Assembly (NCBI GenBank): GCA_021799185.1
Contig: JAJZAW010000002.1
Span: 1-39,473, forward strand
Direction of reading: 5' to 3'
Source of the DNA: Thermoplasmata archaeon
Lineage (GTDB): Archaea > Thermoplasmatota > Thermoplasmata > Thermoplasmatales > Thermoplasmataceae
DNA length: 39,473 bases
Below the pieces are notes generated by a model. That model saw only the letters and a list, made by a program, of their open reading frames with translations. It had not been told where the DNA came from and did no database searches. The position numbers and the translations under genes were made by a program. Positions 1-39,473 of the stretch are shown here, piece after piece; position 1 is the first letter of the stretch; each line of letters begins with the position of its first letter.

Positions 1-1
1 A

Positions 2-1069
2 TACAACATTACCCATCTCACTTTGCCTGATGCTGCACATATTGACATGGCAAAAGACACTTTCTTATCCTGGAAATCTGAGGGAGTGCTCAGGCAGCCG
101 GATAAGCCGCTTCTGGTAATTGCAGATCAGACATACACCAGCAACGGCCACGCAAACAGGCTGACGGGCCTTATTGCCCTTGTTAAAATATTCCCGGATG
201 ATGGACAGGTGAAGCCGCATGAGCGAACATTTCCAGGTCCGGTTGAAGAGAGAATCCACATCATGAGTTTGCTCTCATCGCAGCTGGAACCCATCTATCT
301 TGCTGTGGAATCTGATGGAATTGAACAGACCCTCCGTGCCATAATATTAAACAGAAAGCCTGACCTTGTATTCATAGATAATGCGACGATCAACAACAGG
401 ATCTATTTCATTGATGATGCCCATAGCATAACGAATATCAGGGAATTGCTCAGGAATCATGATGCAATAGTTGCAGACGGCCACCACCGGCTTGCGGCCA
501 CCAGAAAGCTTGCAGAAACAACTACCGGATATGCACAGAATTTCTGGAGCAGCATCATGGCTTTCATCGTGCCACTTTCCAGTGAAGGGCTCATGGTTGC
601 CGGCATTCACCGGTACGTCAGAGCTGGCAGATCATTCTCTGATATAGCTGCTGAATTCGGGCCAGAAATGACTGTTGAAAATGTTGAGGGCCCTGATCCG
701 GAGGCGCCACTCAATATATATGACGGGAAATGGCACAGCTTAAGGCCTGATTCCCGCCACTGCCTCATAAACCCAAAGGACTGCCTCTCTCCTGTGCATA
801 TGCTGAACGCCCTTCTATTCAGGGACGCCATGCATTTCCAGGAGCAGGATTTCAGAGACAGAATACGCTACACCCATGACATTAAGGAAGCGATCTCTCA
901 GGTTGATGATGGAAATGCTGATTTCTCGGTTATAATGCCTGAATGGGACAGAATGAAGCTTCTAAGGCTCATTGAAAGCGAGGGTGTGCTTCCCCAGAAA
1001 TCCACCTACTTTTACCCCAAGATTTCATCCGGAATCACCCTCAACTGCATGGTGCAGCCTCAGGGCTGA
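2..1069 (+). CDS. DUF1015 family protein, 5'-truncated by the window edge
   Basis: The C-terminal part of a DUF1015 protein. The family hallmark ADGHHRLAATRK is visible near the middle, and the C-terminus carries the family's KSTYFYPK signature. The track starts at a TTG at base 23, but the frame is open back to base 2 and reads YNITHLTLPD, which matches the conserved family stretch before the track start. The true start therefore lies outside the window, and I estimate some 50-70 residues are missing from a family that is usually about 400 residues long. The role is not settled; as I recall, some DUF1015 members have been reported as free L-serine kinases, which I cannot verify for this protein. 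The stop overlaps the convergent gene on the other strand by 10 bases. Confidence 0.82.
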   Translation, partial: YNITHLTLPDAAHIDMAKDTFLSWKSEGVLRQPDKPLLVIADQTYTSNGHANRLTGLIALVKIFPDDGQVKPHERTFPGPVEERIHIMSLLSSQLEPIYLAVESDGIEQTLRAIILNRKPDLVFIDNATINNRIYFIDDAHSITNIRELLRNHDAIVADGHHRLAATRKLAETTTGYAQNFWSSIMAFIVPLSSEGLMVAGIHRYVRAGRSFSDIAAEFGPEMTVENVEGPDPEAPLNIYDGKWHSLRPDSRHCLINPKDCLSPVHMLNALLFRDAMHFQEQDFRDRIRYTHDIKEAISQVDDGNADFSVIMPEWDRMKLLRLIESEGVLPQKSTYFYPKISSGITLNCMVQPQG

Positions 1070-3564
1070 TTGCTTCCTGCCTTCCGCCTGGCAGACATTA
1101 TTTTTCTGTACCAGCGGTACTCCAGAGGAATATCAATGAGAATCAGGGCGATTGGTATAAGATCAAAGAAGTAGATTCCCGGAATCAACTGGTATACCAG
1201 GATGTGCGCCCCGCTTGCATAGGCAATTATTGCTGCAGAATTGTACTCAAGATTGTTTATGGTAGAGAATACGTCCGGATATGGAACCACTATGGTTGGA
1301 TCGGTATAGGCATAGGAGAAGTTATGGCCATCCAGAACGTATGATACCATTGGAGGGGGCATCACATAGGCCCCAGGATTTTTGAAGCTAAGCTCATAGC
1401 TGAATCCTGCAGGGGACGAGCCAAGTGATGGCTGCGAAAAGTTGGCGCTTCCCCTGACAAGTGTAACAAGGCCCGGATAATCCTGTATGACGGCATATTC
1501 GCTGATGCTGAAATTTTTCAGGTTGCTGGCGCTCTGTGAGGATATGGTGGTGTTAACCATTGCAACAGTTCCATTTAACATTCTGTAGGTGATAGAAATG
1601 TTCAAATCTGCTGGGAATGTAGCATCCGTTTCAAAACGAAGGCTGCCGGTATTGATGTGCGATGTGTAATTTATGGGGTCTGGCGTTGACGTGCCAATTG
1701 CTGATACCGGAATATCCTGGTAGCTGGAATAGGATGAATAATTATAATCCAGAGACCCGGAAGTGGCATTCTCTTCAGGATATGCAAAGGTAAGGCCATA
1801 AACTGTTGAATTGGACGGGAATGTCATGGTAGTGTTGGATCCCATTATCTCAGCGGCATTTATGATCTGCCTGTATGGAGGGGAATGAAATACATTTCCC
1901 TTCTGGAATATGCCCCCGGCAAAAACAATGCTTGACCCGAGAAGTTTGCTTGCATTTCCGATTCCAACGCTTCCTGAAATCAGATGGGCCACCTCTGTAG
2001 AATTCACATAGCCCGAAACAAATAGCGAGCTTTCTGTAGAGTTAGGGTTAGCGCCCGGCACAAGATATCCGCTTTTCAGGCCGTTCATGAACATGGGAAA
2101 GGAACCGGTGGACGGAATGTATGGAGAAATGCTTCTGAGAAGATCGTAACTTGTGCGGGCATTTGCTGAACCTGCACCGTAAAGATAAAGAGTGGCATTT
2201 GTCGAAACATTTGAGATGAAGTTTCCGGGAAGGGTAAAAGAGGCAAGTAGGCTAACCCCTGAATCATTCAGGAATGATGATATTGATGATGCTTCACGGG
2301 TTGCCACCGCCACAGTACTGTTGTAGGAACCGGGGAAATCTTCCACTATGGTTACAGGTGGAATCAGATTCAGATACCTGTTGAATTCACCGCCTATTCC
2401 TGATGAGGTGGAAAATGACTGGGAAAGACCGAAAAGGTTATCTGATTCTAATGCCCCGGCAAGATCTGTCAGATTTGCGGAAACTGCAATCATGGTAAAA
2501 ATTGAGGAATTTCTCTGGGCGTCCCCGGCCCAGCCAGGAAATGTGGTTGAATTTGTCTTCTGAAGGTAGCCATAAACATTATACGTATCACCGTAAGCAC
2601 CAACCACGCCGGCTGCATAATTTATCCCGGAAATATTTGAAAGATTCAGCTGTGCCTGTGAATCTGAGTTAATGCCGGAGATGTAGTGTGAGGGGAGCGG
2701 AGACATGAATAAGGGGGATGCACTGCCAAGAAGCATTGACATTTTCCCGGTGCTGTCAGGAGCAGCATACCGGGCATGGTAAGACCCATCGCCGCCCTGG
2801 AGCACGGGCACCAGGGATGCAACCAAAAGCGCTGCTACAACTACAACTACAATAACTGTGCCAGAGGCTTTTTTCTTCTTTCCCTTCCCCCATGATGGGT
2901 CCAGTATCCGGTTTGCATACTTCCCTACAATGCCTGAAACAACCACAAACAGGACGAAATTAGCAATTATGTATGGAATAAAGAGGAGGAACACCCTTTC
3001 AACAACATGGTATATAGATCCACCGCCAGGAAGTCCCTGAGTCACAACGGAGGGATTAATGCTGAGGCCCCCGGGAGAAAGTGAACCTGATATGACAGAT
3101 ATGGCAGATACAAACCGGCCTATAATTGGCTCAGTCAGGATACTGTACAGGTTGGTTCCCTGGGGCGGTGCCAGTGATCCAGAAGAAAGGGACTGGATCA
3201 GCCCGGTGCCACCGGTGAGGCTGAAACTGCCTGCTCCGCCAAATGAGATGAATAATGACGCAAGGGCAAGCCCCATTATGCCAGATACTGTGACATACAC
3301 TGCTATGGCAGCACCAACAGCTTTGCGGCCTTTTCGCGAACCTATTCCAACTATGATGCCAAGAAGTACCCAGGCTCCAATGAGTACGGGCCAGTGAAGC
3401 GGGTCGCCCATGAAGAGGAACATGAGCCCCATGACAATTACCAGGCCTGACCCGAAATATGGTGTGAGCCAGTGAAGCAGTGCAGAATAGTAAGCTGAAA
3501 GGGAATAATAGCCCAGTACCACGGCAGCAGTAACGCCAAGAATGTATCCGGTCAATTTCCCCAT
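1060..3564 (-). CDS. giant multipass membrane protein with large extracellular domain
   Basis: About 834 residues from the ATG at 3564. The track's GTG at 3606 adds 14 residues; I prefer the ATG because a weak TATA-like element (AAATATGG) lies about 26 bp upstream of it, and none suits the GTG. The N-terminal 270 residues hold about six hydrophobic segments. The next roughly 530 residues are hydrophilic, rich in Ser, Thr and Asn, and packed with N-x-S/T sequons (for example NNTS-, NSTV- and NYSS-like motifs). One last membrane segment sits near the C-terminus, before a basic tail (YRWYRK...RRK). This looks like an N-glycosylated surface protein of a wall-less or S-layer-type archaeon. I do not recognise the family. 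The stop overlaps the convergent DUF1015 gene by 10 bases. Confidence 0.75.
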   Translation of the reverse strand: MGKLTGYILGVTAAVVLGYYSLSAYYSALLHWLTPYFGSGLVIVMGLMFLFMGDPLHWPVLIGAWVLLGIIVGIGSRKGRKAVGAAIAVYVTVSGIMGLALASLFISFGGAGSFSLTGGTGLIQSLSSGSLAPPQGTNLYSILTEPIIGRFVSAISVISGSLSPGGLSINPSVVTQGLPGGGSIYHVVERVFLLFIPYIIANFVLFVVVSGIVGKYANRILDPSWGKGKKKKASGTVIVVVVVAALLVASLVPVLQGGDGSYHARYAAPDSTGKMSMLLGSASPLFMSPLPSHYISGINSDSQAQLNLSNISGINYAAGVVGAYGDTYNVYGYLQKTNSTTFPGWAGDAQRNSSIFTMIAVSANLTDLAGALESDNLFGLSQSFSTSSGIGGEFNRYLNLIPPVTIVEDFPGSYNSTVAVATREASSISSFLNDSGVSLLASFTLPGNFISNVSTNATLYLYGAGSANARTSYDLLRSISPYIPSTGSFPMFMNGLKSGYLVPGANPNSTESSLFVSGYVNSTEVAHLISGSVGIGNASKLLGSSIVFAGGIFQKGNVFHSPPYRQIINAAEIMGSNTTMTFPSNSTVYGLTFAYPEENATSGSLDYNYSSYSSYQDIPVSAIGTSTPDPINYTSHINTGSLRFETDATFPADLNISITYRMLNGTVAMVNTTISSQSASNLKNFSISEYAVIQDYPGLVTLVRGSANFSQPSLGSSPAGFSYELSFKNPGAYVMPPPMVSYVLDGHNFSYAYTDPTIVVPYPDVFSTINNLEYNSAAIIAYASGAHILVYQLIPGIYFFDLIPIALILIDIPLEYRWYRKIMSARRKAGSNQP

Positions 3565-3766
3565 AAAAAAATATATGTATGTCCATATTTCAATTTGACG
3601 GTTCACTGCAAATTTGATTTGCCTTGGTTCGTGATTTCTGAAACGTGATCATATTGATTGAGTAAAAGGCTATCAGTGCAATTTCCTTCCAAATGTGTTT
3701 TTCTTTCCCCGGCATGATGGATAATCACTGGAATGCTTATTTATATTGAAGGCATAATAAGTGAAA

Positions 3767-4066
3767 ATGTCCGGGAGCTACTGGATCAGCGCCAGAAGCG
3801 CAGGGAAGGTCGTGGAGCAGAGGGTAAAGCAGATAGGGGTTGGTGACACGCTCAAGGTGGAGAGTTTCAAGCGGGACAGGTGGATCCAGTTCACCAGAAA
3901 CGGAGAGGATACATACAGCATTGTTGAGCATGGATTTGCCAGCGGTACCATTACTGTGAGCAGCGCGGAACTGAAAGGAGAGATCAGGCGACTGGTGGAA
4001 GTCGAATTCCCTCGCAGCAACCAGCTCAGGATTCACGTTGCCAGATCAGGAGAGGGCAGGGCATGA
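3767..4066 (+). CDS. small basic protein of unknown function
   Basis: About 99 residues, no membrane segment, with alternating beta-like stretches and many Arg and Lys residues. I do not recognise a family. The track starts at a GTG (3761), but an ATG two codons later (3767) lies about 24 bp from a TATA-like TTATTTATATT, fitting a leaderless start. It is followed after 59 bp by another small gene on the same strand and may be co-transcribed with it. Confidence 0.55.
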   Translation: MSGSYWISARSAGKVVEQRVKQIGVGDTLKVESFKRDRWIQFTRNGEDTYSIVEHGFASGTITVSSAELKGEIRRLVEVEFPRSNQLRIHVARSGEGRA

Positions 4067-4125
4067 GCAGGAAAGTGAAGAACAGTTCCAGCAAAACTTT
4101 TCTACAATGATACACATAGTAACCT

Positions 4126-4500
4126 ATGGAAAAGGGAGTTGAAATAGCATTCCAGCTTAACAGCGGCAGTGAGGATGCAAGGGTAGCTCTTGCCCTGGCA
4201 GACCTGACAGGAAATTATTTCCTCAGGGATTTTGATCTTGACTGGAGGGTTTTTCATGTTACACTTGACGGACAGAAATATTTCAGGGTGCTATTCAGCG
4301 GAAGGAAGACAGGTACCCTTCACCCTGAAGTTCACAGGGAGATCAGGGAGAAGTTCGACTCAATGTCAAAATTGCCTTACAGTGAACTTATGCACATGTA
4401 TGAAGGGGAGTCCAAATCCAGTGAATTCAGGAAATGCAAAATAAAGGAGATACAGGAGGAATACGATCTCTGGCAGGATAAGTTCTGGCAGTATTTCTGA
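4126..4500 (+). CDS. hypothetical protein, 124 aa
   Basis: A soluble, charged 124-residue protein that I do not recognise. It begins with beta-rich sequence (VEIAFQLNSG) and ends in an acidic/aromatic helix (EEYDLWQDKFWQYF). It starts at a plain ATG, lies 59 bp after the preceding small gene on the same strand, and its stop codon ends exactly one base before the stop of the convergent gene at 4501. This tight tail-to-tail packing supports both being real genes. Confidence 0.55.
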   Translation: MEKGVEIAFQLNSGSEDARVALALADLTGNYFLRDFDLDWRVFHVTLDGQKYFRVLFSGRKTGTLHPEVHREIREKFDSMSKLPYSELMHMYEGESKSSEFRKCKIKEIQEEYDLWQDKFWQYF

Positions 4501-5064
4501 CTACCTTCTTGCCTCTATTTTCTTGCTCAGCACATCCAGCGTTTCCTTTATGTCCCGGATATCCTTTGATATTTTTGGTATGGTTTCCATATAAATTCTT
4601 TCCAGGCGCTCTATTTTCGCCATGAGTATTTCTGCACCCTTGCTGGGAAGCACAATTGATCCCGGGTCAACCTTCTCGTCCGCAAGCTGAGGCGTTTCTG
4701 TCTCCTGCGAACCGGCATCAGCAGTTCCAACGAGGCTCGGGTTGAGTATCTGGTAATCCCTTGCTGAAACGAAATTTGAAAATATGTATTCGGATAGCTT
4801 CTGCCCCTTCTGAAGGGCGCGGTAGCATACCTGTGGATCAAGTGTTTCCCTCAGGCCGTTTGAATAGATTATTCTTATCTGCGCCCTGTCACAGAACGGG
4901 TAGTCGAATGTGTGAAGCTTTTCGTTGGCCTTGCTTTCGAGATCCTTGTAGATGCTGAAGGGAATCTTGTCCTTGAGCCTCTTTACCTCATTGGACAGAA
5001 GCAGGATACGGTTGAATCTATCAGCTTTCCCAATCTCATCCTTCAGGGAACCGTAGTCAACCAT
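4501..5064 (-). CDS. hypothetical protein with C-terminal coiled coil
   Basis: A 187-residue soluble protein in two parts: an N-terminal domain of about 110 residues with two Cys residues, a low-complexity acidic linker (about 112-130), and a C-terminal segment with heptad-like spacing (KIERLERIYMETIPKISKDI) that looks like a coiled coil. No family recognised. The ATG at 5064 is about 24 bp downstream of a TATA-like element on the minus strand (AGTATAAT), fitting a leaderless transcript. It is convergent with the 124-residue gene, with no bases between the stops. Confidence 0.6.
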   Translation of the reverse strand: MVDYGSLKDEIGKADRFNRILLLSNEVKRLKDKIPFSIYKDLESKANEKLHTFDYPFCDRAQIRIIYSNGLRETLDPQVCYRALQKGQKLSEYIFSNFVSARDYQILNPSLVGTADAGSQETETPQLADEKVDPGSIVLPSKGAEILMAKIERLERIYMETIPKISKDIRDIKETLDVLSKKIEARR

Positions 5065-5201
5065 GTTTCTGTCATTCGTACTATTATACTAAAAACTTTG
5101 CACTGAACGTGCTGCAGGAAAAAGGCAGAATCTCGGCTTTTTTCACTGTAAATTAAGGGTATCATCGCCAAATGATATCATCACACGAAGCGGTGGAATG
5201 C

Positions 5202-6053
5202 TCATATGATATTCCCTGAACCGCGTTTCTTCACTGCAGAATTTATGTCGTCAGGGTTAAATCCCGCCGGCAGACCCTTTCCTCCAACATAGTCAAACAG
5301 AATAAGCTTCAGAACGTTCAGGTAGGTGTAGTTCAGAATCAGTCCGAAGGCAATCACTGCAGCGCCAAGAATTATTATGGAAACGGCCGCCAGTGCAGGC
5401 AGAAATGAAATCAGAACAATACCCGCTATGAAGGCAGCAAAGCCTGCCAGAACAATGCATATTGTATACAGATCCACATAGGCAACACCACCGAATGTTT
5501 CGCCGAAATTTCTCCTTATGGTTGAGACACTGTGCTGCACCGCTTCAATGGGTGTACATTTGTAATCCAGTATGGCCGGGACTGCAAAAAAAGTGGCAAC
5601 GGCAATGGCGAATGCACCCATGGTGCCGATCACCATCTGACCAACTCCCCTGAATCTTGATTCTATTAGCCTGAGAAGCATAATGACTACTGTATAGAAG
5701 AGAGACCATTCCATTGCCTGCTTTCTGTATCCCCACGCCTCTGACAGAGCTTTCCTGAACCATATGGGCGAGCCTGAAACTGATGCACGGAATGCTATTA
5801 GCAAGGCCAGAAGTATGAGAGTTGAGAAAAATCCCGTGAGGATGTAGACAAGAACTATGGCTGCAAAAATGATAACATCAATATTTCCTGAACTTACAGG
5901 AACAGAAAGAAGAAGCGTCCCGAATATGATGGCAAAGACAGCGAAGGAAACCAGTCCTGAGAAAACGGGATAAATAAATAGGCCCCTGTCACGGGAAACA
6001 GCCTTCCTGACTGATCGGGCAAGTCTCCATCCAGCCCTGAGGCGTTCAAACAT
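5202..6053 (-). CDS. integral membrane protein, DUF6159-like
   Basis: A 283-residue polytopic membrane protein with about six hydrophobic segments. The N-terminus (RLRAGWRLARSVRKAVSRDRGLFIYPVFSG) resembles the opening of DUF6159 proteins, where a basic amphipathic start is followed by a 'D..L..FP..SG'-like motif. No catalytic motif is visible, and function is unknown. A TATA-like AAATATTTTT lies about 28 bp upstream of the ATG. The gene stands alone between convergent and co-directional neighbours. Confidence 0.65.
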   Translation of the reverse strand: MFERLRAGWRLARSVRKAVSRDRGLFIYPVFSGLVSFAVFAIIFGTLLLSVPVSSGNIDVIIFAAIVLVYILTGFFSTLILLALLIAFRASVSGSPIWFRKALSEAWGYRKQAMEWSLFYTVVIMLLRLIESRFRGVGQMVIGTMGAFAIAVATFFAVPAILDYKCTPIEAVQHSVSTIRRNFGETFGGVAYVDLYTICIVLAGFAAFIAGIVLISFLPALAAVSIIILGAAVIAFGLILNYTYLNVLKLILFDYVGGKGLPAGFNPDDINSAVKKRGSGNII

Positions 6054-6098
6054 AATACATTATCAGGATTGCATTGAAAAATATTTGTTTAGAGAAAT

Positions 6099-7769
6099 TT
6101 ATTGAATTTGGTCGTCTGCACGCTGCTCTATGTAGGGATCAGTCCATTCACGATGGCTGAACTGTTCCTTAAATCCGGAAAGCACTCCCCAAGGATAGAA
6201 TACGGCGATTGAAACAACCATGACAATCAGTGTTCCCCAAACGAATGGAATCATGCTTCCAATTGGCCCGTTATAGCCCAGAAAAGAAACCCTTGGCCCC
6301 ACGAAACCATCTGAACCTATGAGTGTCATTAGTGTCATATAGGCTATATACGCAACGTACCAGATGGCGTTCTTGGCGCCGATCTTTACCTTTCCCATGG
6401 CGCCGAATACTACAGATGCGGCTGCAACAAGCAGTACTGCATATGGTTCAGAGGGCCACCCGGTCCAGAAAACAATAAGTGAACTCAGGCCAACGGAAAG
6501 CGGTGCGAGCACCTTCATTCCCCGCACCATCTGTTCCGGGCGGGTAACTCCCTGCCTGCGGGTTACCATAAGTGCAATGGGGTTGACCACAAGCCCCAGG
6601 TATCCAGCAGCCGTGGCATCATCTATGAACGTATAAATGGAAGGATCAGGCGCAGTAACAAGGACCAGTATTGCACCGAGCACTGCAAATATTATGAGAG
6701 ACCATATTGGAACGGCGTGTTTCAAATCTATTTTCTTGAGCTTTTTGCTGATGAACCCTGAACGCCCCATTGCGAACAGAACCCTTGTCCCGCTGCCAAG
6801 ATAAATGTAACCGGTGACAAATGGGGTCAGGAGTCCAGTAATGAGCGCGGCTATGAGTATATACAGTATATTCGTGTTCCCGGCAAAGGTAAAGAATGGA
6901 TTTGTTTTGTCAGCCACAGCGTTATAAAGCCCCAGAAAGTTTCCAGGAGAAATGTTGAATGTGCTCCAGTGAAAACCCATGAGCACGGCGAAAGCAATGG
7001 ATATGTAAATCAGCGATTCCACCACAACAGTCAATATAATTGCCTTGGGAATCTTCTCCTTGAGTTTTGTTTCCTCTGCAAGATCCGGTATAACCCTGAT
7101 TGAACCAAAATCGTACATGGCAAATGGCATGATGCCCAGGACCGATACTCCCCCATATGGGAGGAAACCGTAAGCATACAGATTCTGGTAATTGAATACT
7201 GCACCAATAAGGCCGATGACCAGTGAGAGATAGAAGAATAACTTGACTATCCCTATTTTCAGGGTTGAGTTCCCGAACCTTTTTATGCCAAAGTAATTGA
7301 AGGGCACAAATGCCAGCAGCAGCGCTGCTCCCAGAAGCACACCTATTGTTGTGGGATGCCCCAGCGCATTTATGAAAGCATCCTTGAAAAAGTAATCCAT
7401 CCCATAAAGGATTGCCACAACCTCGATGGGTGGTATGAAAATATACCACACAAGGTCTGAGAACGCATTGATGATGTTTGTCCACCTGCCGTGCGTGTAT
7501 ATGGAATACCTTGTCGGGCCGCCAGCTTCAGGGTAAACACGGCTCAGCTCCATGTATGTGAAGCCTACCAGCGAATAAATGAAGGCACCAAAGACAAATG
7601 CAAGTATGGCACCCGGTCCGGCAAACCCCACCATCTCAATGGTTCCAAATAAGGCCCCATTGCCAAGTGCTCCCACAACACCGATCATGACCAGTTGTGG
7701 AAAGGTAAGTTCCCTTCTCAGCTTCTGTCTTCTGGGTCTCTGTTTTGGTTGATCTGATATGTTGTCCAT
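6099..7769 (-). CDS. APC superfamily amino acid permease
   Basis: A 12-TM-type amino acid/polyamine/organocation permease, which takes up amino acids or related amines across the plasma membrane by cation symport or exchange. The first helix holds the glycine-rich family motif (VGALGNGALFGTIEMVGFAGPGA), followed by the conserved second-helix region (YMELSRVYPEAGGPTRY). The C-terminus is a short hydrophilic tail. The track start at 7820 adds 17 residues. I choose the ATG at 7769 because a strong TATA box (TTATAAAT on the minus strand) lies about 27 bp upstream of it, giving a leaderless message. The substrate cannot be told from sequence. Confidence 0.85.
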   Translation of the reverse strand: MDNISDQPKQRPRRQKLRRELTFPQLVMIGVVGALGNGALFGTIEMVGFAGPGAILAFVFGAFIYSLVGFTYMELSRVYPEAGGPTRYSIYTHGRWTNIINAFSDLVWYIFIPPIEVVAILYGMDYFFKDAFINALGHPTTIGVLLGAALLLAFVPFNYFGIKRFGNSTLKIGIVKLFFYLSLVIGLIGAVFNYQNLYAYGFLPYGGVSVLGIMPFAMYDFGSIRVIPDLAEETKLKEKIPKAIILTVVVESLIYISIAFAVLMGFHWSTFNISPGNFLGLYNAVADKTNPFFTFAGNTNILYILIAALITGLLTPFVTGYIYLGSGTRVLFAMGRSGFISKKLKKIDLKHAVPIWSLIIFAVLGAILVLVTAPDPSIYTFIDDATAAGYLGLVVNPIALMVTRRQGVTRPEQMVRGMKVLAPLSVGLSSLIVFWTGWPSEPYAVLLVAAASVVFGAMGKVKIGAKNAIWYVAYIAYMTLMTLIGSDGFVGPRVSFLGYNGPIGSMIPFVWGTLIVMVVSIAVFYPWGVLSGFKEQFSHREWTDPYIEQRADDQIQ

Positions 7770-8119
7770 GATATTCATTAGCCGCCATATGTTATAAATT
7801 TTTTTAAAATTCGCATGCAAACAATTTAATAGTTGTAGCTCATGTTGCGACTTACATAGAATATTATCAAATGAATTGAATATGTGTATTGATATATAAA
7901 CTGATTATCAACATTTCAATGATATGTAATGTAGTGGCGTGACGCTGCAAATGTAAACATGTAGTTATATGGAATAAATGTGTGTAGAATATGTGCATGA
8001 AATTACTCAGCGAAATTATCAAACTTGTTTGCTTAATTTTTATGTGATGCCCATTATTCCAAATTTTTGCACCTATACCAAAGCCTAAATCAGAATACAA
8101 ATTGGGGTATGGAAACATT
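7770..8119. other. AT-rich divergent intergenic region
   Basis: About 350 bp between the divergently transcribed permease and AhpD-like genes. It is strongly AT-rich. It holds the permease TATA box near 7793-7798 and, at 7937-7945, a small GCGT-G-ACGC dyad that stands out against the AT-rich background. I see no convincing ORF. The minus-strand ORF in the track that crosses into the next gene is an antisense shadow of it. Confidence 0.5.
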
Positions 8120-8458
8120 ATGGGCTCCATAGAACTGTTAAAACAGGTATCTGAAACAATGGGATATGCAGGAAACATCAAACCGCAGATCCAGAAAGCA
8201 TTTGTGGATTTCAACAAGGCTGTAATCGCCCCGGGAAGCCTGAGTTCAAAGACCAAGGAACTCATTGCCATAGCAACTTCACTCACAGGTACGTGCGAAT
8301 GGTGCATAACATATCATACAAAGATGGCACTTGACATGGGTGCAACGGTTGACGAAATCATTGAGGCATCCTATGTTGCGGTTCTCATGGGAGGGGCGCC
8401 GGCTCTTATGCATATGTCACTGGTTCATGATGCAATAGAGTCCTTCTCAAAGGATTAA
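8120..8458 (+). CDS. carboxymuconolactone decarboxylase / AhpD-like protein
   Basis: A 112-residue all-helical protein of the CMD/AhpD family. The redox motif CEWCITYH (a C-x2-C followed three residues on by His) is the AhpD-type peroxidase or disulfide-relay active site. It is followed by the family's typical helix (GATVDEIIEASYVAVLMGGAPAL). Such proteins reduce peroxides or peroxiredoxin-like partners in the cytoplasm. The track's TTG start at 8102 would add six residues. I use the ATG at 8120 because it opens the family's usual N-terminus. A DUF302 gene follows 23 bp downstream on the same strand, so a small redox or stress operon is plausible. Confidence 0.85.
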   Translation: MGSIELLKQVSETMGYAGNIKPQIQKAFVDFNKAVIAPGSLSSKTKELIAIATSLTGTCEWCITYHTKMALDMGATVDEIIEASYVAVLMGGAPALMHMSLVHDAIESFSKD

Positions 8459-8481
8459 TCCTCTATCAAATTATTAATTCC

Positions 8482-8883
8482 ATGAGTGAATACAGAATAA
8501 TGAGCGAATACAGTTACCACCGTACAGTGAAAATGAGCGCCGACAAGTGCTTTTTAAAAATTTCATCCAAGGTTAAGGAAATCGGTTTTGTTCTTCTTTC
8601 ATATGTGGACATGCAGGAAATAATGAAAAAGAATTTTTCCGATGAATTTCACCCATATTATATACTTGAGGTGTGCAAACCTGCAGCTGCCCGTGAAATG
8701 ATTGGAATGAATGAGGAATATGGCCTATTTCTCCCATGCAAAATTGTCATTACAGAACGGAATGGTGCAACCGAGCTGATGCTCGCCAGAGTCTCCAGGC
8801 AATCTGGAGATTATTTATCTGCAGATCCTGGAGTTGCAAGAAAATACGAGGATGAGCTTACAGGGATGCTTGAAGAGATCTGA
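8482..8883 (+). CDS. DUF302 family protein
   Basis: A 133-residue DUF302 protein. Family features seen are an early 'GFVLLSYVDMQEIM' beta-helix element, the central ILEVCKPAAAREM motif and the LPCKIVITE strand. The function of DUF302 is not firmly known; it is a small alpha/beta fold often found near redox and sulfur genes. The first codons hold an 18-base tandem near-repeat, reading MSEYRIMSEYSY, so either ATG (8482 or 8500) could be the start. An AT-rich element (AATTATTAATT) immediately precedes the first. It lies 23 bp downstream of the AhpD-like gene. Confidence 0.75.
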   Translation: MSEYRIMSEYSYHRTVKMSADKCFLKISSKVKEIGFVLLSYVDMQEIMKKNFSDEFHPYYILEVCKPAAAREMIGMNEEYGLFLPCKIVITERNGATELMLARVSRQSGDYLSADPGVARKYEDELTGMLEEI

Positions 8884-8929
8884 TTTACCTTACAAGAAAT
8901 CTTTTTATTATGAGTGAATATGGGCCACA

Positions 8930-9274
8930 ATGAAACCAGCACATGGTATGCGCAATGTGGTGCTGGCTGTCACTGCGGTGATTGTGATCGCGGTGGTGGC
9001 ATATGGCGTGTTTCCATACGCCGTCTCTGCCAACATAAAGGACCTGAAACCTGATAGCACGGTCTATCTTTATGGAAATGTATCGGGAAGAATATCCTTA
9101 CTTTCCTTCAGCGGATTTGAACTCCACCAGGGAAACAATTCCGTGCTTGTTATATGGAATGGCACTCTTCCAGCAGTTGGAGAGAATGTGCTTGTTCACG
9201 GCACGGTCGGTCAGAAAAATCTCTTCGGGGTAACTTTTGTTCGGGCATCCAGCGTTTCCCAGTGGTATTTCTGA
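8930..9274 (+). CDS. membrane-anchored small beta-barrel (OB-fold-like) protein
   Basis: A 114-residue protein with one N-terminal membrane segment (about residues 8-32) and a roughly 80-residue outer domain. The spacing of strands (TVYLYGNVSGRI, NNSVLVIWNG, VGENVLVHGTV) resembles an OB-fold of the CcmE or nucleic-acid-binding-like type. I see no heme-binding His of the CcmE kind, so the cargo is unknown. A clear TATA element (TCTTTTTATTATG) lies about 25 bp before the ATG, giving a leaderless start. It ends just before the convergent methyltransferase gene. Confidence 0.55.
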   Translation: MKPAHGMRNVVLAVTAVIVIAVVAYGVFPYAVSANIKDLKPDSTVYLYGNVSGRISLLSFSGFELHQGNNSVLVIWNGTLPAVGENVLVHGTVGQKNLFGVTFVRASSVSQWYF

Positions 9275-9293
9275 TTGCACTTCAGTTTCTGCA

Positions 9294-9848
9294 TTACTTA
9301 AAAAGCTCATACCTGTTTATATAGAGTGGCCCCATTTCATCATAATAGACAGATTTTAATCCGTGGTTTGAAAATATACGGTCAAGCTCTTCCCTTGATA
9401 TTCTTATTCTGACTGGTGGCCCAGGGCTTGCATCATCTTTCTTGAACTCTACTATTGCTATTTTCAGGTTTCCAGATGATTTTTTTCTGATTTCCTCAAG
9501 AAGGTCATCGCGACACTGGAAATCGTGAAAACTCGTGACCATCAACACCGAATTGAAGCCGCTGACAGGAATCCCCTTGCAGACATCAGCCAGCACTGGA
9601 TGCACATTTTTATAGCCCTCCTTTGCGGCAGCCTGCTCCACGGCCATGTGCCCGCTTTCGTTGACGTCTATTGCATAGACATCCCTGACCATGGCTGCAA
9701 GCTTAAGTGAAAATATGCCGTCGCCGCTGCCCAGGTCTATGACAATATCCTCAGGGCCAGGATTTAAAGACTTCAAAATCCTGTCAGCGTCAAGAAATGA
9801 AGACCTCCACCTGTGCATATGACCATAGTTGTGTCCCTGCCAGTCCAT
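9294..9848 (-). CDS. class I SAM-dependent methyltransferase
   Basis: A 184-residue Rossmann-fold methyltransferase. Motif I is VIDLGSGDGIFSL (SAM binding), with motif II acid in YAIDVNE and a motif IV-like segment at VLMVTSFHDF. The N-terminus (HNYGHMHRWRSSFLDADRIL) resembles Methyltransf_11/31-type proteins that act on small molecules; the substrate is not deducible. It is convergent with the small membrane protein at 8930. It stands alone, with a weak AT-rich promoter upstream. Confidence 0.75.
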   Translation of the reverse strand: MDWQGHNYGHMHRWRSSFLDADRILKSLNPGPEDIVIDLGSGDGIFSLKLAAMVRDVYAIDVNESGHMAVEQAAAKEGYKNVHPVLADVCKGIPVSGFNSVLMVTSFHDFQCRDDLLEEIRKKSSGNLKIAIVEFKKDDASPGPPVRIRISREELDRIFSNHGLKSVYYDEMGPLYINRYELFK

Positions 9849-9987
9849 GCAGGCTCATTGCCATTTGGCTTATGAATGTGTTGAAATATACCGAAAAAAT
9901 GACAGTATCATGACCAATGCCTTAGCCAGAAGCTGCTATTGATCAGCATCTTTTCATTGCCAGAACTATAGGCTATATGGGGATAAA

Positions 9988-11007
9988 TTAATCGCCCACA
10001 AAGACTATCCGGCTTCCCTGGTATTCTATGCGGAAGTCCTCGCGCTTAAGCGGTTCCAGGGCTCTACATATGTTTTCATGTTTTCCTTCATCGGAATAAA
10101 TCAGGAGGAATCCGCCACCTCCGGCTCCAATCATCTTTCCTCCACTGGCCCCATTTTCCATGGCAGAACCGTAGAGAGAATCAATCCATGTATCAGTAAT
10201 CCCGGAGGCCAGAGATTTTTTCTCCATCCAGTTTATGTGCATGAGGCTCCCAACATCATCAATGTTACCTGAGGACATAGCCTGGAACGCCCTGTACGCA
10301 ATATCCTTCATCCTGTCATAACTGGAGACCTTCATCTCAACGCCCTTGGCCTGGTTCCTATGTATATCAGTTGAACTCCGTTCCCTGCCTGTGTAGAAGA
10401 GAAGCAGGGATTTTTCAAGCTTTTTCCTGCTTTCCTCGCTCATTATGACTGGCCTGACCTCAACACGTTCATCTGGATAGAACTCCATGAGCTGTATGCC
10501 CCCATAGGCTGCCATATACTGATCCTGTTTTCCTCCAGGTTCACCCATGATCTCCCTTTCAATTTTTACAGCTTCCTCGGCAAGCTGCTTTGGCGACGCA
10601 TGTTCTCCCAAGTATGCATGAAGTGCATTGAGGAGGCCCACTATGAATGTGCTGCTTGATCCCAGCCCTGTGCCCCTTGATGGTATGTCAGAAATGCTCA
10701 CTATTTCAATGCCGCCATCAATGTTCAGAAGTTTCAGTGCCTCACGAACTGTAGGATGCTTTATCTGATCCACATGATCCACGATTTCCGTGACCGAATA
10801 GCTGACCCTGATTCTGGAATCGAACTTCTTGTTCACAATAACGTAAATGTACTTGTTTATGGATGCAGACACAACAGCTCCGGGCCCGTGGATGCGGTAA
10901 TACGACGGTATGTCCGTTCCACCTCCCACGAAGGTGATACGGAGAGGCGTCCTTGACATTATCATTCTTCTTTTCAAGCTGTGGTCAGGAGTTCCAAACT
11001 CGGTCAC
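9988..11007 (-). CDS. GHMP-family sugar kinase, D-glycero-D-manno-heptose 7-phosphate kinase-like
   Basis: A GHMP kinase of the HddA type that phosphorylates a sugar phosphate, feeding an NDP-sugar used on surface glycans. Motifs: SRTPLRITFVGGGTD at the N-terminus, the ATP-binding PSRGTGLGSSS loop, EPGGKQDQY, and the C-terminal GASGGKMIGAGGGGF motif. The start is ambiguous. The GTG at 11007 has a good Shine-Dalgarno element (GGTGAT, 11011-11016, 3 bases away), but family proteins usually start at the internal MIMSRTPLR, 14 residues on. It follows the epimerase gene by 15 bp and is surely in its operon. Heptose as the true substrate is inferred from family resemblance only. Confidence 0.8.
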   Translation of the reverse strand: MTEFGTPDHSLKRRMIMSRTPLRITFVGGGTDIPSYYRIHGPGAVVSASINKYIYVIVNKKFDSRIRVSYSVTEIVDHVDQIKHPTVREALKLLNIDGGIEIVSISDIPSRGTGLGSSSTFIVGLLNALHAYLGEHASPKQLAEEAVKIEREIMGEPGGKQDQYMAAYGGIQLMEFYPDERVEVRPVIMSEESRKKLEKSLLLFYTGRERSSTDIHRNQAKGVEMKVSSYDRMKDIAYRAFQAMSSGNIDDVGSLMHINWMEKKSLASGITDTWIDSLYGSAMENGASGGKMIGAGGGGFLLIYSDEGKHENICRALEPLKREDFRIEYQGSRIVFVGD

Positions 11008-11010
11008 TTA

Positions 11011-11016
11011 ATCACC
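11011..11016 (-). promoter_or_regulatory. Shine-Dalgarno element supporting a GTG start
   Basis: GGTGAT on the minus strand, three bases before the GTG at 11007. It is complementary to the archaeal 16S rRNA 3' end (AUCACCUCC) and lies in the short gap between the epimerase stop and the kinase. It argues for the longer kinase form. Confidence 0.5.
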
Positions 11017-11022
11017 CGGAAT

Positions 11023-11934
11023 TCATCTGTAGTAACGGTTAATGAGTTCCAGACCCTGATCAAGGCCAATCTTTGGTGTGAATCCAAGTTTATTCTTCAT
11101 CTTTGTAGTATCCGCAAGTGTCTCCATGACATAATTCTTCACAGGCATGGGTATGTACTCGGGCTTGATGTTCTTTCCAAGCATACTGTTCAGCTTGCCC
11201 ACCAGCTCATTGAGGCTGTAATTCTTTCCGTAGCCCACGTTGAATATTTCAAATCCCTTCACATCGGATGCCTTGACAAGGGCATCAGCAACGTCACCCG
11301 CAAATATGAAATCCCTTCTCTGCTCGCCGTCGCCATAGATGACAGGTGCCTTGTCCTTCTTCATCGCCCAGAGAAACTGGGTTGCAAGATTGGCATAGCC
11401 GCCCTTGGACTGTTCGTGATATCCGTACACTGAAAAGAAACGCATTGCTGAAACATTAACCCCGTAAAGTTTCTGGTAAAGGAGCCCCAGCCTTTCTGAG
11501 GCAATTCTCCCTTCCGTATACAGATCTGTTACTTCAGGAATTATGTCTTCCCTGTGTGGTGGCTTTACACCATTATAGATTGATGAGGTGGATGAGAAAA
11601 CCACAGTTGAACCATGATCCTTTGCATATTCTAGCACCGCTGTCATTCCGGCAACGACCTCGGATACAAGCATCGGATTTTCCCTGTACATGGGGGAAGC
11701 AGAGTAGAAACCCAGGTGAAATACGGCATCAGCATCCACATCCAGCCTTGAAATTGATCTGGCATCATCGTTTATAACCTTCAGGTTCTCGGATTCGAAC
11801 TCCTTAAGATTCTGGTTGGACCCGGTGTGAAGGTTGTCAATAACTATGACCTCATTATCGTTTACCAGCTTTTCAACAAGGTTTGTGCCAATGAAGCCGG
11901 CGCCACCTGTCACTATGACTGTCTTATTCCTCAT
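11023..11934 (-). CDS. NAD-dependent epimerase/dehydratase (extended SDR), UDP-glucose 4-epimerase-like
   Basis: A 303-residue extended short-chain dehydrogenase acting on nucleotide sugars. It has the NAD-binding GGAGFIG motif at residues 10-16, an acidic residue ending strand 2 (VIDN), the FSSTSSIYNG Ser/Thr motif and the substrate-side RFFSVYG motif. The catalytic YxxxK reads Y-T-E-G-R here, so the usual Lys is Arg. A TATA-like TTTATTATAT lies about 28 bp upstream of the ATG. Together with the following GHMP kinase it forms a two-gene sugar-nucleotide operon, likely for glycoprotein or glycolipid decoration. Confidence 0.82.
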   Translation of the reverse strand: MRNKTVIVTGGAGFIGTNLVEKLVNDNEVIVIDNLHTGSNQNLKEFESENLKVINDDARSISRLDVDADAVFHLGFYSASPMYRENPMLVSEVVAGMTAVLEYAKDHGSTVVFSSTSSIYNGVKPPHREDIIPEVTDLYTEGRIASERLGLLYQKLYGVNVSAMRFFSVYGYHEQSKGGYANLATQFLWAMKKDKAPVIYGDGEQRRDFIFAGDVADALVKASDVKGFEIFNVGYGKNYSLNELVGKLNSMLGKNIKPEYIPMPVKNYVMETLADTTKMKNKLGFTPKIGLDQGLELINRYYR

Positions 11935-12039
11935 ACTGTGTGGAAAGGGAAAGGGATATAATAAATAATTCTGGACAAACTCAGAATCGGCGCTGGCATA
12001 TATGCATTGATGGTTGCAGCCTGATCCACTGAAGTGAAG

Positions 12040-12615
12040 TTAAAGCACCACTGCAGAGAATTTATAAACCGACACCGAAGGATCTTTCCAGGCGTTCGGG
12101 CTCAGCCCTGCCTTTTCGCAGGTGGCTTCGAGAAATTCCAGAGGGCCAAAGCCATTTTCTGTTGCAACCTGCGGCAGCAGCACGCCTGAAGCTACGGGGC
12201 TGACAACCATGAGGCCTTCACTGCCAATCTTCAAATTCTGGATATCTTTGGCCTTCATTGGCTCAATGGGGCCCAGAACGGTGATTTCCACCTCAATGTT
12301 CTCCAGTTCCGATTTCGAAACAGACCTGAATCTGGGGTCTTCGGAAGCAGCAAGCACAGCTGCCCTCCTAGTTGCGTCCCACATTTCAAAGGTTGGATAA
12401 ATGTAGCCAATGCAGCCCCTCAGCTCTCCACGGTTTTTCAGCGTCACAAATACGCCTGCCTTCTTCTTCAGAACGGGGTCATCTATGCGCGGATGATAAG
12501 CCATGCCAGAGAGATTTGACCGAATCGCGGTTAGGGCTATATCTCTAAGTTTTACCCCGTCAACCTCACTGAGATTTTCAAGAAACTCTTCCGGTGCATC
12601 GCCCTGCATGTTCAT
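12040..12615 (-). CDS. amrA: AMMECR1 domain protein (AmmeMemoRadiSam system protein A)
   Basis: A 191-residue AMMECR1 protein. The invariant LRGCIG motif is present (GELRGCIGYIYP), followed by the ASEDPRF and the EIEVTVL-like (VEITVLGPIEP) elements of the family. The molecular function is unknown in all domains of life. It is divergent from the Memo gene (145 bp apart), and the radical SAM member follows Memo, so all three AmmeMemoRadiSam families sit together. Either ATG at 12615 or 12609 may be used; a TATA-like GATTAAACTA lies about 26 bp before the first. Confidence 0.92.
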   Translation of the reverse strand: MNMQGDAPEEFLENLSEVDGVKLRDIALTAIRSNLSGMAYHPRIDDPVLKKKAGVFVTLKNRGELRGCIGYIYPTFEMWDATRRAAVLAASEDPRFRSVSKSELENIEVEITVLGPIEPMKAKDIQNLKIGSEGLMVVSPVASGVLLPQVATENGFGPLEFLEATCEKAGLSPNAWKDPSVSVYKFSAVVL

Positions 12616-12760
12616 GAAATCACATGCGGATTAGTTTAATCTACTTTACCGATTGGCAAACTCTTGCCATTGAAGTGCTATCAAATTAACATTCAGCGTA
12701 AATTTTGCAAAATCACGGTGAGACCAATCCTTAAAAGCCCGTATTGCTTATTTATGAATC

Positions 12761-13585
12761 ATGCAGGATGATCGTCCCCCGTCGGTAAGTGGTGCCTTTT
12801 ACCCTTCAGATCCAAAGGAATTGCAGGATGTCATAAGCACTATGCTGTCCCTGGTTAATACACAGGTTTCTATCAATCCGGAAAAGCTGATTGGCGTTGT
12901 TGTACCGCATGCAGGCTATATTTATTCTGGCCAGACTGCGGCCCATGCATATTCCCTGGTTAAAAATTCCACTAAAAGGGAATATGTCATCATTGGCCCG
13001 AATCATTCTTCTTATCCTCCAGAGACATCAATTTACCCCGGAGGCGAATGGATAACACCACTTGGCCGGAGTCCTGTGGACGCAGTTATGGCTGAGGAGA
13101 TAATGGAAAGGGCGCGTGGATCAAAACTGGACGAAAAAGCTCACCGAAAGGAGCATTCAGTGGAGGTTCAACTTCCTTTTCTGCAGTACCTATTTGATGC
13201 TGAGTTCACCTTTGTGCCCATCATAATGGGAGATCAGAGGATGGAAATGGCAGCATACCTTTCCCATGGGCTCATGTCCATGAAAAAGCTACCTCTGATC
13301 ATAGCATCTTCTGATCTGACCCACTATGAGCCTCTGGAAACTGCCAGACGTAAGGACAGAATGCTCCTGGATGCAGTTGAATCCCTTGATCTGCACAGGT
13401 TCTACAGAACGCTTGAACAGAATGTCATAACTGCATGCGGCTATGGGGCAATTGCAACCCTTATGTCAGTTACAGGGGAACTTGGCGGCAAGATGCAAGT
13501 GCTTAATTATTCCACATCCTATGAAACATCTGGAGAAAGTTACAGCGTTGTTGGCTATTCAGCAATTGCGGCATATATTGAATAA
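12761..13585 (+). CDS. amrB: Memo-like protein (AmmeMemoRadiSam system protein B)
   Basis: A 274-residue MEMO1-family protein with the class III extradiol dioxygenase-like fold. The start motif SGAFYPSDP and the presumed metal/active-site residues are present: His in VVPHAGYIYSG, His in GPNHSSYPP, SSDLTHY, and Cys in TACGYGA. Human MEMO1 binds a redox metal with the equivalent His/Cys set. The TATA-like CCTTAAAAG lies about 28 bp before the ATG. The stop codon TAA overlaps an ATG (TAATG) in the frame of the radical SAM gene, so the two are packed as an operon. Confidence 0.93.
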   Translation: MQDDRPPSVSGAFYPSDPKELQDVISTMLSLVNTQVSINPEKLIGVVVPHAGYIYSGQTAAHAYSLVKNSTKREYVIIGPNHSSYPPETSIYPGGEWITPLGRSPVDAVMAEEIMERARGSKLDEKAHRKEHSVEVQLPFLQYLFDAEFTFVPIIMGDQRMEMAAYLSHGLMSMKKLPLIIASSDLTHYEPLETARRKDRMLLDAVESLDLHRFYRTLEQNVITACGYGAIATLMSVTGELGGKMQVLNYSTSYETSGESYSVVGYSAIAAYIE

Positions 13586-13586
13586 T

Positions 13587-13591
13587 GGAGG
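13587..13591 (+). promoter_or_regulatory. Shine-Dalgarno element before the radical SAM gene
   Basis: GGAGG, within GGAGGCGAT, four bases before the ATG at 13596. It is the best ribosome binding site in this part of the window and points to initiation at 13596, even though that ATG is one base out of frame with the radical SAM body. Confidence 0.55.
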
Positions 13592-13595
13592 CGAT

Positions 13596-14655
13596 ATGAG
13601 CGAAAGTTGCAGTCCTTTACACAAAAAATTCTGATGGGACAATCACGTGCACTGCCTGCAGGAGATATTGCCGACTCCACCAGGGCCAGACCGGATTCTG
13701 CGGAGTTAGGACATTCCGTGGCAATGACCTGTTTCTGGATGTATATGGCCTTCCCTACGCCATAAACATTGATCCCATAGAGAAGAAACCTGTACTCCAT
13801 GCATATCCAAATTCAAGAATCTATTCCTTCGGAACATCAGGCTGTGATTTTGCATGCAAATTCTGCCAGAACTATGACATGAGCCAGAGGAGAGAAATGG
13901 CCGGCATAGAAATGGGGCCTGAGGAAATAGTGAGGGATGCTGTGAGGAGGGGCTGTGCCGGAATAGCGTATACGTACAATGAACCCACCATATTTACTGA
14001 GTTTGCGCACGATGTTGGAATCATAGCCCACAAGTATGGCCTTTTCAACATATATGTAACAAACGGCTATGAAACACCGGAATCCATTGAGATGATTTCT
14101 GAGTTTCTGGACTTTGCCACTGTCGATTTCAAGGGCAATGCTTCTGTTGAATTTTACAGAAAGTTCATGTCGGTTCCAGACCCGGGATTCATATTCGACA
14201 CCATTCGCCTTTTCAGGGATGCAGGTGTTCATCTGGAAGTTACCGACCTTGTTATTCCGGAGGTGGGTGATGATCTTGAGAAAGCTGAGCATATGATTCG
14301 GAAGTTGATGGATATTCTGGGTGACGCAGTTCCACTGAGTTTCCTCAGGTATCACCCTGACTATAAGATGACCGTCCCGTCAACCCCCGTTGAAACGCTG
14401 ATGAATCATTACAGAAAGGCCAAGGAAATGGGGCTGAAATTCGTGTACATAGGAAATGTGCCTGGCATCGATCAGCAGAATACCTATTGCCCCAGCTGTG
14501 GAGAACTGATCATCCGGAGGGATGCCATGAAGACCATCTCAGTTCACCTCACAGAAGATGGAAAATGCCCCTCATGCGGCACACCCATACCTGTTGTTAC
14601 GGGAAAGTATTCTCCTCCAGGGCAATCTGCTGTGCCGGAAGGAAAAGCCCACTGA
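13596..14655 (+). CDS. amrS: AmmeMemoRadiSam system radical SAM enzyme, start region frame-broken
   Basis: The body frame is open from 13600 to 14655 (351 codons), close to the family's full length. The track's 258-residue version from 13879 cuts off the radical SAM motif. In the body frame I read TCTACRRYCRL, then GQTGFCGVR, IDPIEKKP, and SFGTSGCDFACKFCQNY, which holds the CxxxCxxC [4Fe-4S] site; a C-terminal CPSCG...CPSCG zinc-ribbon pair follows, as usual in this family. No ATG, GTG or TTG lies between the in-frame TGA at 13597 and the Cys motifs. The ATG at 13596 (with GGAGG upstream) is one base off and reaches a stop at 13632; the ATG at 13585 is in frame but meets that TGA at codon 5. 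The cause may be an assembly error, mutation or recoding. Confidence 0.85.
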
Positions 14656-14705
14656 TATGCAGGCGTCAACAGGAAACGGATATATTCAGCGCATCGTGTG
14701 GTGTA

Positions 14706-15233
14706 TCAGGATACCAGATTGAGAAAGTTGCCAAGCACCGTAACCGCTATCCCCAGCACAAACATCGTTATTATCCAGAAAATGTAATTTCCATTTACAG
14801 ATTTGGCTATGCCTGCTCCAAGAAGCGCCATTGCCCCATCTGCAAGATATATGGCTATCAATCCCCGTGTAGGAAATAGAATTGCCAGCGAGAGTGGCAG
14901 CATGGCGCCAACAAAGCCGCTTAATATTGATGCGCCCGTGCCCGCAACAGATTCCACAAGGATGTCCTTTCCTATCCTGCTCTTCACCAGGTAGCTGGGA
15001 GAACGGAGCATCAACTGCCTGGAACTATGGGATATTTCCCCGCGCAGCTTTGAATATTCCGCTATGAAGAAGCTGAATCCGCCCACGAAAGATGAGCCGA
15101 ATGCAATCCTGAATGCCAGGTCAATCCCTGAAAAATTACCCTCTATGACCGTTCTTGAAATCAGCATAAGTGTTGTAATAATGCCGTCAGATAGTCCCAG
15201 TGTAAGAGGGAAGATTATATTTGAGTTATTCAT
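14706..15233 (-). CDS. VIT1/CCC1-family membrane transporter
   Basis: A 175-residue membrane protein with about five hydrophobic segments. The first helix carries the VIT1/CCC1 signature GLSDGIITTL, and the next helix is small-residue rich (AFGSSFVGGFSFFIAEY). Family members move Fe2+ or Mn2+ out of the cytosol. The Asp in the GLSDG motif and the acid in IAEYSKL are kept; the usual cytoplasmic metal-binding Glu-rich helices appear short. The ATG overlaps the end of the DUF211 gene by 8 bases (ATGAATAA), so it is translationally coupled. It is convergent with the radical SAM gene. Confidence 0.75.
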   Translation of the reverse strand: MNNSNIIFPLTLGLSDGIITTLMLISRTVIEGNFSGIDLAFRIAFGSSFVGGFSFFIAEYSKLRGEISHSSRQLMLRSPSYLVKSRIGKDILVESVAGTGASILSGFVGAMLPLSLAILFPTRGLIAIYLADGAMALLGAGIAKSVNGNYIFWIITMFVLGIAVTVLGNFLNLVS

Positions 15234-15510
15234 CTCTTCTTATGCTTTCTACTATTCTTTTGCCAACCGCAATCTCGTCAACGGAATGAATCACAGATCC
15301 TGTTTCTTCAATGGAATTTATCAGTTCAGAAAAATCAATCCCATTACCTTCAACCGTGATTATGGTTCCCATGGTTTCCATATCCATTTCAGTAACACTG
15401 ACGTTGACGGCTTCAACCCCTGGAACCTTCTCTATTGCTGATGCAAGTTCCAGAAGTGAGGGGCGGTTCAGCGCCTTGTCAACGTCAAGGATAACTCTTC
15501 TTACTGTCAC
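15226..15510 (-). CDS. DUF211 family protein
   Basis: A 94-residue DUF211 protein with ferredoxin-like alternating strands and helices. Family motifs are VRRVILDVDKAL at the start, VEAVNVSVTEMDMET in the centre and SVIHSVDEIAVGK near the end. The track start (TTG at 15531) adds seven residues. I choose the GTG at 15510, with GGTGGT three bases upstream, because DUF211 proteins begin just before the first strand. It overlaps both neighbours: four bases (GTGA) with a small ORF upstream and eight with the VIT1-like gene downstream. The coupling suggests a metal-related job; the family's function is not known. Confidence 0.85.
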   Translation of the reverse strand: MTVRRVILDVDKALNRPSLLELASAIEKVPGVEAVNVSVTEMDMETMGTIITVEGNGIDFSELINSIEETGSVIHSVDEIAVGKRIVESIRRDE

Positions 15511-15656
15511 GGCACCACCATTCCATAGCAACTCATAGAAAGGGATGAATGTTCAATAAATCCCGAAACTGCGTGGCATATCTCCCCATTTTCAATTTGG
15601 CCTGCAAAATGGCTTTTAACACCTTTTATTGACACTTTAATCTCTTTATTTTCCAT
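15507..15656 (-). CDS. 49-residue small protein, first gene of the DUF211-VIT1 operon
   Basis: Too short for the ORF track. It starts at an ATG at 15656 and reads MENKEIKVSIKGVKSH..., ending ...SCYGMVVP. Its TGA shares four bases with the GTG start of DUF211 (GTGA), the usual sign of coupled translation. An AT-rich TATA-like element (AATTAATAATAAAAG) lies about 20 bp upstream. It has a strand-turn-strand look and two Cys residues, no membrane segment, and no family that I recognise. Support is from position and overlap rather than homology. Confidence 0.5.
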   Translation of the reverse strand: MENKEIKVSIKGVKSHFAGQIENGEICHAVSGFIEHSSLSMSCYGMVVP

Positions 15657-15755
15657 ATTTTTCTTTTATTATTAATTCTTTTGGAGGTTTATTTTCCCTT
15701 AGAGTAGATGCCCCGTCCGAAATTTTAGCTACAATAATGGTATTGATCGCTTCGA

Positions 15756-16361
15756 TTACTGGTCCATATTTGCATTGCTACCGGAAAGTTTTTTCATGGC
15801 TGCCCTGATTCTTCCAGAATATCTTGACAGATCTGCAATAATCACGATGACAAATATGCTGAATATTATGGTCACTCCGAAGAACGCACCCAGTAAAGTC
15901 CTCGTCTCCGTAAGGCTCTGCGACATTCCTGATACGGAAATAAGTATGTACATTACTGCTGCTATTGAGATTCCGTATATCATGACGAGCGTATGAATCA
16001 GCCCGGAAACAAACCGCACTCTTTCAAGGTCTATTGATGGCTGAATTGCCTTTTTCATTGATCCGTATAGTTTTTCGATATCATCGCCGGTCCTGCGAGC
16101 CGCTCCTGTCACGGATTCCACGACGCCACTTTCCCCCTGTTCAGCTGAATTTACAAGTTTCTCAGCAGCCTGACTGGCATTGCTGGAAACAAAAAAATTA
16201 AGGAGTTCACGCATGAAGGATAGATTCAAAATGCTCTCGAGTTCATCCACCTTGGACTCAAGTTCCGTAACATAATCCCTGAAGCCCTTTTTTACAGCCA
16301 TTGAAACGAGCACTGTTGCAATGAGAACGGCTGTGGGAATCAGGTAGAGGATTAAATTCAT
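15756..16361 (-). CDS. membrane protein with coiled-coil region, unknown function
   Basis: A 201-residue protein. An N-terminal membrane helix (about 4-22) is followed by a charged, coiled-coil-like stretch (YVTELESKVDELESIL), a soluble helical part to about residue 115, then two membrane helices (about 121-145 and 155-178) and a basic tail. No family recognised; the topology could suit a membrane-shape or sensor role but nothing shows it. A TATA-like ATTTTAAGTATG lies about 28 bp before the ATG, fitting a leaderless transcript. It is probably transcribed alone. Confidence 0.6.
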   Translation of the reverse strand: MNLILYLIPTAVLIATVLVSMAVKKGFRDYVTELESKVDELESILNLSFMRELLNFFVSSNASQAAEKLVNSAEQGESGVVESVTGAARRTGDDIEKLYGSMKKAIQPSIDLERVRFVSGLIHTLVMIYGISIAAVMYILISVSGMSQSLTETRTLLGAFFGVTIIFSIFVIVIIADLSRYSGRIRAAMKKLSGSNANMDQ

Positions 16362-16438
16362 CTAGAAAAGGTAAAGGTGGCTCATACTTAAAATATTTTC
16401 ACACTGTACGAGTCTGTTCGCGAAAAATAACCGGGAGA

Positions 16439-17197
16439 TCAATCCCTGGCAAATGTAAAATGCCTGATCTCTTCCAGCATTGACAGGCCATCGGTTGTTA
16501 TCTTATATTTCTGTTTTGCGCCGCTATTGTCGGATACTTCCAGAAGCCTGTTCTCCAGAAGCTCATTGACGGCACGTAGAGCAGATCTGTAATTCAAGTT
16601 GCACTTGTATATTATTTTGGTAATGCCAAGATCACCATAGGTTCTTGCAAGTGAGAGAATGTCATGCATAATCATGGTGTGGTCCCTCCGGTGCCTCATT
16701 GCCACGTCATCCCTGATTGAGGGTTCAGTTTCAATTTCTTCGTGATGCGGCTTAGCTTCCACAGGTTTTATGGTTTCGGCCATCATTGAACTCTTGCTGT
16801 TTACTCCTTCGAATGATATTCTAACGGTTTTGTCATCATTTGACAGGACCACCGCCCTAACTACAGGCACTGAAAACATTCCAGAAAGAAAATTCTCATA
16901 TGGAGTTAAGGTCGTACCGGATATGGCAAATTTCCTGCTCATTGATAGGTCTTTGGCGCGGAGATGGAGGAGGACTATGGCCTCCATCCTTTCCTGTTTT
17001 GTCCCTGACAAAAGTGAAATTGGAATGATTTCAGAACCATTGTTCTCTGAAACAAGAGCATAGTCAAACTGATGGATGATCTTGCTTGATCCCATGATAC
17101 TGAAATTTGCTTCCAGATGCCAGTCATCAAGATTGAACATTATTTCATCAGAACTGATTGCGGTCCTCTTCTTTGATGAAAATTCAGCTATTTCCAA
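16439..17197 (-). CDS. winged-helix transcriptional regulator (HTH_45 type)
   Basis: A 252-residue protein. The C-terminal 85 residues form an archaeal HTH_45-like winged helix: HDILSLARTYGDLGITKIIYKCNLNYRS, then the wing (QKYKITTDGLSMLEEI). The N-terminal 150 residues look like a beta-rich domain of unknown type, perhaps a sensor. The start is a TTG at 17197 with a strong AAGGTGAT ribosome binding site three bases away. Upstream is a TATA box (CTATATATAC) overlapped by a 9-base inverted repeat, which fits autoregulation. Targets cannot be told. Confidence 0.75.
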   Translation of the reverse strand: MEIAEFSSKKRTAISSDEIMFNLDDWHLEANFSIMGSSKIIHQFDYALVSENNGSEIIPISLLSGTKQERMEAIVLLHLRAKDLSMSRKFAISGTTLTPYENFLSGMFSVPVVRAVVLSNDDKTVRISFEGVNSKSSMMAETIKPVEAKPHHEEIETEPSIRDDVAMRHRRDHTMIMHDILSLARTYGDLGITKIIYKCNLNYRSALRAVNELLENRLLEVSDNSGAKQKYKITTDGLSMLEEIRHFTFARD

Positions 17198-17200
17198 TAC

Positions 17201-17208
17201 ATCACCTT
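17201..17208 (-). promoter_or_regulatory. ribosome binding site that sets a TTG start
   Basis: AAGGTGAT on the minus strand, three bases before the TTG at 17197, a near-perfect match to the archaeal anti-Shine-Dalgarno. It decides the start of the HTH_45 regulator, for which no ATG is available in frame nearby. Confidence 0.6.
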
Positions 17209-17220
17209 CCGTATTTCGTA

Positions 17221-17246
17221 ATATGAATGTATATTTTCATTCGTAT
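17221..17246 (-). promoter_or_regulatory. inverted repeat overlapping the HTH_45 promoter
   Basis: Arms ATATGAATG and CATTCGTAT (eight of nine bases match as an inverted repeat) around an 8-base AT spacer. The right arm runs into the TATA-like GTATATATAG (plus strand, 17243-17252), between promoter and start of the regulator gene. A dyad here is the classic place for an archaeal repressor site, possibly bound by the regulator itself. Confidence 0.45.
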
Positions 17247-17252
17247 ATATAG

Positions 17253-17632
17253 ATTTTGTATTCAATGCGCATTTAACATTGTCGGACAAATATTTTAATT
17301 AAATATGTTATATTATATTTTATGCTATTATTGTTTATTCCCAACACATCTTCATGGATCATGCTGTCAGACAATTTTGAAATTTCACCGGAGTTGATGG
17401 ACATGGCATGAATTTCCTTATTTCACAGCATTTTCCTTCACTATTTTTTTAGAAGTTAATTCTCAATTGAAAATCGTCATTTGTCTATATTACGGAGTTT
17501 GCTTTTAATACAGATTTTTCCAGTCAAGGTAGAATTTTACACATGCTCGGTAATTCTATGGAAAATTTCTGTCGAAGTCTTGTATGCCAATGTCTGACAA
17601 AATTTATATCCTTCTAAAAAAATAACTTTAGC
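17253..17632. other. AT-rich region with no firm gene
   Basis: A strongly AT-rich stretch between the regulator and the micro-ORF cluster. A 29-codon ORF (17322-17411, plus strand, MLLLFIPNTSSW...) follows AT-rich sequence, but with poorly placed promoter elements, so I do not call it. A near-palindrome, ATTCTCAATTGAAAAT, lies near 17460-17475. I see no RNA gene here. Confidence 0.4.
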
Positions 17633-17731
17633 ATGAGGAACCTGAAAATAAGAGAAACGTTCTGGGATGAGGTTTCGAGGATTATGCAAATTATAAGGGA
17701 GACTGGCGAACCGCAAACGCAACACAAGTGA
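17633..17731 (+). CDS. possible 32-residue micro-protein
   Basis: ATG at 17633, reading MRNLKIRETFWDEVSRIMQI..., amphipathic and charged, probably one helix. A TATA-like element (ATTTATATCC, 17601-17610) is about 28 bp upstream, matching the leaderless pattern of the window. The antisense 62-codon ORF in the track looks like its shadow. Its family is unknown, and its size makes it a guess supported by promoter spacing only. Confidence 0.35.
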   Translation: MRNLKIRETFWDEVSRIMQIIRETGEPQTQHK

Positions 17732-17768
17732 TCACGAAACCTTTTATTTTTGTTCATAATAATCATCT

Positions 17769-17867
17769 GTGGAGCAAAGAGTAAAGATATTCTGGGTTGT
17801 AATGCTGATAGCTATTCTCAACATGGCTATCCTCCTTTTAGTGGCCTTCCTTAATGTTTCATTTTAG
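17769..17867 (+). CDS. possible 32-residue single-helix membrane micro-protein
   Basis: GTG at 17769, reading (M)EQRVKIFWVVMLIAILNM..., a short basic start followed by one long hydrophobic helix, ending at a TAG. A T-rich TATA-like element (CTTTTATTTT, 17741-17750) is about 25 bp upstream. The charge pattern of a start followed by a clean membrane helix is unlikely to arise by chance in a random frame. It lies just upstream of the tRNA-Tyr promoter. Confidence 0.4.
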   Translation: MEQRVKIFWVVMLIAILNMAILLLVAFLNVSF

Positions 17868-17912
17868 CCATATCATCCGAAAATTTTTATTATGGCAGTC
17901 CATCAGGAAGAA

Positions 17913-18015
17913 CCCGGCTTAGCTCAGTTGGTAGAGCGGCGGACTGTAGAGGGAATCCACGGCATGGAAAACCGCCGTAATCCGCAGGTCTCTGGTTCAA
18001 ATCCGGAAGCCGGGA
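17913..18015 (+). tRNA. tRNA-Tyr (GTA anticodon), with intron
   Basis: The cloverleaf folds by eye: acceptor CCCGGCT (17913-17919) with AGCCGGG (18008-18014) and discriminator A; D arm GCTC/GAGC; anticodon stem GCGGA (17939-17943) with TCCGC (17981-17985); T arm TCTGG-TTCAAAT-CCGGA. The anticodon GTA is at 17946-17948. A roughly 30-base intron (about 17950-17979) follows base 37, the usual archaeal place, to be cut at a bulge-helix-bulge by the splicing endonuclease. CCA is not encoded. A TATA-like AAATTTTTATTAT lies about 25-30 bp upstream. The 67-codon ORF in the track across this gene is spurious. Confidence 0.93.
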
Positions 18016-18055
18016 TAATGAAAATAAGGTTTATTCCCGGGTTTCCTGCCTTTTT
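18010..18055 (+). terminator. possible hairpin/T-run terminator after tRNA-Tyr
   Basis: The end of the tRNA (CCGGGATAA) can pair with TTATTCCCGG at about 18031-18040, with one bulge, and a T5 run follows at 18051-18055. Archaeal termination needs mainly the T-run; the hairpin could also shield or compete with the tRNA 3' end. Confidence 0.35.
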
Positions 18056-18242
18056 ATCTAATTCGTGTGTATATCAAACTTTAATTAATACATGACAGCC
18101 TCATTACGGGATTATTCAAATTCCGTGCCATATCTGCACCATTATCATTATGTCAAAGTTACGCATCTGTAACAAACATCATCAGTAAGGCAAGGTTTAG
18201 CCGGGAAAGCATGTGTATATGTTACACTAAGGAGAATGTGAA

Positions 18243-20102
18243 TTGGAATCAGTAGTCAGTAGGGAAAGCGCACTGCGTCTCTCTTATATGGGAGTTTGCG
18301 GGCTTCTCTTTGTTGGGACAAACGCTGTGTGGAACAGTCTTGGCAACATAAGCCCATTAGCATGGGGCCTGGAGTGGTCTTCAATAATACTGGCTTTTCT
18401 TTGCGTATTCAGCGCGGTTAAAACAAGTGGTTTTTCACAGCATATTTACGGATACACGCTAATCGGCATCTCCGTTTCAATAGCTGTAATTTCCTACGCA
18501 ATTTCTGCTACGCAGGCTCCGGTCAGCGCCGCAACCGGTGAATCATTCAACTCTTATTATCTTGCTATCCTGGCAGCGCCAGTCATAGTTCTCGCATTTT
18601 TGATCCGGAGTGATCTGAAAAATAGGTCAAGCGAAAGGTCCATTCCATTGCTGTTTTTTCTCTTGCTGCTGGCAGCTGTTGGTTTCATACTTTACCTGTA
18701 CTACAGCTATGCACCATCATTCCCAACAGATGAATCGGTTTTCGACATGTTTGCAGCGCATCTCCTGCTCATTGGGAAGAATCCATATAATCCTTCATTG
18801 ATGTCGGGTGCCTTCAGCTATTACGGATTCCATTTTGGTGCATTCGATCCAATCACACCCATGAGGACGGGTGGTTACGTTGACAGGCTTACATATCCGG
18901 CCCTGTCATTCCTGATATTTATCCCGGCATTGCTCCTGAAGGTGAAAGCTGCCACTATTATGCTGCCCATTCTCCTTATTCCGGCGATTATCATATGGTA
19001 TCGTGCCTGGTCTGCAAAGCAATGGATCGTATCGTCCTATGCACTTATACCTTTCCTGAGCCTCCTGATCTATACATATCAGGGAGCGTCTGCGGACACG
19101 GATGCCCTTTGGGCTTCATTGCTCATGCTTTCGTATGTTTCTTTACCAAGATCCGGAATATCTGGGTTGCTATTCGGCCTATCCTTATCTGTAAAACAGT
19201 TGCCTGTTTTAGTTCTGCCCTTCTTTCTCTATTTTGTATACAGAGAATTCGGAACTAAAGAAATGATAAAATGGCTTCTGGCGGCTTTGATTACATTTAT
19301 CGCAGTCAATGGATACTTTATTCTCCTTAATCCCGGCTACTGGTTTACATCCATGCTGGAAAATGAGTTTGCACCACTAATTGGCATCGGTTTCGGTGTA
19401 CCGCAAATTGCTTTCACCGGCATATTGCAGCTACCAAACATATACTTTACAATAATAATGGCGGACCTGCTCATTCTGCTCTTTATGGTTTACGTGATCA
19501 GATACGGAGAAATCAAGTATGCCCTCTTTGCATTTCCGATTCTGATATTTCTTTTCAATTATCGGCTCTTCCCACAGTATCTCTATTACTGGATGATTAT
19601 TTCAATCCTGCCTGCAATTGATCTGATCATTCGGCCAGGAAATGCCGATGAAAGGCAACAACCTGCGGCCCGAGGTCCATGGAAGTCAAGTCCAGGCATC
19701 AAAAAGTGGGTTGCGGTACTCATCATTATTGTTCTAGCAGGCAGTCTGGCACTGGGATATCACGAAGGCGTTCAGAAAAGTGAAGGCTACTTTAAGATCG
19801 AATCAGTAAATTTTTCTTCTTACAATTCATCAGGATATGTTAAGGAAATGACCGTTGAGATAACTTACGAAGGTCCCCTCAAATACATACCGGATGTGTA
19901 CTTCAGAATTTTCCAGAGTGGCCCCATTGCGAATGGCAATATGTTTCTCTGGCAGACCAGCAATCATGCTCTCCTGGATCAGGGCAGTGTGACCAATCTT
20001 ACCATTTTCCCCCAGTATCAGGAATATTCAATCAACCCTGACATTTCATCGATGATTGTTGCATATTATGGAAACGTTCAGGGCAGTTTTCATCTTGCGT
20101 GA
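18243..20102 (+). CDS. GT-C type membrane glycosyltransferase (GT87/DUF2029-like)
   Basis: A 619-residue protein with about 12-13 membrane segments and a C-terminal outer domain of about 130 residues. After the fourth helix comes FPTDESVFDMFAAHLLLIGKNPYNPS, with the Asp of GT-C enzymes and the 'GxNPY' feature of GT87 and related lipid-linked mannosyltransferases. The middle motif SLSVKQLPVLVLPFF is also typical. It probably uses a polyprenyl-phosphate sugar to glycosylate lipids or proteins at the outer face. The start is a TTG with AAGGAG eight bases upstream. The outer tail has sequons (NFSS, NSSG, NLTI). Confidence 0.75.
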   Translation: MESVVSRESALRLSYMGVCGLLFVGTNAVWNSLGNISPLAWGLEWSSIILAFLCVFSAVKTSGFSQHIYGYTLIGISVSIAVISYAISATQAPVSAATGESFNSYYLAILAAPVIVLAFLIRSDLKNRSSERSIPLLFFLLLLAAVGFILYLYYSYAPSFPTDESVFDMFAAHLLLIGKNPYNPSLMSGAFSYYGFHFGAFDPITPMRTGGYVDRLTYPALSFLIFIPALLLKVKAATIMLPILLIPAIIIWYRAWSAKQWIVSSYALIPFLSLLIYTYQGASADTDALWASLLMLSYVSLPRSGISGLLFGLSLSVKQLPVLVLPFFLYFVYREFGTKEMIKWLLAALITFIAVNGYFILLNPGYWFTSMLENEFAPLIGIGFGVPQIAFTGILQLPNIYFTIIMADLLILLFMVYVIRYGEIKYALFAFPILIFLFNYRLFPQYLYYWMIISILPAIDLIIRPGNADERQQPAARGPWKSSPGIKKWVAVLIIIVLAGSLALGYHEGVQKSEGYFKIESVNFSSYNSSGYVKEMTVEITYEGPLKYIPDVYFRIFQSGPIANGNMFLWQTSNHALLDQGSVTNLTIFPQYQEYSINPDISSMIVAYYGNVQGSFHLA

Positions 20103-20318
20103 TACATTTCACTTTTCACCTGTGCCACATTTGCTGATGTGCCTTCATATAAAAACCAGCACAGTGCCTGAATGTTAATAAATTGAAATATTTCTTGTGA
20201 AATTGGAACCGGGTCCCATCAACCGAAAATCTTGTTTTAGAACAGCTCTATTTCATGAAGAACAGAGTTGATGGCCCGCAAAACCCTGTTAATAACCTTT
20301 GAAGCACAGTTAATTAAT

Positions 20319-20642
20319 TCACGTTTGCCTCTCGATGCCCGCAATGTAACTGTTTCCGATTCCTATTGCCTGCTTCACATTTTCCTGGAGCATGTTCAGG
20401 CTAGCGATGACATCTCTTGTGCTATAACTGCCAAGATTCGTAATCCCTGCCAAAGCGTCAAATAATTCGCGGTCAAGTGAACTGAGCAAAGTTTTTCTCT
20501 TCTTCAAAAACATTCTTATTGAATTCAGTGATTCAAGCAGATCCATGTCGTCTGTTGACGGATTCTTCATGCTGTACTCCAGTATAACCTGATTCAGTGT
20601 GTTAAAAATAGGCATAAATCTGTCTCTGGAGCTATTTATCAT
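20319..20642 (-). CDS. hypothetical helical protein, 107 aa
   Basis: An all-helical soluble protein of 107 residues, rich in Leu, Ser and charged residues (DLLESLNSIRMFLKKRKTLLSSL). I do not recognise it. Its promoter is striking: a perfect 14-base palindrome, GCATTTATAAATGC, centred 32 bp before the ATG, contains the TATA box. The stop lies about 215 bp after the convergent glycosyltransferase gene. Confidence 0.55.
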   Translation of the reverse strand: MINSSRDRFMPIFNTLNQVILEYSMKNPSTDDMDLLESLNSIRMFLKKRKTLLSSLDRELFDALAGITNLGSYSTRDVIASLNMLQENVKQAIGIGNSYIAGIERQT

Positions 20643-20667
20643 GTGAATTCCATGTTCTATCTATTTT

Positions 20668-20681
20668 GCATTTATAAATGC
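20668..20681 (-). promoter_or_regulatory. perfect palindrome containing a TATA box
   Basis: GCATTTATAAATGC reads the same on both strands. The TATA core is about 32 bp before the 107-residue gene. As a symmetric element it could direct transcription both ways, or be a dimer-binding site. Confidence 0.45.
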
Positions 20682-20743
20682 TGATTTACCTTAGATACAT
20701 TTTTTTGTACCTGTTCATCTTATTAACCGAAAAAAGCCTTATT

Positions 20744-20835
20744 GGGGCTCGCCAGTGAACAATCCCCTTCTGAACCGTGGTATACGCGGCTTCTTTGTTC
20801 ACATTTCATGCGCCTTCAGATTCTAAGAGTTTTTC
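20744..20835 (+). ncRNA. candidate small structured RNA
   Basis: A nested hairpin: outer stem GTGAACAA (20755-20762) with TTGTTCAC (20795-20802), and inner stem GAACCG (20772-20777) with CGG-C-TTC (20787-20793, one bulge) around a 9-base loop. A TATA-like TCTTATTAACC lies upstream near 20718-20728, and a T5 run follows near 20829. The strand and boundaries are inferred, and no known RNA family is recognised. Confidence 0.25.
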
Positions 20836-21085
20836 GGTATTGCATCTGGCATTCTTTGGCGATTGCTGAAATATGAAATTTTTCAATGCTTCTCACATGA
20901 TTCTATATCTCATCCTAGATGAAAGATACTCTGGAATTTTTGCGTTCAGCAAATCAAACGGCACTTTTAAAAAAAATATTCCTGGACCTCAAGATTCCAC
21001 TTCCTGTAGCATATTGGAACTTTTCAGGCGCTGTTCCATAATATTTGCCATCACCCATGGGACGGCAATGATGAATTTGCCAGCA

Positions 21086-21436
21086 TCAGGCGGAATATAC
21101 GTATGAAAAAAGGATGTAAATGACAATGAAGGTTATGGCAACTGCGTGGCCGGTGATGAGAATAATGATGGCCTCTGTCACTGAGAGATATCCTTCGATA
21201 AAATAGTAGAAAAATACTGAATAATAAATTCCCAAACCGGCCAGAGTGTAAATCAGCATCTTTCTTATGTCTTTCTTGCTTCGGGAAAGAGGCGGGAGAG
21301 GTTCCGAAGTCTTATATGTCCCGAGCCCGAAACATCGGGGGCAGACGTCCTGCTTCCCGGAGCCATCCAGGACATAACCCGTCCCGTTGCATTTTTCGCA
21401 TATGAGCTCCCTTTCCATACCTATCCATGCCGTCAT
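21086..21436 (-). CDS. small membrane protein with DnaJ-like zinc-finger motif
   Basis: A 116-residue protein. Residues about 13-40 hold two CxxCxGxG-like repeats (CEKCNGTGYV and CPRCFGLGTY), the zinc-binding motif of DnaJ-type domains; here only one pair exists, enough for one zinc. Two membrane helices follow (about 62-82 and 88-114). It may be a membrane-bound chaperone or assembly helper, but that is a guess. The start may be 21436 or the Met at 21418. Confidence 0.6.
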   Translation of the reverse strand: MTAWIGMERELICEKCNGTGYVLDGSGKQDVCPRCFGLGTYKTSEPLPPLSRSKKDIRKMLIYTLAGLGIYYSVFFYYFIEGYLSVTEAIIILITGHAVAITFIVIYILFSYVYSA

Positions 21437-21516
21437 CCTATTTCTAATCTATTTTGAGGCAATTATGACATAACAGCAGACAATCTGTTGTTTGCCAGCA
21501 GGAATTCAAGGAACAT

Positions 21517-22284
21517 TCAGGCTTTCGCAGACAACCCTGAAAGTTTCATTGCAAATGATAGAAAGGCAGTGTGCCCAATCACGTCATTGTCAGGCCTTGT
21601 GGCATTGTTTCTTACAAGCATCCTTCTGCTTAATATTTCGAAAGAATCCATAAAAAACAGGCCGTATGTATCCAGAGCATTTACTGTTCTTTCAGTCTGG
21701 TTGAATGTTGGGCAGTAGAAACATAACATAGCTCCTGTTTTCAGAACATTGGAAACACTCTTCAAAGCCGCCCATGGCTCGGGGATATCTAGAACGCAGG
21801 CATCATATTTTTCTTCGGATTGAAATTCTGAAATGTCCCCCTCAAGTGTTGTCCATACCTTCATTAGGGCGGATGGAACAAGCCGCGACACATTTTCCCT
21901 TGCCATTTTGATATATGAAGAATTTATTTCAACGGATGTAAGGGAGCCGGTTTCCCCAACAATTCTCAGGATCTGGTATGATAGGGACCCGCTTCCGGTA
22001 CCGGATTCCAGCACCCTGAAGCCCGGCCTTATGGATAAATATGACATTATAACGCCTGCATCCCATGGCTGTATTATCTGGGTAACTCTCTTGGTTGCTG
22101 TTGCAAAATCATATGGTCCAGGGTTTTTGACAACATAGCTGTCTCCGCCCACCCATATGGAATCCCCTGGAAGGACTTCAAGTCCCGGGTCCAGATGATG
22201 AACTGTTCCCCTGACATTTGCAGTTTTTTTCTCTGTATCCAGAATTCCTGAGGCTTTTCCAGAATAAAGTATGTAGATCAACAA
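21517..22284 (-). CDS. trmI: tRNA (adenine-N1)-methyltransferase, TrmI type
   Basis: A 255-residue archaeal TrmI, which methylates A58 (and in archaea also A57) in the T loop of tRNA. A small N-terminal beta domain (to about residue 75) is followed by a SAM-binding Rossmann domain with VLESGTGSGSLSYQILR, ETGSLTSVEI, LDIPEPW (motif IV) and the family's C-terminal RPDNDVIGHTAFLSFA. Length fits the family. The start is one of two TTG codons (22284 or 22281), behind GGGTG; the second gives better spacing. It stands alone. Confidence 0.88.
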   Translation of the reverse strand: MLIYILYSGKASGILDTEKKTANVRGTVHHLDPGLEVLPGDSIWVGGDSYVVKNPGPYDFATATKRVTQIIQPWDAGVIMSYLSIRPGFRVLESGTGSGSLSYQILRIVGETGSLTSVEINSSYIKMARENVSRLVPSALMKVWTTLEGDISEFQSEEKYDACVLDIPEPWAALKSVSNVLKTGAMLCFYCPTFNQTERTVNALDTYGLFFMDSFEILSRRMLVRNNATRPDNDVIGHTAFLSFAMKLSGLSAKA

Positions 22285-22481
22285 TACACCCTTCAGGGAG
22301 GGATCATATATTCAATCTTATTGTTAAGCATTTGTGACAATAACGGGAAGATAGACATTGGCATATGAAGAAGGAAAAATGCCTCCAGTATGCGCCATAA
22401 TTGATCATAGAGCTTCTGATGCACTGGAAAGCCGCCGAGAGCATTTATCCCCGGCTTATTTTTCCCCTGGGACTGTCCTGA

Positions 22482-23819
22482 TTAACTCAGGCTACTAGTT
22501 TTTGCTACGGCTGTTTTCCCGGCATAATAGCATACGAATATATCCGAAACATTGTTACCGGTAAAACCGGATATAACTGCTGAGCCATGCCTGTCCAGCA
22601 GTGTGAATGTGTCGTTATTGTCAAGGGAAGCCTGAACTTCACCGTCACTGACTTCATTTCTGAAAGCTGTGTCTGTGATGCCACCCATTGCCGGGCTAAC
22701 ACCATCTATTCCATCAGTACCAAGACTGGCAAATGCAAATTCCTCATCACTGCTGAACTGTGAACTGACCATTACTGAAAGCTCACAGTTTCTGCCCCCT
22801 ATTCCCTTGCCATGCACTGTAACGGTTGTTTCTCCGCCGGCTACAAGAAAGAAAGGCTTTTGAATATCCTTGAATATTGATCTTGCCGTATCTACAAAAA
22901 ATTTGCTCACTTCTCCCACATCACCTGTAACAGGGATCATGAGCTCCTTGACTGTACTGCCATCTTCCCTCAGCACATTGGCAACCGAATTTACAAAATC
23001 AGTGTTCTTGAGTATTATCCTGTTCTGGACCCTCCTAAAAATTCTGTCAGAACTGTCAGGGATGCTGCCATCAAGTTTATCACTCAGCTTTGCCAGGTCT
23101 GAACAGTCCCTGGAAAATTTTTCAAGATTTTGCCGCAGTTTTTCCTCCGTTACAGTTGGTGGCACCAGTGGACCTGACGCTATTACTGAAGCATCATCGC
23201 CCGGAACATCCGATATTATAAGTGCCGTTACGCCTGCTGGATACAGGAACCTCGCCAGTTTTCCTCCCTTTACCCGGGACATCATATATCTGATCTCATT
23301 GAGTTCGTGAATGTCTCCGCCTGAGTTCATCACACACCTTGAGACAGCGGCAAAATCCTGAACGCTTATCCCATCAACGGGAAGTTCGAAGAGAGCTGAA
23401 CCGCCACCTGATATGAGCACTATAACGCTGGAGAAGTCACTGAGGCCATCCAGGTTGCTCAGAATCTTTTTCGTGGATTCTACACTGGAGGAATCCAGAA
23501 TGGGATGGCTGCCCCGGTAGATATCTACGAATCCTGGAAGATCAGGCTGTTCCATCCCCTTTGGTATAATTATTCCGGCGTAGGATGGCTTTTTACCCAG
23601 GGCATCCAGAGCGCCAGCCATCATTCTTGCAGAGGCTTTGCCAAAACCGATTATTCTCACGTCTTTCTGAGCTTCGTCATCGGATGAGAAACTCAGGTAA
23701 CGGCTGACAACTCCATAAGGGTCCAGTGAATGCAGGGTCTCTTTAACCGCGCTAAGAATCTTCATCCGCTCTTCCGTTGTTCCCAGAGATTGAATGTTCC
23801 TTATCATAGCATCATTCAT
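22482..23819 (-). CDS. gck: glycerate 2-kinase (MOFRL family)
   Basis: Makes 2-phosphoglycerate from D-glycerate with ATP, the link of the non-phosphorylative Entner-Doudoroff route to lower glycolysis in Thermoplasma and Picrophilus types. It has GFGKASARMMAG, LISGGGSALFELP, the ELNEIRYMMSRVKGGKLA helix, SDVPGDDASVIASGP and the C-terminal MOFRL region (VAGGETTVTVHGKGIGGRN). The track's TTG start (23825) lies inside the ribosome binding site. I choose the ATG at 23819, five bases after GGAGGT (23825-23830), overlapping the rhodanese stop by eight bases, so the two genes are translationally coupled. Length 445 fits the family. Confidence 0.92.
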   Translation of the reverse strand: MNDAMIRNIQSLGTTEERMKILSAVKETLHSLDPYGVVSRYLSFSSDDEAQKDVRIIGFGKASARMMAGALDALGKKPSYAGIIIPKGMEQPDLPGFVDIYRGSHPILDSSSVESTKKILSNLDGLSDFSSVIVLISGGGSALFELPVDGISVQDFAAVSRCVMNSGGDIHELNEIRYMMSRVKGGKLARFLYPAGVTALIISDVPGDDASVIASGPLVPPTVTEEKLRQNLEKFSRDCSDLAKLSDKLDGSIPDSSDRIFRRVQNRIILKNTDFVNSVANVLREDGSTVKELMIPVTGDVGEVSKFFVDTARSIFKDIQKPFFLVAGGETTVTVHGKGIGGRNCELSVMVSSQFSSDEEFAFASLGTDGIDGVSPAMGGITDTAFRNEVSDGEVQASLDNNDTFTLLDRHGSAVISGFTGNNVSDIFVCYYAGKTAVAKTSSLS

Positions 23820-24150
23820 ACTCAACCTCCAGTCCGGAAAGGTGCCACTGGACGATTCCTCCTTTCAGGTGCATGACCTGCCCAATTCCGTTATCCATGA
23901 GGTATCTGCAGGCGAAATAGCTCCGGTCTCCGGTATTGCAAACGAAAGCAATTTTTTCATGGCCTTTCAGCTCCCCAAGATGTTTCGGAAGGTCACCGAG
24001 CGGGATATTGACTGAACCCCTGATATGCCCCATGTCTCCAAGGTATTCATCCATTTCCCTGACATCCACCACAAGGACACTGCCATTCTCATCATTCATA
24101 ATATCAAAGAATTCCCAGGGGTTCAACTCGTCAACTTTTCTTGAGATCAT
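23812..24150 (-). CDS. single-domain rhodanese-like protein
   Basis: A 112-residue rhodanese domain. Features: VLVVDVREMDEYLGDMGHIRGSVNIPL near the N-terminus and the active-site loop FVCNTGDRS with catalytic Cys, the form of a sulfurtransferase. Such proteins pass sulfane sulfur from thiosulfate or persulfide donors in the cytoplasm. A TATA-like CTTAAATTG lies about 27 bp before the ATG. Its stop overlaps the glycerate 2-kinase start, an unusual pairing with no evident shared pathway. Confidence 0.85.
   Translation of the reverse strand: MISRKVDELNPWEFFDIMNDENGSVLVVDVREMDEYLGDMGHIRGSVNIPLGDLPKHLGELKGHEKIAFVCNTGDRSYFACRYLMDNGIGQVMHLKGGIVQWHLSGLEVEYE
23825..23830 (-). promoter_or_regulatory. 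Shine-Dalgarno element for glycerate 2-kinase
   Basis: GGAGGT on the minus strand, five bases before the ATG at 23819 and inside the end of the rhodanese gene. It decides between the TTG and ATG starts. Confidence 0.65.
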
Positions 24151-24224
24151 TCACTTTTCCCATGGGTTTTATCAATTTAAGACCTATGTCGTCATCTCTG
24201 GTAGAGAAAAAGGTAGTGAAATTT

Positions 24225-24248
24225 ATTAACTACTTAATAATTAACTAC
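24225..24248. repeat. tandem direct repeat in MFS promoter region
   Basis: Two copies of ATTAACTAC (24225-24233 and 24240-24248), with a 15-base period, between the divergent rhodanese and MFS genes. The preceding GTAGT at 24213-24217 is the inverted complement of the ACTAC end. A six-codon ORF (MNQRQV, ATG at 24286, followed by TAA TAA) sits directly before the MFS ATG. A regulator site is likely. Confidence 0.4.
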
Positions 24249-24309
24249 AAACCAAATCAGCATCATGTAAATACCAGTTCATAACATGAATCAAAGGCAG
24301 GTATAATAA

Positions 24310-25758
24310 ATGGCATTCACCAGAAGAGCAAAGGAAACCATTGCACTGATGTCAATAATGGGCATTCTCATCACATATGTTGAGACAATGGTTACTCCTG
24401 CACTTCCGGTGCTGGTCAAGTTTTTTGACACCAATTATGATCAACTTTCCTGGATTATCACAGCCTACATCCTCATGGGAACAATATCCGCAGCCATATT
24501 TGGAAGACTCGCTGATATCTATGGCAAGAAGAAGATATTCGTGCTGCTTGCCGGAATTTACACCCTGGCAATATCCTTTGGAGGATTTGCCCAGACGCTG
24601 CCACAGTTCATTGCCATCAGGGCGGTTCAGGGTTTGGGTATGGGGATGTTCCCCGTTGCCTATGCCCTTCTGAATGACCAGGTTCCCCGTGAGAACCTTG
24701 CCCTTGCACAGGGTATAGTCAGCTCAACGTTCACTGGTGGTGCAGCCATAGGACTTGTTCTTGGTGCGTATATAACTCAGTACTTTGGATGGCAGTGGTC
24801 ATATCACTCCGCCATACCGGTCGCACTTGGCCTTTTTGTTGCCTCTATCTATGTAATAAAGGACTATGCGCCACGCCAGGAATCCACAGTTGACTTTGGA
24901 GGCGTTGCTGCCCTGGCGGGATCCGTTATACTGCTGATTCTCGGCCTGTCTGAGGGACAGTACTGGGGGTGGGATTCACCCTCAACCATAGGAGCCTTTG
25001 TGGTGTCAATACTGGCTTTTGTTGCATTCATATACGTGGAGAGGAAGGTTTCAATGCCTTTCGTGAGCCTTAAGCTCCTCAAAATAAGGAATGTTTTCCT
25101 TGCCAACATGGCCGGAATGTTTGCAATGGCTGGAATGTTTTTTCTCTTCTATACAGTACCTACAATGCTACAGGACCCTGAGCCGGCAGGCTTCGGGGTT
25201 TCTATTATCACATCCGGGCTTACTCTTCTCCCTGCTGCGCTTGCTTCCATGATATTTGCGCCACTTTCCGCAAAGATAACAACAAACCGCGGCCCTAAGG
25301 TTTCTATCCTCATAGGCTCTGTGATTCTCTTCCTGTCATATCTTGCACTGCTCTTCAACCGCCAGACAACATTATCAATACTCGAGGATGCGACAATACT
25401 TGGAATCAGCCTTTCATTCATATTCGTTGGCGTCATTAATATCCTGCTGGTATCAACACCTCCCGGGGAAGCAGGAGTGTCCACTGGAATGAATACAGTT
25501 TTCAGGAATATCGGAACCTCCATAGCACCGGCAATTGGTGGGGTTCTTGAGACTACATACACGCTTCCTGTCCTTGTGGGGGTGTTAAACGTGAAGGTAG
25601 CAGGGCTTCCATTCATGCCTGTGTATGAGAATTTCCCCTACTCCCTCTCATTTGAATACATATATCTTGTGGGCATGGTTTTCCTTGTTCTCACAGTGAT
25701 ATTTGCGCTCTATATGAAAAACGTAACATTTGGAAAAAATGGTGAAATAAATGAATAG
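24310..25758 (+). CDS. MFS transporter, DHA2 (14-TM EmrB/QacA) type
   Basis: A 482-residue drug:H+ antiporter-like exporter with about 14 helices. Motif A follows helix 2 (GRLADIYGKKKIF); motif B-like ALRVQG reads IRAVQGLGMGMF in helix 4; motif C-like GLVLGAYITQYFGWQWS in helix 5. The first helix holds VTPALPVL. Export of a small hydrophobic compound is expected; substrate unknown. The last codons overlap the start of the secreted surface protein by 8 bases, so the two are one unit. Direct repeats upstream suggest regulation. Confidence 0.88.
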   Translation: MAFTRRAKETIALMSIMGILITYVETMVTPALPVLVKFFDTNYDQLSWIITAYILMGTISAAIFGRLADIYGKKKIFVLLAGIYTLAISFGGFAQTLPQFIAIRAVQGLGMGMFPVAYALLNDQVPRENLALAQGIVSSTFTGGAAIGLVLGAYITQYFGWQWSYHSAIPVALGLFVASIYVIKDYAPRQESTVDFGGVAALAGSVILLILGLSEGQYWGWDSPSTIGAFVVSILAFVAFIYVERKVSMPFVSLKLLKIRNVFLANMAGMFAMAGMFFLFYTVPTMLQDPEPAGFGVSIITSGLTLLPAALASMIFAPLSAKITTNRGPKVSILIGSVILFLSYLALLFNRQTTLSILEDATILGISLSFIFVGVINILLVSTPPGEAGVSTGMNTVFRNIGTSIAPAIGGVLETTYTLPVLVGVLNVKVAGLPFMPVYENFPYSLSFEYIYLVGMVFLVLTVIFALYMKNVTFGKNGEINE

Positions 25759-27106
25759 ACAAAAAACTCTGTTATTGATCGGCGTAATCTTTCTGCTGAC
25801 TGCATCTGCTGCAACGGTTGTCCCTGCATCAAATGCGGCGACTCCGCCCGCTCCGGTGATTAAGGTTATATCTGCCACGTGGTATGCTCCAAATTCCTCG
25901 GCACAGGTTTCTCCAAACTCAAGTTATGTGCCCCTGTTCGTAACAGTTGAAGATACATATTTTACAGCTAACTGGCAGAATTTCAGCATTAGTCTGGGAT
26001 CATCCGGTTACTTCAACTACAGCTATGTTCATGGCCCTGACTCAGCTTTTGTAGACTATGAAAACGTCACATTTCCCGCACCAACTTCAGGCTATACCAC
26101 GGAGAAAATAGTACTGGAGCAGCTCGTTAACATCAGCTCAGGCGCAGCTAACGGCATCTATCAAATGAGTGTATATGACGTTAACAACGTGTCTTCGCCC
26201 ATCAGTGCTCCCTTCCAGATAGGCGTTCTGGCGACTCCAAGGGTTTCGCTGGTGAACTATTTCATGGACCCGCCAGTAGTGTATCAGGATGAGAAATACA
26301 TCTCGCTCGATCTGGTATTCGCCAATACAGGCGCTGGCGCTTACCAGAATTTCAACGTTTCACTGCAATCCACGGGATTCAGCGTTCTGACATCAGAGTA
26401 TCATATCCCGTATTTTGCTTCCGGTTCCACGGAGAATCTCACTTTTCTCATGAATGCACTGAACGTAACCGGCCCCCAGGCAATTACAGTTTCATATGGG
26501 CACATGACATATGTAATAAATGCATACATTCACAGCTACGGCACCCTTGGAATCACCTCTACTTTAGCCCCAATGCAGCCTGGAAACACAAAGGTCCTGG
26601 AAGAGTTTAACCTGACAAATACAGCCAATGTTACCATGTATGACCTTGAGATACACCTTGTTTCTCCGAGCGTTATATCAATACATGTGTCAAGTTCAAA
26701 TCCCCTCTCTGCCCTTACTGCGGATAATGTTACGGTTGGGAAACTTACCCCTGGCCAGGAAATCACAGTGACATTCCTTGTGGATGTGAGTTCCTCTGCA
26801 AAGCTTGAATCTTATCCTGCTCAGCTTGTGGTCACATGGTACACAAATAATTCGCCACAGCCAACTCTTCAGGTGTACAACTTCAAAGAAAAGGTGACGC
26901 CAACTGTTACTCAGCAGCTCAGGAATTCCCTGACATTCACACCATTGAACATAGCCATACTGGTTGTAATAGTGGTTCTGGTTGTTGCCCTTGCGGTTGT
27001 AGGTGCAAGAGGAAGGAAAATAAAGAAGCAGATTGAGAAAGCATCAAAAAAAGATATGCCGTCTCTGGAGCACAGGGAAATTCCATCCGAAAAGAAAAAG
27101 GAGTGA
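25751..27106 (+). CDS. secreted surface protein with C-terminal membrane anchor (COG1361-like)
   Basis: A 451-residue protein. It has a signal peptide (KTLLLIGVIFLLTASAATVV), an outer part of about 370 residues with beta-sandwich (CARDB/COG1361-like) repeats, many N-glycosylation sequons, a single membrane helix near 400-425 and a basic, Lys-rich cytoplasmic tail. COG1361 proteins in archaea are surface-layer-like. Its ATG overlaps the MFS stop by eight bases (ATGAATAG), so they are made together; it may act as an outer partner of the exporter. No SD is seen. Confidence 0.78.
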   Translation: MNRQKTLLLIGVIFLLTASAATVVPASNAATPPAPVIKVISATWYAPNSSAQVSPNSSYVPLFVTVEDTYFTANWQNFSISLGSSGYFNYSYVHGPDSAFVDYENVTFPAPTSGYTTEKIVLEQLVNISSGAANGIYQMSVYDVNNVSSPISAPFQIGVLATPRVSLVNYFMDPPVVYQDEKYISLDLVFANTGAGAYQNFNVSLQSTGFSVLTSEYHIPYFASGSTENLTFLMNALNVTGPQAITVSYGHMTYVINAYIHSYGTLGITSTLAPMQPGNTKVLEEFNLTNTANVTMYDLEIHLVSPSVISIHVSSSNPLSALTADNVTVGKLTPGQEITVTFLVDVSSSAKLESYPAQLVVTWYTNNSPQPTLQVYNFKEKVTPTVTQQLRNSLTFTPLNIAILVVIVVLVVALAVVGARGRKIKKQIEKASKKDMPSLEHREIPSEKKKE

Positions 27107-27108
27107 GG

Positions 27109-27143
27109 TAACATAGCCGTTACTAATGAACCCCACCTTTTTT
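27109..27143 (+). terminator. hairpin plus T-run after the MFS/surface operon
   Basis: GTAAC-ATAGCC-GTTAC forms a 5-bp stem just after the stop, and a T6 run is at 27138-27143. It closes the two-gene unit before the next promoter. Confidence 0.4.
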
Positions 27144-27278
27144 GTAATGTTATTCAAGGTACTGCTAATGCATAGGTGCAACGCAATTTTCTTATGGCAA
27201 TAATGCTACAACCCCGATAGTTAAAATTTCAGAAAATTATTTGCAAAGCGTTATATCATATGCCATTTTCTCATAATA

Positions 27279-28316
27279 ATGACTGATGACTTGCCAGAGT
27301 TGAGAAAAGGACATCCCTATGTGATGTATGATATGTTAAAATCAAGCCCCCACGGCATAAGGAAGACCATTGACATAATGGAACGTCTTGATTACAGTTT
27401 CCTTGGAAAGAATCTCTTTGTAACTGGGAACGGCACAGCGTATCATGCTGCGGCAATAGGATCAGGAATCCTGACAGAACGTGGAAAGGAATGGTTTCCA
27501 GTACAGGCCTTTGAACTTGAAAAATACTGGAAGCCCGATGGCCTGGTAATTGCATATTCCCACACCGGGAAGACCAGATCCACTGTAAATGCTGTAAGAT
27601 ATGCCCGGCAAACCGCCAGGACTGCCGGGGTAACACACTACCGGGATTCCCCCCTTTATCTTGAGGCAGATGTCCCAATCGTTATCGGCGATTCTCCAGA
27701 CATGTCTCTGTGCAATACCAAGGCTTTCTTCGACAATGCATTTGCGGCCATGGAGGTTGCTATTCACTTCGGATCCCTGGATTTCGATATATGGGAACTG
27801 GCAGGCACGGTGGAAAAAGAGCTGAACAGGCTGGAAAAACAGACAAGTGAAATTGCCGGTGCCCTTGGCGGCCTCAGAGATATATTTGTGCTGGGTGCTG
27901 GGCCAAACTATCTGGTTGCAAGGGAAGGTGCACAGAAAATGAAGGAGTCTACACACCTCCACGCAGAAGGCATAGAACTTGAGGAGTTCAACCATGGATG
28001 CACAGCTGTGCTTGATGAAAATTCCCTTGTTGTCATAGTGGACTCGCCTGAGGTAAAAGAGAGAACCTCAGAAATAGTCCGCGCTTGCAGATATACTTCC
28101 ACAAGGACGCTTGTTATCAACGGCGACGGGGATTACCGTGTGGACTTTGAGAAGAGCGGAGATATCTATGCCGATGCCATTACCGCAATGGTTCCACTTT
28201 ACTATATGGCATATTTTCTGGCTATGAAAATGGGGGTAAACCCGGATTATCTTAGATTTGAAGACAAAAGGTACCTAGACTTTGACAGTACAATATTCCC
28301 TCCAGGGGCTCACTGA
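27279..28316 (+). CDS. double-SIS-domain sugar isomerase/deaminase, GlmS-C or GlmD-like
   Basis: A 345-residue protein with two SIS domains and no glutaminase domain. It has the SPHGIRKTI start as in GlmS isomerase halves, GNGTAYHAAAIGSG and AYSHTGKTRST (the sugar-phosphate-binding Ser/Thr loop) in the first, and LGAGPNYLVAREGAQKMKESTHLHAEGIELEEFNHG in the second, which is strongly GlmS-like. Without a glutaminase it may be a GlcN-6-P deaminase (GlmD) or another aldose-ketose isomerase; which cannot be told. A TATA-like element (GTTATATCA) lies about 25 bp before the ATG. It stands alone, convergent with CinA. Confidence 0.8.
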   Translation: MTDDLPELRKGHPYVMYDMLKSSPHGIRKTIDIMERLDYSFLGKNLFVTGNGTAYHAAAIGSGILTERGKEWFPVQAFELEKYWKPDGLVIAYSHTGKTRSTVNAVRYARQTARTAGVTHYRDSPLYLEADVPIVIGDSPDMSLCNTKAFFDNAFAAMEVAIHFGSLDFDIWELAGTVEKELNRLEKQTSEIAGALGGLRDIFVLGAGPNYLVAREGAQKMKESTHLHAEGIELEEFNHGCTAVLDENSLVVIVDSPEVKERTSEIVRACRYTSTRTLVINGDGDYRVDFEKSGDIYADAITAMVPLYYMAYFLAMKMGVNPDYLRFEDKRYLDFDSTIFPPGAH

Positions 28317-28336
28317 TATCCTTCAGGCCCCCGGTT

Positions 28337-29101
28337 TCATTCCAGCATTTTTTCATATCTTTTCTTTATGCTTTCTAAGGTTGACCTTACAAGATTTATT
28401 GCAGATGCTTCGTCCCGGGCTGTCCCTGAAACCTCAATCTCCAGAACTGGATTTGCCAGCTCTGCCGATGACGGATGGCTCTTTATGTAAACGTTTCCCC
28501 CTGCCTTTTTCATCTCGTCTGCAACAACAGGTGCGAATGTACTTTCCATGATCCCTTTAAGAATAATGCTTTCCTCATAGTAATGTACGGACGGATTCCG
28601 GATTCTTGGAATCATTGTTTCCAGTATTGCCTTCATCTCTGAAGGCACACCGGGAAGAATCAATATGTTGACGCCCCGGTAATTGAAAAATACGCCAGGG
28701 GCAGTACCCACCGGGTTCGCCAGGGCTTCGGCATTTCTTGGAAGCATTGCCATCTTCATGCGTTCCGGCGTCAGTTCAAGGTTCTGTGCTGAATATTTAT
28801 TACGTATCATCCTGAGGGCATCTGCATTTGTTTCCAGCGGTATCCCAAGAGCATCAGCTATGGCCTTCACTGACATGTCATCAAATGTTGGGCCAAGCCC
28901 TCCGGAAGAGACCACCAGATCACTGAATGCCACAGCCTGGGTGATTCCCCACGCTATTTCAGACGGATCATCCCGCACAACAAGACCCCTGTAGACCTCA
29001 TAGCCGGAAAATGTCAGAACGTGCCCTATATGGGAGAAATTTGTATTTACTGTCCTGCCCTTGAGTATTTCATTCCCTATGGTGAGAATGGTTGCCTTCA
29101 A
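28337..29101 (-). CDS. CinA-like (MoCF_biosynth domain) protein
   Basis: A 254-residue stand-alone MoCF-biosynthesis domain protein of COG1058. It reads IGNEILKGRTVNTNF at the start, then VVSSGGLGPTFDDMSVKAIADAL and LPGVPSEMKAI. Bacterial CinA proteins act as ADP-ribose or NAD-derivative pyrophosphatases and lack the C-terminal NMN deamidase domain when short like this. The ATG overlaps the stop of the gene upstream (ATGA), so it is co-translated with it. Convergent with the SIS gene. Confidence 0.85.
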   Translation of the reverse strand: MKATILTIGNEILKGRTVNTNFSHIGHVLTFSGYEVYRGLVVRDDPSEIAWGITQAVAFSDLVVSSGGLGPTFDDMSVKAIADALGIPLETNADALRMIRNKYSAQNLELTPERMKMAMLPRNAEALANPVGTAPGVFFNYRGVNILILPGVPSEMKAILETMIPRIRNPSVHYYEESIILKGIMESTFAPVVADEMKKAGGNVYIKSHPSSAELANPVLEIEVSGTARDEASAINLVRSTLESIKKRYEKMLE

Positions 29102-29460
29102 GCGTTCCCTGCCTTCTTCTGGGCCTTGGCCATTTTCCTCTGGTGTTTTTCTATCTTATCCTTCAGCTTTTTCAGGCCATAATTATCCAGCGGCTCTTTT
29201 TTCTTCTGAACCCACACCTTGAGCTTCTCCTTGAATTGTTCATCCTTGCAGATGTCCAGCGCATTCATCTCGAATTTTTCAAGATTTCTCAGTTGTGCCA
29301 CATCAATCGGACATATATGTCTGTGGTGTTTGTCAATTTTTCCATGCCGCAGGGCAAGCCTTTCCTGCCATCCCATGAGGATATAACCATGGGAAAACTG
29401 TCTGCACTGCCCTGATTTCATTGACGTGGCCATTCGTGGCATTATAAGTGCCCTTCGCAT
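29098..29460 (-). CDS. hypothetical small protein, Cys/His-rich start, basic tail
   Basis: A 120-residue protein. It has Cys and His residues in the middle third (QCRQFSHGY, GKIDKHHRHICP) and a Lys-rich C-terminal helix (LKKLKDKIEKHQRKMAKAQKK). It may bind metal or nucleic acid, but no family is recognised. The stop overlaps the CinA start by four bases (ATGA). An AT-rich promoter is shared with the divergent diiron gene, 62 bp away. Confidence 0.5.
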   Translation of the reverse strand: MRRALIMPRMATSMKSGQCRQFSHGYILMGWQERLALRHGKIDKHHRHICPIDVAQLRNLEKFEMNALDICKDEQFKEKLKVWVQKKKEPLDNYGLKKLKDKIEKHQRKMAKAQKKAGNA

Positions 29461-29522
29461 ATTAATAAGCCTGAATATTTTTGATTAGATATCCTTAAAT
29501 ATAGACGATTCAATAACTTACC

Positions 29523-30224
29523 ATGATGAAAGAAGGTAACAACTTCTACAGGGAAACGTACAATTTTGTTAAGAAACACAGCGCAACCAACAATGCGTTC
29601 ATCGACAGGTTTGCGCGCGGTGACATTACCGAGGGTGAATTCAGAAGATTCTCCAGAGAATTTTATCATTTTACAAGGGAATGGCCATCAATACTCTCAG
29701 TGTTGCTTGTAAATACTCCGGACGAAGATGACGCAGCAAACCTCACCACAATCCTTGTGTCTGAGCTTGGGGATGACAATCCCAGGAAGCGCCATGAACT
29801 CCTCTACAGATCTTACCTGAGAAGCCTCAACATAGAGCCCGTTGACCTTGTGGGAAGCAGGCAGCTGCCCACTACAAAGGCATGGCTTGATGGAATGCGC
29901 AATTACTTTGCCGGAGATCATTTCCAGGCACTTGGGGCTGAGTTCGGGCTGGAAAATATGGCAATACCAATGTGGGACAAGATTCTGGCCGGGATGAAGA
30001 TATGGGTACATAAACATCCGGAGTATTCAGGAATGGACATCAGGTATTTCACCTTCCACAGGGAACTTGAGGAACATCATGAAGAGGCCATGGAAAACGT
30101 GCTTGGCCAGCATGCAGATGATCCGGATGCCAGGAAAAAATTCATGGAAGGGGCTGACGGAATTTTGAGGCTTGAGGAGAAATTCTGGCTTGGCCTTTCA
30201 GACGGTGCCAATGGAAATATATGA
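29523..30224 (+). CDS. iron-containing heme-oxygenase-like redox protein (PqqC/TenA-like HDO family)
   Basis: A 233-residue all-helical protein of the heme-oxygenase-like diiron type. The likely metal-binding residues are Glu in VSELGDDNP (about residue 81), His in KRHELLY (about 91), Glu in GAEFGLENMA (about 140), and His and Glu in FHRELEEHHEEAMEN (about 180-192), in the order seen in HDO enzymes. It also has the family's helix (FARGDITEGEFRRFSREFYHF). It uses O2 on an unknown substrate. A TATA-like CCTTAAATATAG lies about 24 bp before the ATG; the next gene begins 18 bp after its stop. Confidence 0.75.
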   Translation: MMKEGNNFYRETYNFVKKHSATNNAFIDRFARGDITEGEFRRFSREFYHFTREWPSILSVLLVNTPDEDDAANLTTILVSELGDDNPRKRHELLYRSYLRSLNIEPVDLVGSRQLPTTKAWLDGMRNYFAGDHFQALGAEFGLENMAIPMWDKILAGMKIWVHKHPEYSGMDIRYFTFHRELEEHHEEAMENVLGQHADDPDARKKFMEGADGILRLEEKFWLGLSDGANGNI

Positions 30225-30242
30225 CGGTACAATCATGAACCG

Positions 30243-30845
30243 TTGAACACCTCTATTTTCTTCCTCAGGCACGCGGTTACGGATTCCAATAAGCTTGGAA
30301 TCTGGCAGTGCTCAATTGATGAAGACCTGAGCCTGGAAGGGGTAAAACAGGCATCTGAAGTTGCACCGGTGATAGCTTCTCTTTCACCTGAAATCATCAT
30401 TTCCAGCCCCATGAAAAGGACCATTGAAACTTCTGAAATCATAATGAAGACAGTCCATCCTGAGGAATTCAGGACATGCAATGGGCTCAGGGAGAGATCG
30501 GGTGGCGTTATTGAAGGGTTAACAAGCAGGGAAATCAAAGAACGCTTCGGCATTGAAATGGCATCAATCCTTTCAGATGCCATTGATACATTGCCGGGCG
30601 TGGAACCTATGGCAACTTTTCTGAACAGGATCAACACCACCGTTGACAACATAATCCGGAAGTATCAGGGGAAAAGGATCCTGGTGGTTACCCATGGCGG
30701 GTTTATCCGGGGTTTCTACCAGAGCAATATAGGCAATGCTGACGGCGCTGTCAGATTCCGGAACTGTTCAATCCTTGGCGTTGCAAGGGAAAATGGAATC
30801 TGGTCAGTAATATACAGCATGGGAACAGACCCTGGAAAAGCATGA
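30243..30845 (+). CDS. histidine phosphatase superfamily protein (phosphoglycerate mutase-like)
   Basis: A 200-residue histidine phosphatase. It has the nucleophile motif LRHAVTDSN (canonical RHGxTxxN), SSPMKRTIETSEI (second Arg), the acid in LRERSGGVIEG and VTHGGFIRG with the second His. Such enzymes remove phosphate from sugars, nucleotides or adenosylcobalamin/cobamide intermediates; which cannot be told. The start is a TTG at 30243, 18 bp after the diiron gene, so the two may be co-transcribed. Confidence 0.82.
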   Translation: MNTSIFFLRHAVTDSNKLGIWQCSIDEDLSLEGVKQASEVAPVIASLSPEIIISSPMKRTIETSEIIMKTVHPEEFRTCNGLRERSGGVIEGLTSREIKERFGIEMASILSDAIDTLPGVEPMATFLNRINTTVDNIIRKYQGKRILVVTHGGFIRGFYQSNIGNADGAVRFRNCSILGVARENGIWSVIYSMGTDPGKA

Positions 30846-31181
30846 ACCCTTGCGCTTATGCTGTGCCTTCTTGATGCCAGGGAAGGCATATGTGCCCGTA
30901 CATAGGATCCACATTGGCACTGGCCCCATGCTTTTCAATCTCGGCTTAAGATTTTGGTGCGGATTTGAGCTTGAAAGGCTGAATGCCATGAGGTTTCCAT
31001 TCCCCTGCTGATCCAGTGCCATAAAGAGTATGCCGGATCTAAATTCTGCCGGCATAGCATATCGTGCTGCACGTGAATCTCTTCACTTTTCATGATTATT
31101 ATTTGCCAGCTATATCCCGCCAAGTATATTCACTGCATTATCCTGTATCAGTTTTTTATGCTCTGCCACATTACCAGGATC
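30846..31181. other. intergenic stretch without a confident gene
   Basis: Between the histidine phosphatase and PPC genes. The minus-strand 83-codon ORF (30804-31055) runs into the phosphatase gene and has no recognised motif. The stretch contains an 8-base inverted repeat (31029-31056) and the TATA box of the next gene near 31151-31158. Confidence 0.4.
31029..31056. repeat. perfect 8-base inverted repeat
   Basis: TATGCCGG (31029-31036) and CCGGCATA (31049-31056) around a 12-base spacer. It is GC-rich relative to its surroundings and could form a hairpin or bind a dimeric protein, upstream of the PPC-domain gene. Confidence 0.5.
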
Positions 31182-31598
31182 ATGCAATCTAAATCAGAGG
31201 GCAACAAGATCTTTCTTAAAATCGAATATGGCGAGGACATAAGGGATTGTCTCAATTCAATACTTGAGAAATACCATGTAAGTTCAGGGGAAATAGAGTG
31301 GGGACTTGGAGCAGCAAAAAACCTCGAAATTGGATATTATAATGGCACTGAATATATCCGTAGAACCTTTGAAGAACCCCTTGAAATGGTTGTTTTCCAT
31401 GGAAGCATTGCCTCTGTGGAGCCAAGGTTCCATATCCACTGCGCCGGGGCAGGACCAGACCATATTATGGTGGGAGGGCACTTCTTTTCAGGCACTGCCC
31501 AGCCCCTCATGGAAATCAGCATTACAAAGTTTGACGACATAAATATAGTCAGGGAAAAATCTCAGAAATCGGGCCTGATGGAAGCAACGCTTCTCTGA
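31182..31598 (+). CDS. PPC/DUF296 domain protein
   Basis: A 138-residue stand-alone PPC (DUF296) domain, as in plant AT-hook proteins and bacterial relatives. It reads IFLKIEYGEDIRDCL, GAAKNLEIGYYNGTEYIRRTF, EMVVFHGSIAS, FHIHCAGAG and VGGHFFSGTAQP, the standard order of the family. Prokaryotic PPC proteins are trimeric, with a conserved His pair and an unknown role. I take the ATG at 31182, not the track's 31092, because TTTTTATGC lies about 27 bp upstream and the extra 30 residues are not family-like. Convergent with the homogentisate operon. Confidence 0.85.
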   Translation: MQSKSEGNKIFLKIEYGEDIRDCLNSILEKYHVSSGEIEWGLGAAKNLEIGYYNGTEYIRRTFEEPLEMVVFHGSIASVEPRFHIHCAGAGPDHIMVGGHFFSGTAQPLMEISITKFDDINIVREKSQKSGLMEATLL

Positions 31599-31613
31599 AT
31601 GATGCTGTTTCAT

Positions 31614-32642
31614 TCAGATCATATCTTCCAGAAGCTCTGCCACTTCACTCTCCGGAGAATTGATCTTGCCTGCAATATATGGGAAATCATCACGCCCTAT
31701 GCCGTAGTCTCCAAGCCTCTGGGAGAAGCCCATATTCTTTATGAGGCTATCCACAGCCCTTGCGAACTGTTTTGCAAGCTCTGTCCTGTCTGATCCGGAT
31801 AATCCAAGCCACGATCCCATGAGTGCAAGGGGATCGGGGTTAACTTCCGCATAGTGCTTCAGCACAGCAGGCAGTGTTATGCAGCTTGTGACTCCATGGG
31901 GAATCTCCCATTTTGCCCCTATGGCACGGCCAATAAGGTGGCTCAGGCCAAATGGAGCATCAAATACCTCAAAGTATGAATACCAGGCGGCGAGCTGACA
32001 TTCGTGCTTTTCCTGAGAAGTGTTCCCGCGGATGTTGACAAATAACTTCTTCATTGCCTCCCGGGCCATAATCCTGGCAGGCTCACTTTTGAAATTGGAT
32101 ACCACTGTTTCAATAACATGATCCAGTGCCCTTATGCCCGATGTCCTCCACAATTTTTGAGGGGTTTCCATAGCGGGCTCCGGATCCAGAAAAATATACT
32201 GGGGCGTTATTCTTGGGTCCCTTATTCCGGTCTTCTCTCCACCTATTGAATATCCTGCTATGTGGGAAAACTCAGCTGCAGAGAGCGTTGTTGGAATCGC
32301 TATCTGGGGTGCTTCTATGTCGTAGTAATATCGGACAACCTTTGCAGCATCCTGAACGCCTCCGCCACCCACCGACAATATGGTGTCGCAATTTCTGTTC
32401 TTCATGAGCTCTGTGGCATGCTCAATCTCCTCCATTGGAGAATGCTGCGTCACCTCCCTGAATTCCGCGTACTCACAGGGAATGTTGCTGAGCAGGTCGC
32501 CGTAAAATGTGGTCTTTGAAACTGAATTTGAGGACATTACCATGACCTTTCTTGTACCAATCTCCTTCAGCAGATCCGGAATCTCTTTCAGCACGCCACT
32601 GCCATGATAAACCCTCCTGATTGGAAGATAATTGAACTTCAT
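31614..32642 (-). CDS. iron-type alcohol dehydrogenase family, maleylacetate reductase-like
   Basis: A 342-residue NAD(P)-dependent oxidoreductase, last gene of the homogentisate operon. It shows the NAD-binding SVGGGGVQDAAK and the IPTTLSAAEFSHIAGYS motif of maleylacetate reductases. The metal-binding Asp of true Fe-dependent ADHs (GxDAxxH) is replaced (GIRALDH), as also in the maleylacetate reductases, while the His in IPHGVTS is present. These reduce a C=C next to a keto acid. I take the ATG at 32642, which overlaps the HGO stop as ATGA; 32651 is the alternative. Its place beside HGO and FAH hints at maleylacetoacetate as substrate (inference). Confidence 0.8.
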   Translation of the reverse strand: MKFNYLPIRRVYHGSGVLKEIPDLLKEIGTRKVMVMSSNSVSKTTFYGDLLSNIPCEYAEFREVTQHSPMEEIEHATELMKNRNCDTILSVGGGGVQDAAKVVRYYYDIEAPQIAIPTTLSAAEFSHIAGYSIGGEKTGIRDPRITPQYIFLDPEPAMETPQKLWRTSGIRALDHVIETVVSNFKSEPARIMAREAMKKLFVNIRGNTSQEKHECQLAAWYSYFEVFDAPFGLSHLIGRAIGAKWEIPHGVTSCITLPAVLKHYAEVNPDPLALMGSWLGLSGSDRTELAKQFARAVDSLIKNMGFSQRLGDYGIGRDDFPYIAGKINSPESEVAELLEDMI

Positions 32643-33784
32643 CTGTACCATGATTCCATATATGACTTGTCTTCGACACTCATGGCATCGCCCGTAACTT
32701 TCAAGGGCTCATAGGCTTCCACCATAACTGCCACCTCATCCGTATCTGCTTTGCCTATGGCGGCTTCAAGTGCCCCTGGCTGTGGCCCATGTATCAGGCC
32801 CCTGACATGGAGCGTTACGGAACCGGGAGAAATACCTTTCCTGCTCATGAAGTTGCCCGAGGAATAGAAAAGAACCTCGTCAGTGTCAATGTTGCTGTGG
32901 TAATATGAAATTGGTATTGATCTTGGATGGAAGTCGAACTTCCTTGGCAGAAATGTTCCAATCATGAATGACTTTCCGCTGAAGGTCTCATGCACTGGAG
33001 GCGGCTGATGCAGCTTGCCAACAATGGGAGCCATTGAACTGGTGCTGATGGCAAAGGGATAGAGATAACCGTCCCATCCTGCCACATCAAATGGATTCAT
33101 ATCGCGCTCTTCCAGGAGAAAATAATCACCGAAATCCACAAGAACTGGAAACGATCCACGATCCGTAGAGGGTGCATTCAGGCGGGGAACGCGTATGTCC
33201 CTTGTATAGTATGGCGATCCCTCCTTAATCTGCCCGTAAACATTCAGGTACCTTGGCGGTATTGACGCCCTCTCTCTGGATTCCACCAGAAAGAACTCAA
33301 GGCCTGACGGTGCATCAAGTGTGTATGTGGTGCCCTTGGGAACGTACAGGTAATCCCCTTCTGAAATGTCAAGATCTCCCAGCACTGATTTCATCGTCCC
33401 ACGGCCGGAGTGGATGAAATACACCTCGTCATTCAGTGCATTTCTGTAAAGCGATCTGCCCTTCTCTGATGTTCGTGCCACTGAGAGCCTGACTGTGGAA
33501 TTGAACATCAAACACCGCCTTCCGGATACAAAATCGCCCTTTTTCTCCATAAGCCCTGTTTGAAAGTGCCTGTGAAGCATTACATCCGCATGGTCTCTGT
33601 CCACAGGATTGCGCGGAACCTTTTTCACCGCTTTGACCCTCGTAGGTTCGCCCATGTGGTACAGCAGGGAGTAAGGCCCGTCAAAACTCTCTTCCCCGAA
33701 AAGTTCCTCCCTGAGAATGTTCTTCCTGTCATCATATGTATGCCTGCTTTCAGGCATTCTGCCCTGTTTTACGTAATATGCCAA
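32639..33784 (-). CDS. hmgA: homogentisate 1,2-dioxygenase
   Basis: A 381-residue cupin-fold iron dioxygenase that opens the ring of homogentisate to maleylacetoacetate. Iron-site residues: His and Glu in SYYHSNIDTDEVLFY, and the second His in LIHGPQPG. The N-terminus YYVKQGRMPESRHT is family-typical, so I start at a TTG at 33784 one base after the FAH stop. The track start (33823) adds 13 residues inside FAH and is less likely. The C-terminus overlaps the next gene by ATGA. Part of a four-gene operon. Confidence 0.9.
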   Translation of the reverse strand: MAYYVKQGRMPESRHTYDDRKNILREELFGEESFDGPYSLLYHMGEPTRVKAVKKVPRNPVDRDHADVMLHRHFQTGLMEKKGDFVSGRRCLMFNSTVRLSVARTSEKGRSLYRNALNDEVYFIHSGRGTMKSVLGDLDISEGDYLYVPKGTTYTLDAPSGLEFFLVESRERASIPPRYLNVYGQIKEGSPYYTRDIRVPRLNAPSTDRGSFPVLVDFGDYFLLEERDMNPFDVAGWDGYLYPFAISTSSMAPIVGKLHQPPPVHETFSGKSFMIGTFLPRKFDFHPRSIPISYYHSNIDTDEVLFYSSGNFMSRKGISPGSVTLHVRGLIHGPQPGALEAAIGKADTDEVAVMVEAYEPLKVTGDAMSVEDKSYMESWYR

Positions 33785-33785
33785 C

Positions 33786-34706
33786 TCAATCTTCCCCCAC
33801 GATTCTCGTAACCAGGTCTCCAAGTATTTCAGAGTGGAATGAAACCTGGTCCCCTATCTTGAGCCATCCACCCTTTCCTGCTCCCTTCTCAAGTATACAT
33901 CCTCCTGACACTGTGCCGCTCATGATCACATCTCCAGGCTTTAGCATGGTCTCTGTGGAGGCCCATGAAATCATCTCCTGAAAAGTCCAGTGCATATCTT
34001 TCAGGTTTCCCTCCACAAAGAGGCTCCCATTCAGGCTGGCCTGAAGGCCACAGTCCAGTTTTCTGTCCTGATCCAGGTGTTCCGCCATCTCATCAGCAGT
34101 AACTATGAAGCGGCCAATGCTTGTGGCAAAGTCCTTGCTTTTGGACGGGCCCAGGCCGATTTTCATCTCCTTGCGCTGCTGGTCCCTGGCACTCCAGTCG
34201 TTCATGAGTGTGAAACCGAAAATGTGAGACCAGGCATCACCCACCGGTATGTTCCTGCCCTCCTTCCCTATTATTGCGCCAACCTCAAGTTCAAAATCAA
34301 GTTCGGACGAGAATCTGGGATACGGAAGATCATGATCACTGGCGTATATTGATGAATTTCCAGAGTAATAATATGCAGGAAATTCATACCATTCCGGTAC
34401 CATGTCAAGCCCCCTCAGTGACCTTGCAGTCCTGACATGCCCCTCGAATGCATAGAAATCCCTGATCTGATTTATGTATGGCATGGGAACAAGGTAGGAT
34501 GTTGGCACATGGTCTGTGATTCCTGCATAGTGCCCTTCAGCAACAAAATTCCTGATCTTTTCAATATTCTTCAGCACAATGGCGTAAAAAGATTTTCCTT
34601 CTTCAGTTACTGGCATTCCCAGAATATCCTCAAGATCTAGGAAACTTTCGCCAACAGAAACTACTGTTTTTATGCCGTCTTCGGTTTCAATCCTTGCAAT
34701 CCTCAT
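33786..34706 (-). CDS. fahA: fumarylacetoacetate hydrolase family protein
   Basis: A 306-residue FAH-domain hydrolase that splits a beta-diketone acid; in tyrosine breakdown, fumarylacetoacetate to fumarate and acetoacetate. It has the metal-binding ELDFELEVGAIIG (E-x-E pair), FTLMNDWSARDQQ, and GDVIMSGTVSGG near the C-terminus. It lies two bases after the HPPD stop and one base before HGO. FAH proteins are often permissive, so it may act on the succinyl form as well. Confidence 0.9.
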   Translation of the reverse strand: MRIARIETEDGIKTVVSVGESFLDLEDILGMPVTEEGKSFYAIVLKNIEKIRNFVAEGHYAGITDHVPTSYLVPMPYINQIRDFYAFEGHVRTARSLRGLDMVPEWYEFPAYYYSGNSSIYASDHDLPYPRFSSELDFELEVGAIIGKEGRNIPVGDAWSHIFGFTLMNDWSARDQQRKEMKIGLGPSKSKDFATSIGRFIVTADEMAEHLDQDRKLDCGLQASLNGSLFVEGNLKDMHWTFQEMISWASTETMLKPGDVIMSGTVSGGCILEKGAGKGGWLKIGDQVSFHSEILGDLVTRIVGED

Positions 34707-34708
34707 TG

Positions 34709-35794
34709 TTACAGGTTCCCTCTCCTTGCCTGCTCAGCCTCAATGGACTTGAAAAGCTCCCTGAAATTCCCCTTGCCGAATGATGTGGCACCCTTCCGCT
34801 GGATGATCTCATAGAAGAAAGTTGGCCTGTCTCCTACCGGTTTTGTGAAAATCTGGAGGAGATATCCGTCATCATCCCTGTCCACCAGTATATTCAGACG
34901 GCGGAGGTCTTCTATCTTCTCGTCGATTTTTCCCACACGATCCAGAAGAGTATCGTAATATACTGAGGGGGTTCTGAGAAATTCAACGCCCCTGGACTGC
35001 ATATCCGCAACAGTTTTCAGTATGTTGTCCGTTTGGATTGCAATATGCTGGACACCTGGTGAGTTGTAATAGTCCAGATATTCCTGTATCTGTGATTTCT
35101 TCAGTCCCAGTGCCGGTTCGTTGATGGGGAAGATGATTTTTCTGTCTCCATAATGAACAACCTTGGAACGGAGTGAGGAATATTCGGTGCTTATGTCCCT
35201 GTCATCGAAGCTTATAAGCTGATCGAAGCCCAGACCCTTAACGTAATAATTTACCCATGAATCCATCATCCTGTCTTCCACATTTCCCACAGTATGATCA
35301 ATCCTCTTCAGCCCCACATGTTTTCCGGGCGATTTGACTACCTCAAATCCGGGAGGGATCCCTGAAGGATAGCTGCCCTCTTCTACCAGAGTGTGCACAG
35401 TTTCACCGTACGAGTATATTCTGGCAGTATCAATTTTACCTTCTCTGCTGTCAATTTTAGATACAGGTGAAATCTTTGCAACGCCCCTCTTTTTCACAAA
35501 GTCAACCGTATCCCCTATGTTTTCAACACGTAAGGAGATATCCTTCACCCCGTCCCCATGATATCTCACATGGTCGGCTATCGGGGAATCATAGTTCAGG
35601 TAACTTGTGAAAATAAGCCGGACGTCACCCTGTCCCAGCAGGTATGAAACACGATCCCTCACGCCTGTCTCGGGCCCGGCATATGCAATCAGATCGAAGC
35701 CCAGCGCCTGCTGATGATAAAAAGCCCATTGCCTGGCAGAGCCCACATAATATTCCACAGCATTGACGGCATTGAATATGTTTTCGTTATCCAT
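34709..35794 (-). CDS. hpd: 4-hydroxyphenylpyruvate dioxygenase
   Basis: A 361-residue VOC-fold iron enzyme that makes homogentisate from 4-hydroxyphenylpyruvate. The iron ligands are His in RIDHTVGNV, His in GVQHIAIQT and Glu in FYEIIQR, in the expected order, and the C-terminal gate helix (GATSFGKGNFRELFKSIE) is present. Length and layout fit HPPD. It is the first gene of the four-gene operon. A TATA-like CTTATTACTG lies about 26 bp before the ATG, and a perfect inverted repeat sits just upstream of that, pointing to regulated use of tyrosine. Confidence 0.93.
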   Translation of the reverse strand: MDNENIFNAVNAVEYYVGSARQWAFYHQQALGFDLIAYAGPETGVRDRVSYLLGQGDVRLIFTSYLNYDSPIADHVRYHGDGVKDISLRVENIGDTVDFVKKRGVAKISPVSKIDSREGKIDTARIYSYGETVHTLVEEGSYPSGIPPGFEVVKSPGKHVGLKRIDHTVGNVEDRMMDSWVNYYVKGLGFDQLISFDDRDISTEYSSLRSKVVHYGDRKIIFPINEPALGLKKSQIQEYLDYYNSPGVQHIAIQTDNILKTVADMQSRGVEFLRTPSVYYDTLLDRVGKIDEKIEDLRRLNILVDRDDDGYLLQIFTKPVGDRPTFFYEIIQRKGATSFGKGNFRELFKSIEAEQARRGNL

Positions 35795-35823
35795 GAGTCA
35801 ATAACAATAATACAGTAATAAGG

Positions 35824-35848
35824 ATTTTCAATTGGGAATATTGAAAAT
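35824..35848. promoter_or_regulatory. inverted repeat upstream of the homogentisate operon promoter
   Basis: Arms ATTTTCAAT and ATTGAAAAT, perfect over 9 bases with a 7-base spacer, immediately upstream of the TATA-like element of the operon. This is a likely binding site for an activator or repressor of tyrosine breakdown. Confidence 0.55.
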
Positions 35849-35894
35849 AGCCACTGTAGCGTGATAACCATTGCCATATATTAATTGGAAATAC

Positions 35895-35913
35895 ATAATT
35901 ACGAAGTAATTAT
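35895..35913. promoter_or_regulatory. inverted repeat before the chlorite-dismutase-like gene
   Basis: Arms ATAATTAC and GTAATTAT, perfect over 8 bases with a 3-base spacer, ending six bases before the ATG of the Cld gene. It lies between the probable TATA (about 35875-35886) and the start, the usual place for a repressor. Confidence 0.5.
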
Positions 35914-35919
35914 TACTGA

Positions 35920-36588
35920 ATGATATCCTTGTCAGGCGAGATTTATACATACGTGGCCACTTTTTCCTTCAACGGCCCTTATTATTCATCGGAACAGAAG
36001 GAGAAAGATAGCATTGTTGATGCACTGAATACCGTATTCGCGCAATACCAGAAGAATCTCATCAACCTCAGGATGTACCGGTCAGTGAGGCATGACTGCG
36101 ATGTGATATTCTGGCTGTCGTCCCATGATCCCATGGATATGTCACGTTTCAAGGAAAGCGTAATGAGGGCTTTGAGAGGATACGGAACCGCACAGTACAG
36201 CATGTTCTCACTCTACGAGCATTCCCCCTATCTCAGGGACGCAAGGAGCCTTGAAGACACGCTCAGGTTTTCGCCTAAAAAGTATTTTGTTGCATACCCC
36301 ATGAGCAAGACTCCGGAATGGTACCTGATTGATCATGAGGAAAGGAAAAAGATACTGGCTGAGCATATAGCAATGGCCACCTCCCATCCGGAGAATCAGG
36401 ACATACGCTCCTACACAACATACTCATATGGCCTTGGAGATCAGGAATTTGTAGTGCTTTATGAAACAGATTCCCTTTCCCAGTGGTCTCACGTTACTGG
36501 TAAGCTCAGGGAAGCCAGGGCGCGGAAATGGATAATAAAGGAGGAGCCCATCCTCATTGGAATACTGTCGGAACCGCTTAAGTTCTGA
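35920..36588 (+). CDS. chlorite dismutase family (heme-binding, Cld/HemQ-like) protein
   Basis: A 222-residue two-ferredoxin-fold Cld protein. The C-terminal half is typical: KYFVAYPMSKTPEWYLIDHEERKKIL, then AEH (candidate proximal heme His), YSYGLGDQEFVVLYETDSL and RKWIIKEEPILIGIL. Bacterial HemQ makes heme from coproheme; archaea use the siroheme route, so the role here is uncertain and may be peroxide- or heme-linked. A Thermoplasma homologue structure exists as far as I recall. Divergent from HPPD, with an inverted repeat before its ATG. Confidence 0.85.
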   Translation: MISLSGEIYTYVATFSFNGPYYSSEQKEKDSIVDALNTVFAQYQKNLINLRMYRSVRHDCDVIFWLSSHDPMDMSRFKESVMRALRGYGTAQYSMFSLYEHSPYLRDARSLEDTLRFSPKKYFVAYPMSKTPEWYLIDHEERKKILAEHIAMATSHPENQDIRSYTTYSYGLGDQEFVVLYETDSLSQWSHVTGKLREARARKWIIKEEPILIGILSEPLKF

Positions 36589-36600
36589 TAACGTTCTGCT

Positions 36601-37242
36601 TCAGGGGGAATTGTTTCTCCCCATCCATTTCTTCAGTTTATCCATGACGCTGTCCGGAATTAGGGCAAATCTTGTCTGTGGCACTGAATATATCAGGCGG
36701 TCGCCATCACGGTTCAGACTGGCGATGCCCATTATCTGGTCCATTACATTCTGCCACCCTCCTGAAAATGCTATTCCCCGCAACTTGTCCATGAAAACAG
36801 ATGAAGTGACGGTAAAAATCCCGCTCTTTGCAAGCTGTGCCTGAAGTGTTGCATCTGTTTTATGCTTTATTTCGTCATTGATTATTGCCACCGCAATATC
36901 AGAACCCATCCTGAATTTCGCCTTCACTAGGTCTTCCCAAGTGCTGGAAGTCGGGGCGGTAGTGATTTGTACCATGAGGATAGATGGGCCAGGGGATACA
37001 ATGAGAAGGTTGCCCTCTCCAGATACCATGCCAGGAAGCCCGCTGACAGGATGCGCTGAAACATCAGATTTTCCAAGTTTCTGTTGCAGTTCCATGATTG
37101 GAGAGCCGCTGTACACAGAAACATTGCCTGGCTGGTTATGAAACCCCTGGACATTTGCATTTGCCTGTAACTTTGAACCGCATTTCTGGCAGAACAGGGA
37201 GCCATCCGGCATGGAAGAGCCACATGACGGGCACCTTATCAT
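36601..37242 (-). CDS. zinc-ribbon protein of unknown function
   Basis: A 213-residue protein with an N-terminal zinc ribbon (CPSCGSSMPDG...CQKCGSKL, residues 4-24), a flexible Asn/Gln/Ser-rich linker to about 60, and a C-terminal globular domain that I do not recognise, ending in a basic tail. A TATA-like GTTAATATCT lies about 28 bp upstream of the ATG. The same strand carries the protein kinase 105 bp upstream, so it may be a partner or substrate; it has its own promoter. Convergent with the Cld gene, 12 bp apart. Confidence 0.65.
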   Translation of the reverse strand: MIRCPSCGSSMPDGSLFCQKCGSKLQANANVQGFHNQPGNVSVYSGSPIMELQQKLGKSDVSAHPVSGLPGMVSGEGNLLIVSPGPSILMVQITTAPTSSTWEDLVKAKFRMGSDIAVAIINDEIKHKTDATLQAQLAKSGIFTVTSSVFMDKLRGIAFSGGWQNVMDQIMGIASLNRDGDRLIYSVPQTRFALIPDSVMDKLKKWMGRNNSP

Positions 37243-37347
37243 ATGGCAATAAAACCAATGGAGAGATATTAACGTATGCAGACTGCCATACCTGCAGTTT
37301 CACGAACAGGAAAGAACTGGATTTCCGTTTAATGTTCAGGCCGTGCC

Positions 37348-39453
37348 TCAGATATCTTTCACTGACTTGAAGCCGTAGTCCTTCACTGCGCAGTGGATCA
37401 GGCTTTTCTTGATCTCATTCATGTCTCTGTACCTGGTGGCAGGGTCCGGATCTATGCATCTCATTATCAGGAATTGGAGCGGTTTCCTGACAAGTGGGTT
37501 AACCTTCGAAGGTTCTGTGACCGGCACAGCAGAGGCCTCATTAATCAGAGCAGCCCTGTCCGTATAGAATTTTCCAGAGTTCACACGGCTCTCGATGAAT
37601 ACCTGCCTCCTTGCCAGATTCTTTGCGGATTTGAAGTCGTTGGCAGAGCCTGTGAGAAGATAATACATGACCATTCCGAACTCGTAAACATCATAGGTCT
37701 CATCTGTGTCGTAGTTGCTCATGAGTATTTCAGGAGGGGAATAAAGAACAGAGAACTGCGAGAATACAATATTGCCCAGGCCCCTGATCTTGGCTGAACC
37801 GAAATCAACAATCTTTGGTGTTATGTCGCCCTTTCTTATTGCCTGAATGAGCTTATCCGGGGTTTTGTAATATGACCTAACAGAAAATCCATTGCGGCTC
37901 GCAAACATTATGTTGTCAGGCTTTATGTCGCCATGAAGAATTCTGGCATCATGTGCTTCCTGGAGCCCCTGGGAAACCCTGATTGCAATCTCAAAGAACA
38001 GTTCCATCTGCTTCTGCGTATTGAATTTGAAATTCAAATCTGAAAGTTTGCCTCCCTGAAGCAGTTCCATCACAATTGCAGGTGGATTCTCCTTATATTT
38101 GTCCATCTTTGTCCCATCATCAGGATATGTCCGCAATCCCACCCCAATTATGTTAACCACGTATTTTTTCCCGTTCAGCACCATTACATTCTGGAATTCC
38201 AGCAAAAATTTCCGGAGAAATTCATTATCAAAGGCTATTTTGGTCCCATCAGAGGCAAATGGCTTCAGTATCTTTATTGCCACATCAGGCTCTCCGGCCC
38301 GTGATGCTCTGAGCACATATGCAAAGCCCGTCTCACGGCTGATGATGTCCCTTACAGTATACCCGGAAATCTCCCGGCCAATCCAGTAATCAGGGACATT
38401 TGCAGAGGTGGTAACAACAGGCTGAACCGGTTTCTGGGTGTTCTTGCCAACAGGCGTGGCAGGCACACTGACCGGAGGCTGCTGCCTGGGAGCGTTCCTC
38501 TGCACCTTCACGGTCTTAAGAAGATCATAATTGCCGAGGAAGCTATCCTTCAGCCCGCGTGATATGCGTGCCGCACTGCCAACTACAACCGCGGTAACCA
38601 TCATTCCAGCCAGGAGTGGAATCTGAAAATGGCCCGTATATCCGGATTTGTAGAGAAGCATAATGCTAAGCAGCAAAACTGAGCCATAGAGAACTGTCGC
38701 CTTACCCCCTTTAGTGGCAATGATTCTTCCAAGGATAAATGCCACTGTCAGGACAACAATGGCAATAACCAGCAGGAAATATATTCTGGCCGAAAGAAAT
38801 TCTGAATATTTCAGGCCACCATTCTCAAATGATGCTGGAAGAAGATCAAAATATGAGAGTGCGAAATACCCGGCTATGAGTGGTATCATCGCCCCTGCCA
38901 GTTTCCTTGCCGGGGAAGGCGGCGAGATTCCCCTGAAGATATACACCACTGCTGTAATGGTAATTATCAGAATGATATAGGAGATGGCAAGATAAAGCAG
39001 TGGATATATTACAGTTCCAGGCGCATTTACACCCTTGATGAGGAATATAAGGCTCCCGTTAAATCTGAGGGGCAGAAAAACAATGTTTCCAAGTATTAGC
39101 AACTTTGGGATCTGCCTGTGAAACTTGAAACGCATAAAATATGCTTCCACAGCCACAGTTGGAACAGCCAGGTATAAAACTTCGCGGAAAAACACAGGGA
39201 TGGTATCGAATGACGTCAATCCTTTGTTAATGGCGGGAATGAATATGAGAACCATAAACGAACCAAGAATTATCGCCTCTCCGGATATTCTGTTTTTAAC
39301 TGGAGCCCTTGAGGCTGCGGCAGCAATAAATGCACCCCCTGAAAGCACACCTGCTGCATATGGAAGCCACGCAATTATCTCCAGAAGGTATGCCACCACT
39401 GCTGAAGACATGCCTGGCGAAAGGATGCCAGGATTGATGTTTATGATATCCAT
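37348..39453 (-). CDS. polytopic membrane Ser/Thr protein kinase
   Basis: A 701-residue protein. Residues about 15-300 hold nine or ten membrane helices; a Pro/Gln-rich linker follows (about 315-350), then a eukaryotic-type kinase domain to the end. Kinase motifs: Lys in VAIKIL, catalytic loop HGDIKPDNIMF (HGD instead of HRD), KIVDFGSAK (DFG) and the activation-segment end YSPPEI. The Gly-rich loop is poor: SRETGFAYV has only one of the usual glycines. The membrane half does not match a known transporter. The ATG lies 20 bases from the window end, so the promoter is outside. Confidence 0.85.
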   Translation of the reverse strand: MDIININPGILSPGMSSAVVAYLLEIIAWLPYAAGVLSGGAFIAAAASRAPVKNRISGEAIILGSFMVLIFIPAINKGLTSFDTIPVFFREVLYLAVPTVAVEAYFMRFKFHRQIPKLLILGNIVFLPLRFNGSLIFLIKGVNAPGTVIYPLLYLAISYIILIITITAVVYIFRGISPPSPARKLAGAMIPLIAGYFALSYFDLLPASFENGGLKYSEFLSARIYFLLVIAIVVLTVAFILGRIIATKGGKATVLYGSVLLLSIMLLYKSGYTGHFQIPLLAGMMVTAVVVGSAARISRGLKDSFLGNYDLLKTVKVQRNAPRQQPPVSVPATPVGKNTQKPVQPVVTTSANVPDYWIGREISGYTVRDIISRETGFAYVLRASRAGEPDVAIKILKPFASDGTKIAFDNEFLRKFLLEFQNVMVLNGKKYVVNIIGVGLRTYPDDGTKMDKYKENPPAIVMELLQGGKLSDLNFKFNTQKQMELFFEIAIRVSQGLQEAHDARILHGDIKPDNIMFASRNGFSVRSYYKTPDKLIQAIRKGDITPKIVDFGSAKIRGLGNIVFSQFSVLYSPPEILMSNYDTDETYDVYEFGMVMYYLLTGSANDFKSAKNLARRQVFIESRVNSGKFYTDRAALINEASAVPVTEPSKVNPLVRKPLQFLIMRCIDPDPATRYRDMNEIKKSLIHCAVKDYGFKSVKDI

Positions 39454-39473
39454 AAAAAGCCATGCAAAGAAAA

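Follow-up and report, generated by a model that had tools for sequence, protein, structure and literature searches.

A homogentisate operon of Thermoplasmatales archaea with a maleylacetate-reductase-like fourth gene

A four-gene operon in a Thermoplasmata archaeon is a variant of the known homogentisate pathway, in which a reductase gene related to those of maleylacetate reductases follows the genes for 4-hydroxyphenylpyruvate dioxygenase (HPPD), a fumarylacetoacetate hydrolase (FAH), and homogentisate 1,2-dioxygenase (HGO). The operon lies in a contig stretch of 39,473 nucleotides, referred to here as the window. We put at roughly one in two the probability that the reductase (RED) provides an optional reductive branch, converting maleylacetoacetate to succinylacetoacetate that FAH would then cleave, and we consider this the best single explanation of the sequence comparisons described below. 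The broader proposition is more tentative and falls somewhat short of an even chance: in many of the acidophilic Thermoplasmatales, tyrosine would be degraded through a homogentisate pathway that is reductive and has no isomerase, with a metal-free RED of the MAR1 type and an FAH that releases succinate and acetoacetate.

The textbook pathway leaves a gap for glutathione-free organisms, which must somehow turn maleylacetoacetate into products that FAH can handle. If the proposal is correct, the reductive branch fills that gap in many of these archaea, yielding succinate instead of fumarate, and a metabolite of human tyrosinaemia becomes a normal intermediate. An earlier note on this DNA did not know the route as a described one, and the literature search agrees: the open papers that were searched do not describe archaeal homogentisate catabolism, this operon, or this variant, although closed-access work may exist.

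Operon layout and the homogentisate enzymes

HPPD (34709–35794), FAH (33786–34706), HGO (32639–33784), and RED (31614–32651) form, in that order, one tight operon on the minus strand. The raw list of open reading frames gave HGO as 32639–33823; a TTG at 33784, 1 base past the FAH stop, is more probable as the true start, since most relatives begin near there. That start would make the 38-base overlap of FAH and HGO in the raw list unreal, so that the earlier description of HPPD, HGO, and FAH as tightly overlapped would hold for the compactness of the operon but not for the FAH/HGO junction. The fourth gene does overlap, as first described: RED starts either at the ATG at 32651, overlapping HGO by 13 bases, or at the ATG at 32642, in an ATGA overlap, and the corresponding overlap in relatives is usually 4 or 13 bases.

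The first three genes can be assigned with differing kinds of evidence. HPPD passes the TIGR01263 equivalog cut-off (389 bits versus 277) and is present in the operon of every examined HGO-positive Thermoplasmatales locus whose contig reaches that far. HGO can be placed in the homogentisate 1,2-dioxygenase family because Priestia proteins with that annotation are 42% identical to it over 98% of its length, and it is of the short type common to Bacillota and Actinomycetota; it falls below the cut-off of TIGR01015 (33 versus 511 bits), which models a longer form, and a Pfam search returned no match. Its matches to the solved homogentisate dioxygenases 1ey2 and 3zds are weak, with the His and Glu ligands in register, and alignment to the human enzyme shows that the ligand motifs YYH...E and H...HGP are kept. 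FAH matches PF01557 (171 bits), and among solved structures it matches mouse FAH (1hyo) best. In mouse numbering, we take a true FAH to have a His133/Glu364 dyad and the metal ligands Asp126, Glu199, Glu201, and Asp233. The motifs DFY..EGH, ELE, NDWSARDxQ, K, and ...CILE are kept in aligned RED-positive and RED-negative relatives, the last being the equivalent of Glu364 by our reading of the alignment, and DFY....H, ELE, NDW, and CILE align in nearly all of the relatives' FAHs. Read in this way, the alignment indicates that the window FAH has the catalytic residue set of a true FAH. FAH sequence differences that track the presence of RED were sought by eye in the same alignment, and none was clear.

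The window thus carries HPPD, HGO, and FAH of the textbook HPPD-HGO-isomerase-FAH pathway in a single operon; it differs from that pathway in having a reductase as the fourth gene and no maleylacetoacetate isomerase or glutathione S-transferase (GST)-domain gene that we could find. Across 61 related genomes, searches for maleylacetoacetate isomerase (TIGR01262), the GST N-terminal domain (PF02798), and the mycothiol-dependent maleylpyruvate isomerase domain (PF11716) each gave 0/61, and the control genomes matched in every case. The genome that contains the window is 83% complete, and the same result came from several relatives that are complete single contigs. The earlier remark that the operon has no glutathione-dependent isomerase thus agrees with the searches of these genomes.

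RED as an Arg-type relative of maleylacetate reductases

RED matches PF00465 and PF25137. Among solved structures it is closest to 9ph0, deposited under the name MAR1, with an E value of 6e-46 for the single sequence and 4.8e-66 for a profile of RED orthologs, far ahead of bacterial maleylacetate reductases and true iron-dependent alcohol dehydrogenases (Fe-ADHs). A literature search found no paper on 9ph0, which we take to be a fungal maleylacetate reductase. The metal-binding Asp of the Fe-ADH family is replaced in RED by Arg174, which is invariant in the RED family, as are Lys140, Arg144, His178, His238, and His252 (12 diverse orthologs). Arg at the metal-Asp position and the TTLSAAE block are common to RED, MAR1, and some bacterial relatives; RED and MAR1 further share TG(I/M)RA.DH, GLSH.(I/L)G, and IPHG.TSC. 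A review of the family describes maleylacetate reductases as enzymes without metal that have Asn or Arg where the Asp would be and whose target is the C=C and not the C=O bond; it adds that FUM7, a fungal member of this subfamily, probably works on an alkene as well (PMC5125639). Judged by sequence, RED is an Arg-type relative of these enzymes and is probably metal-free. The initial placement of the fourth gene in the maleylacetate reductase branch, without the Asp metal ligand, is therefore borne out by MAR1 as nearest relative and by the invariant Arg174.

Comparison with GraC (3w5s), PcpE, and MAR1 shows both likeness and divergence. All belong to the Fe-ADH fold family and have lost the metal Asp, equivalents of RED Lys140, His178, His238, and His252 are kept, and in MAR1 the residue replacing this Asp is Arg, just as in RED; the invariant Arg144 is an extra residue common to GraC but not MAR1. 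His178 corresponds to the essential His172 of PcpE, an equivalence read through the GraC row of the alignment. In contrast, RED has Arg or Lys where the HxxxH pair has its second His, and neither the maleylacetate reductase signature LHHKLCHTLGG nor the essential Lys238 of PcpE (PMC5741723) is present in RED, which has GLSHxIG[R/K]xxGA instead; MAR1 likewise lacks both. RED also differs in genetic setting, with an operon that makes maleylacetoacetate rather than maleylacetate. Since Lys238 and the signature are not kept, the substrate of RED need not be maleylacetate-like. Furthermore, bacterial relatives of the MAR1 type sit in CoA-linked or transporter clusters and not in homogentisate clusters, indicating that substrates in the subfamily are varied.

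Association of RED with HGO and relatives without RED

The sample comprised 61 genomes of the order, 34 of them HGO-positive and 27 HGO-negative. RED orthologs, defined by a score of 229 bits or more, were present in 21/34 HGO-positive and 0/27 HGO-negative genomes (Fisher 8e-8, a value that takes the genomes as unrelated). The gene order reported in the earlier note recurs in relatives, with RED directly 3' of HGO at each of the 19 loci whose contig extends far enough. RED-bearing operons span two families of the order, and a 250-genome draw of the class yielded RED orthologs in the same two families only. Between two species of the genus, the dN/dS of RED is ~0.065, compared with 0.03–0.05 for HGO, FAH, and HPPD (dS being near saturation), and RED is under purifying selection. 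Because of its co-occurrence with HGO, its position after HGO, and its low dN/dS, RED likely works within homogentisate breakdown. As a separate observation, seven genomes of another family of the class carry a maleylacetate-reductase-like gene, and 7/7 also have HGO (L079:1212-2396:+; L080); the gene is of the Asn type in the two examined.

Thirteen HGO-positive genomes do not have a normal RED. One (G026) has HGO at the end of a contig and was left out, one (G012) has a decayed copy, and 11 have none. Those 11 relatives, in eight genera, carry HPPD, FAH, and HGO in the same order, without RED and without a known isomerase, and include two single-contig genomes of 99% completeness (G013 and G029). 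In G012, the RED-like gene (L043:5339-6376:-) occupies the expected position as an open reading frame, but the catalytic His, the Arg, the GGGS loop, and the PHG motif are gone, and the operon persists despite this decay. This copy is probably dead or repurposed rather than an active reductase of the RED kind, as its residues suggest. Both kinds of operon, with RED and without it, occur together in one genome (G035), and the presence of RED changes ~4–5 times on the operon tree. In addition, the FAHs of two RED-negative genomes (G010 and G028) are as similar to the window FAH as are those of many RED-positive species. Given this similarity and the 11 operons without the gene, RED is not strictly required; and since the isomerase gap between HGO and FAH exists with or without it, RED is not simply an isomerase stand-in. 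An optional reductive branch, or an enzyme that clears a reactive enone, fits better. The original suggestion of a reductase in place of the isomerase thus stands in part: the operon does hold a reductase and no known isomerase was found, whereas a required replacement is contradicted by the 11 RED-negative relatives and the decay in G012. The RED-negative loci hold nothing consistent in the position of RED, and the idea of an obligatory fourth gene at that site was therefore rejected. The question can be tested directly in sister species with and without RED and in the genome that has an operon of each kind.

Proposed reductive branch and its alternatives

Under the proposed scheme, HPPD would make homogentisate, HGO would open it to maleylacetoacetate, and RED, a MAR1-type enzyme, would use NAD(P)H and no metal to reduce the C=C bond in the 4-oxo-2-enoate end of maleylacetoacetate, giving succinylacetoacetate, which FAH would split into succinate and acetoacetate. 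We infer the substrate, product, cofactor, metal independence, and direction of this reduction, as well as the FAH step. Maleylacetoacetate and maleylacetate have the same oxo-enoate end, making a maleylacetate-reductase-like reduction plausible, and FAH in general accepts other dioxo acids. The branch would be optional; in RED-negative relatives, the ring-opening product would reach FAH by spontaneous or unrecognised isomerisation or by direct hydrolysis. Counting against the scheme is its potential cost. When FAH fails in humans, in tyrosinaemia, succinylacetoacetate is known to form (PMC2802351, PMC12949336), and it decarboxylates to succinylacetone (PMC12949336), and this disease state and succinylacetone have been linked to inhibition of haem synthesis (PMC2802351); the reductive route would therefore carry a price unless FAH acts quickly. 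A chlorite-dismutase-family (HemQ-like) gene is divergent from HPPD (window 35920–36588, plus strand) and kept there in many relatives; it is of interest in view of the inhibition of haem synthesis by succinylacetone.

Alternatively, no enzyme may be needed between HGO and FAH. Maleylacetoacetate could isomerise spontaneously in an acidic, thiol-containing cytoplasm, or FAH could hydrolyse the cis isomer, and RED would then be an accessory that removes a stalled or toxic enone, such as maleyl- or fumarylacetoacetate or an overflow product. This reading accommodates the 11 intact three-gene operons without RED or any isomerase family tested, as well as the repeated changes in RED presence on the operon tree. 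It also draws on the fold family of the window FAH, which includes the maleylpyruvate hydrolases 6jvv and 6jvw, named for hydrolysing a cis compound, and on a glutathione-dependent non-enzymatic bypass in mice, as named in a title cited in PMC6669923. However, RED is strongly conserved, probably co-translated, and kept in most HGO-positive species, which fits a steady flux better than rare detoxification, and by our reading of the alignment FAH carries the catalytic residues of a true FAH. We therefore regard this explanation as rather unlikely, though it is the strongest competitor of the reductive branch.

A further alternative, which we consider less probable again, is that RED reduces some other substrate of aromatic catabolism, such as an aromatic 2-oxo acid or maleylacetate that a different ring cleavage supplies, and shares only its regulation with tyrosine breakdown. 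The closest named relatives of RED are indeed maleylacetate reductases, and the CoA-linked and transporter clusters of its bacterial MAR1-type relatives point away from homogentisate. Against this, none of the 61 genomes has a RED ortholog without HGO, every locus with enough contig to show it places RED in the homogentisate operon, the flanks examined contained no recognisable hydroxyquinol dioxygenase, and the loss of the metal site speaks against carbonyl or alcohol chemistry.

Bacterial operons with the same HGO lineage (38–42% identity) offer a comparison. Priestia, Streptomyces, and Pseudonocardia are not known to make glutathione, and their homogentisate operons likewise contain FAH and no annotated isomerase nearby; they differ in having a long-form FAH and, instead of RED, an uncharacterised gene of 290–340 aa that adjoins FAH in Priestia, Streptomyces, and Pseudonocardia plasmids and also in a cyanobacterium, which probably has glutathione (L087:1186-2202:+; L092:7233-8111:+; L093:7179-8057:+; L091:3261-4157:-). 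Searches found no NCBIfam, significant Pfam, or solved relative of this family, whose invariant residues lie in D-A--FPP, K-RTGG, K-TAGLHH, and S-G-CS--P. The protein is a candidate glutathione-independent maleylacetoacetate isomerase, or another enzyme for the step between HGO and FAH, which suggests that different lineages may have solved this step with different proteins. Such a family also hints that unrecognised families serve the pathway, but the idea that an unrecognised glutathione-independent isomerase, encoded elsewhere, acts in all of these archaea with RED unrelated is very improbable: a search of the 61 archaeal genomes did not find the bacterial family (nor did any control genome match), and in the RED-negative operons no other gene holds a consistent place.

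Two further genes recur around these operons. A PCC-domain (PF03479) gene (window 31092–31598, plus strand) is convergent to RED or HGO in many relatives, with or without RED. A Haem_oxygenas_2/TENA-like iron enzyme (window 29523–30224, plus strand; L048:2982-3677:+) is encoded near HGO in 21 archaeal loci and overlaps HPPD in one, and in the cyanobacterium a protein weakly similar to it is encoded after HGO (L091:7328-8251:+).
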